Positions 1-64,000 of a DNA stretch of 64,000 bases are shown one piece after another (positions within the stretch are counted from its first letter, which is position 1; each line of letters starts with the position of its first letter). This stretch comes from an uncultured Bacteroidota bacterium (GTDB lineage: Bacteria > Bacteroidota > Bacteroidia > NS11-12g > UBA9320). The notes under the pieces were generated by a model. It saw only the letters and a program-made list of their open reading frames with translations. It was not told where the DNA came from and made no database searches. The stretch is from positions 62,001 to 126,000 of the forward strand of contig CAKZLB010000032.1 in the NCBI GenBank assembly GCA_937124965.1. The letters run 5' to 3'. A program made the position numbers and the translations under genes.

Positions 1-2
1 AA

Positions 3-947
3 AGCATTCCAACAGTACTCACAACCTCTTTAAAGCTAAGTACAGGTGTTGACGCCCCAGAGATTAGAAACATTGTTCTAATGCGTCCTGTGAAGTCTAT
101 GGTTGAGTTCAAACAAATCGTAGGGCGTGGCACTCGACTGTTTGATTCTAAAGACTATTTTACGGTTTACGATTTCGTAAACGCCCATGACCATTTTAAT
201 GATTCTCAATGGGATGGTGAGCCTTTGGAACCTGAACCTCCGACGACCAGACCAGATGGACAAAACAAAACATGTGAGAAATGTGGTGAAACTCCATGTA
301 TTTGCATTCTGGTTGATCCACCACTTTGCGATGTTTGTGGTTTCAATCCATGCGTTTGTGATGGAGAACCTCGAAAAGTTATTAAAGTAAAACTTGGCAA
401 AGACAAGATTCGTGAATTTGACTCGATGATTAATACATCATTTTGGAGTCCAACAGGTGTCCCGATTTCGTCTAGTGAATTTATAAAACAACTGTTTGGA
501 GACTTACCATCGTTTTTCAAAAACGAAGAAGAGTTACGAAAGCTGTGGAGTATTCCAACTACTCGGAAGAAACTGCTAACAGAACTTGAAGAGAAAGGCT
601 ATACACACGAGCAACTAGACGATTTACGTCAACTCGTTCATGGAGAAGATAGTGACTTATTTGATGTACTTAGTTACATCGCTTATCACAAAGACTTAGT
701 TCCACGTCTAACTCGAGCAGAAAAGGCAAAAATTCAGTTAAATAATTACAACCCGAAACAACAGGAGTTTTTGAACTTCGTGTTGGAGCAGTATGTTAAA
801 GAAGGAGTTGAAGAACTGGACGATGCAAAGTTGCCAGACTTGTTGGAACTAAAATATCATGCGATTTCAGATGCCAAAAACGAATTAGGGGAGATAAAAT
901 CTATTCGTGAAACGTTCATTGGTTTTCAGCAACACTTGTATGGGTAG
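3..947 (+). CDS. hsdR: Type I restriction enzyme R subunit, C-terminal part (5' end outside window)
   Basis: This is the motor and restriction subunit of a type I restriction-modification system, open at the left edge of the window. The reading frame is open from position 3 and enters helicase motif VI (EFKQIVGRGTRL, near positions 108-143), so the ATG at 81 is internal. A Cys-rich stretch follows, with two CxxCG-x(2-3)-PCxC-like units (roughly positions 270-360) that could bind zinc. The C-terminus resembles the EcoEI-type HsdR C-terminal domain (WSIPTTRKKLL and an ending around FIGFQQHLYG). The DEAD/DEAH core, the nuclease domain and the partner hsdM and hsdS genes would lie to the left. 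It is carried inside the integrated element that ends at the tRNA remnant near 6804. Family assignment is firm; subtype is inferred. Confidence 0.9.
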   Translation, partial: SIPTVLTTSLKLSTGVDAPEIRNIVLMRPVKSMVEFKQIVGRGTRLFDSKDYFTVYDFVNAHDHFNDSQWDGEPLEPEPPTTRPDGQNKTCEKCGETPCICILVDPPLCDVCGFNPCVCDGEPRKVIKVKLGKDKIREFDSMINTSFWSPTGVPISSSEFIKQLFGDLPSFFKNEEELRKLWSIPTTRKKLLTELEEKGYTHEQLDDLRQLVHGEDSDLFDVLSYIAYHKDLVPRLTRAEKAKIQLNNYNPKQQEFLNFVLEQYVKEGVEELDDAKLPDLLELKYHAISDAKNELGEIKSIRETFIGFQQHLYG

Positions 948-1563
948 TGGAAGGTATAGTACGATGTTTAAGTCAATTAGAATACAGTATTATGAGCCTA
1001 TTATGTGAATATGTTACCTTAACAAGTATGCGTGTGGAAGCTATCATAAATTTAATTTTACTAATTCTAGCAATTGTAGGTGCATTTATTTCCATTAAAA
1101 CGTTCATCAACTCCACCAAACAACGTAGGATTGAAAATACTTATAAAACTTTAGATTTTCTGAGACAACATATCAAACAGAACGAAATAAACACTTTTAT
1201 TAAGCTATTTAATGCAAATAATGAGCTTATTGGAGCAGCTAGAAATGAGTTTAGTTTGACGATGGCACTAAGGATACTGTAGAAGATATGTTCTCTGAAG
1301 GTGGTTGTGGCAATGGAGAAATAGCTAACATGATAGATTTGTTCAATCTAGTTTGTCCAACTTTGGCAAAGTTAGAAAAAGACATAATTTGGTACGAATA
1401 CGGTCAAATAATGGGTAAGATTTATCAATGGACAAATTATCTAGAGGATCTTGAGAGTACAGAACCTGATCACAGGTTTTATGATCGTTTTAATCAGTTC
1501 ATGAAAAAATATTACACCGACATGCACTTCAAGCCCAGTAAGGTTTACGTGTCTGGCGAATAA
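947..1563 (+). pseudogene. Small membrane-anchored protein with a frameshift
   Basis: Two adjacent frames make one broken gene. The first part (GTG 947, or better ATG 992 or ATG 1028) encodes an N-terminal hydrophobic segment (roughly AIINLILLILAIVGAFISI) and a basic helical region, and stops at 1282. The second part runs 1288-1563 in another frame and ends YVSGE. Adding one T in the T-run near 1255-1257 joins them as NEFSFDDGTKDTVEDMFSEGG without a stop. This shows a one-base deletion or a sequencing error, not two genes. The GTG start overlaps the hsdR stop by one base. The layout of one TM segment plus a cytosolic helical domain recalls DUF4760-like proteins, but I cannot confirm that family. 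Function is unknown. Confidence 0.6.
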
Positions 1564-1597
1564 AAAAAGTGGCTACATCAAATCGATATAACCACTT
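1562..1597 (-). terminator. Rho-independent terminator of the DUF3987 operon
   Basis: Read on the minus strand, AAGTGGTTATATC pairs with GATGTAGCCACTT around a GATTT loop, giving 13 pairs including two G-U, followed by seven T. It lies about 70 bases past the DUF3987 stop. On the plus strand the two wobbles become C-A mismatches, so termination should mainly act on minus-strand transcripts. Confidence 0.75.
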
Positions 1598-1618
1598 GTT
1601 ATAAATGTTACTGCAAGA

Positions 1619-1645
1619 AATGCAAACAATGCAAATAATGCAAGT
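1619..1645 (+). repeat. Three tandem 9-bp AATGCAANN units
   Basis: AATGCAAAC, AATGCAAAT and AATGCAAGT follow one another. The 16-mer TGCAAATAATGCAAGT (1630-1645) recurs exactly as its reverse complement at 2621-2636 inside the DUF3987 gene, where it encodes Asn-Ala repeats. Confidence 0.85.
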
Positions 1646-1666
1646 CACATTGTCTCTGCCAAAGGC

Positions 1667-2914
1667 CTATTTGATTTTTTGCCATTGGTTTAATTTAGGA
1701 TCCAGTTTGACTCTACCTCGTTTCTTTAATTCATTGTGATAGTTCCAGCCTGTGCGTTCACATAGGCCAACATTTTCAGCTGCCTTTTTTAGATCTGTTG
1801 TCACACTGTACTGTACTGGCAATGCATCATAGAAAAACTCTAACTTAATATTCTTACTACTGTAGGTTTGTTTTGATTGAGTACAAAATATTTGAAGACT
1901 AGACTCAAAGAACATGTTCGTCACTTCTATCGCTAACGCTAGATCGTCATTCGAACAATCAACTTTCAGCTTAGTTTTTTTGTTTTCAAAATGACGAAGA
2001 ATGGAGAATACCATACAGATGCGATAAAGAATTAAACCATGTCTCTTAGCAATTGCCATCGCACTATCTCCATAGGTTTTGGCTGCGTTTAACCACATAG
2101 TTCCTCTAGCATTTAACTGATCTTTTTGGCTTTGCTGCATAGTAAATTTATAAGAGTGCTTTTTTGCTTCTTTGTAATACTTTAGCAATTCAGCTGCCTG
2201 AATCTTAATTGTGTCAGTTACAGGCGAAGAGTTTCTAAATACGTTCCTCCATTGTGAATCTCCTTTTGGCGATAAAAAAATAAATCTACTATAAAGTCCA
2301 TCAACAACATTTGGTATTAATGTTCGAATTTGATCAGGAGTACCAGTTAATAGAACCGAAAGTTTCGGTTGATCAATAGAAATATATTCATTGTTCGTTG
2401 ATCTCAAATAACTTATTGTTTCATGATGAAAAGCTTTTCTTAATAAGTCAGAGAAGTTACCATAATCCTTTGCTAGAACTTGGCTCAACGTGTCTGCTTC
2501 GGTTTCGATAAGTATATTACCATGTTTAGAAGCTGACATTGTTTTTATAATTCCCGCACTTGAACTATTACCAGGAATAAAGAGTAAATCGTTTGGTGGA
2601 GCCGTTGCATTTTTTGCATTACTTGCATTATTTGCAGTAGCTTTAAAACTAATTACTTGTTTCGACTTGTGAATTGGTTCTGCTAAGTTCTTGGCATATT
2701 TCATAGCAGATTTACCAGATCCAGCAGGAGCCGAAATAAATGTATAAAGATTTGCATGTACAGTGTGACCATCATAAAGCCCTGTAAATGTTGAGAAACA
2801 ACCACTTATTGCGGTAATAGCGCTAATGGTATATACGAGTTTTTCGTCTTCGTTGCGAAAAGCCAAAACACCATCCTTGATGGTGTTCGGCAGTTTTGAA
2901 TAATCAATGTTCAT
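1667..2914 (-). CDS. DUF3987-family ATPase of a mobile element
   Basis: A 415-aa protein resembling DUF3987, a family common in Bacteroidota integrative elements next to integrase and excisionase genes; its members have a P-loop NTPase fold and are thought to act in element replication. Visible features are a Walker A motif (APAGSGKS, about residues 62-69), an acidic Walker B-like stretch (ILIETEADTL) and the LLTGTPDQIRTL...GLYSRFIFLSP region. I chose ATG 2914 because it forms a 4-base ATGA overlap with the upstream gene's stop, giving translational coupling; an upstream ATG at 2953 is possible. Residues about 93-104 are an unusual Asn-Ala repeat encoded by tandem 9-bp units. No primase domain is visible, so it may be a short version of the family. 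Confidence 0.75.
   Translation of the reverse strand: MNIDYSKLPNTIKDGVLAFRNEDEKLVYTISAITAISGCFSTFTGLYDGHTVHANLYTFISAPAGSGKSAMKYAKNLAEPIHKSKQVISFKATANNASNAKNATAPPNDLLFIPGNSSSAGIIKTMSASKHGNILIETEADTLSQVLAKDYGNFSDLLRKAFHHETISYLRSTNNEYISIDQPKLSVLLTGTPDQIRTLIPNVVDGLYSRFIFLSPKGDSQWRNVFRNSSPVTDTIKIQAAELLKYYKEAKKHSYKFTMQQSQKDQLNARGTMWLNAAKTYGDSAMAIAKRHGLILYRICMVFSILRHFENKKTKLKVDCSNDDLALAIEVTNMFFESSLQIFCTQSKQTYSSKNIKLEFFYDALPVQYSVTTDLKKAAENVGLCERTGWNYHNELKKRGRVKLDPKLNQWQKIK
2602..2640 (-). repeat. In-gene AATGCAANN tandem repeat
   Basis: On the minus strand this reads as AATGCAAGT, AATGCAAAA and AATGCAACG units inside the DUF3987 gene, giving the peptide NNASNAKNAT. It is the inverted counterpart of the 1619-1645 repeat. 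Confidence 0.8.
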
Positions 2915-3168
2915 TTTAAAGCGTTTCGTAATTTTCGAAGCCCTTCCTGACATGCTCCAATGTGACTTGGACGACTTATATCAAATCGAAACAGTTCGTT
3001 GTCGACATCCTCTTGAAATGGATAACCTAGTTCGTTAAAAACCTTTTTATAGATAAGGATTTCACGTAACTCTTCCCAAGTATAATTTGAATGAACGAAT
3101 TGTGGGGATTCGGTTATATTTATGTATATGTATGGATCCATGTTAGGATCCGAAGTGAAATTTTCCAT
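2911..3168 (-). CDS. Small protein coupled to the DUF3987 ATPase
   Basis: An 85-aa acidic protein (MENFTSDPNMDPYIYIN...) ending in a basic helix (GACQEGLRKLRNALK). I chose ATG 3168; a GTG at 3183 would add five residues. Its stop overlaps the start of the DUF3987 gene in ATGA, so the two are probably co-translated and may act together. A short gene in this position is common in such elements, but I do not recognise a family. Function unknown. Confidence 0.6.
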   Translation of the reverse strand: MENFTSDPNMDPYIYINITESPQFVHSNYTWEELREILIYKKVFNELGYPFQEDVDNELFRFDISRPSHIGACQEGLRKLRNALK

Positions 3169-3183
3169 AGTTTTTAATGTCAC

Positions 3184-3561
3184 AGTACATTTTTCTTTTA
3201 TCGCACTGTGTTTAATTTTTTTATTATTGTTTGAAAAATGAACCGACGTTATATTCGGATATAAGTTATTTAACTTGTGTGAATGTTATGCTCCAAATTC
3301 TGGAAATTTGTTTTCCAAACAGAAATATGTCACCTTCTCCGCCCATGACAATAGCACTGGTCGGCAGTCAGTTGAGGATATTAATTTTCGGATACCCACC
3401 TCAATAACTCAATCCAGTCGTTTTAATAAACGCTCTGTGTGCGGTGACATAATGTTCTCGAGTAACAGCTTAGCAGAAATACTACACTAGCTGTTTTGTA
3501 ATCCAGTGCCGTAATTTTCGGCAACTGACTAATCGAGCATTCTGATTTTTTGGTTAACTCT
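3184..3561. other. 378-bp non-coding gap within the element
   Basis: No convincing gene. It holds three pairs of inverted words in the order A-B-C-A'-B'-C': ATGTCACC with GGTGACAT, CACTGG with CCAGTG, and AGTCAGTTG (3367-3375) with CAACTGACT (3522-3530). This order cannot form one nested hairpin. It lies between the excisionase-like and DUF3987 units, where an origin, oriT or control region would be plausible, but nothing in the sequence proves this. Confidence 0.35.
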
Positions 3562-3747
3562 TCACGCGTTAAATGTGGAGTTCACTTGATAATTCTCAAG
3601 CCTCCTTGCTTCCTTCAGCAGATTCTTAGTTTCGGAAACCTTTCCATTAACACGAATCCATGAGGTAGGAACCAACTCGTAAAGTTCATTAAACTTTACT
3701 CCACCTAATATTATTAGGTTTAGTTGATTCACACTTCTGCATCTCAT
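3562..3747 (-). CDS. Short protein coupled to the HTH/excisionase gene
   Basis: A 61-aa protein (MRCRSVNQLNLIILGG... ending VNSTFNA) whose ATG overlaps the stop of the upstream HTH gene in ATGA (3744-3747). That coupling is the main argument that it is real. No domain is recognised; the middle (GKVSETKNLLKEARRLENY) looks helical. It could assist the HTH protein, but this is inference. Confidence 0.5.
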   Translation of the reverse strand: MRCRSVNQLNLIILGGVKFNELYELVPTSWIRVNGKVSETKNLLKEARRLENYQVNSTFNA

Positions 3748-3941
3748 TTTTGAAATGCTCTTTCTCGATACTGTTCAATAAACGCATCTAAGTCGCTTTT
3801 TTTTAATCTGATCAAATTTTTAAACCTGTAATAATTCAACTCTCCAGACACTCTGAGCCGGTATAAGGTTTTTTGTGAAACGCTTAAATAGTCCGCAGCT
3901 TCCTTTGATTTTAAAAAAATAGTTTTGTTTTTTTCACTCAT
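3744..3941 (-). CDS. Excisionase-like helix-turn-helix protein
   Basis: A 65-aa DNA-binding protein of the MerR/excisionase-type helix-turn-helix family (HTH_17-like). The motif is clear: SKEAADYLSVSQKTLYRLRVSGELNYYRFKN, then a basic wing and an SDLDAFIEQYRE helix. Proteins of this size next to tyrosine integrases usually act as recombination directionality factors or as repressors of the element. It is the first gene of a two-gene unit, and the 178 bases before it contain three TGGTCTATG direct repeats that could be its binding sites (inference). Confidence 0.8.
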   Translation of the reverse strand: MSEKNKTIFLKSKEAADYLSVSQKTLYRLRVSGELNYYRFKNLIRLKKSDLDAFIEQYRERAFQK

Positions 3942-4018
3942 ATATTTTAATGATTTTTTATTTCGACAAATATCTTAACCATCTGATTATCAAAGAATAG
4001 ACTTGATAATAATGAATA

Positions 4019-4116
4019 TGGTCTATGGAGTAATTACCATAAAGTCTGGAAAAAAAATATTAAAAAAAATCTTTGGTCTATGAGATTCGATAGGATAGTC
4101 TAAGGTCTGGTCTATG
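4019..4116. promoter_or_regulatory. Three TGGTCTATG direct repeats before the HTH gene
   Basis: TGGTCTATG occurs exactly at 4019-4027, 4074-4082 and 4108-4116, with partial GTCTGG words at about 4044 and 4105. They lie between the start of the excisionase-like gene and the end of the 329-aa gene. Such direct repeats near a small HTH gene may be operator or recombination accessory sites; this role is inferred. Confidence 0.5.
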
Positions 4117-4119
4117 AAA

Positions 4120-5109
4120 TTATAGTTTTAAATCTCTTCCAAGAACAAATAATATATGATCTGTGGGCTTTTCTGGTTTAGATAGTCGCGAAAGTTTAAT
4201 TCTTTTATCCGACAGTGATCTTTTTTTGCCCTTCGCGCCATTTAATGTGAATACTTGGTTAAAATATGATATCTGTGGCCTTTTGTCCCTTTGATTATAA
4301 CAATGCCAGGTTTTATTATTCGCAAGTCCAAAAAGAAATGTCCAAAGTAAACCTCCGCTTCCTTCCCAATGAATAGTGACTGGATCTTTATTTGACTCGA
4401 TCATATCGTGCAAATCATGAATTTCTATATCTGTTTTCAAATAGTCTGGAATCAAATGGTCCGACAGATTTCTAATATTATCGATTCGTTTATCTTGACT
4501 AATGCCGGAAATCGGTTTTTCCGATGTATGATCTATAGCCGTATGATGGATTTCTGTACTTTTTAGCAGTTCACGTTTAATCACAATTTCCTCCGAAATT
4601 TCCAATTCCAGTGAAATTAGCAGACTTCTAAAGCAACCAAAATATAGGGACATGGAGCTTTTAAAAAATTTAACATTTGAGGGGTGTTGAGAGTCGATTT
4701 GACCATAGTCATACTTATCTTTAACAAGATATCTCTCTTGGCTCGCATTACCATATTTATTCAAATAACGTTCTTCACTAAATAGGGGTAATATCACTTT
4801 AATCTTTAGTAGCACTTCTCTAAGTTCAGGTAAATCGAAGTCTTTAAGATTTGTCAAAATGGTTTCCCTCAGTGCTAGCATTAGCTCTTTACACTCTTTA
4901 TAGTCAAGAATATTTCTTTTTCTAAACAAATATGTTTTGACTTCCTTTTTATAAGGAAAGTGAATATTTTGACCACACAAATCGTTTAAATAGTGTATAT
5001 CGTAACGTTTACCTTCTCCGAAATCATCTAGATTCAATATTTCTGTTGTAATCGTAACCGAGACCTTAGGTATCGCATATTCCTCTAAAAGTTTAACAAA
5101 TTCGTTCAT
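4120..5109 (-). CDS. Element-borne hypothetical protein (329 aa)
   Basis: A soluble 329-aa protein starting MNEFVKLLEEYAIPKVSV. No signal peptide or membrane segment is visible. The N-terminal two thirds are mixed charged helices. The C-terminal part (IHWEGSGGLLWTFLFGLANN, then basic KGKKRSLSDKRIKLSRLSK) could bind nucleic acid. It lies between the integrase and the HTH gene, all on the minus strand, in a place where Bacteroidota elements often carry a poorly known gene. I recognise no family; a regulatory or accessory replication role would be guesswork. Confidence 0.65.
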   Translation of the reverse strand: MNEFVKLLEEYAIPKVSVTITTEILNLDDFGEGKRYDIHYLNDLCGQNIHFPYKKEVKTYLFRKRNILDYKECKELMLALRETILTNLKDFDLPELREVLLKIKVILPLFSEERYLNKYGNASQERYLVKDKYDYGQIDSQHPSNVKFFKSSMSLYFGCFRSLLISLELEISEEIVIKRELLKSTEIHHTAIDHTSEKPISGISQDKRIDNIRNLSDHLIPDYLKTDIEIHDLHDMIESNKDPVTIHWEGSGGLLWTFLFGLANNKTWHCYNQRDKRPQISYFNQVFTLNGAKGKKRSLSDKRIKLSRLSKPEKPTDHILFVLGRDLKL

Positions 5110-5390
5110 GACAATTCAAGATTTAACATCGTAATATACAAATTGCGGTAAAAGATCAAGATGGTCTTTGGTGCAGACAAAACAAATTAATATTTAACTG
5201 TTTTGTAAGCATAAACCAGGCAAAATATCAAGCAAGCAAAATTAACTAATCAGAAAATTTATACAGTTTTTAAGGTAGAGGGAGAAACTTGGTTAAAAAA
5301 ACAATTTCAGAAATATCTTTCGTTATAGGTGTTTTGCGTAATTCTTTCATCCCACACTATCGTTGATTTACTTAAAAAATTCGTTGACTT
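5110..5390. other. Gap between the integrase and the 329-aa gene
   Basis: A 281-bp AT-rich stretch with no gene or clear hairpin. It must contain the promoter of the 329-aa gene, but no certain promoter element can be pointed out. Confidence 0.4.
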
Positions 5391-6599
5391 TTAATCAAAC
5401 ACATCCATAGCTTTATGAAGATCCTTCTGGCTATAGCGTGCATAGCTTTCCAAAGTAACTGTTTGACCACCATGACCTAGAATCTTAGAAGCAACATCGA
5501 GATTCATCCCTTTTGCAAGAGCCATACAAGTGAATGTGCGGCGAGCCCAGTGAGAAGATAGATGCTTATTCTTCAAATCTGCTTTTCGAGATATGATCTT
5601 AAGACTTTTATTGATTAGAGCAGTAGCTCTAGACAATGCATCATGTTTATTCTGAGCCGTTTGCGTATCATATTTGTCAAGAATAGGAAAAATAAACTTT
5701 GTCGAATTATCATCAACCTTGTATATATTGAGTATTTCCCTACCTATAATTGGCAGTTTTATAGACAAATTCTCATGAGTTTTTGCACTTGTAAAATTGA
5801 TGTGACTACCGTCGTAATTCTCCCAAGTCAACTGCAATAAATCGGAGATTCGCAATCCTCCAGAATAGCAACTAAATACAAAGATGTTTCTACTTATATC
5901 CTGAATACTACCCTTTTCCAAATTCACTTCCCGAATTCTAGTGACTTCATCTTCTTGCAAATAGTCAACTTTTTCGTTTTTTTCCCACTTCAACTTATAC
6001 TTATCAAACGGGTAAACTTCTTTTGACACGATATCTTCATTGATTGCATCATTAAAGAGTTTTCTTTTCATCTTTAGCGCTGAATGCACTGTGTTTTGAG
6101 CATTTCCTAATTCCACCTTCAAGTAAGATTCATATTTCTTTAACCAAGACACATCTATATCAGCAAAAGCCAAGCTTCTGCCTTTCAGATAAGTAGTTAA
6201 TTTAGCCAGTATTGCTTTGGCCTTTTTATGTGTAGCGATTTTCTTTTCTAGATTGAGTACATCAACATAAGATTGGAAGTATACTACGAAGTCCGTATCA
6301 CCATTACCAATGATTTTCTCTTTTATCTTGGTTGAAGAAAGGTGTTTATTTTTTATCTCAGTATCAATTAATATGTCACGTGCTTCAGTAATCTTATGAC
6401 ACAAGAGCGAATTTAATCGAGCTGAATTCGGATGACCGCGTTTTACTACTTGTCGTTTTTCATCCCACAACTCCGGTCTAATAGAAAACCCCAAAGAAAT
6501 GTACTTTGGTTTACGATTTTTAATAATGCGCATATACAGCGGTGCTTCACCATTTTTCTTGATCTTATTCATTTTAGGTAAAACAATTACTGACGGCAT
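5391..6599 (-). CDS. Tyrosine recombinase / integrase of the element
   Basis: A 402-aa site-specific tyrosine recombinase. It has an N-terminal arm-binding domain typical of Bacteroidota integrases (LPKMNKIKKNGEAPLYMRII), a SAM-like core-binding domain (about residues 100-200) and a C-terminal catalytic domain. Catalytic residues are visible: Arg250 (SGGLRISD), Lys273, His350-x-x-Arg353 (HWARR), His376 (LGHGG) and Tyr386 (ESYARYS). I chose ATG 6599 (MPSVIVLPK) because the 25 codons upstream are atypical and the arm domain begins here. The gene start faces the tRNA 3' remnant about 180 bases away, the usual layout for a tRNA-targeting integrase. It should catalyse integration and, with the HTH protein, excision. 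Confidence 0.93.
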   Translation of the reverse strand: MPSVIVLPKMNKIKKNGEAPLYMRIIKNRKPKYISLGFSIRPELWDEKRQVVKRGHPNSARLNSLLCHKITEARDILIDTEIKNKHLSSTKIKEKIIGNGDTDFVVYFQSYVDVLNLEKKIATHKKAKAILAKLTTYLKGRSLAFADIDVSWLKKYESYLKVELGNAQNTVHSALKMKRKLFNDAINEDIVSKEVYPFDKYKLKWEKNEKVDYLQEDEVTRIREVNLEKGSIQDISRNIFVFSCYSGGLRISDLLQLTWENYDGSHINFTSAKTHENLSIKLPIIGREILNIYKVDDNSTKFIFPILDKYDTQTAQNKHDALSRATALINKSLKIISRKADLKNKHLSSHWARRTFTCMALAKGMNLDVASKILGHGGQTVTLESYARYSQKDLHKAMDVFD

Positions 6600-6776
6600 A
6601 ATTTTATTCTTTATATAAACGGCTGATTTCTTGACTACAAAATTATTAAAATAGGTAAAACAATGGTAAAACAAATGGGTCCAAACGTGGCAATTTTAGT
6701 CCTACTATGCCCATACTAAAAAAACGTAAACGCCTTATTGTGTGCCCTTTAGATGTCTAAGCTGGACAGCACAGGA

Positions 6777-6804
6777 CATGGTTCGAGTCCATGTGGGCCC
6801 ACCA
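6777..6804 (+). other. tRNA 3' remnant: attachment site at the element's right end
   Basis: CATGG-TTCGAGT-CCATG (6777-6793) is a perfect 5-bp T-stem with a canonical 7-base TTCGAGT loop. It is followed by TGGGCCC (3' acceptor strand), discriminator A and CCA. No matching GGGCCCA acceptor, D-arm or anticodon arm with a proper loop lies upstream at tRNA spacing, so only the 3' part of a tRNA gene is present. Next to an integrase this is the expected chromosomal att half-site, with the rebuilt tRNA at the element's other end, outside the window. The tRNA identity cannot be read from this fragment. Confidence 0.7.
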
Positions 6805-6814
6805 AGCAAAGACA

Positions 6815-6843
6815 AGGGTTTCGAGAAATCGAAGCCCTTTTTT
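6815..6843 (+). terminator. Terminator behind the tRNA remnant
   Basis: AGGGTTTCGA pairs with TCGAAGCCCT over a GAAA loop (10 pairs, one G-T) and is followed by six T. It probably terminated the original tRNA transcript before the element inserted. Confidence 0.85.
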
Positions 6844-6995
6844 GTTTCCCCAATATATACAAAGACTTTCGCTGGGATAATCTGTTGTGACTTTTGGAGA
6901 TGTTCTAATATTATAAATAACTTATAATCACAATCTTACAAACAACAACCGACAGGTTCATTGAACGTTCACTTCCAACAAATTGCTAAACCATA

Positions 6996-7003
6996 TACCT
7001 TTG
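6996..7003 (+). promoter_or_regulatory. Likely -7 promoter element (TACCTTTG)
   Basis: It matches the Bacteroidota -7 consensus TAnnTTTG, upstream of the lipoprotein gene. No clear -33 TTG is seen at standard spacing. Confidence 0.4.
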
Positions 7004-7064
7004 AAATTCAGAAATGATAGTCTTTCTTAAGTCTACCATTTCGAAGAACAATTATATTAGTTAC

Positions 7065-7754
7065 ATGAAAAACCTATTCCCAACTCTCCTGATTTTACTT
7101 TCAATATCAAGTTGTAAAGATGATGACATGCAATCCGACAACTGGACACGTCACGAGTATCTTGGCGAAGCAAGAGACTATATTTATTTTAAAACGGGCA
7201 CTTGGTGGGTTTACAAAAAAATCCCAGGAGGTCAATTGGATACGATTGAGGTAAAAACTAGTTGGATTGATACTTTTGAAATATCAGGTAACGGGAATAA
7301 ACTGATTTATGACGAATGCTATTGGGTAGCAACCAGCAAACATGATAATTTCTCGTACAAATTCTATAACCCTTTGCCATCACCAGATATTAATATAATT
7401 AAGGCAACAACCAAATTTAGATCCCCTTATTTCATTAGTAAGTCTCGACCAGGTTACTTCTCTGGAATTACAAATGTAGTGGTAGTTCCATTTTCAAATG
7501 AAGTCCTCAATAATGGACATGGACATGTCACTAAAATGCTTGATGACATAAAAACTATTAACGTTCAAGGTAACACTTATAATGATGTAAAGCACATTAA
7601 TATTTCTAATGATGCAACATTCTCATGGGGTTTACAAGGAGATGAAGGAGGAATCGTAGAATATTATTGGGCACCCAAAGTCGGAATCATAAAAAAAGAA
7701 CACATGACAAAAAATATTTCTTGGGAACTTGTCGAAAGTCATGTCGTCCCCTAG
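7065..7754 (+). CDS. Secreted lipoprotein, unknown function
   Basis: A 229-aa predicted lipoprotein: MKNLFPTLLILLSISSCKDDD has a clear lipobox (SISSC). The ATG at 7065 is preferred over an in-frame ATG at 7014 because the signal peptide starts there. After the acidic linker come a GTWWVYKK motif and, near the C-terminus, EYYWAPKVGIIKKE, a pattern seen in small beta-rich Bacteroidota lipoproteins. It is followed after 33 bases by the 1414-aa exported protein, so the two are probably co-transcribed. It is the first chromosomal gene past the element. The specific role is unknown. Confidence 0.75.
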   Translation: MKNLFPTLLILLSISSCKDDDMQSDNWTRHEYLGEARDYIYFKTGTWWVYKKIPGGQLDTIEVKTSWIDTFEISGNGNKLIYDECYWVATSKHDNFSYKFYNPLPSPDINIIKATTKFRSPYFISKSRPGYFSGITNVVVVPFSNEVLNNGHGHVTKMLDDIKTINVQGNTYNDVKHINISNDATFSWGLQGDEGGIVEYYWAPKVGIIKKEHMTKNISWELVESHVVP

Positions 7755-7787
7755 AGAATAAACAAATCATAAACCAAAAACCAAAAC

Positions 7788-10700
7788 ATGAAAAAAACAT
7801 TAATTACATTAGTGCTCTTGGCACTGAGTTTACTTGGAATCGCACAAGATTTAGACAGTCTAAATCAAAACAAGTATTGGGTATACCGAGACCGCTTTAA
7901 AAAGCACTTTACACACATTGGAGGTATTCGACCAGGAGAGTCACTTCCTATGGATGTAATACGACGAAATCTTAATTGCGGTGACTTTAGCGGCGATCGC
8001 ATAGAATCAGGAGATGTAATGGCTGCAATGGGTGAATATTTGGGTGTGCTTGCAACAGAATACTACCTACTAAACCAAACAGACAATTACGAAGCCTTAG
8101 AAGCGTGTAAACATGAGCTTTATTATGCTATTTCGGCAATAAACAAAGTAGATGAGTTTGCTGAAATATTTTTTGACCCGTTATTAAATTCTCCAGATAC
8201 AAAAGGTTTTTTTGTAAGAGACAACATCCCTGAAGACTATTACCAGTATTGGGAAGAAACAGATAACATACGATTTCATGGTGCACATGCAACTAGTGGG
8301 TTTGTTCCAGACTCTATCCTAGTAACAAGTAATAATTCTATCAATTACCAAAATGGCAGTCCATGGCTTTGGGCAAACGACCGATTTGCTATGAAAGCTA
8401 CAGACAATCCAAGTTATCAAGGTACACCGTGGTTTGGTTTGCACGCATATAAACATGATCAATGTCCAACTGTTCGAACTTTAGCAGAAACAATGGCTGA
8501 TGAGAATCTCAGGGTAAGTAACGAGATGAGTCAAGATCATGCATTAGGAATTTTACTCGGGATAAAATTTATTAAATCATATATCAATGATGAAACCCTA
8601 TTTATTCAACCTACTGCAAATGACTCTGGCATGTGGGTTATGGCCGAAACGAGACTTATTGCAGACCGAATAATGACTCACTTAGCTAAAAACAAAATAA
8701 CAAATCAAGAGTTTACATTTCCCATTAGAGTTAAGGATGACGACGGAAATTCTACAACAAAAGGTCTAATAGAAATTAATTTTAATGAAGCCAATTATAT
8801 TATAATGAATCCTGTAACTGGTCTTCCTGTGGATAGAGGATGGGAAGCATTTGCGATGTCACATGGATACAGGAAGCTTGGGCAAGATCTAACCGGATTA
8901 TACTACCCGCCAGCCACCATTGATGTTAAGTCAATTCACAAGAAGAATAACTCAGGAGGTGGTAACGGGGTACTGAATTGGCTAATAAATAGACTTATCG
9001 ATATAAACGACATCTCTAAACTAGATAGTCTTAAGCTCAAGGCTATATGGGACACAATACCATATTTAGCTGCGAATACTTCAATAGTTAACGATGTTAA
9101 TATGCAGATGGTTTTGCGCCTAGGTGCAGCAACAGGATTATGGACTCATCAGCAGTTTCTAACTATGGCAGAAACACAAAATTTTCCATGGTTTGAGTTG
9201 ATGTACGCAAATTTGAATTCAAAGACCCCATTACTATCTAAACAGTTCTATGATAGTCTTTTAAACCAAGCGGCTTGTGAAGGTGTTTCCAAATGGGATT
9301 TAATCGAACAATATGACACCCAGTTTGATTTAAACGGACAAATAACCTCAATTGATACATCGCTATTTCAACCTCATGCACCATTCAATAAATCAAGTAT
9401 TTTTTCCCTACCAAACAGAAATTATAATTCTCAAGCTTGGATAGATGGCGACTTTAATGGTCTTGATTATATGTTATTGCACAATCTATTTAGAATTTCT
9501 TTTGCTAATGACATTGAGAAACCTGCAATAGCCCAAGGATGCCCGTGTAAAAGTACTGTTAATGAGGGACTCACTGTAGTTAGTGGTGACACACTAAAAT
9601 CTATCGCTCGATTCCCAGAATACAGAAAAATCAACATACGAGTTCCAGAATTTATCACTCATGATATGAGAATTGTGAGCGATGGCGTTCTATTCCCAAA
9701 AGGAGATTTAACAATATGCAAGGGATTGGTACGACTTGCAACAAGAGGTAAAATACAAATCAACACTATTGATAAATCTAGGCCTAAGGAGCTGAGAATT
9801 AATAGTGGAGGGGTCTTAGAGCTAAGACCTAATTCGACTTTACAATTAGACACTTTTAGCAAAGTAATTATCGAACCAGGAGGGGTGCTTAGAATATTTG
9901 CAGGTAGTTCAATAATCCTCGATAAGGGAGCAGTTTTAGAAATTAATGGAACCTTAGAACTTATGCATAGCGCCACTTTATCTCCATCATCTGGTTCTTT
10001 TGGATTAGGTTACGTTAAAATGTCAAACAATGGCGCTAATAGTTCTTTTGCCCGTGCAGAAATTATTGGAAGGCCTTATTCAACTATAAACCTTTTCAGC
10101 GCATATCAAGGATTCAAAATCTTAGAAATAAACGGAACCGAAGCAGTAACATTTCCTAAAGAGGTTGAGGTCTCATTAACATCTGGAAAGACAACTCTTG
10201 GCGACGGCAGTGCACTTATCGTTGAAGGCAAACTAACCGTAGCAGACATGGACTTTGATGCTGAAAATGCAAATCAACCTTACGGTTATGGATTAGTGAC
10301 CGTCGGACAAAAAGATATAGAAATCATCCGAAGTACTTTTAAAAATGGGAAAGTTGGAATTGCTTGCCATAATTATTTAAATGGGAATACACCTAAAATT
10401 GACCAAATTGAAATGGAAAACATGGATGTTGGCGTATACTCTCAAGGACTTGGGTTTGAGATACAAGGTGAATTTGACAATTGTAACGAAGGTGTCTACC
10501 TTGTGAAACCCAGTATTCCTGGAGAAATTCACAATTCTCGGATAGAAAATGGAGGAAACGGTATTGTTTACGACGCACAGTCTACTGGAAGCATGCGGAT
10601 CAGATACGGGACAATAAAGGACAACCAAGCTTTTGGGGTTTATGGAATGAATGGAAGTATCCTTCTAGAATGCTCACAATTCAATTCAAACGGAGATGCC

Positions 10701-12032
10701 ATATACCTTCAACACAACCCATTTGTTTCCGTAAATGAAAATCAAAAAGCCGGAGGTAACATTTTTCAAAACAATACTACTAGTGTCATTAATTGCGATG
10801 CAGGGGCCTTTCAACTAGACCTAGTGAATGGTCACAGTGCGTTTAAAAACAATACACAACTATTTGATGGATATTTAATGAACCACTCTGGACTTTTAAC
10901 ACCTGCCCCTCCTACCAACAAGTATAGGCTCGCATCCTCTTATAATTACTGGGATATATTTGTTCCATATCAATATGACTTAAAATACATTGTTGGGACC
11001 GCAGGTAAAATTAACGCTGCTTCCGTAAGCTTGGAACACCAAAATCACTTTACCAGTGAATCAACTTTGTATACTAAGCAAACGAGTCTTTGTCCAAGCT
11101 ATAGTTCAGGTGCTGGTAGCTTCGCAATGACTGGCGCTGGAGCAATGTTAATCGATACTGACAATCAAGATATTACAAATCCATATTATGTCAATGCAAC
11201 GCTAGGTGATGTGTTTGAAAACATTAATGACGTGATGTATTACCAAAACAACTGTTTAGAAGCTTATTATCGAGCAAAAAGCGTATTTGACTACAATTTG
11301 GCTACACTAAGTCATTTTGACGAATACGTGCTTTCAAGGGTTTATCGTACAATGATGGAAGGGTATGGTGAGTTATTCTACGATGACAACATACTTGTTG
11401 ATAAAAATGGAATTACGACGGAGTTATTGGGGACACTTGAAGATTTACAGACTTTAGGTTTGAACCCAGCGGATTCATTTTGGCGCACTATGAATGTGCC
11501 AATTTGTATGGATATTGCTGAGGTACATCGAATGAATAATAGACGTGATACTGCTATAATGGTACTTTCTGACAAGCGAGCGTCAGTGTTTGACAATGAA
11601 ATTTTACAGAATATCGATAATTTTATTTGCGTGATTTCTGCTGAAAAGGATTTGATGGATGGAATAATACAAATCACAGATATGCAAGGTTATGAGTGCT
11701 ATAACCCCGAATACCAAAATGCTGCACCTTTTGCCCCAATAAATAAAGATAAAATAAAAGAGGAAGCTCCACAAATAGATTGGGCACCTCAACCAAATCC
11801 AGCGAAAACAGATGTAGATATTTATTTTAACTTGAAAACACGAAGGTTTGTTGAGATCGAAGTTTATAATATACTCGGACATAAAATTGCTAGCAAACCA
11901 AGAGCACAATTTAAGACGGGTGTTAACACTATAACATTCGATGTGGAAGACTGGCCGACAGGAGTCTACTTCGTAAAATTCAATTATGACTCATTCTCAG
12001 ACTCAAAAAGGCTATTAATAAAACATGATTAA
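7788..12032 (+). CDS. Large T9SS-exported protein with a beta-helix-like region
   Basis: A 1414-aa secreted protein. It has a signal peptide (MKKTLITLVLLALSLLGIAQ), about 600 residues of unrecognised, Trp/Tyr-rich sequence, then a repetitive region (about residues 630-1080) with Gly/Asn-rich turns, typical of right-handed parallel beta-helices (pectate-lyase-like). It ends with a type A T9SS sorting domain (PQPNPAKTDVDIYF ... GVYFVKFN ... SKRLLIKHD). It should be exported and attached to, or released from, the cell surface. No catalytic motif for polysaccharide cleavage can be named, so adhesin or structural roles remain open. A strong terminator follows. Confidence 0.85.
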   Translation: MKKTLITLVLLALSLLGIAQDLDSLNQNKYWVYRDRFKKHFTHIGGIRPGESLPMDVIRRNLNCGDFSGDRIESGDVMAAMGEYLGVLATEYYLLNQTDNYEALEACKHELYYAISAINKVDEFAEIFFDPLLNSPDTKGFFVRDNIPEDYYQYWEETDNIRFHGAHATSGFVPDSILVTSNNSINYQNGSPWLWANDRFAMKATDNPSYQGTPWFGLHAYKHDQCPTVRTLAETMADENLRVSNEMSQDHALGILLGIKFIKSYINDETLFIQPTANDSGMWVMAETRLIADRIMTHLAKNKITNQEFTFPIRVKDDDGNSTTKGLIEINFNEANYIIMNPVTGLPVDRGWEAFAMSHGYRKLGQDLTGLYYPPATIDVKSIHKKNNSGGGNGVLNWLINRLIDINDISKLDSLKLKAIWDTIPYLAANTSIVNDVNMQMVLRLGAATGLWTHQQFLTMAETQNFPWFELMYANLNSKTPLLSKQFYDSLLNQAACEGVSKWDLIEQYDTQFDLNGQITSIDTSLFQPHAPFNKSSIFSLPNRNYNSQAWIDGDFNGLDYMLLHNLFRISFANDIEKPAIAQGCPCKSTVNEGLTVVSGDTLKSIARFPEYRKINIRVPEFITHDMRIVSDGVLFPKGDLTICKGLVRLATRGKIQINTIDKSRPKELRINSGGVLELRPNSTLQLDTFSKVIIEPGGVLRIFAGSSIILDKGAVLEINGTLELMHSATLSPSSGSFGLGYVKMSNNGANSSFARAEIIGRPYSTINLFSAYQGFKILEINGTEAVTFPKEVEVSLTSGKTTLGDGSALIVEGKLTVADMDFDAENANQPYGYGLVTVGQKDIEIIRSTFKNGKVGIACHNYLNGNTPKIDQIEMENMDVGVYSQGLGFEIQGEFDNCNEGVYLVKPSIPGEIHNSRIENGGNGIVYDAQSTGSMRIRYGTIKDNQAFGVYGMNGSILLECSQFNSNGDAIYLQHNPFVSVNENQKAGGNIFQNNTTSVINCDAGAFQLDLVNGHSAFKNNTQLFDGYLMNHSGLLTPAPPTNKYRLASSYNYWDIFVPYQYDLKYIVGTAGKINAASVSLEHQNHFTSESTLYTKQTSLCPSYSSGAGSFAMTGAGAMLIDTDNQDITNPYYVNATLGDVFENINDVMYYQNNCLEAYYRAKSVFDYNLATLSHFDEYVLSRVYRTMMEGYGELFYDDNILVDKNGITTELLGTLEDLQTLGLNPADSFWRTMNVPICMDIAEVHRMNNRRDTAIMVLSDKRASVFDNEILQNIDNFICVISAEKDLMDGIIQITDMQGYECYNPEYQNAAPFAPINKDKIKEEAPQIDWAPQPNPAKTDVDIYFNLKTRRFVEIEVYNILGHKIASKPRAQFKTGVNTITFDVEDWPTGVYFVKFNYDSFSDSKRLLIKHD

Positions 12033-12054
12033 TACCTAGACTTGTTGATATATA

Positions 12055-12081
12055 ACGGGGCAGAAATGCCTCGTTTTTTTT
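12055..12081 (+). terminator. Terminator after the 1414-aa T9SS gene
   Basis: ACGGGGC pairs with GCCTCGT (one G-T) around AGAAAT and is followed by a run of T, 23 bases after the stop. Confidence 0.85.
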
Positions 12082-12133
12082 GATTAAACATACCTCTTTC
12101 CTTTACCAGGCATACTTCAACACTTTTCATATC

Positions 12134-12141
12134 TATCTTTG
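12134..12141 (+). promoter_or_regulatory. Likely -7 promoter element (TATCTTTG)
   Basis: An exact match to TAnnTTTG, 8 bases before the TPR gene's ATG. This implies a very short 5' leader and supports the start chosen at 12150. Confidence 0.55.
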
Positions 12142-12149
12142 TACCCGCT

Positions 12150-12854
12150 ATGCAGGAACAACTCTTATGCGATGCTAAAATTTCAAAACTCTTCTTTGAA
12201 GCTGTTAACCTTCAACATAGTGTGTTGAACAGCTACCATCATCGTTTAATTGGTCCTAGATTCGTTGGTCGCATAAAACTCAAAAAGGCGATTTCGTTGC
12301 TTCATCAATGCGTAAAACGGCAAGATGAGCTGTGGTCAGCACATTTTTTACTCGGGAAAATTCACCAAACACTAGAAAACCACGTTCTTGCTCTTGAGCA
12401 TTTTTACCTTGCGGAAAATCTAACAACTCCCAAAGCATATTTGTATTCGGAAATTGCCTTTTCGATGCTGTATAAAGATGACGATGATTTATCTCCTGTT
12501 TTAAATTATTCAGAAAATGCAATGCACCTTGAGCCGAATAATATCGAATCCCATCAATATCACGCTTTATTTTGCATTTTGAATGATGATACAACAAGCG
12601 CACGTAAAACATTGGAAATAGCGTATGCTTTGGATGAGTCAAATAAACTAACTAAAACCATTTCAGGGGTAATTTTAACTTATGAAGAAGGGAAAGCTTA
12701 TCGTCCTAATCACTACGAGTTATTCGATCGGATGCCATATTTGGTTCCTACCAAAAAAAATAAAAATGATTGGTTTGTTTTAGAAAAATTTCCGGAAGAA
12801 GTCACAAAACAGAGGGACAATAAAAAAGGTGGCCCATTTAGTTTTGATATTTAA
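12150..12854 (+). CDS. Tetratricopeptide-repeat protein
   Basis: A 234-aa soluble protein built of TPR-like helix pairs: LKKAISLLHQCVKRQDELWSAHFLLGKIHQTLENHVLALEHFYLAENL, then repeats including MHLEPNNIESHQYHALFCILNDDTTSARKTLEIAYALD. No signal peptide. TPRs mediate protein-protein contacts; the partner is not evident. It is transcribed from its own promoter between a terminator and a convergent operon; its stop adjoins the stop of the 160-aa membrane protein at 12855. Confidence 0.75.
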   Translation: MQEQLLCDAKISKLFFEAVNLQHSVLNSYHHRLIGPRFVGRIKLKKAISLLHQCVKRQDELWSAHFLLGKIHQTLENHVLALEHFYLAENLTTPKAYLYSEIAFSMLYKDDDDLSPVLNYSENAMHLEPNNIESHQYHALFCILNDDTTSARKTLEIAYALDESNKLTKTISGVILTYEEGKAYRPNHYELFDRMPYLVPTKKNKNDWFVLEKFPEEVTKQRDNKKGGPFSFDI

Positions 12855-13337
12855 TCAATGGAAAGTTTTAACACCCATAGAAGGTATCATAGATGCAAGA
12901 TAATCTCGGAAAGGATAATATGCCATTCCAGCAAACACAACAGCTAGTAACACCATTCCTAATAACATACTTCTATTTTCTGACGCTTCATCATTGTGCT
13001 CTAAACCATTGTAAAATACATTGTCAGCTAACAAAATGAGCCAAGTTCCCACAACCGTATACACGAAGTGAATGGCAATCATTAAAGCCAATTTCCCCAT
13101 CATAGCGTCTAACGACAGCTCCATAGAATCGGCAACGGTATGCAAATCCCAGAATGCTTGTCCGAGTGGAATTAACAAAAGCGCCGGTAGAGTGAGTAAT
13201 ACTGTCATTTGTTCGTGTTTTCCTTTTAAGTTGCCCAGTGGCAATGAGTTGGTTCGATTGATGATTCTTCGAAGAACTCCTCCAAGGAAGCCTAAGTAAA
13301 TAAAGATGGCTAAATAGCCTAAAATCGTTGCTACCAT
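12855..13337 (-). CDS. Small multi-pass membrane protein, last gene of the DUF4407 cluster
   Basis: A 160-aa integral membrane protein with about four hydrophobic segments (starting ILGYLAIFIYLGFLGGVL; then LLTLPALLLIPLGQAFW, LALMIAIHFVYTVVGTWLILLA and MLLGMVLLAVVFAGMAYY). It starts 4 bases after the stop of the transglutaminase-fold gene, so it is very likely co-transcribed and coupled to it. I recognise no family. Position suggests a membrane partner of the upstream proteins. Confidence 0.7.
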   Translation of the reverse strand: MVATILGYLAIFIYLGFLGGVLRRIINRTNSLPLGNLKGKHEQMTVLLTLPALLLIPLGQAFWDLHTVADSMELSLDAMMGKLALMIAIHFVYTVVGTWLILLADNVFYNGLEHNDEASENRSMLLGMVLLAVVFAGMAYYPFRDYLASMIPSMGVKTFH

Positions 13338-13341
13338 AGTG

Positions 13342-14889
13342 TTAATTAATTATTGATTTCCAATCGCTTTGAATTTTTAAGTCAGGGTGATATTCTCCAG
13401 GTCTATGCCCAGTTGAAGTTGTTTCCCAAGTAAAATATAATTTATCATCATAAATAAAGTGTTTACCACTCAAACCACGTAAGTTAACTGCTATTATTGA
13501 ATGCCTATACTTATCACTGTTTAGTATTCGTACATCATACCCATAATGGTTAAGTATTTTATAGACCAAAACTGTTCGAGTGTCACAATCTCCTTTTAAG
13601 GTATACATAAATTCCTCTGGTGAATACACACCTTGAAGAACAAACGGTTCACATGGTCTATTATCTTGTAAATATTTTCTAATAAAGTCATCATCATAGA
13701 TGCTCCAATCACATTCGTCTCGTAAAATTAGCACATACGGAATATCTTGAACCATAGATACAATCATTTCTGCAAACTCAACTGAGTCAAGGCCTCGTGT
13801 GTCTTTTATTTTTTCTAATTCCTCATAAATCAATCTGAACCCAATATCATTGGAACTTTCGCGATCGACTGTTAAGCTATCGTATACAACGTCAAATGGA
13901 TAGTAAGGCATTTTCTCATATCGCATTTTACGGGCAATTTGAACATTTCGAACGCTTTTTCGGAAAATTTTTAAATCAATACTGTAATTATTTCCGTCAT
14001 AGTCTTTCCATTCTCTATGATGCTGAACAAGTGTATCCTTACCATCTTTTATCCCATATTTATCGAGTGGAACTATTTCTTCGGTCGTAGATTCCCTATC
14101 ATTCAATTTATATTCAAATGGTTTCTCATCTGAATGGCTAATGATTTGATATATAAACAAAACAAAAAATAGGAGGCCAAAAATCAGTTTAATGCTACCG
14201 AAGAATTTCTCAAAAAAGCTTACGAACTGAGCACTAGATTCTAGCAACCAGTACATAATAAAAGCTAAACCAAGAACTGCGATAGCCCCTATTCCCCCAG
14301 TAAGGGCAACCAAGCTGATAAAAAACAGGATAAAAATAATGGTCAATACTCCACGGACAAAATCAAAACATCCAGGTGCTAGATCCTGTTCCGTGTTACC
14401 GCGTCTTTTAATGGGCGAAGTGTCTACTTTATTCGTGGGAGGGACAATTGGCACCCACTGTTCTTCCATTACGTGGTCCAACACATAACCAATTACTTCT
14501 CCTTCAATCGTCGAATAGGAAACAGTCCCGTGTTTTACTACCTTGGAAACTTTGGGAGGTTCTACAAATCGTATATCATCAAGACTTAATGAGTACGATT
14601 CATCTACCTCACTAGTTGTTACAGTAATCGGTTCCGTAAGTTTAAGGGAGACTCGAATTTGGGAAGAATCAAATTCAGTACACCATTTTTCTTGGTTTTC
14701 TTTTATTTCATTGGTAGTGTTTGAAACATTTAGTGCGGTATTAAAATTGGATTCGTTTCTATAAACAGAGCGAGAGCTTCCAAAGAGCCGTGCTAACGAT
14801 AATCGCGATTTGCATTTGGTAGAAATTCTACCTTTAATCCAAGTTTGGCGTTCTACTTTAACCAACTTTTTAATCAACCCTTCACTCAT
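13342..14889 (-). CDS. Membrane-anchored transglutaminase-fold protein
   Basis: A 515-aa protein with three parts. Residues 1-175 are a soluble, charged N-terminal region. About 178-251 hold two or three TM segments. About 260-515 form a C-terminal domain with a transglutaminase/papain-like catalytic set: Cys435 in LKGDCDTRT, His463 in YRHSIIAVN and Glu489 in TWETT, in the order and spacing of the transglutaminase-like superfamily. Bacterial members are usually proteases or peptide-processing enzymes; the substrate is unknown. It overlaps the upstream DUF4407-type gene by 8 bases and is followed after 4 bases by the 160-aa membrane protein. Which side of the membrane the catalytic domain faces is not clear from sequence alone. 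Confidence 0.75.
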   Translation of the reverse strand: MSEGLIKKLVKVERQTWIKGRISTKCKSRLSLARLFGSSRSVYRNESNFNTALNVSNTTNEIKENQEKWCTEFDSSQIRVSLKLTEPITVTTSEVDESYSLSLDDIRFVEPPKVSKVVKHGTVSYSTIEGEVIGYVLDHVMEEQWVPIVPPTNKVDTSPIKRRGNTEQDLAPGCFDFVRGVLTIIFILFFISLVALTGGIGAIAVLGLAFIMYWLLESSAQFVSFFEKFFGSIKLIFGLLFFVLFIYQIISHSDEKPFEYKLNDRESTTEEIVPLDKYGIKDGKDTLVQHHREWKDYDGNNYSIDLKIFRKSVRNVQIARKMRYEKMPYYPFDVVYDSLTVDRESSNDIGFRLIYEELEKIKDTRGLDSVEFAEMIVSMVQDIPYVLILRDECDWSIYDDDFIRKYLQDNRPCEPFVLQGVYSPEEFMYTLKGDCDTRTVLVYKILNHYGYDVRILNSDKYRHSIIAVNLRGLSGKHFIYDDKLYFTWETTSTGHRPGEYHPDLKIQSDWKSIIN

Positions 14890-15781
14890 GAATTCGCTTA
14901 ATGAAGTCTTCGTTGCCTAAAATAGGTGTAACTAATTGAATCCTTTTTTGATTGTATGGAGGGTCTTCATACCGCATTTGAAACGCTAGTTCCTCATCGG
15001 TAAATTGACTAATAGCCTTTTGATATTTCTCCAAGAATAGTTGGTACTCTTTACCAATAAGACTGGTTTGATTGCGAAGTCTAAGTTTATAATAATGCGA
15101 TTCTTCACCAATGCGCCTTTTGAGAATCGTTGGAAAACAAAACAGTAACACAACAAGTCCTGTAAAAAACCAGATACCATCCAAAGAGTTTATCGCCTGA
15201 ACAGTCCGAATATAATAGGCATTATTGAGAATAGAAGCACGGGCTTCCTCAACATCCTTAACTCTTTGGGCATCCCATTCTTCAGGACTTAAATCAGTAT
15301 AACCATGGCTGTAACTCTCGTTAATCGCCTTTTCCATAAACTGAATTTTGTCTTGTTTCAGAATGTAAATTTCAGCTTGAACTGCACTTTTAAATAGATA
15401 GTGTTCTATTGGTTTAGAAACAATCATCCCTAAAAATGCCATAGTACTTAATCGTATGTAAAAGGATATACGACTGCTTATTAGACTAATGGGTGGGACT
15501 AAAACATTTTTAGTAAGCGTGTACAAGAGCAACAAATACATATTGGAAACCAACCATGCGACAAATATTCCTATCCCCAATCCTACCCAAGGTGAGTGAA
15601 AAAACTCAGTGAACGCCTCAGTAATAGACACGAGGGTAAGAATAAAAATAAACAGCACTATACTGCCAATCGCTCGAATTAGCGATTTCGTTTTAGCAGA
15701 ACATTTCTCATAGGCAGTGTAATCTTCACCTGCTAATCGAACGAGCTGTTTTTCAATTCTACGCTTAATCTTCGTGGTCAT
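14882..15781 (-). CDS. DUF4407-like membrane protein (second copy)
   Basis: A 299-aa membrane protein with about four TM segments (IVLFIFILTLVSITEAF; GLGIGIFVAWLVSNMYLLLLY; a segment ending in GMIVSKPIEHYLF; WFFTGLVVLLFCFPTI) and a charged helical stretch between TM3 and TM4. The SKPIE motif matches SKPLE in the larger upstream protein, so the two are probably distant paralogues. It overlaps the genes on both sides (17 and 8 bases), a sign of tight co-translation. Function of DUF4407 proteins is unknown. Confidence 0.7.
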   Translation of the reverse strand: MTTKIKRRIEKQLVRLAGEDYTAYEKCSAKTKSLIRAIGSIVLFIFILTLVSITEAFTEFFHSPWVGLGIGIFVAWLVSNMYLLLLYTLTKNVLVPPISLISSRISFYIRLSTMAFLGMIVSKPIEHYLFKSAVQAEIYILKQDKIQFMEKAINESYSHGYTDLSPEEWDAQRVKDVEEARASILNNAYYIRTVQAINSLDGIWFFTGLVVLLFCFPTILKRRIGEESHYYKLRLRNQTSLIGKEYQLFLEKYQKAISQFTDEELAFQMRYEDPPYNQKRIQLVTPILGNEDFIKRIHE

Positions 15782-17021
15782 TGCGCTCTACGCTAATGTA
15801 TTGCTCTGGGTTTTGATCAATTAAGCTTCGTTGTTGTTGTTCAAACTTCTCAACGGCATATTTAGTGAGCCGTTTTTGAGCTTCTAGAAGTTCCTTCTTT
15901 TCTAGGTTAATGCGTTCCTTTTCTAAAAATCGGACCAGATGACGTTCCATTCCCTGTTTTTCTGGATGATCATCTTGGCTGTAATAGTCATATTCGATAT
16001 AGATGCCATCATTAGCTTTTACCAGCTCCTTTTCGTTCTCTAGCAAATAATCATATGGTGACTTAATAAGCATTAGTTTAAAGAAAATAGGTGTTAACTC
16101 AATCGCTAAAAAAAGCAACGTTATAAATAGCGAAATTGTCCAACCAGCAATCTCATGTGCCAGCTTTATACGCTGTAACAGACCGTCTAACCCAGCCGCA
16201 ATTACACCCGATTGTTCCACTTCCTCTTGTTTCTGTTTCTCATATTCCTCAATGTTGGCATACGCTTTATCAATAAGTGGTTGATACTTGCTACGCGCCA
16301 TTTCTCGGTCACGTTTCCTATCTAACATCAGCTGCTCTTTTCGCTTAGCATCTGGGCCATAGCCTGAAGACGATCCTCCTGGTTTTTCTGCTAATTCATC
16401 ATTAAAAATTTTCTCAGCTTTTGTATAAGCATCTTCCTTTTCGTCTATTTCGGATTGCCAATCTTTGATATTCGCCTCCTGACCAGCAATACGTTGTGCG
16501 TAAATCGAATCCAACGATTGAATGAACTCTCGTTGTTTTTCCATTTTCGCTGATTTCAACTCAACGTTTATTTCGTCCTGAAACATTCGAATTTCAAGCG
16601 GTTTTGAAATGGTCACTGCGATAATCGCCCCCATAATCAAACGTGGTAAAGCACTTTTAAACTCGCTCCATGTAATCGCTTCGGTACCATCACCTGTTCC
16701 AGTACTGGTCACAATAAATCGATCAATATTAAAAATCATCGCTCCCCATAATAATCCAGCTATTAGCGACATTACGGCTGTAGGGACATGGGTCTTGGCA
16801 ATAAACTCTTCTGAGTGAGGTGCAAAAATGGTATAGAAAGCGTATCCACCTGCCAAGCCGGCCATTATTCCTGTTGCCAAAATAATCCCACCTAATGTTA
16901 AATACTTCACTCGATCAGAATGTGTACTGCGCATTAGAATTTCTTCGTTGCCTCCAGCGGCCCACCATAGAAATTTTGTAGGCCTACTTACTCGAGTAAT
17001 TTTATTAGCGGTTGAGTTCAT
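15765..17021 (-). CDS. DUF4407-domain membrane protein
   Basis: A 418-aa membrane protein of the DUF4407 type. The hallmarks are WWAAGGNEEIL near the N-terminus, the GLLWGAMIFNIDRFIV segment and ITISKPLEIRMF, then a long charged coiled coil (about residues 160-280), a fourth TM segment (about 285-310) and a charged C-terminal tail. The topology suggests membrane hairpins holding an extended coiled coil on one side. The family is widespread in Bacteroidota and without assigned function. It is the largest member of the cluster and overlaps the downstream gene. Confidence 0.8.
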   Translation of the reverse strand: MNSTANKITRVSRPTKFLWWAAGGNEEILMRSTHSDRVKYLTLGGIILATGIMAGLAGGYAFYTIFAPHSEEFIAKTHVPTAVMSLIAGLLWGAMIFNIDRFIVTSTGTGDGTEAITWSEFKSALPRLIMGAIIAVTISKPLEIRMFQDEINVELKSAKMEKQREFIQSLDSIYAQRIAGQEANIKDWQSEIDEKEDAYTKAEKIFNDELAEKPGGSSSGYGPDAKRKEQLMLDRKRDREMARSKYQPLIDKAYANIEEYEKQKQEEVEQSGVIAAGLDGLLQRIKLAHEIAGWTISLFITLLFLAIELTPIFFKLMLIKSPYDYLLENEKELVKANDGIYIEYDYYSQDDHPEKQGMERHLVRFLEKERINLEKKELLEAQKRLTKYAVEKFEQQQRSLIDQNPEQYISVERNDHED

Positions 17022-17039
17022 ATGTTAAATTCTTGTGTT

Positions 17040-17666
17040 TTAGTTTTGAGGTATTTTAGTTTCTAATTCTAATTGACGACTTAGTGCTTTAAAGTCGGAA
17101 TAAGAGCCAGAATTAATGGTTGTGTTTCGCAACAAAATTGAATTCGCCTTAATTGGTCTACTTTTTATTGCATAAGATGGAAGATGAAAGTCTAATCCAT
17201 CCATATTTGACTTTTTAATCGTCAAGTTGTTAGTTTGAAGTTCAAACTTTTCATGAGGTTTTAAAACACTTTTTACTTGCGCGATTTGCAAGTATTCTAT
17301 GTCCAAAACCTGTTCAAATGTTTTCTGAGCCCCTACTACTTTCAAGGTTACCGTCTTCGTTTTATAGTCTTTATGCAGAAAAACTACGTTTGTTCTCGAT
17401 CGATATTTTTTGCCATTTATTTCAAAATAAAGTGCATTATCGACTTTGATGTACAACGTAAGAGGCAATCCTTTCATTGGAATTTCAATTGACCGAAAAT
17501 GTTTGATTGATGGTTTTTGACGAGTAATAAAAAAGAATAACCAACGCAAAGTAACGCGTACCCAAAACCAACAGGATTGAATTCGATACTTCGTTTTATG
17601 CACCGCACTATTTAACCATTTATCGTATGGCTTTTGAGTCGGTATGTAGTCGTAATTATTGATCAA
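17040..17666 (-). CDS. Hypothetical protein of the DUF4407 cluster
   Basis: A 208-aa basic protein with one aromatic, hydrophobic segment (about residues 32-50, CWFWVRVTLRWLFFFITR), which could be a membrane anchor. The rest looks beta-rich (LPLTLYIKVDNALYFEINGKKYRSR). It lies 18 bases before the DUF4407 gene and 9 bases after the Cys-rich peptide gene. No family is recognised. The context suggests it belongs to the same membrane assembly. Confidence 0.65.
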   Translation of the reverse strand: MINNYDYIPTQKPYDKWLNSAVHKTKYRIQSCWFWVRVTLRWLFFFITRQKPSIKHFRSIEIPMKGLPLTLYIKVDNALYFEINGKKYRSRTNVVFLHKDYKTKTVTLKVVGAQKTFEQVLDIEYLQIAQVKSVLKPHEKFELQTNNLTIKKSNMDGLDFHLPSYAIKSRPIKANSILLRNTTINSGSYSDFKALSRQLELETKIPQN

Positions 17667-17675
17667 CTGATTTAT

Positions 17676-17891
17676 TTAATCACATATTCCGCATGAGTTT
17701 CCGTCTTTACTACAATGCTTGCAATACTCACAAGTTTTGCATGCATTACACGGGTCTTTACCATAACATGTCGCCTCCTCTGAACAGCAAGTGGTCAGTT
17801 GTTTTTCTGGTTGTTCCTCGGACTTTATGTTTGGATAAATCACCAAAAAACTGCTTAACACAAAAAAAATGAGAAAAAGAATTGTTTTCAT
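17676..17891 (-). CDS. Small secreted Cys-rich protein
   Basis: A 71-aa protein with a hydrophobic N-terminal signal or anchor (MKTILFLIFFVLSSFLVIY) and a mature part of about 45 residues with ten Cys in CC, CxxC and spaced patterns (CNACKTCEYCKHC...CGIC). The pattern could bind metal or form several disulfides. It probably opens the minus-strand cluster, 9 bases before the 208-aa gene. No family is recognised. Confidence 0.6.
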   Translation of the reverse strand: MKTILFLIFFVLSSFLVIYPNIKSEEQPEKQLTTCCSEEATCYGKDPCNACKTCEYCKHCSKDGNSCGICD

Positions 17892-17982
17892 TTGGTCAAC
17901 ATTGCGTTCTGCAACTTAGTAAAAAACCTAAATTTTTTGAAACATTTTAAAATCAAATTGTTCAATCAAAAAAAATAGCATT

Positions 17983-18013
17983 AAAAAAGCCCTCCGTTAA
18001 AACGAAAGGCTTT
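17983..18013 (-). terminator. Terminator of the propeller lipoprotein gene
   Basis: On the minus strand AAAGCCTTTCG pairs with CGGAGGGCTTT around TTTTAA, followed by T. It lies about 25 bases past the stop of the 18038-19162 gene. The A-rich opposite side may let it act weakly in the other direction too. Confidence 0.8.
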
Positions 18014-18037
18014 GAATGTTTTTTATGAAGACTTCTG

Positions 18038-19162
18038 CTACTTTGGATCAATCCTATAGACCTGATTTGTTTTGGAACTTACAAACCACAATTTACCGTC
18101 TTTATCCGCTTTAATACCCATGATTCCTTTTTTACCTGTATCAAAACGTGCTAATTCATAACTTGTATTTAAATCGTATGCAATAATTTCACCTGTTTCA
18201 TAATCTGATACATACAAAACTCCATCACTAATTTCTATGCCAGCAGGCTTTTCTAAACCAGTGCTCGCAAAAACCTTCCATGTAACCCCGGTGTATTCTG
18301 AATGCTCTTCTAGCTCCTCATTAATTAAGCTCAAGTCTCTGCTTTTAGCGCCTGTCTTCGTATCCATTTTAAGGATTCTTTTATTTCCTGTATCAACGAT
18401 GTATAACCAACCAGATTCCTTGTCAAGCACCAAATGACTTGCCACTCCACTCTCTCGTTTTAATTCAACTTCTACATAACGTCGTACTAAACCATCGCTA
18501 TGATCTGCTGCTCCAGGACCATGATCTGCTTGAAAGTCATACCAAACAACATGACCATAATGACCATCATATACCCAAAATGAATTGCCCTTGCCAGTAG
18601 ACTCTATTCCCATTGAATACGGACTTGCGTGCAACATGTCTAAATGACTCCCGTTTCCACCTGAAGGTTTAGCATATACGCTCATATCACTGCTCCATAG
18701 CGATGGTCCTGTAAACGTTCCACCTTGTCTGTTCGCATCAACAATCTCGGCACCTGTAGCCCAATTATCGTTTTCTGGACTAAAAGACATTGAAGATGGT
18801 AAAGCCATAAAATGCCATGCATTGCCGTCTTGTCTCCACTCACTTGTTTGATTCCCCAAACCAGCATTTGTTACTGTAACCGTATGACCACCTGTTCGCT
18901 CTGTTCCTTTATTTAAAACCCATAATTCGTTTGACCTAGAAGGGTGAAAATCCAAATCCCAGGGTTCTGAAACCTGGTCTGTTCCATCCACAATTAACGT
19001 AAGTTCTGGCGTGTTTTTTCCATAAACCTCGGTATCCGCTGCTTTATAAAATGCTGGAACCGTATTAACTTGATCTTTAACAGGAACGTTGTCTTCTTCG
19101 TCGTCTTTACAGCCTACAAACGCAATTGCACCAATGGCCAAATACCATAATGTTTTCTTCAT
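18038..19162 (-). CDS. Beta-propeller (NHL-like) lipoprotein
   Basis: A 374-aa predicted lipoprotein. MKKTLWYLAIGAIAFVGCKDDEE carries the lipobox (Cys18), which is why ATG 19162 is preferred over an upstream in-frame start at 19210. Repeated blades are visible (DLDFHPSRSNELWVLNKG; HLVLDKESGWLYIVDTGNKRILKMD; AGIEISDGVLYVSDYETGEIIAYDL; MGIKADKDGKLWFVSSKTNQVYRID), typical of six-bladed NHL/SMP-30-type propellers. It is likely anchored in the outer membrane or exposed at the surface. Ligand unknown. It lies downstream of the SCO1-like gene on the same strand but 130 bases away, so it may have its own promoter. Confidence 0.75.
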   Translation of the reverse strand: MKKTLWYLAIGAIAFVGCKDDEEDNVPVKDQVNTVPAFYKAADTEVYGKNTPELTLIVDGTDQVSEPWDLDFHPSRSNELWVLNKGTERTGGHTVTVTNAGLGNQTSEWRQDGNAWHFMALPSSMSFSPENDNWATGAEIVDANRQGGTFTGPSLWSSDMSVYAKPSGGNGSHLDMLHASPYSMGIESTGKGNSFWVYDGHYGHVVWYDFQADHGPGAADHSDGLVRRYVEVELKRESGVASHLVLDKESGWLYIVDTGNKRILKMDTKTGAKSRDLSLINEELEEHSEYTGVTWKVFASTGLEKPAGIEISDGVLYVSDYETGEIIAYDLNTSYELARFDTGKKGIMGIKADKDGKLWFVSSKTNQVYRIDPK

Positions 19163-19292
19163 ATACTTAATTTTTACAATAACAGTTTTTAATACATTTA
19201 AGAGTCTCAAATTGTTGGAGAAACTGACGATTATTATCCAAATATTACAAATACATTACAGTCATTTCTCTTCATCACATTAGAGTTTATAA

Positions 19293-19916
19293 TTATTCGT
19301 TTTCTTCCAATATGATTGTAATATCGTCTATTAATCGTTTCATATCTAATGCAACCGTTGCATTATAAAATCCACGAATTCGAGAATTTTGATCAATCAA
19401 CATACATCTTTCTGTATGCAAAAAATCAGAAGAATCCTTGCTCAAGCCAATTTCCTCTTCAACAAAAAATGAAGTTCTTGACAGTTTATAAATTTCAGAC
19501 TTACTGCCAGTAAGCAAATTCCAATCATTTGACATGTTATACGTCGAATGATACTCATTCAGTCTGGAAACTGAATCCAACTCAGGAGTAACAGAAAAAC
19601 TAACTAACTGGACACGTGAATCACCGTTAAAATGATTGTCTACTTCATGCAGGTTATTTGTCATTTTTGGACAAATAGAAGGACAACTAGTAAAAAAGAA
19701 ATTTGCTACATAAACCTTTCTCTGTAACTCTTTAGAACCAAATAGTTCTCCGTTTTGGTTTAAAAACTGAAACGTTCCAATTGTGTGAATACTGGTCGTT
19801 GTATCTTGTAAGTTCCAGGTTGGACTTAAATCTGGGCTAAAGAAGTAAGGCACTTTTTGAGTAACCGTGTTACAAGCCAGAAGAAACAAGAAGCTAATTG
19901 CCAGACACCACTTCAT
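19293..19916 (-). CDS. SCO1/SenC-family copper-binding thioredoxin-fold lipoprotein
   Basis: A 207-aa protein from ATG 19916. MKWCLAISFLFLLAC gives a lipobox (Cys15). The SCO family signature is present: TSCPSICPKM (Cys78, Cys82) and a distal His167 in FLHTERCMLID. SCO proteins bind copper and assist cytochrome oxidase Cu-A assembly or act as thiol-disulfide redox factors. No oxidase gene is near. Its start lies within the end of the MORN_2 gene (23-base overlap), showing operon membership with the MORN_2 and YHYH lipoproteins. A longer start at 19967 would bury the signal peptide. Confidence 0.88.
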   Translation of the reverse strand: MKWCLAISFLFLLACNTVTQKVPYFFSPDLSPTWNLQDTTTSIHTIGTFQFLNQNGELFGSKELQRKVYVANFFFTSCPSICPKMTNNLHEVDNHFNGDSRVQLVSFSVTPELDSVSRLNEYHSTYNMSNDWNLLTGSKSEIYKLSRTSFFVEEEIGLSKDSSDFLHTERCMLIDQNSRIRGFYNATVALDMKRLIDDITIILEENE

Positions 19917-20442
19917 TCCAAAGACTTTTACAATGTTTGATTCCTGCATTTCCATATTTGCGTCCATTTACAACGTCATAGTTCAAGTACAACTCTCCGT
20001 TTTGTTTCCAAGCTTGTTGTCTACCAGTTTGTTGACCATCAGAATAATGTGATATCAGGTATAACTGTCCGTTCGGATACCACTCTTTTAGAGTATCAAC
20101 ATAAACCCCATTCTCATAGTGATACTCAAAGGCTTTTTTCCCATCGGGATACCACTTTTGATGGAAGCCATTTCTTCGATTATCTTTAAAATATCGCAAC
20201 TCGTTCACGCTACCATCAGGGTACTTTGAAACATAATTTCCTTCCATTTTTCCCTCGAAAACTTTGTAAAATTCAACTGTATCATTTGACTCAGACATAC
20301 TTAGAACATATCCCGAGTAAAGCTCGTTTTGGTAATATGTCAATCCATCCTTTTTCTGAATTACATTAGAGCTAACAGTATCTGTTGGTGCTCCTTCACA
20401 CCCAACTAAAAAAACAATTCCTATCACAAAGTATGCACGCAT
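19894..20442 (-). CDS. MORN_2-repeat lipoprotein
   Basis: A 182-aa predicted lipoprotein (MRAYFVIGIVFLVGCEG, Cys15) with at least four MORN_2-type repeats of the form G-x-x-x-x-(Y/W)-x-(P/N)-(D/N)-G-x-x: YVSKYPDGSVNELRYF, HQKWYPDGKKAFEYHY, LKEWYPNGQLYLISHY and QQAWKQNGELYLNYDV. Such proteins are often labelled YwqK-family antitoxin-like, but no toxin partner is seen and the signal peptide argues for an exported role. It directly abuts the YHYH gene and overlaps the SCO1-like gene. Confidence 0.8.
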   Translation of the reverse strand: MRAYFVIGIVFLVGCEGAPTDTVSSNVIQKKDGLTYYQNELYSGYVLSMSESNDTVEFYKVFEGKMEGNYVSKYPDGSVNELRYFKDNRRNGFHQKWYPDGKKAFEYHYENGVYVDTLKEWYPNGQLYLISHYSDGQQTGRQQAWKQNGELYLNYDVVNGRKYGNAGIKHCKSLWNEVVSGN

Positions 20443-21216
20443 TTACCTCGTAACTGTTCCTGGAGTTCCTTTAAAACCATCACCATTGATATAAGGGTCT
20501 TGGTCTGTAATATGGTAGTGATAAATACCGTCTGGATAGTCAGAAGTTGAGTGTCTATGACCATGAAAATTATCCAGATCATCTTCCATAACTAACACTC
20601 CATCTTCCATGGGACCGTATACCGGGAAACCATCAAGTAAAAAGCCTAACAGTGCGTTTCTTCCTGCATTTCCCGTCAAGTATGTTGGCTCTAAATGGTA
20701 ATGGTAATTTCCTTGTTGCTGTGGGTGACCGTTATATTGATCAAAAGAATTGATTTCGTCTGTTAACGGTTGATTGTTCGGACCTGCATATTGATTGTAT
20801 AACGCAACACCATTTAACGAAACCCCCATCGATCCGAGTGATGTTGATTGATTTCCAGATTCTACTTCTACTGGATTCAATGGAATGCGATACACCATGC
20901 TCGATGAAGCAATTATATTCGGATTCTTTTTCCAATCAGGATTATTTCCGTTGTATGTCTCGTACAACTCAAACCACTCAGTTCCTTGATAGTACGGACT
21001 TTTATGATCTGGGATACCATTTGTCTTTATGACAACAAAATCACCATCTTGATAAATTTCAGTGGCCCCATAAATCTTTTTATAAACAGCCAGTACGTCC
21101 GTATTATTATCCGTTGTAACCTGAGGAGTAGTTGTTTCATCATCTTTACAAGAAGTAAAACATACTGCACTGACAAAAATAAATACTGCAAAAAGGGATT
21201 TATTAATTGAAATCAT
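20443..21216 (-). CDS. YHYH-domain lipoprotein
   Basis: A 257-aa predicted lipoprotein (lipobox FTSCKDDE). It carries the YHYH signature twice (GNYHYHLEPTYL and DGIYHYHITDQDPY) and a central LLGFLLDGFPVYGPMEDG motif, with HGHRH near the C-terminus. The dense His/Tyr motifs suggest metal binding; the family has no proven function. It heads the operon with MORN_2 and SCO1-like lipoproteins, with no gap to the next gene. Coupling with a copper-handling SCO protein points to copper or redox homeostasis at the envelope (inference). Confidence 0.85.
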   Translation of the reverse strand: MISINKSLFAVFIFVSAVCFTSCKDDETTTPQVTTDNNTDVLAVYKKIYGATEIYQDGDFVVIKTNGIPDHKSPYYQGTEWFELYETYNGNNPDWKKNPNIIASSSMVYRIPLNPVEVESGNQSTSLGSMGVSLNGVALYNQYAGPNNQPLTDEINSFDQYNGHPQQQGNYHYHLEPTYLTGNAGRNALLGFLLDGFPVYGPMEDGVLVMEDDLDNFHGHRHSTSDYPDGIYHYHITDQDPYINGDGFKGTPGTVTR

Positions 21217-21311
21217 ATTTATACGGTATCGGATTAGACAGAGTTAGTTTGAATTGTATTCCATTGGGGTTAGAAGAAATGCGACAATTCGGTAATGTCT
21301 TATTGTTACGA

Positions 21312-21719
21312 CTAATTAAATTTCAAGCGTATCGGTTTCATAAACGCCATTCGACACGGTTTATCTCCATAAATTGCCGGCTTCCATTTAGGCATTTTTT
21401 TTATTACGTCGATAGCAGCTTCTTCCACTCCAAACCCTATTTTTCTAATACTAGAGATATTAATACCTGATAAGCTTCCATCTTTTTCTATAACAAAACT
21501 TACAAGTATAGTCCCTGACCCAGCCAGTTCATACGCCGAATCTGGAATTACCATATTATTTATAATAAACTTATCCAAGGCAGTATCTCCCCCAGGAAAT
21601 TCTGCTTTTTGTTGTACCTGAAACAATTTATAGACCGTGGAGGTATCGGTTTCTTGAGCATTTACATTTTGTGCAAATCCTAGAATGAGAAAGCTGATTA
21701 GTATGATGGGTTTTTTCAT
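21312..21719 (-). CDS. TonB C-terminal-domain protein (copy 1)
   Basis: A 135-aa exported protein: a cleavable signal (MKKPIILISFLILGFAQNVNAQ), then a TonB_C-like domain (VIPDSAYELAGSGTILVSFVIEKDG, IGFGVEEAAIDVIKKMPKWKPA). It lacks the N-terminal membrane anchor and proline-rich spacer of a working TonB, so it is probably a free periplasmic domain, not an energy transducer. Its paralogue lies at 21820-22221 in the same orientation. Confidence 0.8.
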   Translation of the reverse strand: MKKPIILISFLILGFAQNVNAQETDTSTVYKLFQVQQKAEFPGGDTALDKFIINNMVIPDSAYELAGSGTILVSFVIEKDGSLSGINISSIRKIGFGVEEAAIDVIKKMPKWKPAIYGDKPCRMAFMKPIRLKFN

Positions 21720-21819
21720 GAGGCTAATTTAGATAAAATGAGATAATGACGAATTGCTAGAATTACAAAATGTCGAATTTTAATACCTCAACGAATGTCT
21801 TGACGCTACTCGTCTTCAA

Positions 21820-22221
21820 TTAGTTGGTGAACTGCACGCGTATGGGTTTTCGAAAACGCATTCGAACTGCTTTGCCTTGTTGTGTAGCGGGTGACCATTT
21901 TGGCATTTTTTTGATAACTCGAATTGCTGCTTCTTCCACACCATATCCAATCTTCTTTTTGCTGACTACCTCAACATTGGTAATCCGACCATCTTTTTCT
22001 ACCACGAATTGAACGATAACAACCCCAGACTTTGCATGCTCGTATGCAAGTGAAGGAATCTTAATTTTTTTTGCGATAAATGCGTCCATAGCCGCGTTTC
22101 CACCTGGAAATTCTGCTTTTTTCTCGACGGAGTATACTTCCAGAATTTCATCCTTTTTATACTCTTGTGCTTGCGTTTGAAATACACAGACTAGCAAAGC
22201 GATAGTTGTCAACCATTTCAT
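21820..22221 (-). CDS. TonB C-terminal-domain protein (copy 2)
   Basis: A 133-aa exported protein with signal MKWLTTIALLVCVFQTQAQ and the same TonB_C core as its neighbour (YSVEKKAEFPGGNAAMDAFI; VVIVQFVVEKDG; KIGYGVEEAAIRVIKKMPKWSPA). The close similarity and tandem layout indicate a local duplication. The ending is more basic (GKAVRMRFRKPIRVQFTN). No membrane anchor or TonB partner genes are present. Confidence 0.8.
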   Translation of the reverse strand: MKWLTTIALLVCVFQTQAQEYKKDEILEVYSVEKKAEFPGGNAAMDAFIAKKIKIPSLAYEHAKSGVVIVQFVVEKDGRITNVEVVSKKKIGYGVEEAAIRVIKKMPKWSPATQQGKAVRMRFRKPIRVQFTN

Positions 22222-22565
22222 AGGGCTAATTTATGTAAAATGAGGAATGCTACAATGGGTTTGAAAGTTTCATTTTCACTTCATGGGGTTATTCACTCAG
22301 GTAATTTACTATTTCTGCAATTTGTTCAATACGCTCCGAAAGACGTTTTGAGAAAATCTTTCGATCAACCCTGTCTAATGACATGCAGGAATAATGAAAT
22401 CTGAAGTCTTACATCTTACTTCAGACTTCTGACCTCTCCCTTCTAAACCTTCTTCCACATTCAATTAACACTAATTAACCCTACAGACCGCCCCCCCCGT
22501 GAATCCTGTAATTCTAAATCCACAAAATGTGGAAAACCGAATATTACTAACATATTTAATTCCAA
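22222..22565. other. Intergenic region before dinB with hairpin repeat and C8 tract
   Basis: This 344-bp gap separates the tonB-like genes from dinB, which diverge from it. It holds a perfect hairpin (TCTGAAGT 22400-22407 with ACTTCAGA 22418-22425), a purine/pyrimidine-biased word TCTGACCTCTCCCTTC (22428-22443) that recurs inverted after dinB, and a run of eight C at about 22490. No gene is seen. Confidence 0.5.
22428..22443 (-). repeat. Inverted repeat flanking dinB, left copy
   Basis: The reverse complement GAAGGGAGAGGTCAGA matches GAAGGGAGAAGTCAGA at 23867-23882 in 15 of 16 bases, so related words flank dinB in opposite orientation. Confidence 0.6.
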
Positions 22566-23855
22566 ATGGGTTCAAGCATTTTTACTGACACGATTCGTTT
22601 TACCTTGCTTCCCCCAAAATTAAAAAGAAGAAAACTAGTGTCATCAACAAGAAGTATAGCCCATATGGATTTGGATACATTTTATGTATCTGTAGAGCGT
22701 TTGATGGATAGTAAGTTAAACAACAAACCGATTCTTTTAGGAGGAACTGGCGACCGTGGAGTTGTGGCATCTTGTAGTTACGAAGCCCGCACATTTGGTG
22801 TGCATTCTGGTATGTCAATGAAAATGGCGCGTGAGCTTTGTCCGCAAGGAATTGTCATTCGAGGTGAAGCAGGTGTTTATAGTAAATATTCCAAAATCGT
22901 CACCGAAATCTTGCGAGAGGAGGTTCCTATTCTTGAAAAATCCAGCATCGATGAATTCTATTTGGACTTAACTGGAATGGACAAATTTTTTGGATGTTAT
23001 AAGTTAGCAGGACACCTTCGGCAGCGGGTTATTAAAGAAACGGGATTGCCTATTTCCTTTGGATTATCAAAAAATAAAACGGTTTCAAAAATCGCTACAG
23101 GCGAAGCAAAACCAAATAACCAAATCAATATTGACTTTGGAAGTGAAAAGCCTTTTTTAGCGCCTTTACCTATTGGAAAAATTCCAATGATTGGTAACAA
23201 AACAAGTTTTTTGTTAAATCGAATGGGTGTTCAAAAGATCAAAACGGTTCAGGAAATGCCAATTGAGTTGATGGAAAAAGCATTTGGCAAAAACGGGCAA
23301 AGTATTTGGTACAAAGCAAATGGCGTTGACAATAGTCCCGTTGTTCCATATCACGAAAAAAAGTCCATTAGTACAGAACGTACTTTTGAAAAAGACACGA
23401 TTGACGTTTTTAAGTTGCGTTGTATGATTATGGCAATGGTCGAACAATTAGCATATGAACTTCGCAGAGCCGATAAAGTCACTTCTTGTCTCACCATTAA
23501 GGTTCGTTATGCAGATTTTCAAACGTATAGTAAACAGAAAAAAATTCCATATACCGCGTGTGATCACACCTTAATCGAAGTTGCAAAAGATGTTTTTAAC
23601 GCGTTGTATAATCGTCGGGTACGCGTACGTCTTATTGGCGTTCGTTTAAGTGATTTGGCGGGTGGTGGTCATCAAATTGACTTGTTTAACGATAGCTCCA
23701 AAGTGTTAAAGCTTTATCAAGCGATGGATACGATAAAAAACCGCTACGGTGCTAATGCAGTCCGACGAAGCACAGCGGTTCAAATAAAAGGTCTTGGTCG
23801 GGGTAATCCGTTTAGCGGCGAGCCAAATGTTGTTCCGGCACATCGAAATGCGTAG
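22566..23855 (+). CDS. dinB: DNA polymerase IV (Y-family translesion polymerase)
   Basis: A 429-aa Y-family polymerase. The first metal-binding motif is MDLDTFYVSVERL (Asp35) and the second SSIDEFYLDLTG (Asp129/Glu130). A little-finger region follows (KKSISTERTFEKDTIDVFKL) and the thumb HhH region is visible (IGNKTSFLLNRMGV). An N-terminal extension of about 30 residues precedes the core. The C-terminus ends without a clear beta-clamp QLxLF motif, although IDLFNDSSKV may serve. It performs error-prone bypass synthesis. With dnaE at 25137 it forms a Bacteroidota mutasome cassette. Confidence 0.93.
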   Translation: MGSSIFTDTIRFTLLPPKLKRRKLVSSTRSIAHMDLDTFYVSVERLMDSKLNNKPILLGGTGDRGVVASCSYEARTFGVHSGMSMKMARELCPQGIVIRGEAGVYSKYSKIVTEILREEVPILEKSSIDEFYLDLTGMDKFFGCYKLAGHLRQRVIKETGLPISFGLSKNKTVSKIATGEAKPNNQINIDFGSEKPFLAPLPIGKIPMIGNKTSFLLNRMGVQKIKTVQEMPIELMEKAFGKNGQSIWYKANGVDNSPVVPYHEKKSISTERTFEKDTIDVFKLRCMIMAMVEQLAYELRRADKVTSCLTIKVRYADFQTYSKQKKIPYTACDHTLIEVAKDVFNALYNRRVRVRLIGVRLSDLAGGGHQIDLFNDSSKVLKLYQAMDTIKNRYGANAVRRSTAVQIKGLGRGNPFSGEPNVVPAHRNA

Positions 23856-23866
23856 GAAAGAAATTT

Positions 23867-23882
23867 GAAGGGAGAAGTCAGA
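23867..23882 (+). repeat. Inverted repeat flanking dinB, right copy
   Basis: GAAGGGAGAAGTCAGA begins 12 bases after the dinB stop and is the inverted partner of 22428-22443 (15 of 16). Confidence 0.6.
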
Positions 23883-23978
23883 TTTTAAATTGATGATTTG
23901 TCAATGTCCAATGCGGCAGTGAATAAATGATTGAATAATATTTCACATTTAAAACGGTATACATGATTTCGATTAACG

Positions 23979-24185
23979 CTAATCGTCGACAAACTCCAAA
24001 ATATCGCCCGGTTGGCAATCCAATGCTTTACACAAAGCTTCCAATGTTGAAAATCGAATTGCTTTTGCCTTCCCCGTTTTCAATATAGACAGATTTGAAA
24101 GTGATATATTCACTCTGCCAGATAACTCATTAAGGCTAATTTTTCTTTTAGCCATCATAACATCCAAATTGACTACAATTCCCAT
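23979..24185 (-). CDS. HTH (Cro/CI-type) transcriptional regulator
   Basis: A 68-aa DNA-binding protein with a compact XRE/HTH_26-type fold: MAKRKISLNELSGRVNISLSNLSILKTGKAKAIRFSTLEALCKALDCQPGDILEF. The ending CQPGDILEF is typical of the YozG-like group. It follows the DUF2975 gene by 3 bases; this DUF2975 plus HTH pair is a common two-gene unit in Bacteria whose function is not settled. It probably controls its own operon and perhaps the flanking polymerase genes (inference). Confidence 0.88.
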   Translation of the reverse strand: MGIVVNLDVMMAKRKISLNELSGRVNISLSNLSILKTGKAKAIRFSTLEALCKALDCQPGDILEFVDD

Positions 24186-24188
24186 CGT

Positions 24189-24884
24189 CTATATTGTTAA
24201 ATCATTCTCTCTTTTAATTGTTATGCCATAACGGAATACTTCCGACATGATGAAAAACAAAAGCATGATACCAAACCCAATTATCACTTCAGCACGTACA
24301 AAAACTGGCATAAACTTAAACGCTCTTGGAAAAACTATGTAATGATTTGGAATTTCCAAAATTGAAACCACCAAATTGGAGAATAGATAGTCTCTAAAAA
24401 CAACAATTACTGGAGATATCAGAAAAACCAGACCAATCCATTTCAACCTGCGTACCACAGAATCATTGAAAATTTCCTGTCTTTTTATCAAGCTTAATAT
24501 TTTCATTAATTGAAAAGTGACAATCAACCAAATCCAATAAAATGCTAAATCGAGCAGTAAGAACAATGCGGATTGTGGATTCATTGCTTCTTGAAAGTTT
24601 GAAAAATCCAACCGTACAAAACCTGATTCTTTTTGAAGCACGATCGGTTTAACCAATTTGTCAGATTTTAAAGTAAGACTTTCTTCAGGTAACGGCTTCC
24701 AGTTTTCTTCAACCATCGAAACATTACCTCTTAAAGTAAACCGAACACCGTCATCTTTGTCAAAATTAAAGACATCAAAATAACTTAGAGCAGTAATTGT
24801 GAGGATAATAAACAAGTGTAAACCAAATACTCCTGTCGTAACAAATGCTATATACTCAATGAATTTGTTTCTGGTCGTTTTCAT
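24189..24884 (-). CDS. DUF2975-family membrane protein
   Basis: A 231-aa membrane protein with about four TM segments (VTTGVFGLHLFIILTITALSYF; LFLLLDLAFYWIWLIVTFQLMKI; WIGLVFLISPVIVVFRDYLF; AEVIIGFGIMLLFFIMSEVF) and an extracytoplasmic loop between TM1 and TM2. Layout and pairing with the downstream HTH regulator match DUF2975 proteins, which may be membrane sensors or anti-regulators. It is divergent from dnaE and placed between dinB and dnaE. Confidence 0.8.
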   Translation of the reverse strand: MKTTRNKFIEYIAFVTTGVFGLHLFIILTITALSYFDVFNFDKDDGVRFTLRGNVSMVEENWKPLPEESLTLKSDKLVKPIVLQKESGFVRLDFSNFQEAMNPQSALFLLLDLAFYWIWLIVTFQLMKILSLIKRQEIFNDSVVRRLKWIGLVFLISPVIVVFRDYLFSNLVVSILEIPNHYIVFPRAFKFMPVFVRAEVIIGFGIMLLFFIMSEVFRYGITIKRENDLTI

Positions 24885-25049
24885 AAAAGTGTTTTAAACA
24901 AACACGAATAACGACATATTTTTATTGTTTATCAATATATTTTATCTTTTAAAAACAAAAGTCACTGAACATAATTAAAACACACATCCAACTAAATAAA
25001 TGTTAAGCTTTTGATAGAGAATAATGAATGATTCAAACTCTCTAAAAAA

Positions 25050-25134
25050 CTTTTCACTAAAAAACTATTAACTTTTCACTAAAATATTATTCACTGTAAT
25101 CTATTCTCTTTTCACTAAAAAACTTTCACTAAAA
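25050..25134 (+). promoter_or_regulatory. Four CTTTTCACTAAAA direct repeats before dnaE
   Basis: Exact copies lie at 25050-25062, 25072-25084 and 25108-25120, with a one-base-shorter copy (CTTTCACTAAAA) at 25123-25134, two bases before the ATG of dnaE. Spacing is 22, 36 and 15 bases. They may be regulator binding sites or a leader repeat; no known SOS box is recognised. Confidence 0.55.
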
Positions 25135-25136
25135 AA

Positions 25137-28100
25137 ATGTTTCTCAACTGTCACTCATACTATAGCTACAAATACGGCACTATGTCGCCGAAAGAGCTCT
25201 TGAAAGAGGCAGAAAAACATACCGTTTCTCGACTAGCTCTAACCGATATTAATTCTACTTCGGGGTGTTTGTACTTTGCAATGGAAGCACAAAATCGTGG
25301 AATGCAAACGGTTATTGGTGTCGATTTTAGAAATAGTGCACAGCAGCAGTTCGTGGCTTTAGCTCAAACAAATAATGGATATCAAAACATTAATGATTAT
25401 CTGTCCTACATTCTTTCTAATAAATTAGAAGTCCCCCAAGAAGCACCTGAGATTGAAGAAGCGTTTATCATATACCCACTCTTCAATGCACCAAAACGGC
25501 TACTCAAAAACAATGAATTCATTGGTATAAATCCAACCGACAAACGAACATGGGCATTGGCCAATAAGTCGACCTATCCAGAGTCAAAATGTGTGGCTTT
25601 GCAAACTGTTACTTTTCGAAATAAAAGAGATTTTAACACCCATAGACTGCTTCGTGCAATAGATAATAACCAACTTTTAAGTCAGCTAAAAACCTCAGAA
25701 CAAGGAGAACAACAGAATTCTTTTTTATCAGAAGAGGCTATTAAGGATGTATATAAGCTTTATCCGTATTTGGTCAAAAATGCAGAAGGCCTTTTGGAAA
25801 AATGTAGTGTTCACTTTGACTTTAACTTAAAAGGGAAAACGCAAAACAAAGAGACGTTCTCTGGAAATAGTGATTCTGACTTTGAATTGCTAAAATCACT
25901 TGCCGACGAAGGAATAGCCTATAGGTTTAATAATCAACTTACTCCAGAAATAACAGCTCGATTGGAAATGGAGCTCCGTGTGATTAAACAATGCGGATTC
26001 GTTCCGTATTTTCTAATCAATCAGACTATTGTTAAATATGCACGAAGTCAAGGTTATTTTTATGTTGGTCGAGGAAGTGGTTCGAATAGTTTAGTCGCTT
26101 ATTTACTGCGAATAACGAATGTTAACCCTATCGAACTAGATTTATATTTCGAACGATTTATAAATCCCAATCGAAAATCACCACCCGATTTTGATATTGA
26201 TTTTTCCTGGCGCGATCGTAACGATGTGACAAAATTCATTTTTGACACCTACCCAAACACCGCCTTACTTGGTTCATATATAACCTTCCAACAAAAGTCT
26301 GTTATCCGAGAAATCGGAAAAGTATTGGGTCTGCCTGCCGATGAAATTAAAAAGCTGCAACACACCGACGACCCGAGTCAGTTGGATGAAATTACCCGAT
26401 TAACCGTTTTGTATAGCCGATTTATTCACGGCTTACCCAGTCATTTAAGTATTCACTCTAGTGGGATAATTATTACTGAAAAACCGATTCACTATTTTGG
26501 AGCAACTAGTTTACCACCAAAAGGATTTCCAACGGCCCATTTTGACATGCATATCGCTGAAGACGCCGGAATACACAAGTACGATATATTAGGACAACGA
26601 GGGTTAGGTAAGATCAAAGACACGCTTCAAATCATCAAAACGAACCAACCAGAGGCTCCAGATTTTGATATCGATGATATAGACCGATTTAAAAAAGATG
26701 AACGCGTTAAAGAACTACTTCGAAAAGGAGATTCAATCGGTTGCTTTTATGTTGAAAGTCCAGCTATGCGCGGATTAATGCAAAAGCTAGAAGTGGATGA
26801 TTACAAAGGATTAGTTGCCGCAAGTTCCATTATTCGTCCAGGTGTTTCACAAAGTGGAATGATGCAGGAATTTATCAAACGTCATCGAGATCCAACTGCC
26901 CGTGCAGCAACTCACCCTGTGTTGGGAGAGATTCTAAACGAGACCTATGGGGTGATGGTATATCAAGAAGACGTTTTGAAAGTCGCCCACTACTTTGCTG
27001 GATTAACCCTCGAAGAGTCGGATTTGCTTCGTCGCGGAATGAGCTGGAAATTTCGAGAACGGATTGAGTTTATTGAAGTAAAGGACAAGTTTTTTACAAA
27101 CTGTGCTGCAAAGAACTACCCAATTGAATTGACTAAAGAAATTTGGCGGCAAATTGAAAGCTTTGCCAACTATGCATTTGCCAAAGGTCATTCTGCCAGT
27201 TATGCGGTTGAAAGTTACCAAAGCCTTTTTCTGAAAGCGTATTACCCGTTGGAGTACATGGTTGCTACTGTCAACAATTTCGGCGGATTTTATAGCACTG
27301 AACATTATTTACAAGAAGCGCGATTGAATGGAGCTACCGTTTCTTCGCCATGCTTAAATCGAGCCGAAATTCATACCATCATTATTGGGGCTAAAATCAT
27401 CATTGGCTTCCAACACATCAAAAATTTGGAAGCTTCCGCCATTACTCATTTGATAAAAGAACGTAGAACAAATGGGCCTTATACTAGTATCGAAAACTTT
27501 GTCGACAGAGTGCCAATTAGTCTCGAAATGTTGATTATTCTAATACGCACAAATGCTTTTCGTTTTACCCATAAAAGTAAATCTGCATTGCTTTGGAAAG
27601 CTCATTTTATGTTGGGCTCAGATAAAAAATCAATTAACAATACACAATCCCTTTTTGGACATGAGAATATCAAAAACGTTGAAGTTCCAAGTTTGGAGCC
27701 AATGCCATTTGAAGATGCATATGATGAGATTGAGCAATTAGGTTTTCCGTTGTGTTCGCCATTTGACTTAATTGAACCAGGGCAGACTGAAGGCACCATA
27801 GTTTCAGACGAGTTTCCATCGTATCTCAATAAAAATGTACGAGTCCTCGGCTATTTAGTACATCGAAAGCGAACAACCACACGAGGCAAATTCCCACAGC
27901 AAATGATGTTTGGAACCTTTTTAGACAATACAGGAAAATTTTTCGATTCGGTTCATTTTCCTCCTTCATTTAGACAATATAAATTAAAAGGAAAAGGCAT
28001 ATATGCGCTAATCGGAAAAATATCATCCGATAATGGACATCATACCTTAGAGGTCGAAAAAATGGAAAAGTTGCCGTATAAGAAGTTAGTGATTTCCTAG
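25137..28100 (+). CDS. dnaE: DnaE-type error-prone DNA polymerase III alpha subunit
   Basis: A 987-aa C-family polymerase, shorter than replicative DnaE (about 1150 aa). It has a PHP-like N-terminal domain ([20 protein letters not shown], with the H-x-H metal motif degenerate), a palm domain with the catalytic acidic cluster PPDFDIDF (residues 349-356), fingers ([29 protein letters not shown]), a tandem HhH region and a C-terminal OB-like fold ([21 protein letters not shown]). The size, domains and dinB nearby fit the Bacteroidota translesion DnaE that works with DinB after DNA damage. The translation start is directly preceded by the four CTTTTCACTAAAA repeats. Confidence 0.92.
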
Positions 28101-29059
28101 TTAGAAACTTCTAACTGCATCATCCGCTCTCCAGTAGCCAAAGCAGCGCTCGTCATAATATCAAGGTTCCCTGCGTATTCTGGAAGGTAATGGCCTGCAC
28201 CAACAACTTGCAACAACACAGATGTTTTTAATCCACTGACATGTCCAACACCTTCTATGAAAACAGGTTGGTCAGCAGGAATTTCTTCGAATTGCACTTC
28301 TTGATGTAATGAATACCCTGGTACATATTTCTGAACTTCGGCAACCATGTTATGAATACTTTCTCGAATCGCATCTTTGTCAGCCATTTCACTCAACGTA
28401 AAAACTGTATCTCTCATGACCAACGGTGGTTCTGCAGGATTTAAAATTATAATTGCCTTGCCTCGAGTTGCTCCTCCCACTTTTTCAATTGCTTCAGAAG
28501 TGGTTTCGGTAAACTCATCAATATTTGCCCGAGTTCCTGGCCCAGCAGATTTACTGGCGATTGATGCTACTATCTCTCCATAGTGCACCTTGGCAACTCT
28601 GCTAACTGCCGCAACCATTGGAATTGTCGCTTGTCCACCGCATGTAACCATGTTAACGTTGGTTAAGCTTAAGTCTAAATTTAAGTTTAAGTCGGATTTT
28701 GAGTTAAAATCTTTATCAAAGCTAACCGCAGGAATCACATACGGCCCAATTGCAGCTGGAGTTAAATCCACTACTTTTTTGTCTGGGAACTCCTTTATCT
28801 TGTTGAAATTATAGTGGTGTGCCTTTGCAGAAGTTGCGTCGAAAATGATTTTAATATCATCCCATTCTGGCATTTTCATTAACCCATCAATCCCTTCGTG
28901 TGTCACCGCTGCACCCATTCGTTTAGCACGAGCAAGTCCGTCAGATTCTGGATCAATTCCTACCATAACACTCATTTCCAAGACTTTAGAGGTTCGCATT
29001 ATTTTAATCATCAGGTCGGTGCCGATGTTTCCAGATCCTATTATTGCTGCTTTAATCAT
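28097..29059 (-). CDS. mhpF: Acetaldehyde dehydrogenase (acetylating)
   Basis: A 320-aa enzyme converting acetaldehyde, CoA and NAD+ to acetyl-CoA, the last step of meta-cleavage pathways. It has a Rossmann nucleotide-binding start ([16 protein letters not shown]), the catalytic Cys140 in [14 protein letters not shown] and the [16 protein letters not shown] motif of the DmpF/MhpF family. Residues about 121-133 ([13 protein letters not shown]) are an insertion encoded by two tandem copies of TTAAGYTTAAGTCTAA that also occur just upstream of the gene. It converges on dnaE with a 4-base overlap. The partner aldolase gene is not adjacent. Confidence 0.93.
28663..28697 (+). repeat. Two tandem TTAAGYTTAAGTC units inside mhpF
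   Basis: TTAAGCTTAAGTCTAAAT (28663-28680) and TTAAGTTTAAGTCGGAT (28681-28697) match the two units at 29063-29097 in the same orientation. They keep the reading frame and encode an extra Asn/Leu/Asp-rich loop before the active-site Cys. Confidence 0.8.
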
Positions 29060-29062
29060 AGA

Positions 29063-29097
29063 TTAAGTTTAAGTCTAAGATTAAGCTTAAGTCTAAT
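29063..29097 (+). repeat. Two tandem TTAAGYTTAAGTC units upstream of mhpF
   Basis: TTAAGTTTAAGTCTAAGA and TTAAGCTTAAGTCTAAT lie 4 bases before the mhpF start, on its promoter side. They are near-copies of the in-gene repeats. Confidence 0.8.
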
Positions 29098-29140
29098 CTT
29101 TTGACGAATGTTATGTTATTGGTACAAACATCATTATTTT

Positions 29141-29338
29141 TTATTGTTTCATGAAATTGAATGTACCAATCTCCAAATTAGATTTGTTTCGAATTATTGC
29201 TCTGAGAATCTTTATTAACGCCAAGTTTTCTTCTAACAACTCTTCTTGGTTATTTACATCACCCTCTAAATATTTTAGAATTTTCAGGTTTACCTGTGAT
29301 TCTTTCAATTCCTTTAGTGAAACGCTTGTTTTGTCCAT
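29141..29338 (-). CDS. Short hypothetical protein between mhpF and mhpD
   Basis: A 65-aa Leu/Glu/Lys-rich helical protein (MDKTSVSLKELKESQVNLKILKYLEGD...). Composition is protein-like and the strand matches both neighbours, but there is no recognised family or clear start signal. It may be an unannotated small gene or chance. Confidence 0.4.
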   Translation of the reverse strand: MDKTSVSLKELKESQVNLKILKYLEGDVNNQEELLEENLALIKILRAIIRNKSNLEIGTFNFMKQ

Positions 29339-29588
29339 TAGGGCTTACCAGCCCTATAACCCGGTTTTCATTCTTTTTTTGAAAAAAGAACGAAACAAGA
29401 AAAAACTTAAAAATAATAATGCCCTTCGTTTTGGTACTCTCCTCCCTCCTCCTCTCAGGCCACCAAAACCCTCCATCGCGCCCCGCCGATTATTTTTGGC
29501 CTACCCCTATTGTCTCAATACAAAAACAAGAATTTCAACACTAAAGAGGGATATACAATATTCTCAACTTCCAACTAAACACTATTCA
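29339..29588. other. Intergenic region with long imperfect palindrome
   Basis: The stretch 29364-29396 reads GTTTTCATTCTTTTTTT followed by GAAAAAAGAACGAAAC and is nearly self-complementary. It could form a hairpin or terminator for mhpD. The rest is pyrimidine-rich with no gene. Adjacent TTCACT words before 29600 repeat in tandem. Confidence 0.45.
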
Positions 29589-30377
29589 CTATTCACTTTG
29601 CGTTATAAATAAACTTACACTCCCCAATCCTTCAATCGTTGCTTCAACAACATCACCGGAGGAAATATTTGCCATTGGACCAAGTGCTCCGGATAACAGA
29701 ATTTCGCCAGCTTTAAGTGGTTGACCATTTTTTGCCATGACTTGGGCTAACCACAATGCTGCATTTAGTGGATTGTCCATACACGCTTTTCCTGTTCCTT
29801 CAGAAACTATTTCCCCATTTTTAGTCATAGTCATGGTGCAATTCACTAAGTCAAGATCCGCAAGTTGCTTTTTAGTCTCTCCCAACACAAAATGACTTGC
29901 ACTTGCGTTGTCAGCTATTGTATCCGTAATTTTTATATTCCAATTTTCAACTCGACTTCCGACAATTTCAATGGATGCAACTGCATAATCAATAGCATCA
30001 ATTAATTTGTCTAGTGTAATGTCTTTGCCCGTAAGATCCTTTTTCATGATAAAGGCGATTTCCGCCTCTGCTTTGGGTTGCATTAACTCACTGCTGATTA
30101 AGGATCCTTTGTTTTGAACTTGCGTAGATTCATACAAAACACCATAATCAGGTTGATCCACTCCCAACTGTTTCTGCACGGCAAACGAGGTCAATCCTAT
30201 TTTTTTACCAACCACCTTTTCTCCAGCATCCAATTGATGTTTAACATTTACCGCCTGAACCTGATACGCCGTTTCAATATCAGTTGCTCCAATAATATCC
30301 CGAACTGGGTTACAAGCAGTTTTAAAGTTTTGGGCATTTCGCAATACCTCCGCGGCAATTAATATTTGATCACTCAT
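29589..30377 (-). CDS. mhpD: 2-keto-4-pentenoate hydratase
   Basis: A 262-aa enzyme of the fumarylacetoacetate hydrolase fold, hydrating 2-hydroxypenta-2,4-dienoate to 4-hydroxy-2-oxopentanoate. Characteristic stretches are GKKIGLTSFAVQKQLGVDQPDYGVL, the metal-binding PKAEAEIAFIM and SIEIVGSRVENW, DNASASHFVLG, and LLSGALGPMANISSGDVVEATIEGLG. It works one step before a 4-hydroxy-2-oxovalerate aldolase and two before the acetaldehyde dehydrogenase downstream on the same strand. The two genes are separated by about 530 bases, so they need not share one transcript. Confidence 0.93.
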   Translation of the reverse strand: MSDQILIAAEVLRNAQNFKTACNPVRDIIGATDIETAYQVQAVNVKHQLDAGEKVVGKKIGLTSFAVQKQLGVDQPDYGVLYESTQVQNKGSLISSELMQPKAEAEIAFIMKKDLTGKDITLDKLIDAIDYAVASIEIVGSRVENWNIKITDTIADNASASHFVLGETKKQLADLDLVNCTMTMTKNGEIVSEGTGKACMDNPLNAALWLAQVMAKNGQPLKAGEILLSGALGPMANISSGDVVEATIEGLGSVSLFITQSE

Positions 30378-30489
30378 AATCCATAACTAAACAGCAATAT
30401 TACCTGCAGATTTTATAACTCCAAATCTTTACTCAATAAGAAAAAACAATACCTTAACGTTTCTACTAATTATTAACCATAAGAAGTCC

Positions 30490-30497
30490 TAAATTTG
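30490..30497 (+). promoter_or_regulatory. Likely -7 promoter element (TAAATTTG)
   Basis: A TAnnTTTG match 7 bases before the ATG of the PorV/PorQ-like gene, implying an almost leaderless mRNA. Confidence 0.55.
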
Positions 30498-30504
30498 CGG
30501 CTAA

Positions 30505-31515
30505 ATGTTGAAGAGGATTTCCATATTATTCAGTGCCTTATTGCTTTGTTTGCCGCTACTTTCAAGTGGACAAATTTTGCCAAATTTTGGTGGTCAACGT
30601 GCTGGATTATCAACGTTGAGTTTTCTTAAAAATGACATGAACCCGCGTTCCGTGGGAATGTCAGGCGCTAGCATTGCCAATGAAGTTGACGCATATTGTG
30701 CGGCCAGTAACCCAGCTTCACTGGCTACTTTAACTGAAAACAGCATTGGAATGAGCCATTTGTTGGTAGGAGCAGGAATTCAGCAATCATTTCTATCGTA
30801 TCAACATAAATTAAAGAATGAAGCAACAATTGGATTAAGTGTTAATTCCTTAAATAGTGGAGATATGTTGGTTCGTACGGAATTTCAACCAGATGGTACT
30901 GGTCAATATTTCAGGATGAGCCAAAATGCCTTAAAAGGAAATTACTCTTTAAAGCTCTCTAAAATGTTCAGTCTAGGAGTTGGACTGACATACATTTACG
31001 AAACAATGCAAACATACAATACCAGTACAGCTGCGATTGATTTAGGATTTTTATACCAAACGGACTTTAAAAATTTACGATTTGCTGTTGTTGTTCAAAA
31101 TTTTGGAGGAAATTCTTCAATCACTGGTGATGCTATTCAAGTAGAATATAATCGTGATGGTTCATTAGAACTTGGTCAATACTCATTACCAACCGTTTTT
31201 AAAATGGGCTTTGCAATGGATGCCTATAAGACGGACAAACACCTTATTGTTGGGTCTGTGCAATTAAATAATCCGAATGACAATGCTGAGAATATTCGCA
31301 TTGGTGCGGAATACGAATATGCCAAATTGTTGCGTGTTCAGGCAGGTTATAAGTTGAGTGTTAAAGGGCAGTCATATCCATCGTTTGGATTCGGTTATAA
31401 ATCTAAAATTGGAGTTCATCCATTGCGAATAAATTATGGAATGAATCCAACGAACGCCATGGGAACCCAACACATTTTTGGATTACAAGTTTCAATTAAT
31501 AAAATGGAGCGATAA
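30505..31515 (+). CDS. PorV/PorQ-family outer-membrane protein
   Basis: A 336-aa outer-membrane beta-barrel: signal (MLKRISILFSALLLCLPLLSSG), then the family's start (NPRSVGMSGASIANEVDAYCAASNPASLA) and alternating amphipathic strands to a C-terminal barrel end (IFGLQVSINKM). PorV and PorQ belong to this FadL-like group and act in type IX secretion and cargo attachment; which member this is cannot be settled. It is translationally coupled (TAATG) to the NHL lipoprotein at 31515. Confidence 0.75.
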   Translation: MLKRISILFSALLLCLPLLSSGQILPNFGGQRAGLSTLSFLKNDMNPRSVGMSGASIANEVDAYCAASNPASLATLTENSIGMSHLLVGAGIQQSFLSYQHKLKNEATIGLSVNSLNSGDMLVRTEFQPDGTGQYFRMSQNALKGNYSLKLSKMFSLGVGLTYIYETMQTYNTSTAAIDLGFLYQTDFKNLRFAVVVQNFGGNSSITGDAIQVEYNRDGSLELGQYSLPTVFKMGFAMDAYKTDKHLIVGSVQLNNPNDNAENIRIGAEYEYAKLLRVQAGYKLSVKGQSYPSFGFGYKSKIGVHPLRINYGMNPTNAMGTQHIFGLQVSINKMER

Positions 31516-32690
31516 TGAAAAAAATACTCCTAGCACTAGTCGTTCTCTCCGCTTTAGTGAGTTGTGATGGTTTCTTCGGAACAAAGACCGATTTAGACTT
31601 TATCGATACTCCAGAGTTTCAGATACGAGATATTTCATACGTCCCAATTCAACCAGCATTGACAAATTTTGTTCGCCCAGTTGATATTACCACAGGTTTT
31701 GATGAATTAATTTATGTGATTGATGAAGCGACTGAAGAAGTTATTTCATTGGATGAATCTGGAAGAGAACTTGGTCGATTTTCGGTGCAAGGTGCTCGCT
31801 CAATAGTTCAGGATAGACGGTTAGACTTGTTGGTTATTGGAACAAAAACGGATACAATTTCAGGAAAAGCGTTTGACTTGACCTGCATATACCGCATTGA
31901 CCTTCACGGATCAAATGGTGGGTATGGTATTCGAAATGCTCGGATTACAAATGAAATTGTGCACCCATTTTATTTCAAAACTACTTTTTCAGATGATGAC
32001 CCATTTGTTTTATTTAACCGAATTGGAGTACTCGCTAACAATGATTATTATGTGACAAGAAACGGTGTAACTAGTTCCGTATTTTATGGTCCTGATGATG
32101 CAATTTTATTGTTCAATAAAGATGATGAATTTGTTACCCCAGTTGCAGTAAGTGTAAGAGGATCGTTAATTCGTGATTACTTTGAAAAACCATTTGGAAT
32201 TGTAACTACAATACAACCTCCTCAAATTTCGGCTAATGGAAATAACGATTTTCTTTACTCATCAATTGATGAACAACGAGTAATAAAAGTGCAGTACATT
32301 GAATACGTTGAAACCGAATTTGGTGCAACATATGAACCTCGAGCAATGCCAACCTCAGAAGATGAAGCGGATGGATTTTTAACGTTCCCATTCAGATTTG
32401 ACGACCCAAAAGGATTGTCTTTAGCTGGTGATGGAACAAATCACATCTTTGTTACAGACTCGAAAAAAGACAGTTTATACCTTTTCTCATTAAATGGATT
32501 TGAAGGTGTTAAACCGCCTCCTGGTTACAGCACAAACAAGTACATCAATGTTTCGTTTGGCGGAACAGGTACCGGCCTTACTCAGTTTAATGAACCATCG
32601 GGAATTGCTTACAAAAACTCAGTGGTCTACATCGCTGACGCTGGTAATGGTCGAGTACTTAGATTTAAATTAACCACCGATTTCGATTAA
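31515..32690 (+). CDS. NHL-repeat lipoprotein
   Basis: A 391-aa predicted lipoprotein (MKKILLALVVLSALVSCDG) with propeller-like repeats: VRPVDITTGFDELIYVIDEATEEVISLDESG, KGLSLAGDGTNHIFVTDSKKDSLYLFSLNG and GIAYKNSVVYIADAGNGRVLRFKL. It overlaps the stop of the PorV/PorQ-like gene by one base, indicating coupled expression and perhaps a surface partnership. It overlaps the convergent MenE-like gene by 21 bases. Confidence 0.75.
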   Translation: MKKILLALVVLSALVSCDGFFGTKTDLDFIDTPEFQIRDISYVPIQPALTNFVRPVDITTGFDELIYVIDEATEEVISLDESGRELGRFSVQGARSIVQDRRLDLLVIGTKTDTISGKAFDLTCIYRIDLHGSNGGYGIRNARITNEIVHPFYFKTTFSDDDPFVLFNRIGVLANNDYYVTRNGVTSSVFYGPDDAILLFNKDDEFVTPVAVSVRGSLIRDYFEKPFGIVTTIQPPQISANGNNDFLYSSIDEQRVIKVQYIEYVETEFGATYEPRAMPTSEDEADGFLTFPFRFDDPKGLSLAGDGTNHIFVTDSKKDSLYLFSLNGFEGVKPPPGYSTNKYINVSFGGTGTGLTQFNEPSGIAYKNSVVYIADAGNGRVLRFKLTTDFD

Positions 32691-33722
32691 TCGGTCGACT
32701 GTTTTTTGTCGATCTATCTTTCCTGATTCTGTTCGTTCAAACGCATCTATCCAGTAAAAATTCTTTGGTGTTTCATACGGGGATAGACTTGATTCAACAA
32801 TATTTTTGACAGCTGGCGATTGATCTTTTTCTAAACCAACAAACACCAATTTTTCACCCAATTTATCATCATTCATTTTCCAAAGAATAAATCGAATAAG
32901 GTTCTTTTGGTCACGTAAAGCCGTCTCCACTTTTTTCCGTATATCGTTTAGTTGAAGCTTCACACCACCACTGTTTATTACCTCATCGTTTCTTGAAGCA
33001 AACGTTAAATAACCATTTTCCAAATGTGCAATATCGTTTGTGTGAATAGTCCAATTGAGATGCTGAATGGTTATTGTCAAAGCTCCACTCATTTCAAAAC
33101 TTGGTACTACTCCAGTAATTAATTTATAATAATTAGGTGGTGAAACATTTACATGCCGAAGGGCAATATGACTCGCAGTTTCTGTCATACCGTATGAATG
33201 ATAAAATTGCACTGGTGAAGTTTTTATAAAAACGCTCAAATCCTCTTCTAATCTGGCGCTCATTGATGCTCCGCCTATTAATACATGTTTAAACTTTTTT
33301 AATTTTTTAGTTGATGTTGGATTTTCGAGGATGGTTGCAAGTTGATAGGGAACAACACTAACAAAAGTAAAGTCGTGCGATACATCTAAATGAAGCAACG
33401 GATCTGCTTTGGGGATTTGTATTTGAAGAAACCAATCATAAATCAGGCTGCGATACAATAACATCCTACCCCCAATTTTATCGAGTGGTATGCACAGCAG
33501 AACCCGTTCTTTTTCGTTAAGGTTTAATTCTCGAAAAGTTTGTTTGGCGCTCCACTCAATAAGGTTTTTGGGTAAGTCGATGTTTTTAGGAATGCCTGTT
33601 GATCCTGATGTGGTCATCTGAAAAGTTTCCTTCCTGTTCCACTCTTCAATTAATCTGGTTACTTCACCTGAAGTAACAACAGCAGTTTCGGGACTAGAAA
33701 CATTTCCTTTAAACAAGATCAT
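32670..33722 (-). CDS. menE: MenE-like acyl-CoA ligase
   Basis: A 350-aa ANL-superfamily adenylate-forming enzyme, shorter than most (o-succinylbenzoate-CoA ligases of Bacteroidota are about this size). The P-loop is TTSGSTGIPKN, motif A5 is YHSYGMTETASH, and the C-terminal lid holds GGVKLQLNDI and the catalytic Lys in ERTESGKIDRQ. It should activate o-succinylbenzoate for menaquinone synthesis. Start and stop are coupled to the upstream aminotransferase by an ATGA overlap. No other men gene is adjacent, apart from a MenH-like hydrolase at 41980, so the substrate is inferred. Confidence 0.8.
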   Translation of the reverse strand: MILFKGNVSSPETAVVTSGEVTRLIEEWNRKETFQMTTSGSTGIPKNIDLPKNLIEWSAKQTFRELNLNEKERVLLCIPLDKIGGRMLLYRSLIYDWFLQIQIPKADPLLHLDVSHDFTFVSVVPYQLATILENPTSTKKLKKFKHVLIGGASMSARLEEDLSVFIKTSPVQFYHSYGMTETASHIALRHVNVSPPNYYKLITGVVPSFEMSGALTITIQHLNWTIHTNDIAHLENGYLTFASRNDEVINSGGVKLQLNDIRKKVETALRDQKNLIRFILWKMNDDKLGEKLVFVGLEKDQSPAVKNIVESSLSPYETPKNFYWIDAFERTESGKIDRQKTVDRLIEIGG

Positions 33723-34987
33723 GCAGAAACAAGCTTTTCTACTAATGCGTTAACCTGCTCTTCGGTGTTATAAATGTGTGTTGAAATTCGAATGCAGTTT
33801 AAATCACTTTCAGCAACATATCGCAGAATCCATTGTTCTCCTCTCAACTTATTGTATTCCTCTAAGTCATTTTTTCCATTTAGTTTAATGGACAAAATAC
33901 CACAACGTGATTTTTCTTCTGTTGGGGTAAGAATCGTAAATTTATCAGGATACTTTAATAGCTTATTCAACAACATCGTATTTAAAGATCGAACACGTTC
34001 TTCAACACGAGACATTCCGATATTGTTCAAAAAATCGACGGCCGCAATCAGGCCACTGTATAGAGCTGTGTTTTGGGTTCCATAAAAAAACCGGTGACTA
34101 TCCCCGCGAAGACCGGTCATCATTGACTCCTCTTTTGAAACTTTCCAACCCGTGTCGGAATAACCACCAACGAATAAGGCGTCTAATTCTTCAATCAAAT
34201 CTTTGTTTGCGTACAAAATCCCTGTGCCTTTAGGACCGAGCAACCACTTATGACCACAAGACGCATAAATGTCACAACCCATTTTTTTCAAATCTAGTTG
34301 CATCATTCCAACACCATGTGCCCCATCAATAAACGTTTTGATTCCTTTGGACTTCGCAAATTCGCAAATTTCTTGAACTGGCAGCACTTGTCCAGTTGTA
34401 CACGTTACATGAGGCACTGCAATTACCTTTGTTCGAGGCGTAACCAACTTTTTAATTCGGTTTAAACATTCCTCTGCCGTATTTGGGATTTCAAGCATTC
34501 GAATTTCAATACCGTCTTTTCGTTTGCGGTTAAGCCATGGTAAAGCATTTCCAACATGTTCTTGATCCGTTAGAATCACTTCATCGCCCGTTTTTAGCGG
34601 TAGCGCCCAAGCCGCAATATTGATACCTTCTGAAACATTATGAGTGAGTGCAACTTCACTGGCATCGCAATTCATTAGTTTGCCTAAACGTGCCAACGTC
34701 GACTTATCGACGCCACTATATGAACCTGTAGAATTAACAATCTCCATACGTTGTATAACAGCCTCCGAAACAACGTTAGGAGAAAGGCCCATTGTTCCAT
34801 TATTAAGGTAGTTAATGTTTTTGTCGATGTTAAATGACTTTTGAATCTTTTTCCAAGTTGCAGTGGATAGATTTAACCCCTTGGATACATCTATCTCATT
34901 ATCAAGAACATGTGCTTCTAAATTCCCAGAAAACAATCCCAAAAACCCAGCCGCTCCTATTTTTATAAAATCTCTTCGTTGTTGCAC
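33719..34987 (-). CDS. Class V aminotransferase with Tat signal
   Basis: A 422-aa PLP enzyme of the cysteine desulfurase/isopenicillin-N-epimerase-like group. The GTG start at 34987 is followed by a twin-arginine signal (QQRRDFIKIGAAGFLGLFS), so it is likely exported folded. PLP motifs are visible: DGAHGVG (Asp221) and SCGHKWLLGPKG with Lys247 as the Schiff-base residue. It is coupled to the menE-like gene by ATGA. An exported PLP enzyme next to a cytosolic ligase is unusual; the Tat motif is real in the sequence but its use is not proven. Confidence 0.85.
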   Translation of the reverse strand: MQQRRDFIKIGAAGFLGLFSGNLEAHVLDNEIDVSKGLNLSTATWKKIQKSFNIDKNINYLNNGTMGLSPNVVSEAVIQRMEIVNSTGSYSGVDKSTLARLGKLMNCDASEVALTHNVSEGINIAAWALPLKTGDEVILTDQEHVGNALPWLNRKRKDGIEIRMLEIPNTAEECLNRIKKLVTPRTKVIAVPHVTCTTGQVLPVQEICEFAKSKGIKTFIDGAHGVGMMQLDLKKMGCDIYASCGHKWLLGPKGTGILYANKDLIEELDALFVGGYSDTGWKVSKEESMMTGLRGDSHRFFYGTQNTALYSGLIAAVDFLNNIGMSRVEERVRSLNTMLLNKLLKYPDKFTILTPTEEKSRCGILSIKLNGKNDLEEYNKLRGEQWILRYVAESDLNCIRISTHIYNTEEQVNALVEKLVSA

Positions 34988-35123
34988 AAAACGAACTTAA
35001 ATAAAAACAAGGATAATTCGTAATTCCCATTGTAGACATAAATCAAAATGTAGGAAGAAAGGTACAGTGAAAATAAGTCTGTCGCTACGAACTTTTACCT
35101 TGACACTTTTCGTGCATTGATTT

Positions 35124-36548
35124 TCATTTTTTTATAAGACGCTTTGAATACAACTCTCCGTCGAAAACCATCTGAACTATATAAACTCCTTTGACTAAAG
35201 TGGTAATATCCAGCTCATTTCCAGTAAACTTTTCACTAAAAACAACTTGCCCAAAACAATTAAGAACTCTAACCTCCGTAGGTTCTAAGCCTGTAATCAA
35301 TAACATTCCTGAAGTAGGGTTTGGTGAAAGTAAAATCTGAATATTAGTAGTACGACTGCTATTTGTATTCTGACCATCAATATTAAAAACTCTAGCTTGT
35401 CCGCTATACTCACCATGTTTATCATTAAAAATAGTTCCAACAATAAGAGACTCGCCATCTGCAGAAAGTGCGATAATTTCTCCTGATCTATCTCCCGCAG
35501 CATCTCCATCTATATCACTCCCTATTTGAGTCCAAGTATCATTTTTGAAATCATAAATTCTTACATGACCTGCATCCACACCATTTCCGTCGTTTCTGCC
35601 TGCACCAACTGCTAACCTCAACCCTACAGGTGTAAGAGCAACACCTCGCCCAAACATGTCATCAGATTTTTCGCCAACTAGTGTTGAACCTCTTTGCTCC
35701 CAATTGCTTCCTTTATTGTTGAACACTTTAACCATATATTCACCCGATGAATAGACTCCAACAGCGATGGTATTTCCCAAACTAGAAAGAGCAACAGTTG
35801 AAGCATCTGCAATACTGTCTCCCAATTGCTTCCAAGAACCAGAACCAGAGAGCATTTCGTATACTTTAACTGAACTTGCGCCTGAAAATGCCACGGTTAG
35901 ACCATTCCCAGAAAGTGATACAGAACTGCCTACCTCATCTCTCATTTCTTCTCCTTCGAACTTACCCATTAGTGACCAATTGTCAATTACCAGCACATAC
36001 ACTTTTACCTGACCTGAAGCATATGCATTATTGCTATTCCCAGGAGCCCCAATAGCTATTTTGTTTCCGTTCCAAGAAATAGACGTTTCAGATCCAAATT
36101 CATCACTTTGTGCTTCACCATATAAAGTCTTCCCAACTTGAGTCCAATCTCCATTTTCAAACCCAAATACTTGTACTGCTCCTCTATAATCATCGTAACC
36201 CACAGTTCCAATAACTACTCTTTCACCGTTTTCAGAGAGTGAGACTGAATACCCGAACTCTCCTCCATTTACTTGTCCCTCAATCGTACTACCTACTTGT
36301 TTCCATTCACCATGAATCAAATCATAAATAGCTACATTTCCTTTACTATTCTCATTACCAGTAGCACCTATAGCAACTCTACTACCATCTCCAGATATTG
36401 AAACGGAGGAACCTAAATAACTCCTTGCTGACTCCCCACTAAAAGTAGTTCCAATTTGAGTCTGAGAAAACAGTTGACAAGAAGTTGCAGTCCATAATAT
36501 TAGCGAAATACAGGCGTTGATGATTAGTTTTTTATTAGTTAATTTCAT
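35124..36548 (-). CDS. FG-GAP-like repeat protein with T9SS sorting domain
   Basis: A 474-aa secreted protein: signal, at least six repeats of about 50 residues with the shape GSSVSISGDGSRVAIGATG...VAIYDLIHGEWKQVGSTIEG, and a C-terminal T9SS type A domain (SPNPTSGMLLITGL ... GVYIVQMVFDGELYSKRLIKK). The repeats resemble FG-GAP/beta-propeller blades, which often mediate surface binding. No enzyme motif is seen. Confidence 0.8.
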   Translation of the reverse strand: MKLTNKKLIINACISLILWTATSCQLFSQTQIGTTFSGESARSYLGSSVSISGDGSRVAIGATGNENSKGNVAIYDLIHGEWKQVGSTIEGQVNGGEFGYSVSLSENGERVVIGTVGYDDYRGAVQVFGFENGDWTQVGKTLYGEAQSDEFGSETSISWNGNKIAIGAPGNSNNAYASGQVKVYVLVIDNWSLMGKFEGEEMRDEVGSSVSLSGNGLTVAFSGASSVKVYEMLSGSGSWKQLGDSIADASTVALSSLGNTIAVGVYSSGEYMVKVFNNKGSNWEQRGSTLVGEKSDDMFGRGVALTPVGLRLAVGAGRNDGNGVDAGHVRIYDFKNDTWTQIGSDIDGDAAGDRSGEIIALSADGESLIVGTIFNDKHGEYSGQARVFNIDGQNTNSSRTTNIQILLSPNPTSGMLLITGLEPTEVRVLNCFGQVVFSEKFTGNELDITTLVKGVYIVQMVFDGELYSKRLIKK

Positions 36549-36838
36549 AACCCGTAGATGACAAATAATACTATTGCGTTGCCCATAACAGATTTCTTTT
36601 TAAAAACTCAGACTCAAAAGCATTAGTAATTTCCATGATGCAACGTTAATTCGAAAGCAACCTCTATTTACTTACCCCATCAATTACCTAAAATGTATTT
36701 GCTATTGCCTGAGGGGCGGGCTATTAAAGAAAGGGCTTTCTAGCACGAAATCTCCAAACTTTGAAAACTGATATTGAACTTACCTTTTAAGAAGCGAATA
36801 TCATTAAATTCGCGGTTGCTTAAATTTATCATAAAACT
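36549..36838. other. Divergent intergenic region upstream of the PpiC gene
   Basis: A 290-bp gap between the FG-GAP-like gene and the parvulin gene, which diverge. It holds a short hairpin around AGAAAGGGCTTTCT (36730s). A TAAATTCG word near 36808 resembles a weak -7 element for the gene at 36839. Nothing else is seen. Confidence 0.35.
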
Positions 36839-38797
36839 ATGCATATCATAAAAAAAATAAGCCTTACCGTTTTATTATTTACTGCATCAATGGCCTTTGC
36901 GCAAAAAGGTGGTCCAGCTGTATTTTCAGTCGATGGAGACACCGTGTGGGGAGCGGAATTTGAACGGGTTTTTAGTAAAAACGACAAAACGCCGGATGAA
37001 AAACCCACGATGCAAGAGCTTGAAGAGTACCTAGACCTTTATGTTCGCTTCAAACTTAAAGTGAAAGAAGCCTACGATTTAGGCATGGATACTAACAGAA
37101 GCTTTCAACAAGAACTTGCTGGTTACCGCAAACAATTAGCACAACCATACTTAACAGATAAGTCAATAACAGAAAGACTTATTGAAGAAGCTTATGAGCG
37201 CATGGGATACGAGGTTGAAGCAAGTAACTTAATGATTCACTTGTCACCAGCTGCATCTCCTGCAGATACCTTACGTGCTTGGAATAGAATTAACAACTGG
37301 CGAGACCTAATCTTGTCTGAGAAATATTCGTTTGAACGAGTAACTCGTGATAGCAGTACTGATGACCACGGAAGAAAAAACGAAGGTCGATTAGGATATT
37401 TTACAGCATTTAGCATGATTTATCCATTTGAAAATCAAGCATACAACACTAAGGTTGGTGAGATTAGCGAAGCGTTTCGAACACAATATGGATATCACAT
37501 AGTGAAAGTGACCGATAAGCGAAAAAGTCGTGGCGATTTAAAAGTTGCGCATATTCTAATACGTGTTAACAACGATTCGGAATACGAAAAGAACAAACCA
37601 CGTATTGATGCCATTTATGATCGATTGAAAAAAGGAGAAAGTTTCGCAACACTAGTTAAAGACTTTAGTGAAGATTTTGCAACACGCGAGTCTGGCGGTC
37701 AATTAAATTGGATAAAAAGTGTTGGTGGAGGTGTTCCTAAAGATTTCAAAGAAGCAGCATATGCCTTGAAAGATGGCGCATATTCTTCGCCTGTAAAAAC
37801 AGAACTTGGTTGGCACATCATTAAGAGAATCGAGGAGAAGGAAATGCCAAAGTTGGATGAAGTGAGGGAAACCATAAAGTACAAAATTGGTCGAGATTCA
37901 CGAAGTGAACTAAACAAAGAAGCGGTTCTAAAGCGTGTAAAAACAGAAAACAACTACGCATTAAATACGAGTAACTGGAAAAGCTACAAAGCAACAATTA
38001 CGGATACTAGTTTCTTATATAATTGGAACCCGACGATGGCTCAAAAAAGCCAAACACCAATCTTTACCATCGGAGAAAAGAACTATACGTTTGGAGACTT
38101 CTCAACCTACCTTAAACAATCAGACGCACGTAAACCCAATCAAAATACTGGATCATTTGCAGATGACATGTTGGCTAAATATGTTGACGAAATGAACTTG
38201 GAATATGAGGAAAGCATTTTAGAATCGAAATACGATGACTTCAAGTACTTGATGCAGGAGTATCGCGATGGTATTCTCCTTTTTGAATTATCGAATAAAA
38301 CAGTTTGGAATAAGGCTTCAGAAGACACAACCGGTTTACAAAATTTTTACGAAGAACATAAAACAGATTATGTATGGAAAGAACGTGTTGAAACAAAATC
38401 ATACGTGTGCTCCTCCAAGAAGTCTGCTAAAATGGTTAAGAAACTGTTAAAGCGTGATTCATCAGACAAAGCGATTTTAAATACAGTAAACAAGTCAGAT
38501 GCTCTTGGCGTAAACATCGTATACAAAACGTATGAACGAGGTCAGAATGAAGACATTGATAAGTTAAAGTGGACAAAAAGCTTACATAAAATAAAAGAAG
38601 AAGGAACCAATAATACCATCTTCATAAAAATGGGAACCATTTTGCTTCCAGGACAAAAAGAACTTAACGAAACATTAGGCCCTGTTACTTCGGATTATCA
38701 AAAACATTTAGAAAACCAGTGGATAGAACGGCTTAAAGACACCTATGAAGTCAACATTTTTGATGGTGCATTAGACCAATTATTTACCACTAGATAA
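36839..38797 (+). CDS. Parvulin-type peptidyl-prolyl isomerase, two PPIase domains
   Basis: A 652-aa periplasmic chaperone-isomerase. After the signal (MHIIKKISLTVLLFTASMAFAQ) comes a SurA-like N-terminal region, then two parvulin domains (about residues 120-225 and 230-335) with typical ends GYHIVKVTDK and GWHIIKRIEE, and a long C-terminal region of unclear fold. It is first of three SurA-type genes in a row, probably one transcript serving outer-membrane protein folding. Signal peptide and domain order are clear; substrate range is inferred. Confidence 0.88.
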   Translation: MHIIKKISLTVLLFTASMAFAQKGGPAVFSVDGDTVWGAEFERVFSKNDKTPDEKPTMQELEEYLDLYVRFKLKVKEAYDLGMDTNRSFQQELAGYRKQLAQPYLTDKSITERLIEEAYERMGYEVEASNLMIHLSPAASPADTLRAWNRINNWRDLILSEKYSFERVTRDSSTDDHGRKNEGRLGYFTAFSMIYPFENQAYNTKVGEISEAFRTQYGYHIVKVTDKRKSRGDLKVAHILIRVNNDSEYEKNKPRIDAIYDRLKKGESFATLVKDFSEDFATRESGGQLNWIKSVGGGVPKDFKEAAYALKDGAYSSPVKTELGWHIIKRIEEKEMPKLDEVRETIKYKIGRDSRSELNKEAVLKRVKTENNYALNTSNWKSYKATITDTSFLYNWNPTMAQKSQTPIFTIGEKNYTFGDFSTYLKQSDARKPNQNTGSFADDMLAKYVDEMNLEYEESILESKYDDFKYLMQEYRDGILLFELSNKTVWNKASEDTTGLQNFYEEHKTDYVWKERVETKSYVCSSKKSAKMVKKLLKRDSSDKAILNTVNKSDALGVNIVYKTYERGQNEDIDKLKWTKSLHKIKEEGTNNTIFIKMGTILLPGQKELNETLGPVTSDYQKHLENQWIERLKDTYEVNIFDGALDQLFTTR

Positions 38798-38799
38798 TC

Positions 38800-39648
38800 G
38801 TGCCTCGCCAACCTATTTTACTTCTACTATTCTGCTCTTTGGCCATTGGTTGCAAACCAACGTCGCCTCCTGTTGTAGAAAATGTATTAGCGCAAGTTGG
38901 TGAAAAAACGTTTACTTTAACGGATCTACAAGAAAAACTCAACACTAACCCTATTGCTGGAGACAGCGCTGAGGTCGTTGCGGAAATCATTAATCAATGG
39001 GTAAGAGAAATGGCCTTGGTTGAAAAGGCGAATACTGCCTTAACCGATGTTGAACGAAATAAGTCCGCGTTAGTGTCACAATACTACAATGACTTGCTCA
39101 TCTACGAGCTAGAACAAAAACTACTAAACGAAAGATTGGACACAGCCGTGGATGCCGAAGATATTCAGACGTATTACGACAACAATAAAAAGAATTTTGA
39201 GCTAAAGGAAAACATCATTCGGTTGCGTTTTTTTACCATTCCACGTGATGTAGCGAATCATGACAAATTATGGAACAAGTTTAAAGACGGTGGTGAAGAC
39301 AATTTAAAGTTGTTATCTCGGTTGTGTGACTTAAGTTCGAGTAATTATTTTTACAATGATTCCTTATGGCTTTCATTCAATGATATTCTAAAAGAAGTGC
39401 CAATTATTACGTATAATCAAGAGAGTTATCTAAACAATCATAGATTTGTTCGATTAGAAGAAAAACAATTCTCCTATTTTGTCGAAATTCTCGATTTTAA
39501 AGTAAAAGACAACATATCACCTTTTGAATTTGAAAAAGAACGGATTAAGAATATCATAATTCACAAAAGAAAAGTGGAATTGTTGCAACAAATTGAGAAT
39601 GAAATCGTAGAAGAAGCATACAGGAATAATAAAATAGAAAAATTTTGA
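38800..39648 (+). CDS. SurA-N-like lipoprotein without PPIase domain
   Basis: A 282-aa predicted lipoprotein starting at GTG 38800, two bases after the previous stop (MPRQPILLLLFCSLAIGCKPTSPP, lipobox Cys18). It has the helical SurA N-terminal chaperone region (VLAQVGEKTFTLTDLQEKL, then INQWVREMALVEKA), but no parvulin core. It may act as a membrane-bound holdase with its two isomerase neighbours. The stop overlaps the next gene's TTG start (TTGA). Confidence 0.7.
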   Translation: MPRQPILLLLFCSLAIGCKPTSPPVVENVLAQVGEKTFTLTDLQEKLNTNPIAGDSAEVVAEIINQWVREMALVEKANTALTDVERNKSALVSQYYNDLLIYELEQKLLNERLDTAVDAEDIQTYYDNNKKNFELKENIIRLRFFTIPRDVANHDKLWNKFKDGGEDNLKLLSRLCDLSSSNYFYNDSLWLSFNDILKEVPIITYNQESYLNNHRFVRLEEKQFSYFVEILDFKVKDNISPFEFEKERIKNIIIHKRKVELLQQIENEIVEEAYRNNKIEKF

Positions 39649-41027
39649 GAACGGTACTAAAAGGTTTCCTATTGCTCGGCTTATTGTCAAGCGCACACAT
39701 ATCAACATTTGCACAGAAATTAGGGGTATTAGATGAAGTCATAGCTGTGGTTGGTGAAAATATTGTGCTCAAATCAGAGCTTGATAAAACCTATTATCAA
39801 ATGAGTTTGCAGTATCCTGAATATGATGGCGATTTAAAATGTGAATTATTTGATCAAATATTAACCCAAAAACTATTACTTCACAAAGCAGAACTTGATA
39901 GTCTTGTTGTTCAAGAGGAACGCGTAAACTATGAGATAGATCGGAGAATGGATTACTATTCGTCGCAGGCTGGTGGAATGCAAAACCTGGAGAAGTATTT
40001 GGGAGTGAGCTTAATTGAATACAAAGCTCAAATGCGGAAAAAAATGACCGATGAGCTTCAAATTCAGGAAGCTCAAAATGCTATAATCGCCGATTTAAAG
40101 GTTTCTCCAACCGAAGTGCGAAAGTTCTATTTGGATATTCCAACAGACAGCTTGCCCGATTTTGCTTCGGAAGTTGAAGTTGCACAATTGGTTATTGCAC
40201 CAAAACCTGGGAAAGCTGCTGAGGATTATGCACGACAAACGGCTGAGAACTTGAGAAAAGAACTCTTAGCAGGTACACGTAATTTTTGCCTTACAGCAGC
40301 AATATATTCTGATGATGAAGGTTCGAAAAAAGATTGTGGATCGTTAGGCGATTTTAAACGTGGTCAAATGGTTCCAGAATTTGAAGCAGCAGTTTTTAAA
40401 CTCAAAAAAGATTCAATTTCTAAGGTTGTTAAAACGCAGTTTGGTTATCACATAATTTTAATGGTTGAACGAAAAGGTGAAATCGCAAATGCTCGACATA
40501 TATTAATTCGGCCAAAAATTCTTCAGTCGGATTTAGAGGCAACATCAAACCTATTAAATTCAATCAAAACTCAAATTGAAAACGATGAAATTACATGGTG
40601 TGATGCGGTAGCTAAATATAGTAACGACGAGAACTCACAAGCGAATTGTGGTTTTTTCTTAGACCCAAATGTTGGAACAACTAAAATAGAAATTACTGCG
40701 TTAGAATCTGACGTCGCAATGCGCGTTTCAAGCATGAAAGCTGGAGAAATTTCAACTCCTCTTGGTGTGCCTCAGCAAGATGGTTCAATGTCATTTCGAA
40801 TACTGTATCTTAAAAGTGAAAGTCCTCCTCACAAGGCTAGTTTACAAAAGGATTATCAGAAATTAGCAGTATACGCCCTTGAAAAAAAGAAACAAGACAC
40901 GCTAAACGAGTGGAGTGAGTCGTTTAGAGAAGATGTGTACACATGGATAGATGAAAAATATTTTGTTTGTCCTGATATAGATAAATGGATTTCTAACGAA
41001 AAAAAATCAACGAGCACGAATGAGTGA
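39645..41027 (+). CDS. SurA-like peptidyl-prolyl isomerase
   Basis: A 460-aa periplasmic chaperone with signal (MRTVLKGFLLLGLLSSAHISTFAQ), the SurA N-domain (LDEVIAVVGENIVLKSELDK) and two parvulin domains (about residues 170-275 and 285-390; GYHIILMVE and FRILYLKSE ends). The TTG start overlaps the previous stop in TTGA, and its own stop overlaps the MoxR gene by 8 bases. The cluster serves outer-membrane protein biogenesis; this copy is closest to SurA. Confidence 0.88.
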   Translation: MRTVLKGFLLLGLLSSAHISTFAQKLGVLDEVIAVVGENIVLKSELDKTYYQMSLQYPEYDGDLKCELFDQILTQKLLLHKAELDSLVVQEERVNYEIDRRMDYYSSQAGGMQNLEKYLGVSLIEYKAQMRKKMTDELQIQEAQNAIIADLKVSPTEVRKFYLDIPTDSLPDFASEVEVAQLVIAPKPGKAAEDYARQTAENLRKELLAGTRNFCLTAAIYSDDEGSKKDCGSLGDFKRGQMVPEFEAAVFKLKKDSISKVVKTQFGYHIILMVERKGEIANARHILIRPKILQSDLEATSNLLNSIKTQIENDEITWCDAVAKYSNDENSQANCGFFLDPNVGTTKIEITALESDVAMRVSSMKAGEISTPLGVPQQDGSMSFRILYLKSESPPHKASLQKDYQKLAVYALEKKKQDTLNEWSESFREDVYTWIDEKYFVCPDIDKWISNEKKSTSTNE

Positions 41028-41988
41028 TACGTATAAAAACGATGTTGAAGCGGCAGACGCTTTAAATGAAATTACCAATAAATTAAGATCAGAAATTTCG
41101 AAAGCGATTGTTGGTCAGGATCATGTTGTAGAAGGTGTGTTAATGTCGATTTTTTGCAATGGACATAGTTTATTAATCGGTGTGCCTGGATTGGCAAAGA
41201 CTTTACTAATCAATACCATTTCAGAGGTGCTTGATTTAAGTTTTAATCGAATTCAGTTTACTCCTGATTTAATGCCTTCAGACATTACTGGTTCTGAAAT
41301 TTTAGATGATAATCGAGCATTTAAGTTTTCTAAAGGTCCATTGTTTGCCAATATTGTTTTGGCAGATGAGATAAACAGAACTCCGCCAAAAACTCAGGCG
41401 GCTTTGTTAGAAGCGATGCAAGAAAAAACCGTTACGGTTTCTGGTCATGACCATAAGTTACCAAAACCGTTTTTTGTATTAGCTACACAAAACCCAATAG
41501 AACAAGAAGGTACATATCCATTACCTGAAGCTCAATTAGACCGATTTATGTTTAACATAACTCTTGGTTACCCAAGTGAAGCGGATGAAATTGAAATCGT
41601 GAAACGTACAACAGGCAACTTTGTTCCAGACGTAAAAAAAGTAATATCAGCGAAAGAAATACTTGGCTTTCAAGAATTAGTAAGAAAGGTTCCAATCGCG
41701 GATAATGTTTTGGAATATGCTGTTAAACTAGTTGGGAAAACGCGACCTAATCAAGAAGGTGCAAGCGACTATGTTAAGCAATACTTGAGTTATGGTGCTG
41801 GACCAAGAGCAAGTCAAAACTTAGTTCTTGCGGCGAAATGTCATTCGTTAATGCATGGAAAATACTCCCCGGATATCGAAGACGTAAAAGCAATTTCGAA
41901 TTATGTTTTAAGACATCGTTTGGTAAAAAATTACAAAGCTGAAGCAGAAGGAATTAGCGTCGAAGATATTATCGCGAAACTATCGTAA
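41020..41988 (+). CDS. MoxR-family AAA+ ATPase
   Basis: A 322-aa AAA+ ATPase. Walker A is GVPGLAKT (residues 54-61) and Walker B IVLADEIN (112-119), with sensor 1 in LATQNPIEQEGTYPLPEAQLDRF. MoxR ATPases act as metal-insertion or remodelling chaperones, usually with a von Willebrand-A partner gene. No such partner follows here; the next gene is convergent. It overlaps the SurA-like gene and is likely co-transcribed with it. Confidence 0.92.
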   Translation: MSDTYKNDVEAADALNEITNKLRSEISKAIVGQDHVVEGVLMSIFCNGHSLLIGVPGLAKTLLINTISEVLDLSFNRIQFTPDLMPSDITGSEILDDNRAFKFSKGPLFANIVLADEINRTPPKTQAALLEAMQEKTVTVSGHDHKLPKPFFVLATQNPIEQEGTYPLPEAQLDRFMFNITLGYPSEADEIEIVKRTTGNFVPDVKKVISAKEILGFQELVRKVPIADNVLEYAVKLVGKTRPNQEGASDYVKQYLSYGAGPRASQNLVLAAKCHSLMHGKYSPDIEDVKAISNYVLRHRLVKNYKAEAEGISVEDIIAKLS

Positions 41989-42681
41989 ACCAACTTTTTC
42001 CTGTAGGTTTTTTACCAAATAGGTAAAGGTATTTTGTGACAATCGCTCAATCGGATGTTTCGTTAGAGGAAGAACAGCTAAGTTACTTTTGGGACAATTT
42101 TTTTGTGCCCACGCTGTTTCGTCAATCGTTACCATTTTATCTTCATCCCCAACCGAAAAAACAGTAGGAATCGATATTGATTGTAATACTTCCTCAGTTA
42201 TTAATGGCTCATTTCCTAAGTCAATCATCATTGAGGCTGTATCCCTGCAAACAGTTTCCCAACCTATCTTTTTATGTCGATTATCTAAAACTTCTGCAAA
42301 CGCATGAACCTTATCTTGAATAACAGATGGGCTTAGCATTTTAACCTCTTTAGAGGCGATTTCTGGACTCCAATTAAACTTAGTGGCCAACGTTATTAAC
42401 CCAGCAAAAAGTTGCGGTTTACGGGCTGCTAAATCCAGGGCGACATATCCACCCATACTATATCCAAATACAAGTGGTGATTCAGGTAAAATCTCAAGTA
42501 CATTTTCTAACTCCGATGCAAATTGGGTCACACTAAAGGAATGACTCCTTTTAGTTGTCCCATGGCCAGAAAACTCAACCACAGTGGGTTTGAGGTTCAT
42601 GGTTTTGGACCATTCAACCAAAAAATCCAATTGCTCTTTTGAGCCTAATGCACCATGAATAAGAACAAGTTCCGTTGCCAA
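41980..42681 (-). CDS. Alpha/beta hydrolase, MenH-like
   Basis: A 233-aa hydrolase-fold protein. It has the oxyanion-hole start (VLIHGALGS), nucleophile elbow VFGYSMGGYVAL with Ser75, and acid and base positions in VFSVGDEDKMVTID and LTKHPIE. The size and GYSMGGYVAL motif resemble MenH-type (SHCHC synthase-like) hydrolases, but the match is loose and the true substrate is open. It overlaps the convergent moxR stop by 9 bases. Confidence 0.7.
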   Translation of the reverse strand: MATELVLIHGALGSKEQLDFLVEWSKTMNLKPTVVEFSGHGTTKRSHSFSVTQFASELENVLEILPESPLVFGYSMGGYVALDLAARKPQLFAGLITLATKFNWSPEIASKEVKMLSPSVIQDKVHAFAEVLDNRHKKIGWETVCRDTASMMIDLGNEPLITEEVLQSISIPTVFSVGDEDKMVTIDETAWAQKNCPKSNLAVLPLTKHPIERLSQNTFTYLVKNLQEKVGLR

Positions 42682-42689
42682 TTTCTACT

Positions 42690-44093
42690 TTATCGAAGTG
42701 TTTTTACCCATAACTTCATCGTACCTGTAGACTTATCACTTGCAAAGCTCCTTGCTTCTTCTTTAAAGTAGAATCTGCCTAAGTGTACGTAATATACTCT
42801 CGTCGTTTTGCTATAGTACATATACGGACTTAACCCTTTATTTACCAACTGATTGAAGTACTTCGTTGCATTTGCTTCTTCACTAAAAGAACCCGCGACA
42901 ACTATAAAGTCACCAGAAACATTTTGATCTTTCGAGTCATTAGTTGGCTTTGTAGGTCTTGGATCCGTGTGTTTTTCTGGTTTAGCTTCTGTCGGTGTTG
43001 GAACATTATTCGTTACTACTTTTTGAACGATGTAAACCGTATCCTTCTGACGTTTGCTTGCCTCAACTTGATTTAGTTTGTTTTCTAATTCCTCAATCTT
43101 TTTAGCTTGATCCTTGTTATCCTCGCTTTGCTTCTTAGCAAGCTCCATACGCAATTTGTCCATCTCCTCTTTTGATGGTTTTGCATCTTTTGTTTGATTC
43201 AAGGTGATTCCCAGTAACACTTCATGCGCTCCACCAAGAGCTTGACTGTAATCACCCATTGACCAATCATAAGAATACCCAAATCGCAACTTATCTGCAA
43301 TGCGGATTCCTCCCATAAGCGTTGCTCCATAGCCGTCACGATATCCTGCACCTAACCATCCTCTATTCATCCAATCAGCAATCACATTTATATCAAATTG
43401 TCCTGGAGCGTTTTTTGTGTTTTTATACAAAAACAATGGCTGAATCATCAAGTCATCACTAACTACGATATCGTATGACGTCATAATCATGAGGTGGTTT
43501 TGCATATTAAAAAGCAATGAGGCCTGTTGTTGGTCTGTAAATTCTTGCGAACTCCCCAAAAACTGAGGAACTGAGAGTCCAAACTGAAACTTGTCTGCCT
43601 TTAAATTCATCCCAATTGATGCATCAATTATGGCTCCTGGACGATTGTTTAATAGCCTTACTGCTGGATCATCAGGATTTGTTGCAATGATATTTTCTGT
43701 ATTAAAACGATTGTTAAGTACGCCAAGCCCAAAACCCAAAGACAGCGTATTTGTCTCACTCATTTTAATGTTATATGCATAGTTTCCATACACACTGTTT
43801 TGTGTTTGAAGGAAATTAGCATCGTTAATTGCATATAATCCAAGACCAACTTTCCCGTCGCTCACTTGTCCACTGACTGAAGCTCCTGCAGTTTGAAAAC
43901 CATCAATTCCAGTGTATTGATTACGACCGAAAATATTCGCTTCGGTTTGACCAGAGTGACCGGTTAGCGCTGGGTTATAAATGAATTTATTGAAATAATA
44001 CTGAGAGTATAATGGTATTTGTTGGGCAAAAACAGTTGAAGACACTACTAGTAAGGCGATAACTGTGTATATGTGTTGAATAAACTTTTTCAT
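42690..44093 (-). CDS. PorP/SprF-family protein fused to a SPOR domain
   Basis: A 467-aa protein in three parts. It has a PorP/SprF outer-membrane barrel (residues about 24-300; IPLYSQYYFNKFIYNPALTG start), a charged coiled-coil linker (about 305-390, with many Glu/Lys and Pro/Thr) and a C-terminal SPOR domain (about 395-467, FIVVAGSFSEEANATKYFNQL ending MKLWVKTLR). PorP/SprF members help display type B T9SS cargo; SPOR binds denuded peptidoglycan, so the fusion would anchor a secretion component to the wall. It sits 2 bases after the adhesin gene it probably serves. Confidence 0.88.
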   Translation of the reverse strand: MKKFIQHIYTVIALLVVSSTVFAQQIPLYSQYYFNKFIYNPALTGHSGQTEANIFGRNQYTGIDGFQTAGASVSGQVSDGKVGLGLYAINDANFLQTQNSVYGNYAYNIKMSETNTLSLGFGLGVLNNRFNTENIIATNPDDPAVRLLNNRPGAIIDASIGMNLKADKFQFGLSVPQFLGSSQEFTDQQQASLLFNMQNHLMIMTSYDIVVSDDLMIQPLFLYKNTKNAPGQFDINVIADWMNRGWLGAGYRDGYGATLMGGIRIADKLRFGYSYDWSMGDYSQALGGAHEVLLGITLNQTKDAKPSKEEMDKLRMELAKKQSEDNKDQAKKIEELENKLNQVEASKRQKDTVYIVQKVVTNNVPTPTEAKPEKHTDPRPTKPTNDSKDQNVSGDFIVVAGSFSEEANATKYFNQLVNKGLSPYMYYSKTTRVYYVHLGRFYFKEEARSFASDKSTGTMKLWVKTLR

Positions 44094-44095
44094 GA

Positions 44096-47000
44096 TTATC
44101 GAATTATTTGGATTTGACCTTTAAGTGTTTCGTAAAATTGACTGCCATCGATGATATAAATGTAGACACCATCTGGCAGTGGTTCCCCGTTATAGGTTCC
44201 TTCCCAATTGTGCTGATAGTTCGTGGAGCTAAAGACCTCTTTCCCCCATTTATTTATCACTGTGACTTTATTATTTTCTATATCGGGGATTTGAGATAAA
44301 TCCCAAACATCATTAAATCCATCTCCGTTTGGTGATAAAATATTTGGAACCAATATTAAATCCGGAACACTCACTTCAACTTCAACACTATCTTGATCAG
44401 TACAACCAGAACTATTGGTTACAGTCAACAGATATGTTGTTGTGATAGATGGACTGGCAACTGGTGTTGCACTCATTGGATCGTCTAACGTTTCTGCTGG
44501 AGTCCATAAATACGAGCCTGAGCCAGAACCTTGTAACGTTGTTGTTTCTCCAAATTTAATCACGACGTCGTTGCCGGCATCGGCTGTCGGAGAAGGTGAG
44601 GTCATTACTTCAATAGAGTCAGAAGCAAAACAGTTGTTTCCGTTATAACCTGTTACCAAATAAGTTCCAGCATTTTTAGCATAAATTGAATTTGTCGTTT
44701 CTCCTGTTCTCCATTCATAAGAGCCTAAACCAGCTGATGCTGTGAGCTGAATACTATCGTTATCACATATGGTAACTGGACCTACAGGTGTAATGCTAAT
44801 TCTAGCTGTATCACCATAATTGATAGTTTTGGTTGATGAATCTATACAGCCGAACACCGTACTGATAATTAATTTAACATCAAATTGGCCAGTGGTATCA
44901 AACGCGTGAACTACAGATGGACTGTTATACTCATCGTTGTCAACCACCCATGACACATCATTAATGTTGTTTGGAGACTCAACCGAACTTGTATCGGTAA
45001 ACCTACAGATGTCTGGATAACAATTTATTTCTTCCGAGAAGCCAACTACCGGGCTTGAATACACTGTAATTGTTCGCTTTACACTATCTATGTCACCTGC
45101 GTCAGATCCCACAATAAGGCTTACGATATATTCACCTGGTTTACTGTATGTATACGAAGGGTTTTCGTTGGTAGAAACATCAGCAGTAGTTGCTGTATCA
45201 CCAAAATCCCATGCATATGAATTAATCGTACCATTTAGGGCAGTCGAATTACTGATAAAGTCACTCGCATTTCCCTGACAAATATTTGAAGCATCAAAAG
45301 CTGCAACCAAATCTCCTTTACCTAATCTATTCATTCCTGCCTTTAAGTTTGCTAGTGCGACATCACCAACTAACTGGTTTGGCATTGTACTCGTAATGGT
45401 GCCATTATTATCTGCTGTACCTGAACCACCAATATTCCACCATTGTTGATCGCGAACAGTAGCTAATCGAAGGCTAGATGCCTCTCCTGCCTCGTCATTT
45501 GTTCCGATTGCGGAATAACTTCCTTTGTATGTGACCATATCATGTGTAACGATATTACTCGATGCAACTTGCCAATATTGAACATCTGAAACATGAGATA
45601 TTCCATTTGAAGCAGGAAAATCTGGTGTATTTCCGTCGACAACCATGGCTTCTATTTCATCCCAGTTTCCGGTTGTTGTATTGTCGAGGTACACGGTCAA
45701 TCTACGTGAACCTTGACTCGTTCCAATTGGAAACTCAACCGTATCTTTTCCAGTAGTTTGTACAACAATTTGAAGTGGTCCATCTACATAACTAGCACCT
45801 GCAGCATTGACATTCATATTACCAGGTTTGACCAAAATTTCTCCGACAGATACAAATCCGTCTCGTGTATTTAATCTACCTCCATTTAGTTGCAAAGCAT
45901 CTGTTAATACAAGTGTGTCATGAATAAAAAGTTGATCTCCAGAAGCATTCAATGTGATTGACGCTGCACTCACATCTCCATAGGTTGAGAGATGTAACTG
46001 TTTATCTACAAAGAGGTCTTCAGAACCTTGCAGATTTGCAACATGAATATGATAATCTCTATCAGCAAAATCTAAAGCACGTCGGATAAAACTGTTCCCG
46101 TCGACATTAGAAACATAGACATTGGAATCATGTAAGTTAACGTAGGCAAACGATTCATCATCAAGATAATGTTTGATTCCATCCTCAATACTAAAGTTGG
46201 CAGTCGGGTTGCTCGTACTTCCGACATTACCATCAAAAATACACCTCGTCGCATCGATAGTTTTTTTGTTGATTATTGAAGATGCTCCATTAGTATAGGA
46301 AAGTTGAAAATAAAAACTATTGGGTTTGATGTTTTCAAATTCGGTTGCATTCGGTATTAAAAACACATTACCTGCAGCTAAAATTCCTTTTGTACAATCC
46401 GAAATTTTTGTAACATCAGAATACAGCACAGTTGGCGTTGTATCTGAATAGATTTCAATAGCTGATTGACTTGATTCGTTGATTAAACTAGAAATTAGTT
46501 TAATAGTATCGTCACGAGTATGGTTAAACGCCGAAATACTCAAAAGTGCGACATTACAATTCTCAAAGGTGTCAAACTGGATAATTTTTGATGGTAAATC
46601 TGATAGAAAAAAGAACACTCCGTTTTCGTAATTGGATACATTATTGTCGCGCAATTCAAGGTTATAATCGCCAACACACGTACGGATAGAAATTCCTTGG
46701 AAAGAATTAGCTAAGCCAAAACCTGCATTTAAAGTGTTATTTGCTACATAAACATTCGATGAACTCTTGTTTATATCTGCTAATAGAATACCGATATTAT
46801 TAGGTCGTACAACATTGTCTGAAATTGTTAAAGGGCGTGATGTTGCCGTTGTAAAATCATATACATAAATTCCATTGTTTATATCAACTAGATAATTATC
46901 TACTACATCTGAATAAAACCCATTTCCTAGGGTAATGCCATATGAAAACCCACCCATATTTGAGGTCGCATTATGGTTAAAAATACAGTTTCTATTTGGC

Positions 47001-47590
47001 GAGTTCACATTGCCTAATGCTTCAATTCCACCGCTGTTTAAATTAACAAATCGGTTATACCCGACAGAAATACCGCTATGGTCTCCCAGAATAATAACTC
47101 CATAGGAATAATCAACATCTGCTCCATTAACATCATTCCCGGTAATAACATTTGGATTGTCCCCATTAAACGTAAAGCCCTTTACGGTGACGTTAGATGT
47201 TGTAATTTGAAGCAAAGAATTATTTGAATTTGCTGGCGTTGTAATATCTGATTCGTCAGGAAGAATTACACTTTCCGCATTTCGAGAACCATTTCCACTT
47301 ATTTGATGGTTTGCTCCCAACAAAACAAGTGATTTGTCAATTTGATGGTAACCGAAATACTCTCCTTCCGCAACCTTAATTGTATCTAAATCATTTGCAC
47401 TATTAATAGCAAATTGTATAGTTTGAAAAGGTCCAACACCAGGCGATGTATTTGCAATACTCATTCCATCATTGGCATTGCTTCCTACATCTGAGCTTAC
47501 ATACCACACCTGTTGGCCGTAAACTATATTTACCGACACCAGCAATAAAATTGCAAAAATGTACTTAGGGAGATTGATACGTCTATTCAT
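44096..47590 (-). CDS. Surface adhesin with beta-helix, PKD and type B T9SS domain
   Basis: A 1164-aa exported protein: signal (about 1-25), a right-handed beta-helix (about residues 40-520) with GNDVNGADVDYSYGVII-type turns, a linker with adhesin-like beta repeats, two PKD-like domains (about 765-920; YAWDFGDT and a second), and a C-terminal gliding-motility-type sorting domain (LSPNGDGFNDVWDLSQI ... WEGTYNGEPLPDGVYIYIIDG). The last is the type B (CHU_C-like) T9SS signal. It is directly followed by the PorP/SprF-SPOR gene, the usual partner for type B cargo. Ligand unknown. Confidence 0.88.
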   Translation of the reverse strand: MNRRINLPKYIFAILLLVSVNIVYGQQVWYVSSDVGSNANDGMSIANTSPGVGPFQTIQFAINSANDLDTIKVAEGEYFGYHQIDKSLVLLGANHQISGNGSRNAESVILPDESDITTPANSNNSLLQITTSNVTVKGFTFNGDNPNVITGNDVNGADVDYSYGVIILGDHSGISVGYNRFVNLNSGGIEALGNVNSPNRNCIFNHNATSNMGGFSYGITLGNGFYSDVVDNYLVDINNGIYVYDFTTATSRPLTISDNVVRPNNIGILLADINKSSSNVYVANNTLNAGFGLANSFQGISIRTCVGDYNLELRDNNVSNYENGVFFFLSDLPSKIIQFDTFENCNVALLSISAFNHTRDDTIKLISSLINESSQSAIEIYSDTTPTVLYSDVTKISDCTKGILAAGNVFLIPNATEFENIKPNSFYFQLSYTNGASSIINKKTIDATRCIFDGNVGSTSNPTANFSIEDGIKHYLDDESFAYVNLHDSNVYVSNVDGNSFIRRALDFADRDYHIHVANLQGSEDLFVDKQLHLSTYGDVSAASITLNASGDQLFIHDTLVLTDALQLNGGRLNTRDGFVSVGEILVKPGNMNVNAAGASYVDGPLQIVVQTTGKDTVEFPIGTSQGSRRLTVYLDNTTTGNWDEIEAMVVDGNTPDFPASNGISHVSDVQYWQVASSNIVTHDMVTYKGSYSAIGTNDEAGEASSLRLATVRDQQWWNIGGSGTADNNGTITSTMPNQLVGDVALANLKAGMNRLGKGDLVAAFDASNICQGNASDFISNSTALNGTINSYAWDFGDTATTADVSTNENPSYTYSKPGEYIVSLIVGSDAGDIDSVKRTITVYSSPVVGFSEEINCYPDICRFTDTSSVESPNNINDVSWVVDNDEYNSPSVVHAFDTTGQFDVKLIISTVFGCIDSSTKTINYGDTARISITPVGPVTICDNDSIQLTASAGLGSYEWRTGETTNSIYAKNAGTYLVTGYNGNNCFASDSIEVMTSPSPTADAGNDVVIKFGETTTLQGSGSGSYLWTPAETLDDPMSATPVASPSITTTYLLTVTNSSGCTDQDSVEVEVSVPDLILVPNILSPNGDGFNDVWDLSQIPDIENNKVTVINKWGKEVFSSTNYQHNWEGTYNGEPLPDGVYIYIIDGSQFYETLKGQIQIIR

Positions 47591-47690
47591 TAATCATCAA
47601 TTAAATTTAGCATTTATGTCATTAGACATTTACGCCGAAGTTAATCGAAATTAAGAATATTCTTACGACCTAATCTATTCAAAAATATGT

Positions 47691-48555
47691 TTATAACTGA
47701 GCGACCAAGTTTTTAAGCTTGTTTTGAACTTCCGGTATTATAGGAAACAAGGGCTCTCTCATCACTGTACCACAAATGTCTAGTTCGTTTAAAACATACT
47801 TTATTCCACCAGGATTACCATCCTCAAAAATGGCATTTGCCATTGGTAAAAGTCGATAATGGAGATATCGTGCGTTTTCGAAATTGCCGTCCAGCGCATA
47901 ACGAACCATTTGACTAAACTCTTTTGGGTATGCATTTGCAATCACGGATATAACACCAACCATGCCTGCAGCCATAAATGGTAACGTGTAGCTATCGTCT
48001 CCAGAAATCACCATAAAGTCTTCTGGCTTTTGTTTAATCAATTCCATACAATGGTCGAGATTTCCTGACGCTTCTTTTATAGCTATGATGTTTGGATGTT
48101 CAGCCAATTTCAGAATTGTATCGAGCTGCATCATCGAACCAGTTCTTCCTGGAACATTGTACAAGATGATAGGCTTCTCACTTACATCAGCCATTTTTGT
48201 ATAGTGATTAATAATACCCGCTTGGTTTGGCTTGTTGTAATATGGGCTTGCTGATAAAATCGCATCAACCCCTGAGTAATCAAAACCTTTTAGCCGTTCA
48301 ATTATTGCTTTAGTATTATTACCACCGATTCCAAAAACTACAGGTACTCGATTTTCGTTAACATCTTGAACCGTTTCCAAAATTCGAGATTGCTCAAAAT
48401 CGGATATTGTTGGGTTTTCACCCGTTGTGCCCATTACCACTAAGTAATTTACCCCATTAGATACAATATGCTCGGTTAACTTTTTTAGTGCATTGAAATC
48501 AATTTCAAAATTGCTAGAAAATGGTGTCACCATTGCAACACCGGTACCATTAAAC

Positions 48556-48569
<14 letters not shown>
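47691..48569 (-). CDS. dapA: 4-hydroxy-tetrahydrodipicolinate synthase
   Basis: A 292-aa class I aldolase of lysine and diaminopimelate synthesis, condensing pyruvate and aspartate semialdehyde. The Schiff-base Lys165 is in IAIKEASGN, the conserved Tyr137 in LYNVPGRTG, and the GTTGEN substrate motif is at 47-52. It overlaps the upstream DUF6913 gene by 14 bases (or 8 if the second ATG is used), in the common Bacteroidota order ligA-DUF6913-dapA. Confidence 0.95.
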
Positions 48570-51160
<2,591 letters not shown>

Positions 51161-51213
51161 TCACCTATAATTTGATGACTAGTTTGAAGGATTAAATTAG
51201 TATTGTCAGTAAC

Positions 51214-52029
51214 TTATCTCCCTAAGTTGAGTCTTTCAAGATCATCGTGGTGATAGGTTTTGGTATCGTATTCGTCTAAAAGAGGTCTCTTTACAATTCG
51301 TTTTTTTCCATTCGGCCAGTAAAGTACACCCATAACAACACCCGTAAACGTCCTTTTCCTTCCAATAATTTCTGTTGTCCCAAGACATACATTTTCTTCT
51401 TTCATATGCACGTCAACGGGAATGGTGTCTTTGGGATTAAACTTCTGTGTTACGGTTTTCATTCCGATAGATACAATTTGCAAAAGTAAAGTGTCTGTCG
51501 ACAGAAAAGGTCCGCCTAATTCTAAAACAAACATTCCTTCTACGTTTGTTACTGTATAACCAATTTGGTTAGAATCTTTCGATACTATTACACTTGCAAA
51601 GGCTACTCCTTCTGTATTTTCCAAGCTATCTCTAACATAGCCTCTCAAAAGTATTTTAGAAAATGACTTAACATTTGTAGATATGCTATCATTTGGTTCT
51701 TCCTGAGTCGACGTCGAATCTGACTGAGCTTGTGCTACAGTGTTTTTTATAAAAAGCCAAAAAAATGCAAGGGTCGCGGCAACTCCATACGTCAATCTTT
51801 TCAAAAGCGATTTCTGTGGATTTGGGTCATGTATTACACGTTCTGATTGCACACGTACACACAGCTGACCATTGTTTTCGATGTACTTTTCTTCGACCTC
51901 TTCATTCGTTAGAAAAGAAACATCATGTACGGTTTTTACACACTTTTCACAATGACGACCTTGCTCAGTTGGAGTCATTAAATCCCAGTTTTCAGAACAC
52001 GGTTTTGGAATGTTAATTTTCGAATGCAT
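51214..52029 (-). CDS. Membrane protein with Cys motif and carboxypeptidase-like domain
   Basis: A 271-aa protein with an N-terminal Cys motif (C11-x(15)-CEKC, then VHDVSFLT), one TM segment (about residues 84-102, LTYGVAATLAFFWLFI) and an exported carboxypeptidase-regulatory-like Ig domain (LLRGYVRDSLENTEGVAFASVIVSKD). This design is frequent in Bacteroidota, possibly as a surface or membrane signalling protein; specific role unknown. Confidence 0.7.
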   Translation of the reverse strand: MHSKINIPKPCSENWDLMTPTEQGRHCEKCVKTVHDVSFLTNEEVEEKYIENNGQLCVRVQSERVIHDPNPQKSLLKRLTYGVAATLAFFWLFIKNTVAQAQSDSTSTQEEPNDSISTNVKSFSKILLRGYVRDSLENTEGVAFASVIVSKDSNQIGYTVTNVEGMFVLELGGPFLSTDTLLLQIVSIGMKTVTQKFNPKDTIPVDVHMKEENVCLGTTEIIGRKRTFTGVVMGVLYWPNGKKRIVKRPLLDEYDTKTYHHDDLERLNLGR

Positions 52030-52084
52030 ACCACAAGGTACTATCCATTCAACTAAAAACTAATCCGGATGAATCAGCGGCTTA

Positions 52085-53290
52085 TTATAGTTTACCAACG
52101 TAATCTGTGAGGTAATTAAAACGTTCAGTGAGCGCTCCATTTTCGCACATAATTGCTCGCTTAATAATTCCTTTGGTATCCTGTACCAGCAATGCTGGTA
52201 AAATTTCTTTGATTAGGTTTTGTCCAAAATCCTCGGATGCATCTTTGGGCAGTTCACATGGTAAATTATCTACTGCCATAACGCCGATAGAGTCTTGATT
52301 CATGAAATCATCCTCTTTTTCGGTTTGGGGGTTATAGCCATAGTGTGGATCCGCAATCGTTGAAGGGCGTATCGTAGATGCAACCGGGCCATCAATGTCA
52401 CAACTGATATCTGCAACCAACTGGATATTCCAATCGGGCGCTTTCATATCTTGACGCGTGTATATATAGGCTGCGCGGCTATCCCAATAATGACAAGCGA
52501 TGTACATATCAGCAACGTTTGAATACTCGTTAAATGTAGATTTATAACCTGTAGGATCCTCGAAAAACTCTGACATGTCAAATTCAGTTCCTTCATCCTT
52601 CACGTAATACTCATCCACGTCTACCACACAATAAACAGGTTCTTCAAAACTGCGGTGTTTAAATTCTTCACTTGAAACCTTTCGTAGATTCATTTTTGTT
52701 AAAACTTCCTCAGCACCTTGTCCGACACGACCTTTTCCAGTTACTATAATTCTATAGTCGCTAGGTAAGATTATCTGTGAAAGTTGAGCTTCCATTTCTG
52801 CACGGTCTTCACACTCATTAGCGGGTTTTAACTCGAAAGAACCTATTCGTTTACCCAAGGCTAAGAAACCATTATATGCTCCTACTATTCCCGCATATCG
52901 TCCAAAACCGAGCACACGAGCGCCATTATCATAAACGAGTGTCTCGTAGTCAATCATCCTAATATCCGACGAAATAAGTTTTCTTAATAAATCGCGATTG
53001 TAGGGCTGTTCTTTAATAGTATGAGAAAAGAAAAAGTAGGTTTTATTTGGAATGAGATTCTCTTTTGGAACTTCTTTTACACCCATTAAAATGTCGCAGT
53101 CAGATAAATCCTCCTGAAGGGTGATTCCAGCTTCTGTGTATTGTTTGTCAGTAAAACATCGTATGTCACTTGGTTCAACAACAACTGTCACACCTTTAAA
53201 ATCACTCATGATTTTCGCACACTGTGCTGGTGTAAATGGTACTCGTTCGTCAGGTGGTGATTTACGTTCTTTAAGGACTCCAATTTTCAT
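52085..53290 (-). CDS. Saccharopine/alanine-dehydrogenase-like NAD(P) enzyme
   Basis: A 401-aa protein beginning MKIGVLKERKSPPDERVPFTP, which is the substrate-domain start of the alanine dehydrogenase / lysine-forming saccharopine dehydrogenase (LYS1) family; the ATG at 53290 fits this better than the upstream one at 53314. It has a nucleotide-binding VTGKGRVGQGAEEVL motif and a long C-terminal region (SCDIDGPVASTIRPSTIADPHYGY) closer to LYS1 than to alanine dehydrogenase. Substrate not certain. Confidence 0.75.
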   Translation of the reverse strand: MKIGVLKERKSPPDERVPFTPAQCAKIMSDFKGVTVVVEPSDIRCFTDKQYTEAGITLQEDLSDCDILMGVKEVPKENLIPNKTYFFFSHTIKEQPYNRDLLRKLISSDIRMIDYETLVYDNGARVLGFGRYAGIVGAYNGFLALGKRIGSFELKPANECEDRAEMEAQLSQIILPSDYRIIVTGKGRVGQGAEEVLTKMNLRKVSSEEFKHRSFEEPVYCVVDVDEYYVKDEGTEFDMSEFFEDPTGYKSTFNEYSNVADMYIACHYWDSRAAYIYTRQDMKAPDWNIQLVADISCDIDGPVASTIRPSTIADPHYGYNPQTEKEDDFMNQDSIGVMAVDNLPCELPKDASEDFGQNLIKEILPALLVQDTKGIIKRAIMCENGALTERFNYLTDYVGKL

Positions 53291-53392
53291 AGATTCAAAG
53301 AACGGACATTTCAAAAAACTTTTGGCCTACCTCAAAATATTATATCCCTGATATCTCAAATAAAACAGTAATCTGAAAAAGAAATATTCTGT

Positions 53393-54271
53393 CTAGTGGT
53401 ATCCTCCAGACTGAAATTCACGTGACAAGTTAAATCCAAAGTGAAGGTTTCCACCCGACCATTTATTAGTCGTTTGGGTAATGACAGCTCTTTCAAAAGT
53501 TCCTGTTGCGTTCGTAACATGCAATTGAAACGTGTGCCATCCAGTATTTATATCAATTCCAATCGATAATGGGTCTGTAAACTGGTCACTAATTTGGTTT
53601 GGAGCTACCCAGAAGTATTCGAGGTTGAGGGTGATTGACGGTAATATTTTTCGTTTTAGACCAACTCCCATAGAGAATACATCATGGCTGTATTTTGTTG
53701 AGTCAATCAAATTTCTGTGAACCAACGTTGGCATTAACTGTGCTGAAAATTTATCGCTAAACTTTCGAGCAATCACCAACTGGTGTACATATCCCAATCG
53801 AGATGAAAAATAATTCGTTCTACCAACCGGAGCCTCTTCTGTGTTCATTGAAATACCAGCAATGTATGCGGCACTAATAGGCATTTTACCGTTTTTTTCG
53901 ATCTGTCGCAGAAACCGGTATTTCGCAAATCCATCAACCGTTTTTTGAAACGTACTACGTCCGATACCAACAGTAATATTATCAGTAATTCCGTAGTCGA
54001 AACTCATTCGCATGGTTGCATTATCCAATCCAAAAAAGTTGCTATAACCTTCAGAGAAATCCCCAAAACGGTGATTAATTCTAAAATCGAGTACCTTTTT
54101 TTCGATTGATTCGGTTGTGTGACTATTAACAATTCTGCTGCTATAAAAAGTCTTTTCGGAATATTCAATTGGTTCCTCTAGTAGTCCTTCTAGTTCTGCC
54201 AATTCATCATCTTGAGCCGAGGCAGGTATTACAAAAAGAAAGAGCAAAAAAGCGTAAACAAGTTTTTTCAT
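53393..54271 (-). CDS. DUF5777-type outer-membrane beta-barrel
   Basis: A 292-aa barrel (signal MKKLVYAFLLFLFVIPASAQ; FRINHRFGDFSEGYSNFFGLDNATMRMSFDYGITDN is typical of the family). It follows two heme-binding lipoproteins in the same orientation (9-base gap), a conserved trio in Bacteroidota, and may form a pore or scaffold for their redox function (inference). Confidence 0.82.
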   Translation of the reverse strand: MKKLVYAFLLFLFVIPASAQDDELAELEGLLEEPIEYSEKTFYSSRIVNSHTTESIEKKVLDFRINHRFGDFSEGYSNFFGLDNATMRMSFDYGITDNITVGIGRSTFQKTVDGFAKYRFLRQIEKNGKMPISAAYIAGISMNTEEAPVGRTNYFSSRLGYVHQLVIARKFSDKFSAQLMPTLVHRNLIDSTKYSHDVFSMGVGLKRKILPSITLNLEYFWVAPNQISDQFTDPLSIGIDINTGWHTFQLHVTNATGTFERAVITQTTNKWSGGNLHFGFNLSREFQSGGYH

Positions 54272-54280
54272 TTTGAATTA

Positions 54281-54667
54281 TTAATTATTGAGTGCTCCCG
54301 CATTAACCCAGGCTGTTATTTTAAGAATATCGCATGCTGGTAGTTTTGTATTATTTGCGCTCTTTGGCATAAAAGAAGCATTTCCGTCGTGCGTTATCGA
54401 CGACAAAAACTTTCCATTGTCAACATACACTTTAAGATTTTCGTAGCCTTCCAGATTAATTCCACCACCGATTGATCCAGCGTTTGTGGCCTTATGACAA
54501 GTAAGACATTTTGCATCTAAAACAGCGGTAACGTGATCACTAAAAAGAACATTTGTTGTATCACAAGAGCTTGTTGGGTAAAGCTCCTCTTCAACATCAT
54601 AATAGCATGAAGTCATGCTGAGTAAAACAAAAGCTATTGTAGCCAATAAAACCGATATACTTTTCAT
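54281..54667 (-). CDS. Monoheme c-type lipoprotein
   Basis: A 128-aa predicted lipoprotein (lipobox MTSC, Cys21) with one heme-binding motif, CLTCH (Cys54, Cys57, His58), and a distal MPKSANN segment that may supply a Met ligand. It likely transfers electrons at the outer membrane. Spacing to its neighbours is 6 and 9 bases. Confidence 0.85.
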   Translation of the reverse strand: MKSISVLLATIAFVLLSMTSCYYDVEEELYPTSSCDTTNVLFSDHVTAVLDAKCLTCHKATNAGSIGGGINLEGYENLKVYVDNGKFLSSITHDGNASFMPKSANNTKLPACDILKITAWVNAGALNN

Positions 54668-54673
54668 TCCTTG

Positions 54674-55393
54674 TTAATTATCTTTTGCACCATCTTCAAT
54701 CCAAATTCGTATCTGATCGCTTGCACATTTCTCCAAAGGCCCTCCAGGAGGCATTGGTTTTTTTGGGCCATTTCTTCCTAATACACTTTGCAAGTCTCCG
54801 TTATCCACCAACGTCTTTACTTGGTCATAGTTTTGAATTCTTACACCACCAGAAGCTCCAGCTCCGGCATGGCAACCACGGCATGTCCCGTCCAAAATTG
54901 GCCAAACATTATTTGAAAACGTGACATTCGTTGTGTCACATTTATTTTCACAATGATTGTTTTTTGCACCTTGTAAAATCCAAAGTCGAATGGCGTTTTT
55001 CTGCTCACTCGTTAAGCTTGCTGGAGGCGGAGGCATCACTTTATCAGGGTCTGTCTCCGTAATAACTTCGTACAAATCGCTTGATGACGGTATTCCCGCA
55101 ATTATATCTCCTGTTTCAATAATATTTGCGTAGTCGGTGAGTTGAACACCATCCTGACGAGAATTTGCATCATGACAACCACTCATTGCACAATTTGAGG
55201 TAATAATCGGTAGTATATCATTGACAAAATATACTGTATCAGGACTGCATGTATCCGCTACTGTTACGGGTGGTTTGGTTGTGTCGGTTGTATTATCACT
55301 GGGTGTAATGCTATCGTCTGGTTCGTGTTTACAACTTTGAACGATCGCTAAAAGTATAACAATGATAGACAGAAAAGACAGAAACTTTTTCAT
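54674..55393 (-). CDS. Diheme c-type lipoprotein
   Basis: A 239-aa predicted lipoprotein (lipobox VQSC, Cys21). It has one atypical heme motif, CAMSGCH (68-74; four residues between the Cys), and one standard, CRGCH (171-175), each with a following MPPPP or MPPGGP segment of planctomycete-type cytochrome domains. It starts the three-gene redox unit with the monoheme lipoprotein and the DUF5777 barrel. Confidence 0.87.
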   Translation of the reverse strand: MKKFLSFLSIIVILLAIVQSCKHEPDDSITPSDNTTDTTKPPVTVADTCSPDTVYFVNDILPIITSNCAMSGCHDANSRQDGVQLTDYANIIETGDIIAGIPSSSDLYEVITETDPDKVMPPPPASLTSEQKNAIRLWILQGAKNNHCENKCDTTNVTFSNNVWPILDGTCRGCHAGAGASGGVRIQNYDQVKTLVDNGDLQSVLGRNGPKKPMPPGGPLEKCASDQIRIWIEDGAKDN

Positions 55394-55498
55394 TCGTTTT
55401 GAAAATTAAAATCCAAAGATAAACATCAATTGAACAAATCGTTTTCATTAAACTTGAAAAAGCGTTACCATGACAATAGAGAGTGGTGGTTGATGCCT

Positions 55499-56416
55499 CT
55501 ATTCCTTTCCCCAACCGGTCACAAATAAATTTGATGCACCTCGAATCCCGCATTTTTGAACATTGTTATAGCCAGTCGCCGCCGCAAATCGTATTTCTTC
55601 CTCGGTCAAATTTTTTATCCAAGCGTTAAATACATTGTCCAAAACATATGCCTCAGGGGCCAATAAGTTGCTGGTCATTACCAATGGATACCCACCAGAT
55701 TCGTTAAGCTTTTTAGCATAAAATGAATGAGAAACACAAGCGATAGCAACAGCATCTTTAGTTCGTCCGTCAATGTTATAAATTGTTTCAATGTCAGTAT
55801 CCATCAACCCATTATGGCCGTTAAAAACAACCAAATCCACATTCGCTGACAATAGTTTTGTTGAATCTTTTAGGTACAATGTGTCAGTCGATTTTCCAGC
55901 AAGTTCCCCAAAATAATCTTGAAGACAGTCTTTCATTTTATCACCACGATAAGCGTCTGCAACCATAAACACGTTCTGAGATGTATGCTTAAAAACGACC
56001 CGTTCTAATACGTTTGTGCTCGGATTAAGTACCGAAGAAATTTTCTCCCAATCACTACTCCGTACAAAATGAGTTTTTATACCATAACCCGCACCCCAAT
56101 ACAAATTTGTTCTTAGATTCATTCCATTTCCTAATGATGCGTTAACAGGCACAATGCCTTGATGCTCATTATCACACAGAGGCACAAAAACATGAATAAT
56201 TCTGGCAGCATTTTGATCTACCTTCCTATTCAAACCACTAACAATTGAATCTCGTGTAAACCGATACGGTAAATAGACTAACGTGTCCCTACTTGATTTT
56301 TTTAGTGTATCTGTTAACCCATTTTTTTCAGATAATGCTGACTTATTCGTGTCCATTTCACATCCATAAATCGACAGAATGGTAGAATACGCAATAAAAG
56401 CGATGATGAATCTCAT
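55499..56416 (-). CDS. Lipoprotein with a possible caspase-fold (His-Cys) domain
   Basis: A 305-aa predicted lipoprotein (MRFIIAFIAYSTILSIYGCEMD, Cys19; the ATG at 56416 is chosen because a start at 56482 would bury the signal). The region FNGHNGLMD (His201) followed by AVAIACVSHSFYAKKL (Cys227) resembles the His-Gly and Cys dyad of clan CD peptidases (caspase-like, CHAT, gingipain). Whether it is active is unknown. The opening of the mature protein (HVFVPLCDNEHQGIVPVN) is well conserved in form but no named family is recognised. It is divergent from the DUF6029 gene. Confidence 0.6.
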   Translation of the reverse strand: MRFIIAFIAYSTILSIYGCEMDTNKSALSEKNGLTDTLKKSSRDTLVYLPYRFTRDSIVSGLNRKVDQNAARIIHVFVPLCDNEHQGIVPVNASLGNGMNLRTNLYWGAGYGIKTHFVRSSDWEKISSVLNPSTNVLERVVFKHTSQNVFMVADAYRGDKMKDCLQDYFGELAGKSTDTLYLKDSTKLLSANVDLVVFNGHNGLMDTDIETIYNIDGRTKDAVAIACVSHSFYAKKLNESGGYPLVMTSNLLAPEAYVLDNVFNAWIKNLTEEEIRFAAATGYNNVQKCGIRGASNLFVTGWGKE

Positions 56417-56500
56417 TTGCTGAAAACGCAAATCCCTTGTTCGTATTTTGCATTCGGCTAAGATTTTCGCTTTTATTTGCAAGATAATTTTAGTGTATAC

Positions 56501-58147
56501 ATGAAAAAAGTCTTTGGTGTTATGATCTTGTTCCTTGTGAGTTTTAGCTCATACGGTCAGGATAAAGGGGTGTTTTCAGGCAACTTTCAGAGTAATTTTT
56601 CCATTTTCGTTTTAGATAGTTCAATTGGTGCGTATGAAAGTCCGCAATATCTAACCCAAATGAGCAGTGCGGAAGCTTGGTTATTTACCAACTACCAGTT
56701 AAAAGGCTTTAATGTTTCTGCGCGATACGACTTATTTAATAATAGTAACTTATTAAATCCCACTGGCTCCTTCTCAGGCCATGGTTTAGGATTTTGGCAA
56801 ATAAAAAAATCCATTGATAAATTAACATTAACAGCTGGATCGTTTTATGATCAATTTGGATCTGGACTAGTTTTCAGAGCATTTGAAAATAGACTGATTG
56901 GAATCGATTATGCAGTTGAAGGGATTCATGCTAAATATGACATTTCGCCTGACTTTTTTGTAAAAGCTTTCACGGGAAACCAGAAGGGTTCAGGGGCACA
57001 GGGAAATCGGTTCGGAACTTCTGGAGAAATCGTAAAGGGTATTAATTCTGAGAAAATATTTCGTTTAAAAGAGAAAAAGGTTTTAGTTACGCTTGGTGCA
57101 AGCTTGTTTAATAGAACATTAACACAAGGTACCATGAATGAAATATTAACCGAGATTGAAGGCTACGACAACGAGGATAAATTTTATCCAAAGTTTAATG
57201 TGTATTCGTATAATGGTTATGCCAATTTCAATTGGAAAAACTTAATGCTGTCATACGAACACAATCGAAAATCTGGGGAAGCTGTAAGAACGTTAGATGG
57301 AAAATTAGATTCACTTACTGGAACTATTCATTACGCTACGCTGAGCTACTCAAAAAACAAGCTTGGTAAAAAGAAAAAAGGAGGCATTGGTTTTAATGCA
57401 CAATATCGAAGAATTGAAAACTTTCAACTTAGAACTAGCCCAAACAATATTCTGTTAGATGGATTATTAACGTATCAGCCTTCCCTTACTCGACAAGCTT
57501 CGTATCGATTATTAGCTCGATATAACGCAGCTGCGCAAGATTATGGGGAAGAAGGAATCCAAGCCGGTCTTGTGTGGACTATTGGTAAAGGAAAAACACT
57601 TTATTTAAATTATTCGAATGTTAAGCGATTAGATGGCGAGCAACTTTTTCATGAATACTTTGCAAACTACGAACACAAGTTTAGTAAAACATTCAAAGGT
57701 AAAATTGGAATCCAATCAATTTTTTACAACCAGCAGGTTTATGAAAGTAAGGACGAGTCTTATAAGGACGTTGAAACGATAACACCATTTTTTGAATTGA
57801 CGTATAAACTTAGCAGAAGAAATAGTTTACGCTGGGAAACACAATATCTAATGACAGATGGAGATTTGGGAAGTTTTATTAATTCTGTTTTGGAGCTAAA
57901 TATGTCACCGCACTATTCTTTCTCCATTTCGGATATGGTTAATAATGACCCTGTTCGAAATTCTGGTGCTAAGGTGAGCGATGAAGTTGTTCATTATTGG
58001 TCGGTATTTGGCAAATACAACATTCATACAACATCGTTCACAGCTGCATATGTTAGACAAGTTGCCGGTGTAAACTGTACAGGAGGTATTTGTAGAATCG
58101 AACCCGCATTTAGTGGTTTTAGGTTTACTCTTACAACTAACTTCTAA
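56501..58147 (+). CDS. DUF6029-family outer-membrane protein
   Basis: A 548-aa beta-barrel protein with signal (MKKVFGVMILFLVSFSSYGQ; ATG 56501 preferred over 56477), an N-terminal plug-like region (GVFSGNFQSNFSIF) and repeated amphipathic strands to a C-terminal aromatic end (FSGFRFTLTTNF). The family is Bacteroidota-specific and of unknown role, sometimes near T9SS or redox genes. It diverges from the caspase-fold lipoprotein. Confidence 0.8.
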   Translation: MKKVFGVMILFLVSFSSYGQDKGVFSGNFQSNFSIFVLDSSIGAYESPQYLTQMSSAEAWLFTNYQLKGFNVSARYDLFNNSNLLNPTGSFSGHGLGFWQIKKSIDKLTLTAGSFYDQFGSGLVFRAFENRLIGIDYAVEGIHAKYDISPDFFVKAFTGNQKGSGAQGNRFGTSGEIVKGINSEKIFRLKEKKVLVTLGASLFNRTLTQGTMNEILTEIEGYDNEDKFYPKFNVYSYNGYANFNWKNLMLSYEHNRKSGEAVRTLDGKLDSLTGTIHYATLSYSKNKLGKKKKGGIGFNAQYRRIENFQLRTSPNNILLDGLLTYQPSLTRQASYRLLARYNAAAQDYGEEGIQAGLVWTIGKGKTLYLNYSNVKRLDGEQLFHEYFANYEHKFSKTFKGKIGIQSIFYNQQVYESKDESYKDVETITPFFELTYKLSRRNSLRWETQYLMTDGDLGSFINSVLELNMSPHYSFSISDMVNNDPVRNSGAKVSDEVVHYWSVFGKYNIHTTSFTAAYVRQVAGVNCTGGICRIEPAFSGFRFTLTTNF

Positions 58148-58273
58148 GCATAACTTCCAGTATTTATTTACGCAATAGCTTGAACTAAATACGGTTGGTT
58201 TCGTTACTATTTCAGGTAGTTTTAAATATTTCAAATTTTCAAGTGGAATGCCGAAATTTGCCTTTTTAAACTT

Positions 58274-59470
58274 ATGCAGTACGACGTAGCAATAATTGGT
58301 GGAGGAATCGTTGGTTTGGCGACTGCCTTGCAGATATTAGAAGAAAAACCAACAACCAAATTGGTTATTCTCGAAAAAGAAGCTTCTGAAGCAAAACATC
58401 AAACGGGTCACAACAGCGGAGTAATTCACTCGGGGTTGTACTATAAACCAGGTTCTCTGAAAGCTACAAATTGTATCCGAGGGTACCACATGCTACTTGA
58501 ATTTGCGGATAAAAACGACATTCCTTATGATTTGTGTGGTAAAGTCGTAGTTGCTACAAATAAGTCTGAGATTCCGGAACTAGAGAAACTATACAAACGC
58601 GGTCAAGAAAACGGCTTAGATGGTTTACGGATGATTGATGCTGCAGAATTAAAAGAAATCGAACCGCACGTCAAAGGTGTCAAGGCTATTGTTGTTCCTC
58701 AAACAGGGATTATAGATTACAAACTTGTTGCAAGTAAATACTTAGAAAACATTAAAAAGTTAGGTGGGGAAATCACTTTCAACTTTAAAGTTGACGGGTT
58801 TGCGAAAAGTAATAACCAATGGGTAATACGTGATCACACGAAACAAATCGAGTCGAAAACAATTATCAATTGTGCAGGACTATATTCGGATAAAGTGGCT
58901 GGATTAACAGAAAAAACGGATACGAAAATTATTCCTTTTAGAGGAGAATATTACATGTTAAAACCTGAAGCACAGCATATGGTAAAACATTTAATTTACC
59001 CTGTTCCAGATCCGAACTTTCCATTCTTGGGTGTTCACTTTACTCGTATGATGAATGGTCATATCGAAGCAGGACCAAATGCTGTATTAGCATTTAGAAG
59101 AGAAGGTTATACTAAAAAAGAATTCCATTTAGGCGAGTTTATTGAAACATTAATGTGGCCAGGGTTTCAGAAAGTTGCTAAGAAATACTGGCGAACAGGT
59201 TTGGGTGAAATGTATCGATCCTTCTCTAAAAGTGCATTTACAAAAGCGCTTCAAAAACTAATACCAGAGATTCGAAAAGAACACTTAGAAACAGCCGAAG
59301 CGGGGGTGCGTGCTCAAGCTTGTGACAGAACGGGTGGTTTACTTGATGATTTTAAAATAATTGAAAAACCAGATGCTATTCATGTTCTAAACGCTCCAAG
59401 TCCCGCAGCAACTTCTAGTCTATCCATTGGAAAAACGTTGTCTGAGATTTGGATTAAAGCTAATGCGTAA
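58274..59470 (+). CDS. lhgO: L-2-hydroxyglutarate oxidase
   Basis: A 398-aa FAD-dependent oxidase. N-terminal FAD-binding motif YDVAIIGGGIVGLATA; the LhgO motifs GHNSGVIHSGLYYKPGSLKA and RPFRG-like FRGEYYMLKPEA are present, and VRAQACDRTGG near the end. It oxidises L-2-hydroxyglutarate to 2-oxoglutarate, a metabolite-repair reaction. A GAAATTTG word 13 bases before the ATG may be a degenerate -7 element. Confidence 0.93.
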   Translation: MQYDVAIIGGGIVGLATALQILEEKPTTKLVILEKEASEAKHQTGHNSGVIHSGLYYKPGSLKATNCIRGYHMLLEFADKNDIPYDLCGKVVVATNKSEIPELEKLYKRGQENGLDGLRMIDAAELKEIEPHVKGVKAIVVPQTGIIDYKLVASKYLENIKKLGGEITFNFKVDGFAKSNNQWVIRDHTKQIESKTIINCAGLYSDKVAGLTEKTDTKIIPFRGEYYMLKPEAQHMVKHLIYPVPDPNFPFLGVHFTRMMNGHIEAGPNAVLAFRREGYTKKEFHLGEFIETLMWPGFQKVAKKYWRTGLGEMYRSFSKSAFTKALQKLIPEIRKEHLETAEAGVRAQACDRTGGLLDDFKIIEKPDAIHVLNAPSPAATSSLSIGKTLSEIWIKANA

Positions 59471-59568
59471 AAGTAATATCAAAGTGTCTCTTAATATATC
59501 TTGATAACTCAATTTTTGGGTTATTGTAGGTTTATTGATTTGTGGTTATTTAATAATTTTCAAAAGGC

Positions 59569-59576
59569 TAAATTTG
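59569..59576 (+). promoter_or_regulatory. Likely -7 promoter element (TAAATTTG)
   Basis: A TAnnTTTG match 9 bases before the prfA ATG at 59586. It places transcription start close to that codon and argues against the in-frame upstream start at 59535. Confidence 0.6.
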
Positions 59577-59585
59577 CCGACTGCA

Positions 59586-60659
59586 ATGCTCGAGAAATTA
59601 GAATCAATTTATCAACGTTACTTACAAGTTCAAACCTTACTCAGTGATCCGAGCGTATTTGAAGATGTAAAACGTTTTAATACACTAAACCGTGAGTATG
59701 GTGACCTGAAGGACTTGGTTGAAGTTTATCACGAATACAAAAAACTGCTAACAAGCATGGCAGAAGCTAGAGATATTCTGAAAAACGAAAGTGATATTGA
59801 GCTAAAAGAAATGGCTAAAATGGAGCTTGATGAACTAACTGAGCTTCAAGAACCCATGGAAGAAAAGATTAAATTCCTCCTAATTCCTAAAGATCCTGAC
59901 GACAATAAAAATGCCATTGTAGAGATTCGATCTGGAGCTGGTGGAGACGAGGCAAGTCTTTTTGCGGGTGATTTATACCGAATGTACGAACGCTTTTGTC
60001 AGACTAAAAAGTGGAAAACAGAAGTTGTGGAAGTGATGGAAGGTAGTGTTGGAGGATACAACAAAGTTGTATTTGAAGTGACGGGAACAGACGTTTATGG
60101 AACCTTGAAATTCGAGAGTGGTGTACACCGAGTACAACGAGTACCAAATACAGAATCGCAAGGTAGAGTGCATACAAGTGCCGCTACCGTTGCTGTATTA
60201 CCCGAAGCCGAAGAGGTTGATGTTGATTTAAACATGGGTGATGTTCGACGAGATACATTTAGAGCGTCGGGTGCAGGTGGTCAGCACGTTAATAAAACGG
60301 AATCTGCCATTCGACTAACACACATACCTACGGGCATTGTGGTGGAATGTCAAGACGGTCGATCTCAGCATCAAAACTATGATAAAGCATTAACCGTATT
60401 ACGAACACGCTTGTATGAAAGAGAGTTAGCAGCTCACAATGAAAAGATCGCTGCTGAGCGAAAGTCATTGGTATCAACAGGTGATAGATCAGCCAAAATC
60501 AGAACGTACAACTTTCCTCAAAGTCGTGTTACAGAGCATCGTATTGGTCTAACGTTGTACAATTTATCTGAAGTTTTAGGCGGACAGATACAAGACATAA
60601 TAGATCAGCTACAAATGGCTGAAAATACTGAAAAACTAAAAGCAGGAGGACTAGATTAA
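59586..60659 (+). CDS. prfA: Peptide chain release factor 1
   Basis: A 357-aa class I release factor recognising UAA and UAG. It has the catalytic GGQ motif ([18 protein letters not shown], about residue 229), the PNT-type decoding region ([18 protein letters not shown]) and the helical domain 1. I chose [12 protein letters not shown] at 59586 because it is the usual RF1 start and a promoter element lies just upstream. Confidence 0.97.
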
Positions 60660-60765
60660 TAATCTGTTTATAATTTGTTTGTACAATGACAAAGCGCATT
60701 CTATCAAACGGTAATCATGAATATATATTTGTTAGTATCCTATCTACAAGAATTGTAAAAATCAT

Positions 60766-62937
60766 ATGAGATTCAAAGCATTAGAAATTGCCCTTTCCCG
60801 CAAATCAATTAAAGTAAAGAATGAGTTTTCTTCTGTTCAGGAAATGTATGCATGCAACGTCTTTAACGACGACTCCATGCAGACTTATCTAGACAAGGAC
60901 ACTTATAAGTCGCTAAAAGCTGCGATTAAAGATGGTACAAAGATTAGTCGATCGATGGCTTCTCAAATTGCACTTGGTATGAAAACTTGGGCAATGGAAA
61001 GAGGAGTTACGCACTATACGCACTGGTTTCAACCGCTAACTGGAACAACGGCTGAAAAGCATGATTCGTTCTTTGAACCACAAGACGGAAGAGCAGTTGT
61101 AAAGTTTAGCGGCGATGCATTGGTACAGCAAGAACCAGATGCTTCGAGTTTACCAAGCGGTGGCTTAAGAAATACGTTTGAGGCAAGAGGATATACAGCA
61201 TGGGATCCATCATCACCAGCGTTTATTTACGAAAACACCAGTGGAAAAACGTTGTGTATACCAACGGTATTTGTTTCATATACTGGTCAAGCGTTAGATT
61301 ATAAAGCTCCATTATTAAAGTCCATTCAGTTATTAGACAAAGCGTCTACTGATGTTTGTAAATACTTCTATTCTGATGTTAAAAAAGTAAATGCATCGCT
61401 AGGAATTGAGCAAGAATATTTTTTAGTTGATAAAGCACTTTTCAACCAAAGACCTGATTTAGTAATGTGTGGAAGAACCTTGTTTGGTTATGCCGCAGCG
61501 AAGAATCAGCAAATGGATGATCATTATTTTGGGTCAATTCCAGATCGGGTTTTCAACTACATGGTGGATTATGAAAATGAAGCATTAAAGTTAGGTATTC
61601 CTGTGCGAACTCGTCACAATGAGGTGGCACCTGGTCAGTACGAATGTGCCCCTCAGTATGAAGACATTAACTTAGCTGTAGATCACAATCAACTGTTGAT
61701 GGATTTGATGGATGAAGTTGCAAATCGACATGGTTTCAAAGCGTTATTTCACGAAAAACCATTTGCAGGAATCAATGGAAGTGGTAAACACAATAACTGG
61801 TCGTTAATTACCAATACTGGAATTAATTTGCTATCTCCAGGTAACAACCCGCTATCGAACTTAAGCTTCCTTACATTTTTTGTGAATACAATAAAAGCAT
61901 TTCATGATAATGCTGATTTGATCCGAGCGAGTATTGCTTCTGCTTCTAACGATCATCGTCTAGGTGCTAATGAAGCTCCACCAGCAATCATGTCTATTTT
62001 CATTGGTTCGACGTTAACGAAAGTTTTAGACGATCTTGAAAATAATGTCAAAGCTTCAAAAGGAAAAACGGAAGAAGACACGATTAACATCGCTCAAATT
62101 CCAGAAATTTTAAGAGATAACACAGACAGAAACAGAACATCTCCTTTTGCGTTTACTGGAAACAAGTTTGAATTACGAGCGGTTGGTTCTTCGAAAAGTT
62201 CGGCGTCTCCAATGATGGTGCTTAACGCTGCAATGGCTTATCAACTGCAGCAGTTCAAGAAAGATGTTGACGCTCTAATTCAAGACAAAAACAATAAAAA
62301 GAATGATGCAATACTAACAGTCTTAAAGTCTTACTTGAAAGACTCAAAAAAGGTATTGTTTGAAGGAAACGGCTATGGTGAAGAATGGGTTAAAGAAGCT
62401 GCAAAACGCGGTTTAGCAAACCTTAGAGATACGCCTTCATCTTTGGGCGCTTATGTAAATAAGCGAACAGTTCAAATGATGGGTGATTTGGGAATATTCT
62501 CAATGGAAGAATTAACTGCACGTCATCATATCGAGCTAGAAGATTACATGAAAAAGGTGCAGATAGAAGGCCGTGTGATTGATGAAATGACCTATACACA
62601 TGTTTTACCGGCATCTTTACAATATCAAAAAATGGTAGCTGAAAATGTTGTTGCTCTTCAAAATTCTGGTTTGAGTAAAAAACAAATCGATGCTTCGTTA
62701 AGTGTTTTGGAAGAGGTAACTGAACATATAAATGCGCTTAAAACCAAGGTTGACCGAATGGTAGAAAATCGTAAAAAAGCAAACGCTCTTTCATCTCTTG
62801 AAAAACAAGCTAGTGCTTATTCGAAGGTTAATGGAGAGTTTGAAGATATTAGATATCATGCCGACAAATTGGAGCGGCTTGTTGACGATTCACTTTGGAC
62901 AATTCCAAAATATCGAGAACTACTTCACATCAAATAA
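60766..62937 (+). CDS. glnN: Glutamine synthetase type III
   Basis: A 723-aa enzyme making glutamine from glutamate, ammonia and ATP. It is the large GSIII type typical of Bacteroidota: GMKTWAMERGVTHYTHWFQPLTG, the Mg-binding GIEQEYFLV, PVRTRHNEVAPGQYE, FAGINGSGKHNNWSL and the C-terminal helical domain. A strong terminator follows directly, so it is probably monocistronic. Confidence 0.97.
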   Translation: MRFKALEIALSRKSIKVKNEFSSVQEMYACNVFNDDSMQTYLDKDTYKSLKAAIKDGTKISRSMASQIALGMKTWAMERGVTHYTHWFQPLTGTTAEKHDSFFEPQDGRAVVKFSGDALVQQEPDASSLPSGGLRNTFEARGYTAWDPSSPAFIYENTSGKTLCIPTVFVSYTGQALDYKAPLLKSIQLLDKASTDVCKYFYSDVKKVNASLGIEQEYFLVDKALFNQRPDLVMCGRTLFGYAAAKNQQMDDHYFGSIPDRVFNYMVDYENEALKLGIPVRTRHNEVAPGQYECAPQYEDINLAVDHNQLLMDLMDEVANRHGFKALFHEKPFAGINGSGKHNNWSLITNTGINLLSPGNNPLSNLSFLTFFVNTIKAFHDNADLIRASIASASNDHRLGANEAPPAIMSIFIGSTLTKVLDDLENNVKASKGKTEEDTINIAQIPEILRDNTDRNRTSPFAFTGNKFELRAVGSSKSSASPMMVLNAAMAYQLQQFKKDVDALIQDKNNKKNDAILTVLKSYLKDSKKVLFEGNGYGEEWVKEAAKRGLANLRDTPSSLGAYVNKRTVQMMGDLGIFSMEELTARHHIELEDYMKKVQIEGRVIDEMTYTHVLPASLQYQKMVAENVVALQNSGLSKKQIDASLSVLEEVTEHINALKTKVDRMVENRKKANALSSLEKQASAYSKVNGEFEDIRYHADKLERLVDDSLWTIPKYRELLHIK

Positions 62938-62944
62938 AATTTGC

Positions 62945-62978
62945 AAAACCCTTTCGAAAATCGAAAGGGTTTTTTTTT
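62945..62978 (+). terminator. Terminator after glnN
   Basis: AAAACCCTTTCGA pairs perfectly with TCGAAAGGGTTTT over an AAA loop and is followed by T8-9. Confidence 0.95.
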
Positions 62979-63134
62979 GGACGACCCAACCCTTTAAACG
63001 CTAAGTGCGTCAAGGAATTGATAAATATTAGTTAAAGCCATTATCACAATCCCTTTAGACAAAATTTATTTGGAAATGGGTCGAATAATGTTGATTTTTG
63101 GCAATTAGAACAATTCGATAAACACCTTCTCAGA

Positions 63135-64000
63135 ATGAATCGTTGGAAACAAAACTTAGGCCTTTTTACATTAGCAATCATCGCAGTTTTAACTGGATGT
63201 AAAGTAAGTTTACAGGAAGCAGATAAAAATTACAAATTGCACCAGTATGCTATTTCTGCCGACATGTACGAGCAGGTACTGAAAACTAATGATGAGCTTA
63301 CCAAAGTTCAAAAGCAAGATATTGCTTTTCGAGCGGGCGAATCCTACAGACACAATCACGATAGTAAACGTGCATTAAAAATGTACTCTAAGGCGATCAA
63401 ATATGGTCGTAAAGATGCAATTGCTGCGATGAGAGAAGCTGAAATGTACATGGAGCAAGGCATCTACACTGAAGCATTAACGAAGCTAAAAGAGTTTAAA
63501 AAGAATAATCCTGCTGAGCCAGGTATCGATAGATTGATCGAAGGCTGTGAACTAGCTCTAAAATGTGAAGACCAAAAGACACGATATATCATTGAGAACT
63601 TCAAAGTTGCAAACCAATCGAAAGTGGATGATATGGTTCCAAGATATGCCGACAGAAAGCACAGAACAATTATGTTTACCTCCGACCGTGAGGAAGGTGT
63701 GAGTAGCAAGCAGTTAAAATGGACAGGTAGAAGTTTTGGAGACTTTTGGGTAACCGAGCAAAAAGGAAGACGTGGAAAGGTTAAATGGCAAAAACCAGTC
63801 TTGGTAGATGGTTTTACAGAGTTTTTTGACGGAATGGCTACGTTTGATAGACGTTACTCAACAATGTACTTTACGCAGTGTAACGGTATGGACGGTAAAG
63901 ACACAACGTGTAAAATATATGAAGCTAAAAAGCGTGGAAAAGCGTGGGAAGTAAACCCAGAGCCACTTCCTTTTTGTAGTGACTTATTTGACTGCGGTCA
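63135..64000 (+). CDS. PorE-like TPR/PD40 lipoprotein (3' end outside window)
   Basis: The first 288 codons of a gene cut by the right edge. A lipobox (AVLTGC, Cys22) is followed by TPR-like helices (HQYAISADMYEQVL; SKRALKMYSKAIKYG; GIYTEALTKLKEFKKNNP) and then a PD40/propeller-like part (RTIMFTSDREEGVSSKQLKWTG; GMATFDRRYSTMYFTQC). This order matches T9SS-associated lipoproteins of the PorE type, which end in an OmpA peptidoglycan-binding domain; that part is not visible here. ATG 63135 is supported by the signal peptide. Confidence 0.8.
   Translation, partial: MNRWKQNLGLFTLAIIAVLTGCKVSLQEADKNYKLHQYAISADMYEQVLKTNDELTKVQKQDIAFRAGESYRHNHDSKRALKMYSKAIKYGRKDAIAAMREAEMYMEQGIYTEALTKLKEFKKNNPAEPGIDRLIEGCELALKCEDQKTRYIIENFKVANQSKVDDMVPRYADRKHRTIMFTSDREEGVSSKQLKWTGRSFGDFWVTEQKGRRGKVKWQKPVLVDGFTEFFDGMATFDRRYSTMYFTQCNGMDGKDTTCKIYEAKKRGKAWEVNPEPLPFCSDLFDCG

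Follow-up and report, generated by a model that had tools for sequence, protein, structure and literature searches.

The compact arrangement of six genes on one strand of a genomic fragment from an uncultured Bacteroidota bacterium (referred to here as the window, 64,000 nucleotides in total) raises the question of whether their products form a single envelope machine, as a sequence-only reading of the locus had proposed, and, if so, which of them belong to it and upon what it might act. The six open reading frames were confirmed on the minus strand between positions 12855 and 17891, and the close packing described by that reading, of at most 18 bases, is correct: neighboring frames overlap by 8 and 17 nucleotides or are separated by gaps of 4, 18 and 9 nucleotides. 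The genes, and the parts of their products discussed below, are as follows:

12855..13337, minus strand: g1, a 160-residue protein with four transmembrane (TM) helices, apparently a diverged DUF350-like member, which ends the module
13342..14889, minus strand: g2, a 515-residue protein comprising an X domain, a TM region and a transglutaminase (TG)-fold domain
14440..14889, minus strand: X domain of g2 (residues 1-150), beta-rich, predicted to be a cytosolic docking domain
14128..14382, minus strand: hydrophobic region of g2 (residues 170-254), read as three TM helices
13345..14037, minus strand: transglutaminase/papain-like catalytic domain of g2 (residues 285-515), with Cys435, His463 and Glu489
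14882..15781, minus strand: g3, a shorter DUF4407 paralogue lacking the long coiled coil
15765..17021, minus strand: g4, a DUF4407 protein with four TM helices and a coiled-coil hairpin
16191..16601, minus strand: coiled-coil hairpin of g4 (residues 141-277), two long helices in the model
17040..17666, minus strand: g5, which opens the conserved module and has a weakly hydrophobic, basic segment near residues 31-48
17676..17891, minus strand: g6, a 71-residue Cys-rich peptide, predicted to be exported, an occasional neighbor of the module

Relatives of the locus were retrieved from GTDB using a DUF4407 alignment as the query (a GTDB scan with g3 alone gave no match), and the best 80 of 472, selected as the closest to g4, served as the sample of loci, 69 of which contained enough downstream sequence for the full module to be scored. 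Each of these 69 complete loci displays a second DUF4407 gene followed by a gene for a protein with the N-terminal X domain of g2; 57 of them encode a TG domain, g5 lies upstream of g4 in 77 of 78 loci, and 86% of 285 module junctions fall within 20 nucleotides. The module's gene order, which recurs in at least 57 loci besides the window, is far beyond chance, and g5-g4-g3-g2-g1 constitutes a genuine five-gene membrane system that recurs in the Bacteroidota rather than a local accident; the co-occurrence of its central genes, which the sequence-only reading had singled out as a check, is found across the phylum. The system is also rare, being present in 4 of 392 Bacteroidota genomes surveyed as against 118 with DUF4407 genes, most of which stand alone, and all four full-length TG genes in those 392 genomes are located inside the module. 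Literature searches returned no published account of the five-gene module, no functional report on DUF4407 (which was named only in lists), and no paper linking a J domain and a transglutaminase-like protein in Bacteroidetes. DUF350 and transglutaminase came up together in a single metagenome correlation paper.

The assignment of two genes to DUF4407, one with a long coiled coil, was correct: both exceed the Pfam cut-off of 31.3 bits for PF14362 (g4 with 253.1 bits, g3 with 53.3), a profile of 72 module members matches g3 with an E-value of 1.4e-70, and the model of g4 contains long helices at residues 141-211 and 223-277, predicted with high pLDDT. Residues N98, D100, R101, E143, E308 and K315 (g4 numbering), in or at the TM helices, are invariant. 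A PDB sequence search with the DUF4407 profile gave chance or coiled-coil matches only, and comparison of the g4 model with known structures gave no matches beyond coiled-coil and helical proteins (Z of at most 10, often with a large rmsd); no fold relative is claimed for g4 on the basis of such matches. The g5 gene is recovered (E 2.4e-14) by a profile built from the 77 genes that immediately precede g4 in relatives; the single hydrophobic segment attributed to its product is weak, with no segment above 1.5 on the Kyte-Doolittle scale and only 10 of 77 homologues passing 1.6.

The putative enzyme of the module is g2, in which the set of Cys435, His463 and Glu489 noted earlier occurs at exactly those positions and is intact in all 65 TG-bearing copies. 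The model of residues 285-515 displays pLDDT values above 90 across most of its length, and its best matches in VIA-align are LapG (Z 8.6), TglA (8.3) and PNGase (8.3); the top rows are dominated by these three, factor XIII and TG2, with pseudomurein endoisopeptidases also listed. The match to LapG is moderate, extending over 132 residues at an rmsd of 3.3 and 15% identity. With Foldseek nothing matched at E<=0.001, a PDB sequence search with the TG profile produced chance or coiled-coil matches only, and g2 has no Pfam match either to Transglut_core (PF01841, matched by one of 53 members, at E 0.012) or to BTLCP, the family of LapG, though LapG is structurally similar. The structural comparison of the model supports membership of the C-terminal domain in the transglutaminase/papain-like superfamily, with the fold shared by LapG, transglutaminases and PNGase, and makes it part of a TG-fold family that Pfam does not recognise.

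The region preceding that domain contains modelled helices at residues 174-196, 200-217 and 220-253 and Kyte-Doolittle hydrophobic segments at 170-220 and 225-254, from which we infer three TM helices within residues 170-254; a K/R-rich stretch precedes them. The X domain, common to all 69 complete loci, is also found in separate X-TM-OmpA/beta proteins of loci L015-L018 (E 2e-7 to 2e-6), including an X-TM scaffold bearing an OmpA domain in L015, and in approximately 15 relatives it is fused at its N-terminus to a J domain with an intact HPD motif. J domains act with cytosolic Hsp70 and OmpA domains bind peptidoglycan; these fusions, like the K/R-rich stretch, speak for a cytosolic X domain and a periplasmic TG domain, with the enzyme probably kept at the outer side of the inner membrane. 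It is from the fusions and the count of three TM helices that the TG domain has been oriented.

Further analysis of the module demonstrated that the TG domain and the last gene travel together: a DUF350-like gene closes the module in 57 of 57 TG loci and in none of 12 loci without a TG domain, and all four independent TG switches on the g4 tree are concordant with it (sign test on the four, p 0.125). In some loci the TG domain is swapped for TPR/DUF3761-like or small His/Cys modules. The four-TM topology previously described for g1 was borne out, and while g1 itself has no direct Pfam match, a profile built from the 57 DUF350-like proteins of the module matches part of it (E 1.5e-5), and relatives at the same position in L013 and L014 match DUF350 (PF03994, E 1e-11), which indirectly suggests that g1 belongs to the DUF350-like family as a diverged member.

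We consider it moderately likely that these five genes encode one inner-membrane complex that holds a TG-fold cysteine enzyme at the inner membrane, under cytosolic control, and acts on an envelope substrate. Gene order suggests that the products associate; the two DUF4407 paralogues would form the membrane core, one of them extending its long coiled-coil hairpin from the membrane, presumably into the periplasm. The g2 protein would serve as an adaptor: its cytosolic X domain would bind the core, and its TM helices would connect this domain to an exchangeable working domain in the periplasm, which in the window and most relatives would be the TG-fold enzyme with its intact Cys-His-Glu set, always accompanied by the four-TM DUF350-like g1. 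Such a complex would most likely tether the enzyme at the membrane and control it through a cytosolic signal, the enzyme cleaving or transferring an amide bond in a protein or a peptidoglycan peptide.

The earlier proposal of a single envelope machine is upheld in that the DUF4407 pair, the TG-fold protein and the four-TM protein co-occur across the Bacteroidota with the catalytic set conserved, and neither of the two findings named as refuting it, a gene order unique to this locus or a triad not kept in homologues, was obtained; its further suggestion, that g6 is a substrate or ligand of the enzyme, did not survive and is now very unlikely. The g6 product is, as described, Cys-rich with a hydrophobic N-terminal segment, and its family motif (CxGxxxCxACxxCxxCxxCxxxGxxCGxC) aligns with four relatives. 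The only convincing copy in its genome, g6 lies just 9 nucleotides from g5, and the surroundings of the module are strongly enriched in similar genes (5 strict cases where 0.015 were expected). Such neighbors occur, however, in no more than 7 of the 80 loci. Three of the seven (L026, L037 and L063) lack both the TG domain and DUF350, and in L037 and L063 the g6-like gene immediately precedes g5, just as it does here. Of 14 g6-like loci from other genomes, none has the module within approximately 9 kb. Eight of those 14 lie in a type of regulator-headed island that also carries the module, and the enrichment is attributed to shared island cargo; as a TG substrate, g6 is rejected, its relatives usually lacking a TG partner. 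An ion-driven motor resembling MotAB or ZorAB, built of DUF4407 and an OmpA-type partner, might be imagined from the invariant charged residues in the DUF4407 TM helices and from a match of the L014 OmpA protein to ZorB models (E 2e-11), but that match is to the OmpA domain itself, most modules, including that of the window, have no OmpA protein, and the acidic residue of MotB is absent from the TM helices of all eight OmpA-domain proteins, on which ground this extremely improbable reading was rejected.

Two further explanations are each unlikely, to a similar degree. The patchy spread of the module (4 of 392 genomes), the swappable C-terminal domains of g2-type proteins, the TPR-histidine kinase and LuxR regulator in 27 of 58 fully flanked loci, and the HSDR_N, SNase, DUF1508 or YidD-like genes in many flanked loci would suit a mobile conflict or defence system directed at phage or competing cells, with the TG domain or its replacements as effectors and cargo of variable islands. 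Yet PADLOC defence models gave a best match of E 0.015 on g5 and none on the other five genes, a plasmid collection searched with g4 and a phage collection searched with g2 gave no match, no toxin- or immunity-like gene pair was seen, and the genome of the window yielded neither an f3 nor an HSDR_N gene. The other explanation, a more specific form of the membrane-tethered enzyme, makes g2 a LapG/TgpA-like envelope-homeostasis enzyme whose target is peptidoglycan or a surface adhesin, DUF4407 and DUF350 serving as a membrane-stress sensor. It is favored by LapG as the top structural match, by the listed pseudomurein endoisopeptidases, by OmpA-type proteins belonging to the module in L013, L014 and L097-L101, and by the recurrence of DUF350 (YjfL) in envelope-stress operons that also encode PspA partners (PMC11237479); it is opposed by the Transglut_core result, that family being of TgpA type, by the lack of any LapD-like receptor seen, and by the rarity of a module that is not universal.

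Beyond the membrane-tethered enzyme itself, we tentatively suggest a broader possibility, held with less confidence: an undescribed class of trans-membrane machine, in which the DUF4407 pair would be a universal socket for X-domain adaptors, the periplasmic end being interchangeable: either a cysteine amidase (with DUF350) or a non-enzymatic metal, TPR or OmpA module. The whole would be driven from the cytosolic side, through a J domain and Hsp70 in some species. The module provides a testable context for DUF4407, a family without assigned function, ties DUF350 to a specific enzyme domain, and points to a membrane adaptor whose outer working domain has been swapped in evolution. The operon is compact, and cultured Bacteroidota that carry it, such as Flavobacterium reichenbachii or members of Pedobacter or Mucilaginibacter, offer a way to its function.

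Among known systems, the DUF4407 proteins of PF14362 include g3 and g4, which pass its cut-off, and most in the Bacteroidota belong to genomes that lack the TG module. The operons with DUF350 (YjfL) in the PSP envelope-stress network resemble the module in that a small multi-TM DUF350 protein is encoded within a multi-gene membrane or stress operon; its companions there are PspA partners, spermidine synthase-like or ATP-grasp enzymes and DUF4178, with transglutaminase unmentioned (PMC11237479). TgpA (PA2873) of Pseudomonas aeruginosa, for which activity has been demonstrated in vitro, is an inner-membrane protein with a periplasmic TG-fold domain, as is predicted for g2, but matches PF01841 and has DUF3488 membrane helices, its TG domain preceding the last of six TM helices; in the parts of that account consulted, no DUF4407 or DUF350 partners were seen (PMC3507681). 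The g2 protein differs in its X domain, its C-terminal TG domain and its lack of a PF01841 match. LapG (BTLCP) shares with the g2 model its fold (Z 8.6) and, as predicted for g2, Cys-His-acid catalysis. It is a free periplasmic protease under LapD control, whereas g2 is predicted to be membrane-bound, uses Glu as the putative third catalytic residue, and is 15% identical to it.

The six open reading frames described by the sequence-only reading were recovered on the minus strand at the positions it gave: a Cys-rich peptide (g6), g5, two DUF4407 proteins (g4, g3), a protein comprising an N-terminal 'X' domain (residues 1-150), transmembrane helices and a transglutaminase-fold (TG) domain (g2), and a probable, diverged DUF350-like protein with four transmembrane helices (g1). 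A Pfam search of the six genes matched

15765-17021, minus strand: g4, DUF4407, 253 bits (cut-off 31.3)
14882-15781, minus strand: g3, DUF4407, 53 bits (cut-off 31.3)

and returned no significant match for g2, g1, g5 or g6. The 4.09 Mb Bacteroidota host genome contains no other DUF4407 genes. Because a terminator-like stretch, read by eye, lies at approximately 17983-18013 between g6 and its upstream neighbour, and the 3' end of g1 adjoins the stop of a convergent gene, the six genes look from their sequence like a single transcription unit. The stop codon directly abutting that of g1 belongs to a 234-residue protein (12150-12854, plus strand) with at most weak TPR-like matches, and just past the cluster (7788-12032, plus strand) lies the gene of a 1414-residue secreted protein, which carries a C-terminal sorting domain for type IX secretion.

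Relatives of g2 were found in a few genomes, of the same order as the host, in neighbourhoods containing the same genes. An alignment scan of GTDB with g4 returned 472 relatives. The 80 best of these were used, every one of them from Bacteroidota; downstream genes were counted in the 69 loci with at least 4.5 kb downstream. In all 69, g4 is followed by another DUF4407-type gene, and this in turn by one whose product has the X domain of g2; the TG domain is present in 57, and the DUF350-like gene in exactly those 57. Upstream, g5 precedes g4 in 77 of 78 loci, and 86% of 285 junctions in these g4-relative loci span at most 20 nt. Profiles of the module families matched g3 (E 1.4e-70), g5 (E 2.4e-14) and, over part of its length only, g1 (E 1.5e-5) of the window. 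Since the 80 loci were chosen for closeness to g4, an additional, unbiased sample of 392 Bacteroidota genomes was also analyzed, in which 118 encode DUF4407 above the cut-off and four a full-length g2-type protein, surrounded each time (window genome, G175, G360 and G148) by the complete g5-g4-g3-g2-g1 module. DUF4407 thus usually occurs without the module, which is a rare, patchy, accessory unit; its gene order is not confined to the window, recurring in at least 57 other loci.

The catalytic set proposed for g2 (Cys435, His463 and Glu489) proved to be conserved in homologues, being retained in 65 of 65 TG-bearing members. An AlphaFold2 model of g2 (pLDDT 81, and above 90 for most of residues 351-500) gave no Foldseek match in the PDB at E<=0.001; a slower structural aligner matched residues 285-515 to LapG (Z 8.6, 132 residues, rmsd 3.3), to TglA, PNGase, factor XIII and transglutaminase 2, and to the pseudomurein endoisopeptidases PeiW and PeiP (Z 6.8 and 6.7). 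While these Z values are moderate, nearly all of the match list represents one superfamily, and the assignment of the modelled region to the transglutaminase fold is therefore solid. Pfam Transglut_core matched only one of 53 g2-type members (E 0.012), so that the family, judged by sequence, is outside that curated model. More distant clusters (L015-L018) begin with a second, exported TG-fold-like gene (316-371 residues), and thus encode two TG-type proteins each.

A DnaJ model matched 13 of 53 TG proteins (best E 1.8e-25), and an HPD motif lies at residue 34-65, N-terminal to X, in about 15. The partner of J domains, Hsp70, is a cytosolic protein in bacteria, and a J domain fused ahead of X therefore suggests that X is cytosolic. 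Such J domains with intact HPD, on the N-terminus of membrane TG-fold proteins, were seen in Chitinophagaceae and Sphingobacteriaceae (L040:11216-13180, L044:11215-13200, L072:5818-7746 and approximately 12 more). In g2, a positively charged stretch precedes three hydrophobic helices, which, together with an OmpA fusion on the same scaffold, would place the TG domain outside the inner membrane. That fusion is found in L015, where a separate X-domain protein has an OmpA-like end; X is likewise a separate protein throughout L015-L018 (E 2e-7 to 2e-6), and L013, L014 and L097-L101 carry an additional OmpA-domain gene. The g4 model has four transmembrane helices and a hairpin at 141-277, with the invariant polar or charged residues N98, D100, R101, E143, E308 and K315; structure comparison of this model found no fold relative.

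Twelve of the 69 loci lack the TG domain: L073, and 11 in which the X-TM part is retained with a different outer end. A small His/Cys domain (VYICNG..YHL..CRGL..C..GRTLCGWED) was read in L058, L071, L080 and L085, and its presence in L057, L068 and L089 is presumed from their close kinship to these four; L025 and L026 have a TPR-like stretch and an end which, by eye, we take to be DUF3761-like, and L037 and L063 a TPR-like end. The His/Cys module (YHL..CRGL..C..TLCGWED) that replaces TG on the X-TM adaptor in L058, L071, L080 and L085 also exists on its own as an exported protein, f9 (for example L040:13698-13910), whose gene frequently neighbours SNase genes. The DUF350-like gene is likewise missing from all 12 TG-less loci (Fisher p 1e-13, ignoring kinship). 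The g4 tree contains four independent TG/DUF350 switches, all concordant. With four events a sign test has no way of becoming significant (p 0.125); the pattern of the coupling is strong, the number of events small.

The suggestion that g6 might be a substrate of the TG enzyme fared less well. The peptide belongs to a small exported family, whose genes occur near the module in five strict cases among the 80 loci, versus 0.015 expected by chance, and by a relaxed motif in L037 and L063, where the gene precedes g5 by 36-38 nt, an arrangement close to that of the window. Three of these seven loci (L026, L037 and L063) have no TG domain, and the module is absent within approximately 9 kb of all 14 g6-like loci taken from other genomes (in G175 it is some 20 kb away). 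Eight of the 14 are part of an island that opens with a divergent gene (f3) and the genes of a TPR histidine kinase and a LuxR-type regulator; such kinase and regulator genes adjoin 27 of the 58 DUF4407-TG loci that have complete flanks. Given the TG-less cases, the distant loci and the regulators common to both, shared island cargo accounts for the association better than enzyme-substrate pairing. The island recurs in Bacteroidota with or without the DUF4407-TG module (L040, L050, L054, L111-L115, L117, L119, L124 and others); f3 has a C-terminal CMxWSGDHY, and the variable small genes after the regulator encode HSDR_N alone, SNase, DUF1508, YidD-like proteins, His/Cys peptides, and Cys-rich plus SH3-like proteins. 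The window genome yielded neither an f3 nor an HSDR_N gene. What we take by eye to be an acyl-CoA thioesterase-like gene lies alongside the cluster in members of two families (L013:5083-5700, L016:12783-13334, L018:13286-13837), hinting at an old shared location.

The favoured mechanism is an inner-membrane complex in which the DUF4407 pair would dock the cytosolic X domain, which in turn would hold an exchangeable periplasmic working part. In the window that part would be a cysteine amidase, peptidase or transamidase, paired with the DUF350-like protein; it would be controlled from the cytosol and would act on a substrate in the envelope. Such a complex may serve envelope maintenance or conflict and defence; no PADLOC model gave a good match.

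A literature search covering neither preprints nor most subscription journals met DUF4407 only as a name in lists, and found no prior description of the gene combination, the X adaptor, the domain swapping or the J-domain fusions. Individual elements have known counterparts. TgpA has a membrane-held periplasmic TG domain (PMC3507681), an arrangement that g2 would share if its predicted placement is correct; and DUF350 is known from envelope-stress operons (PMC11237479).
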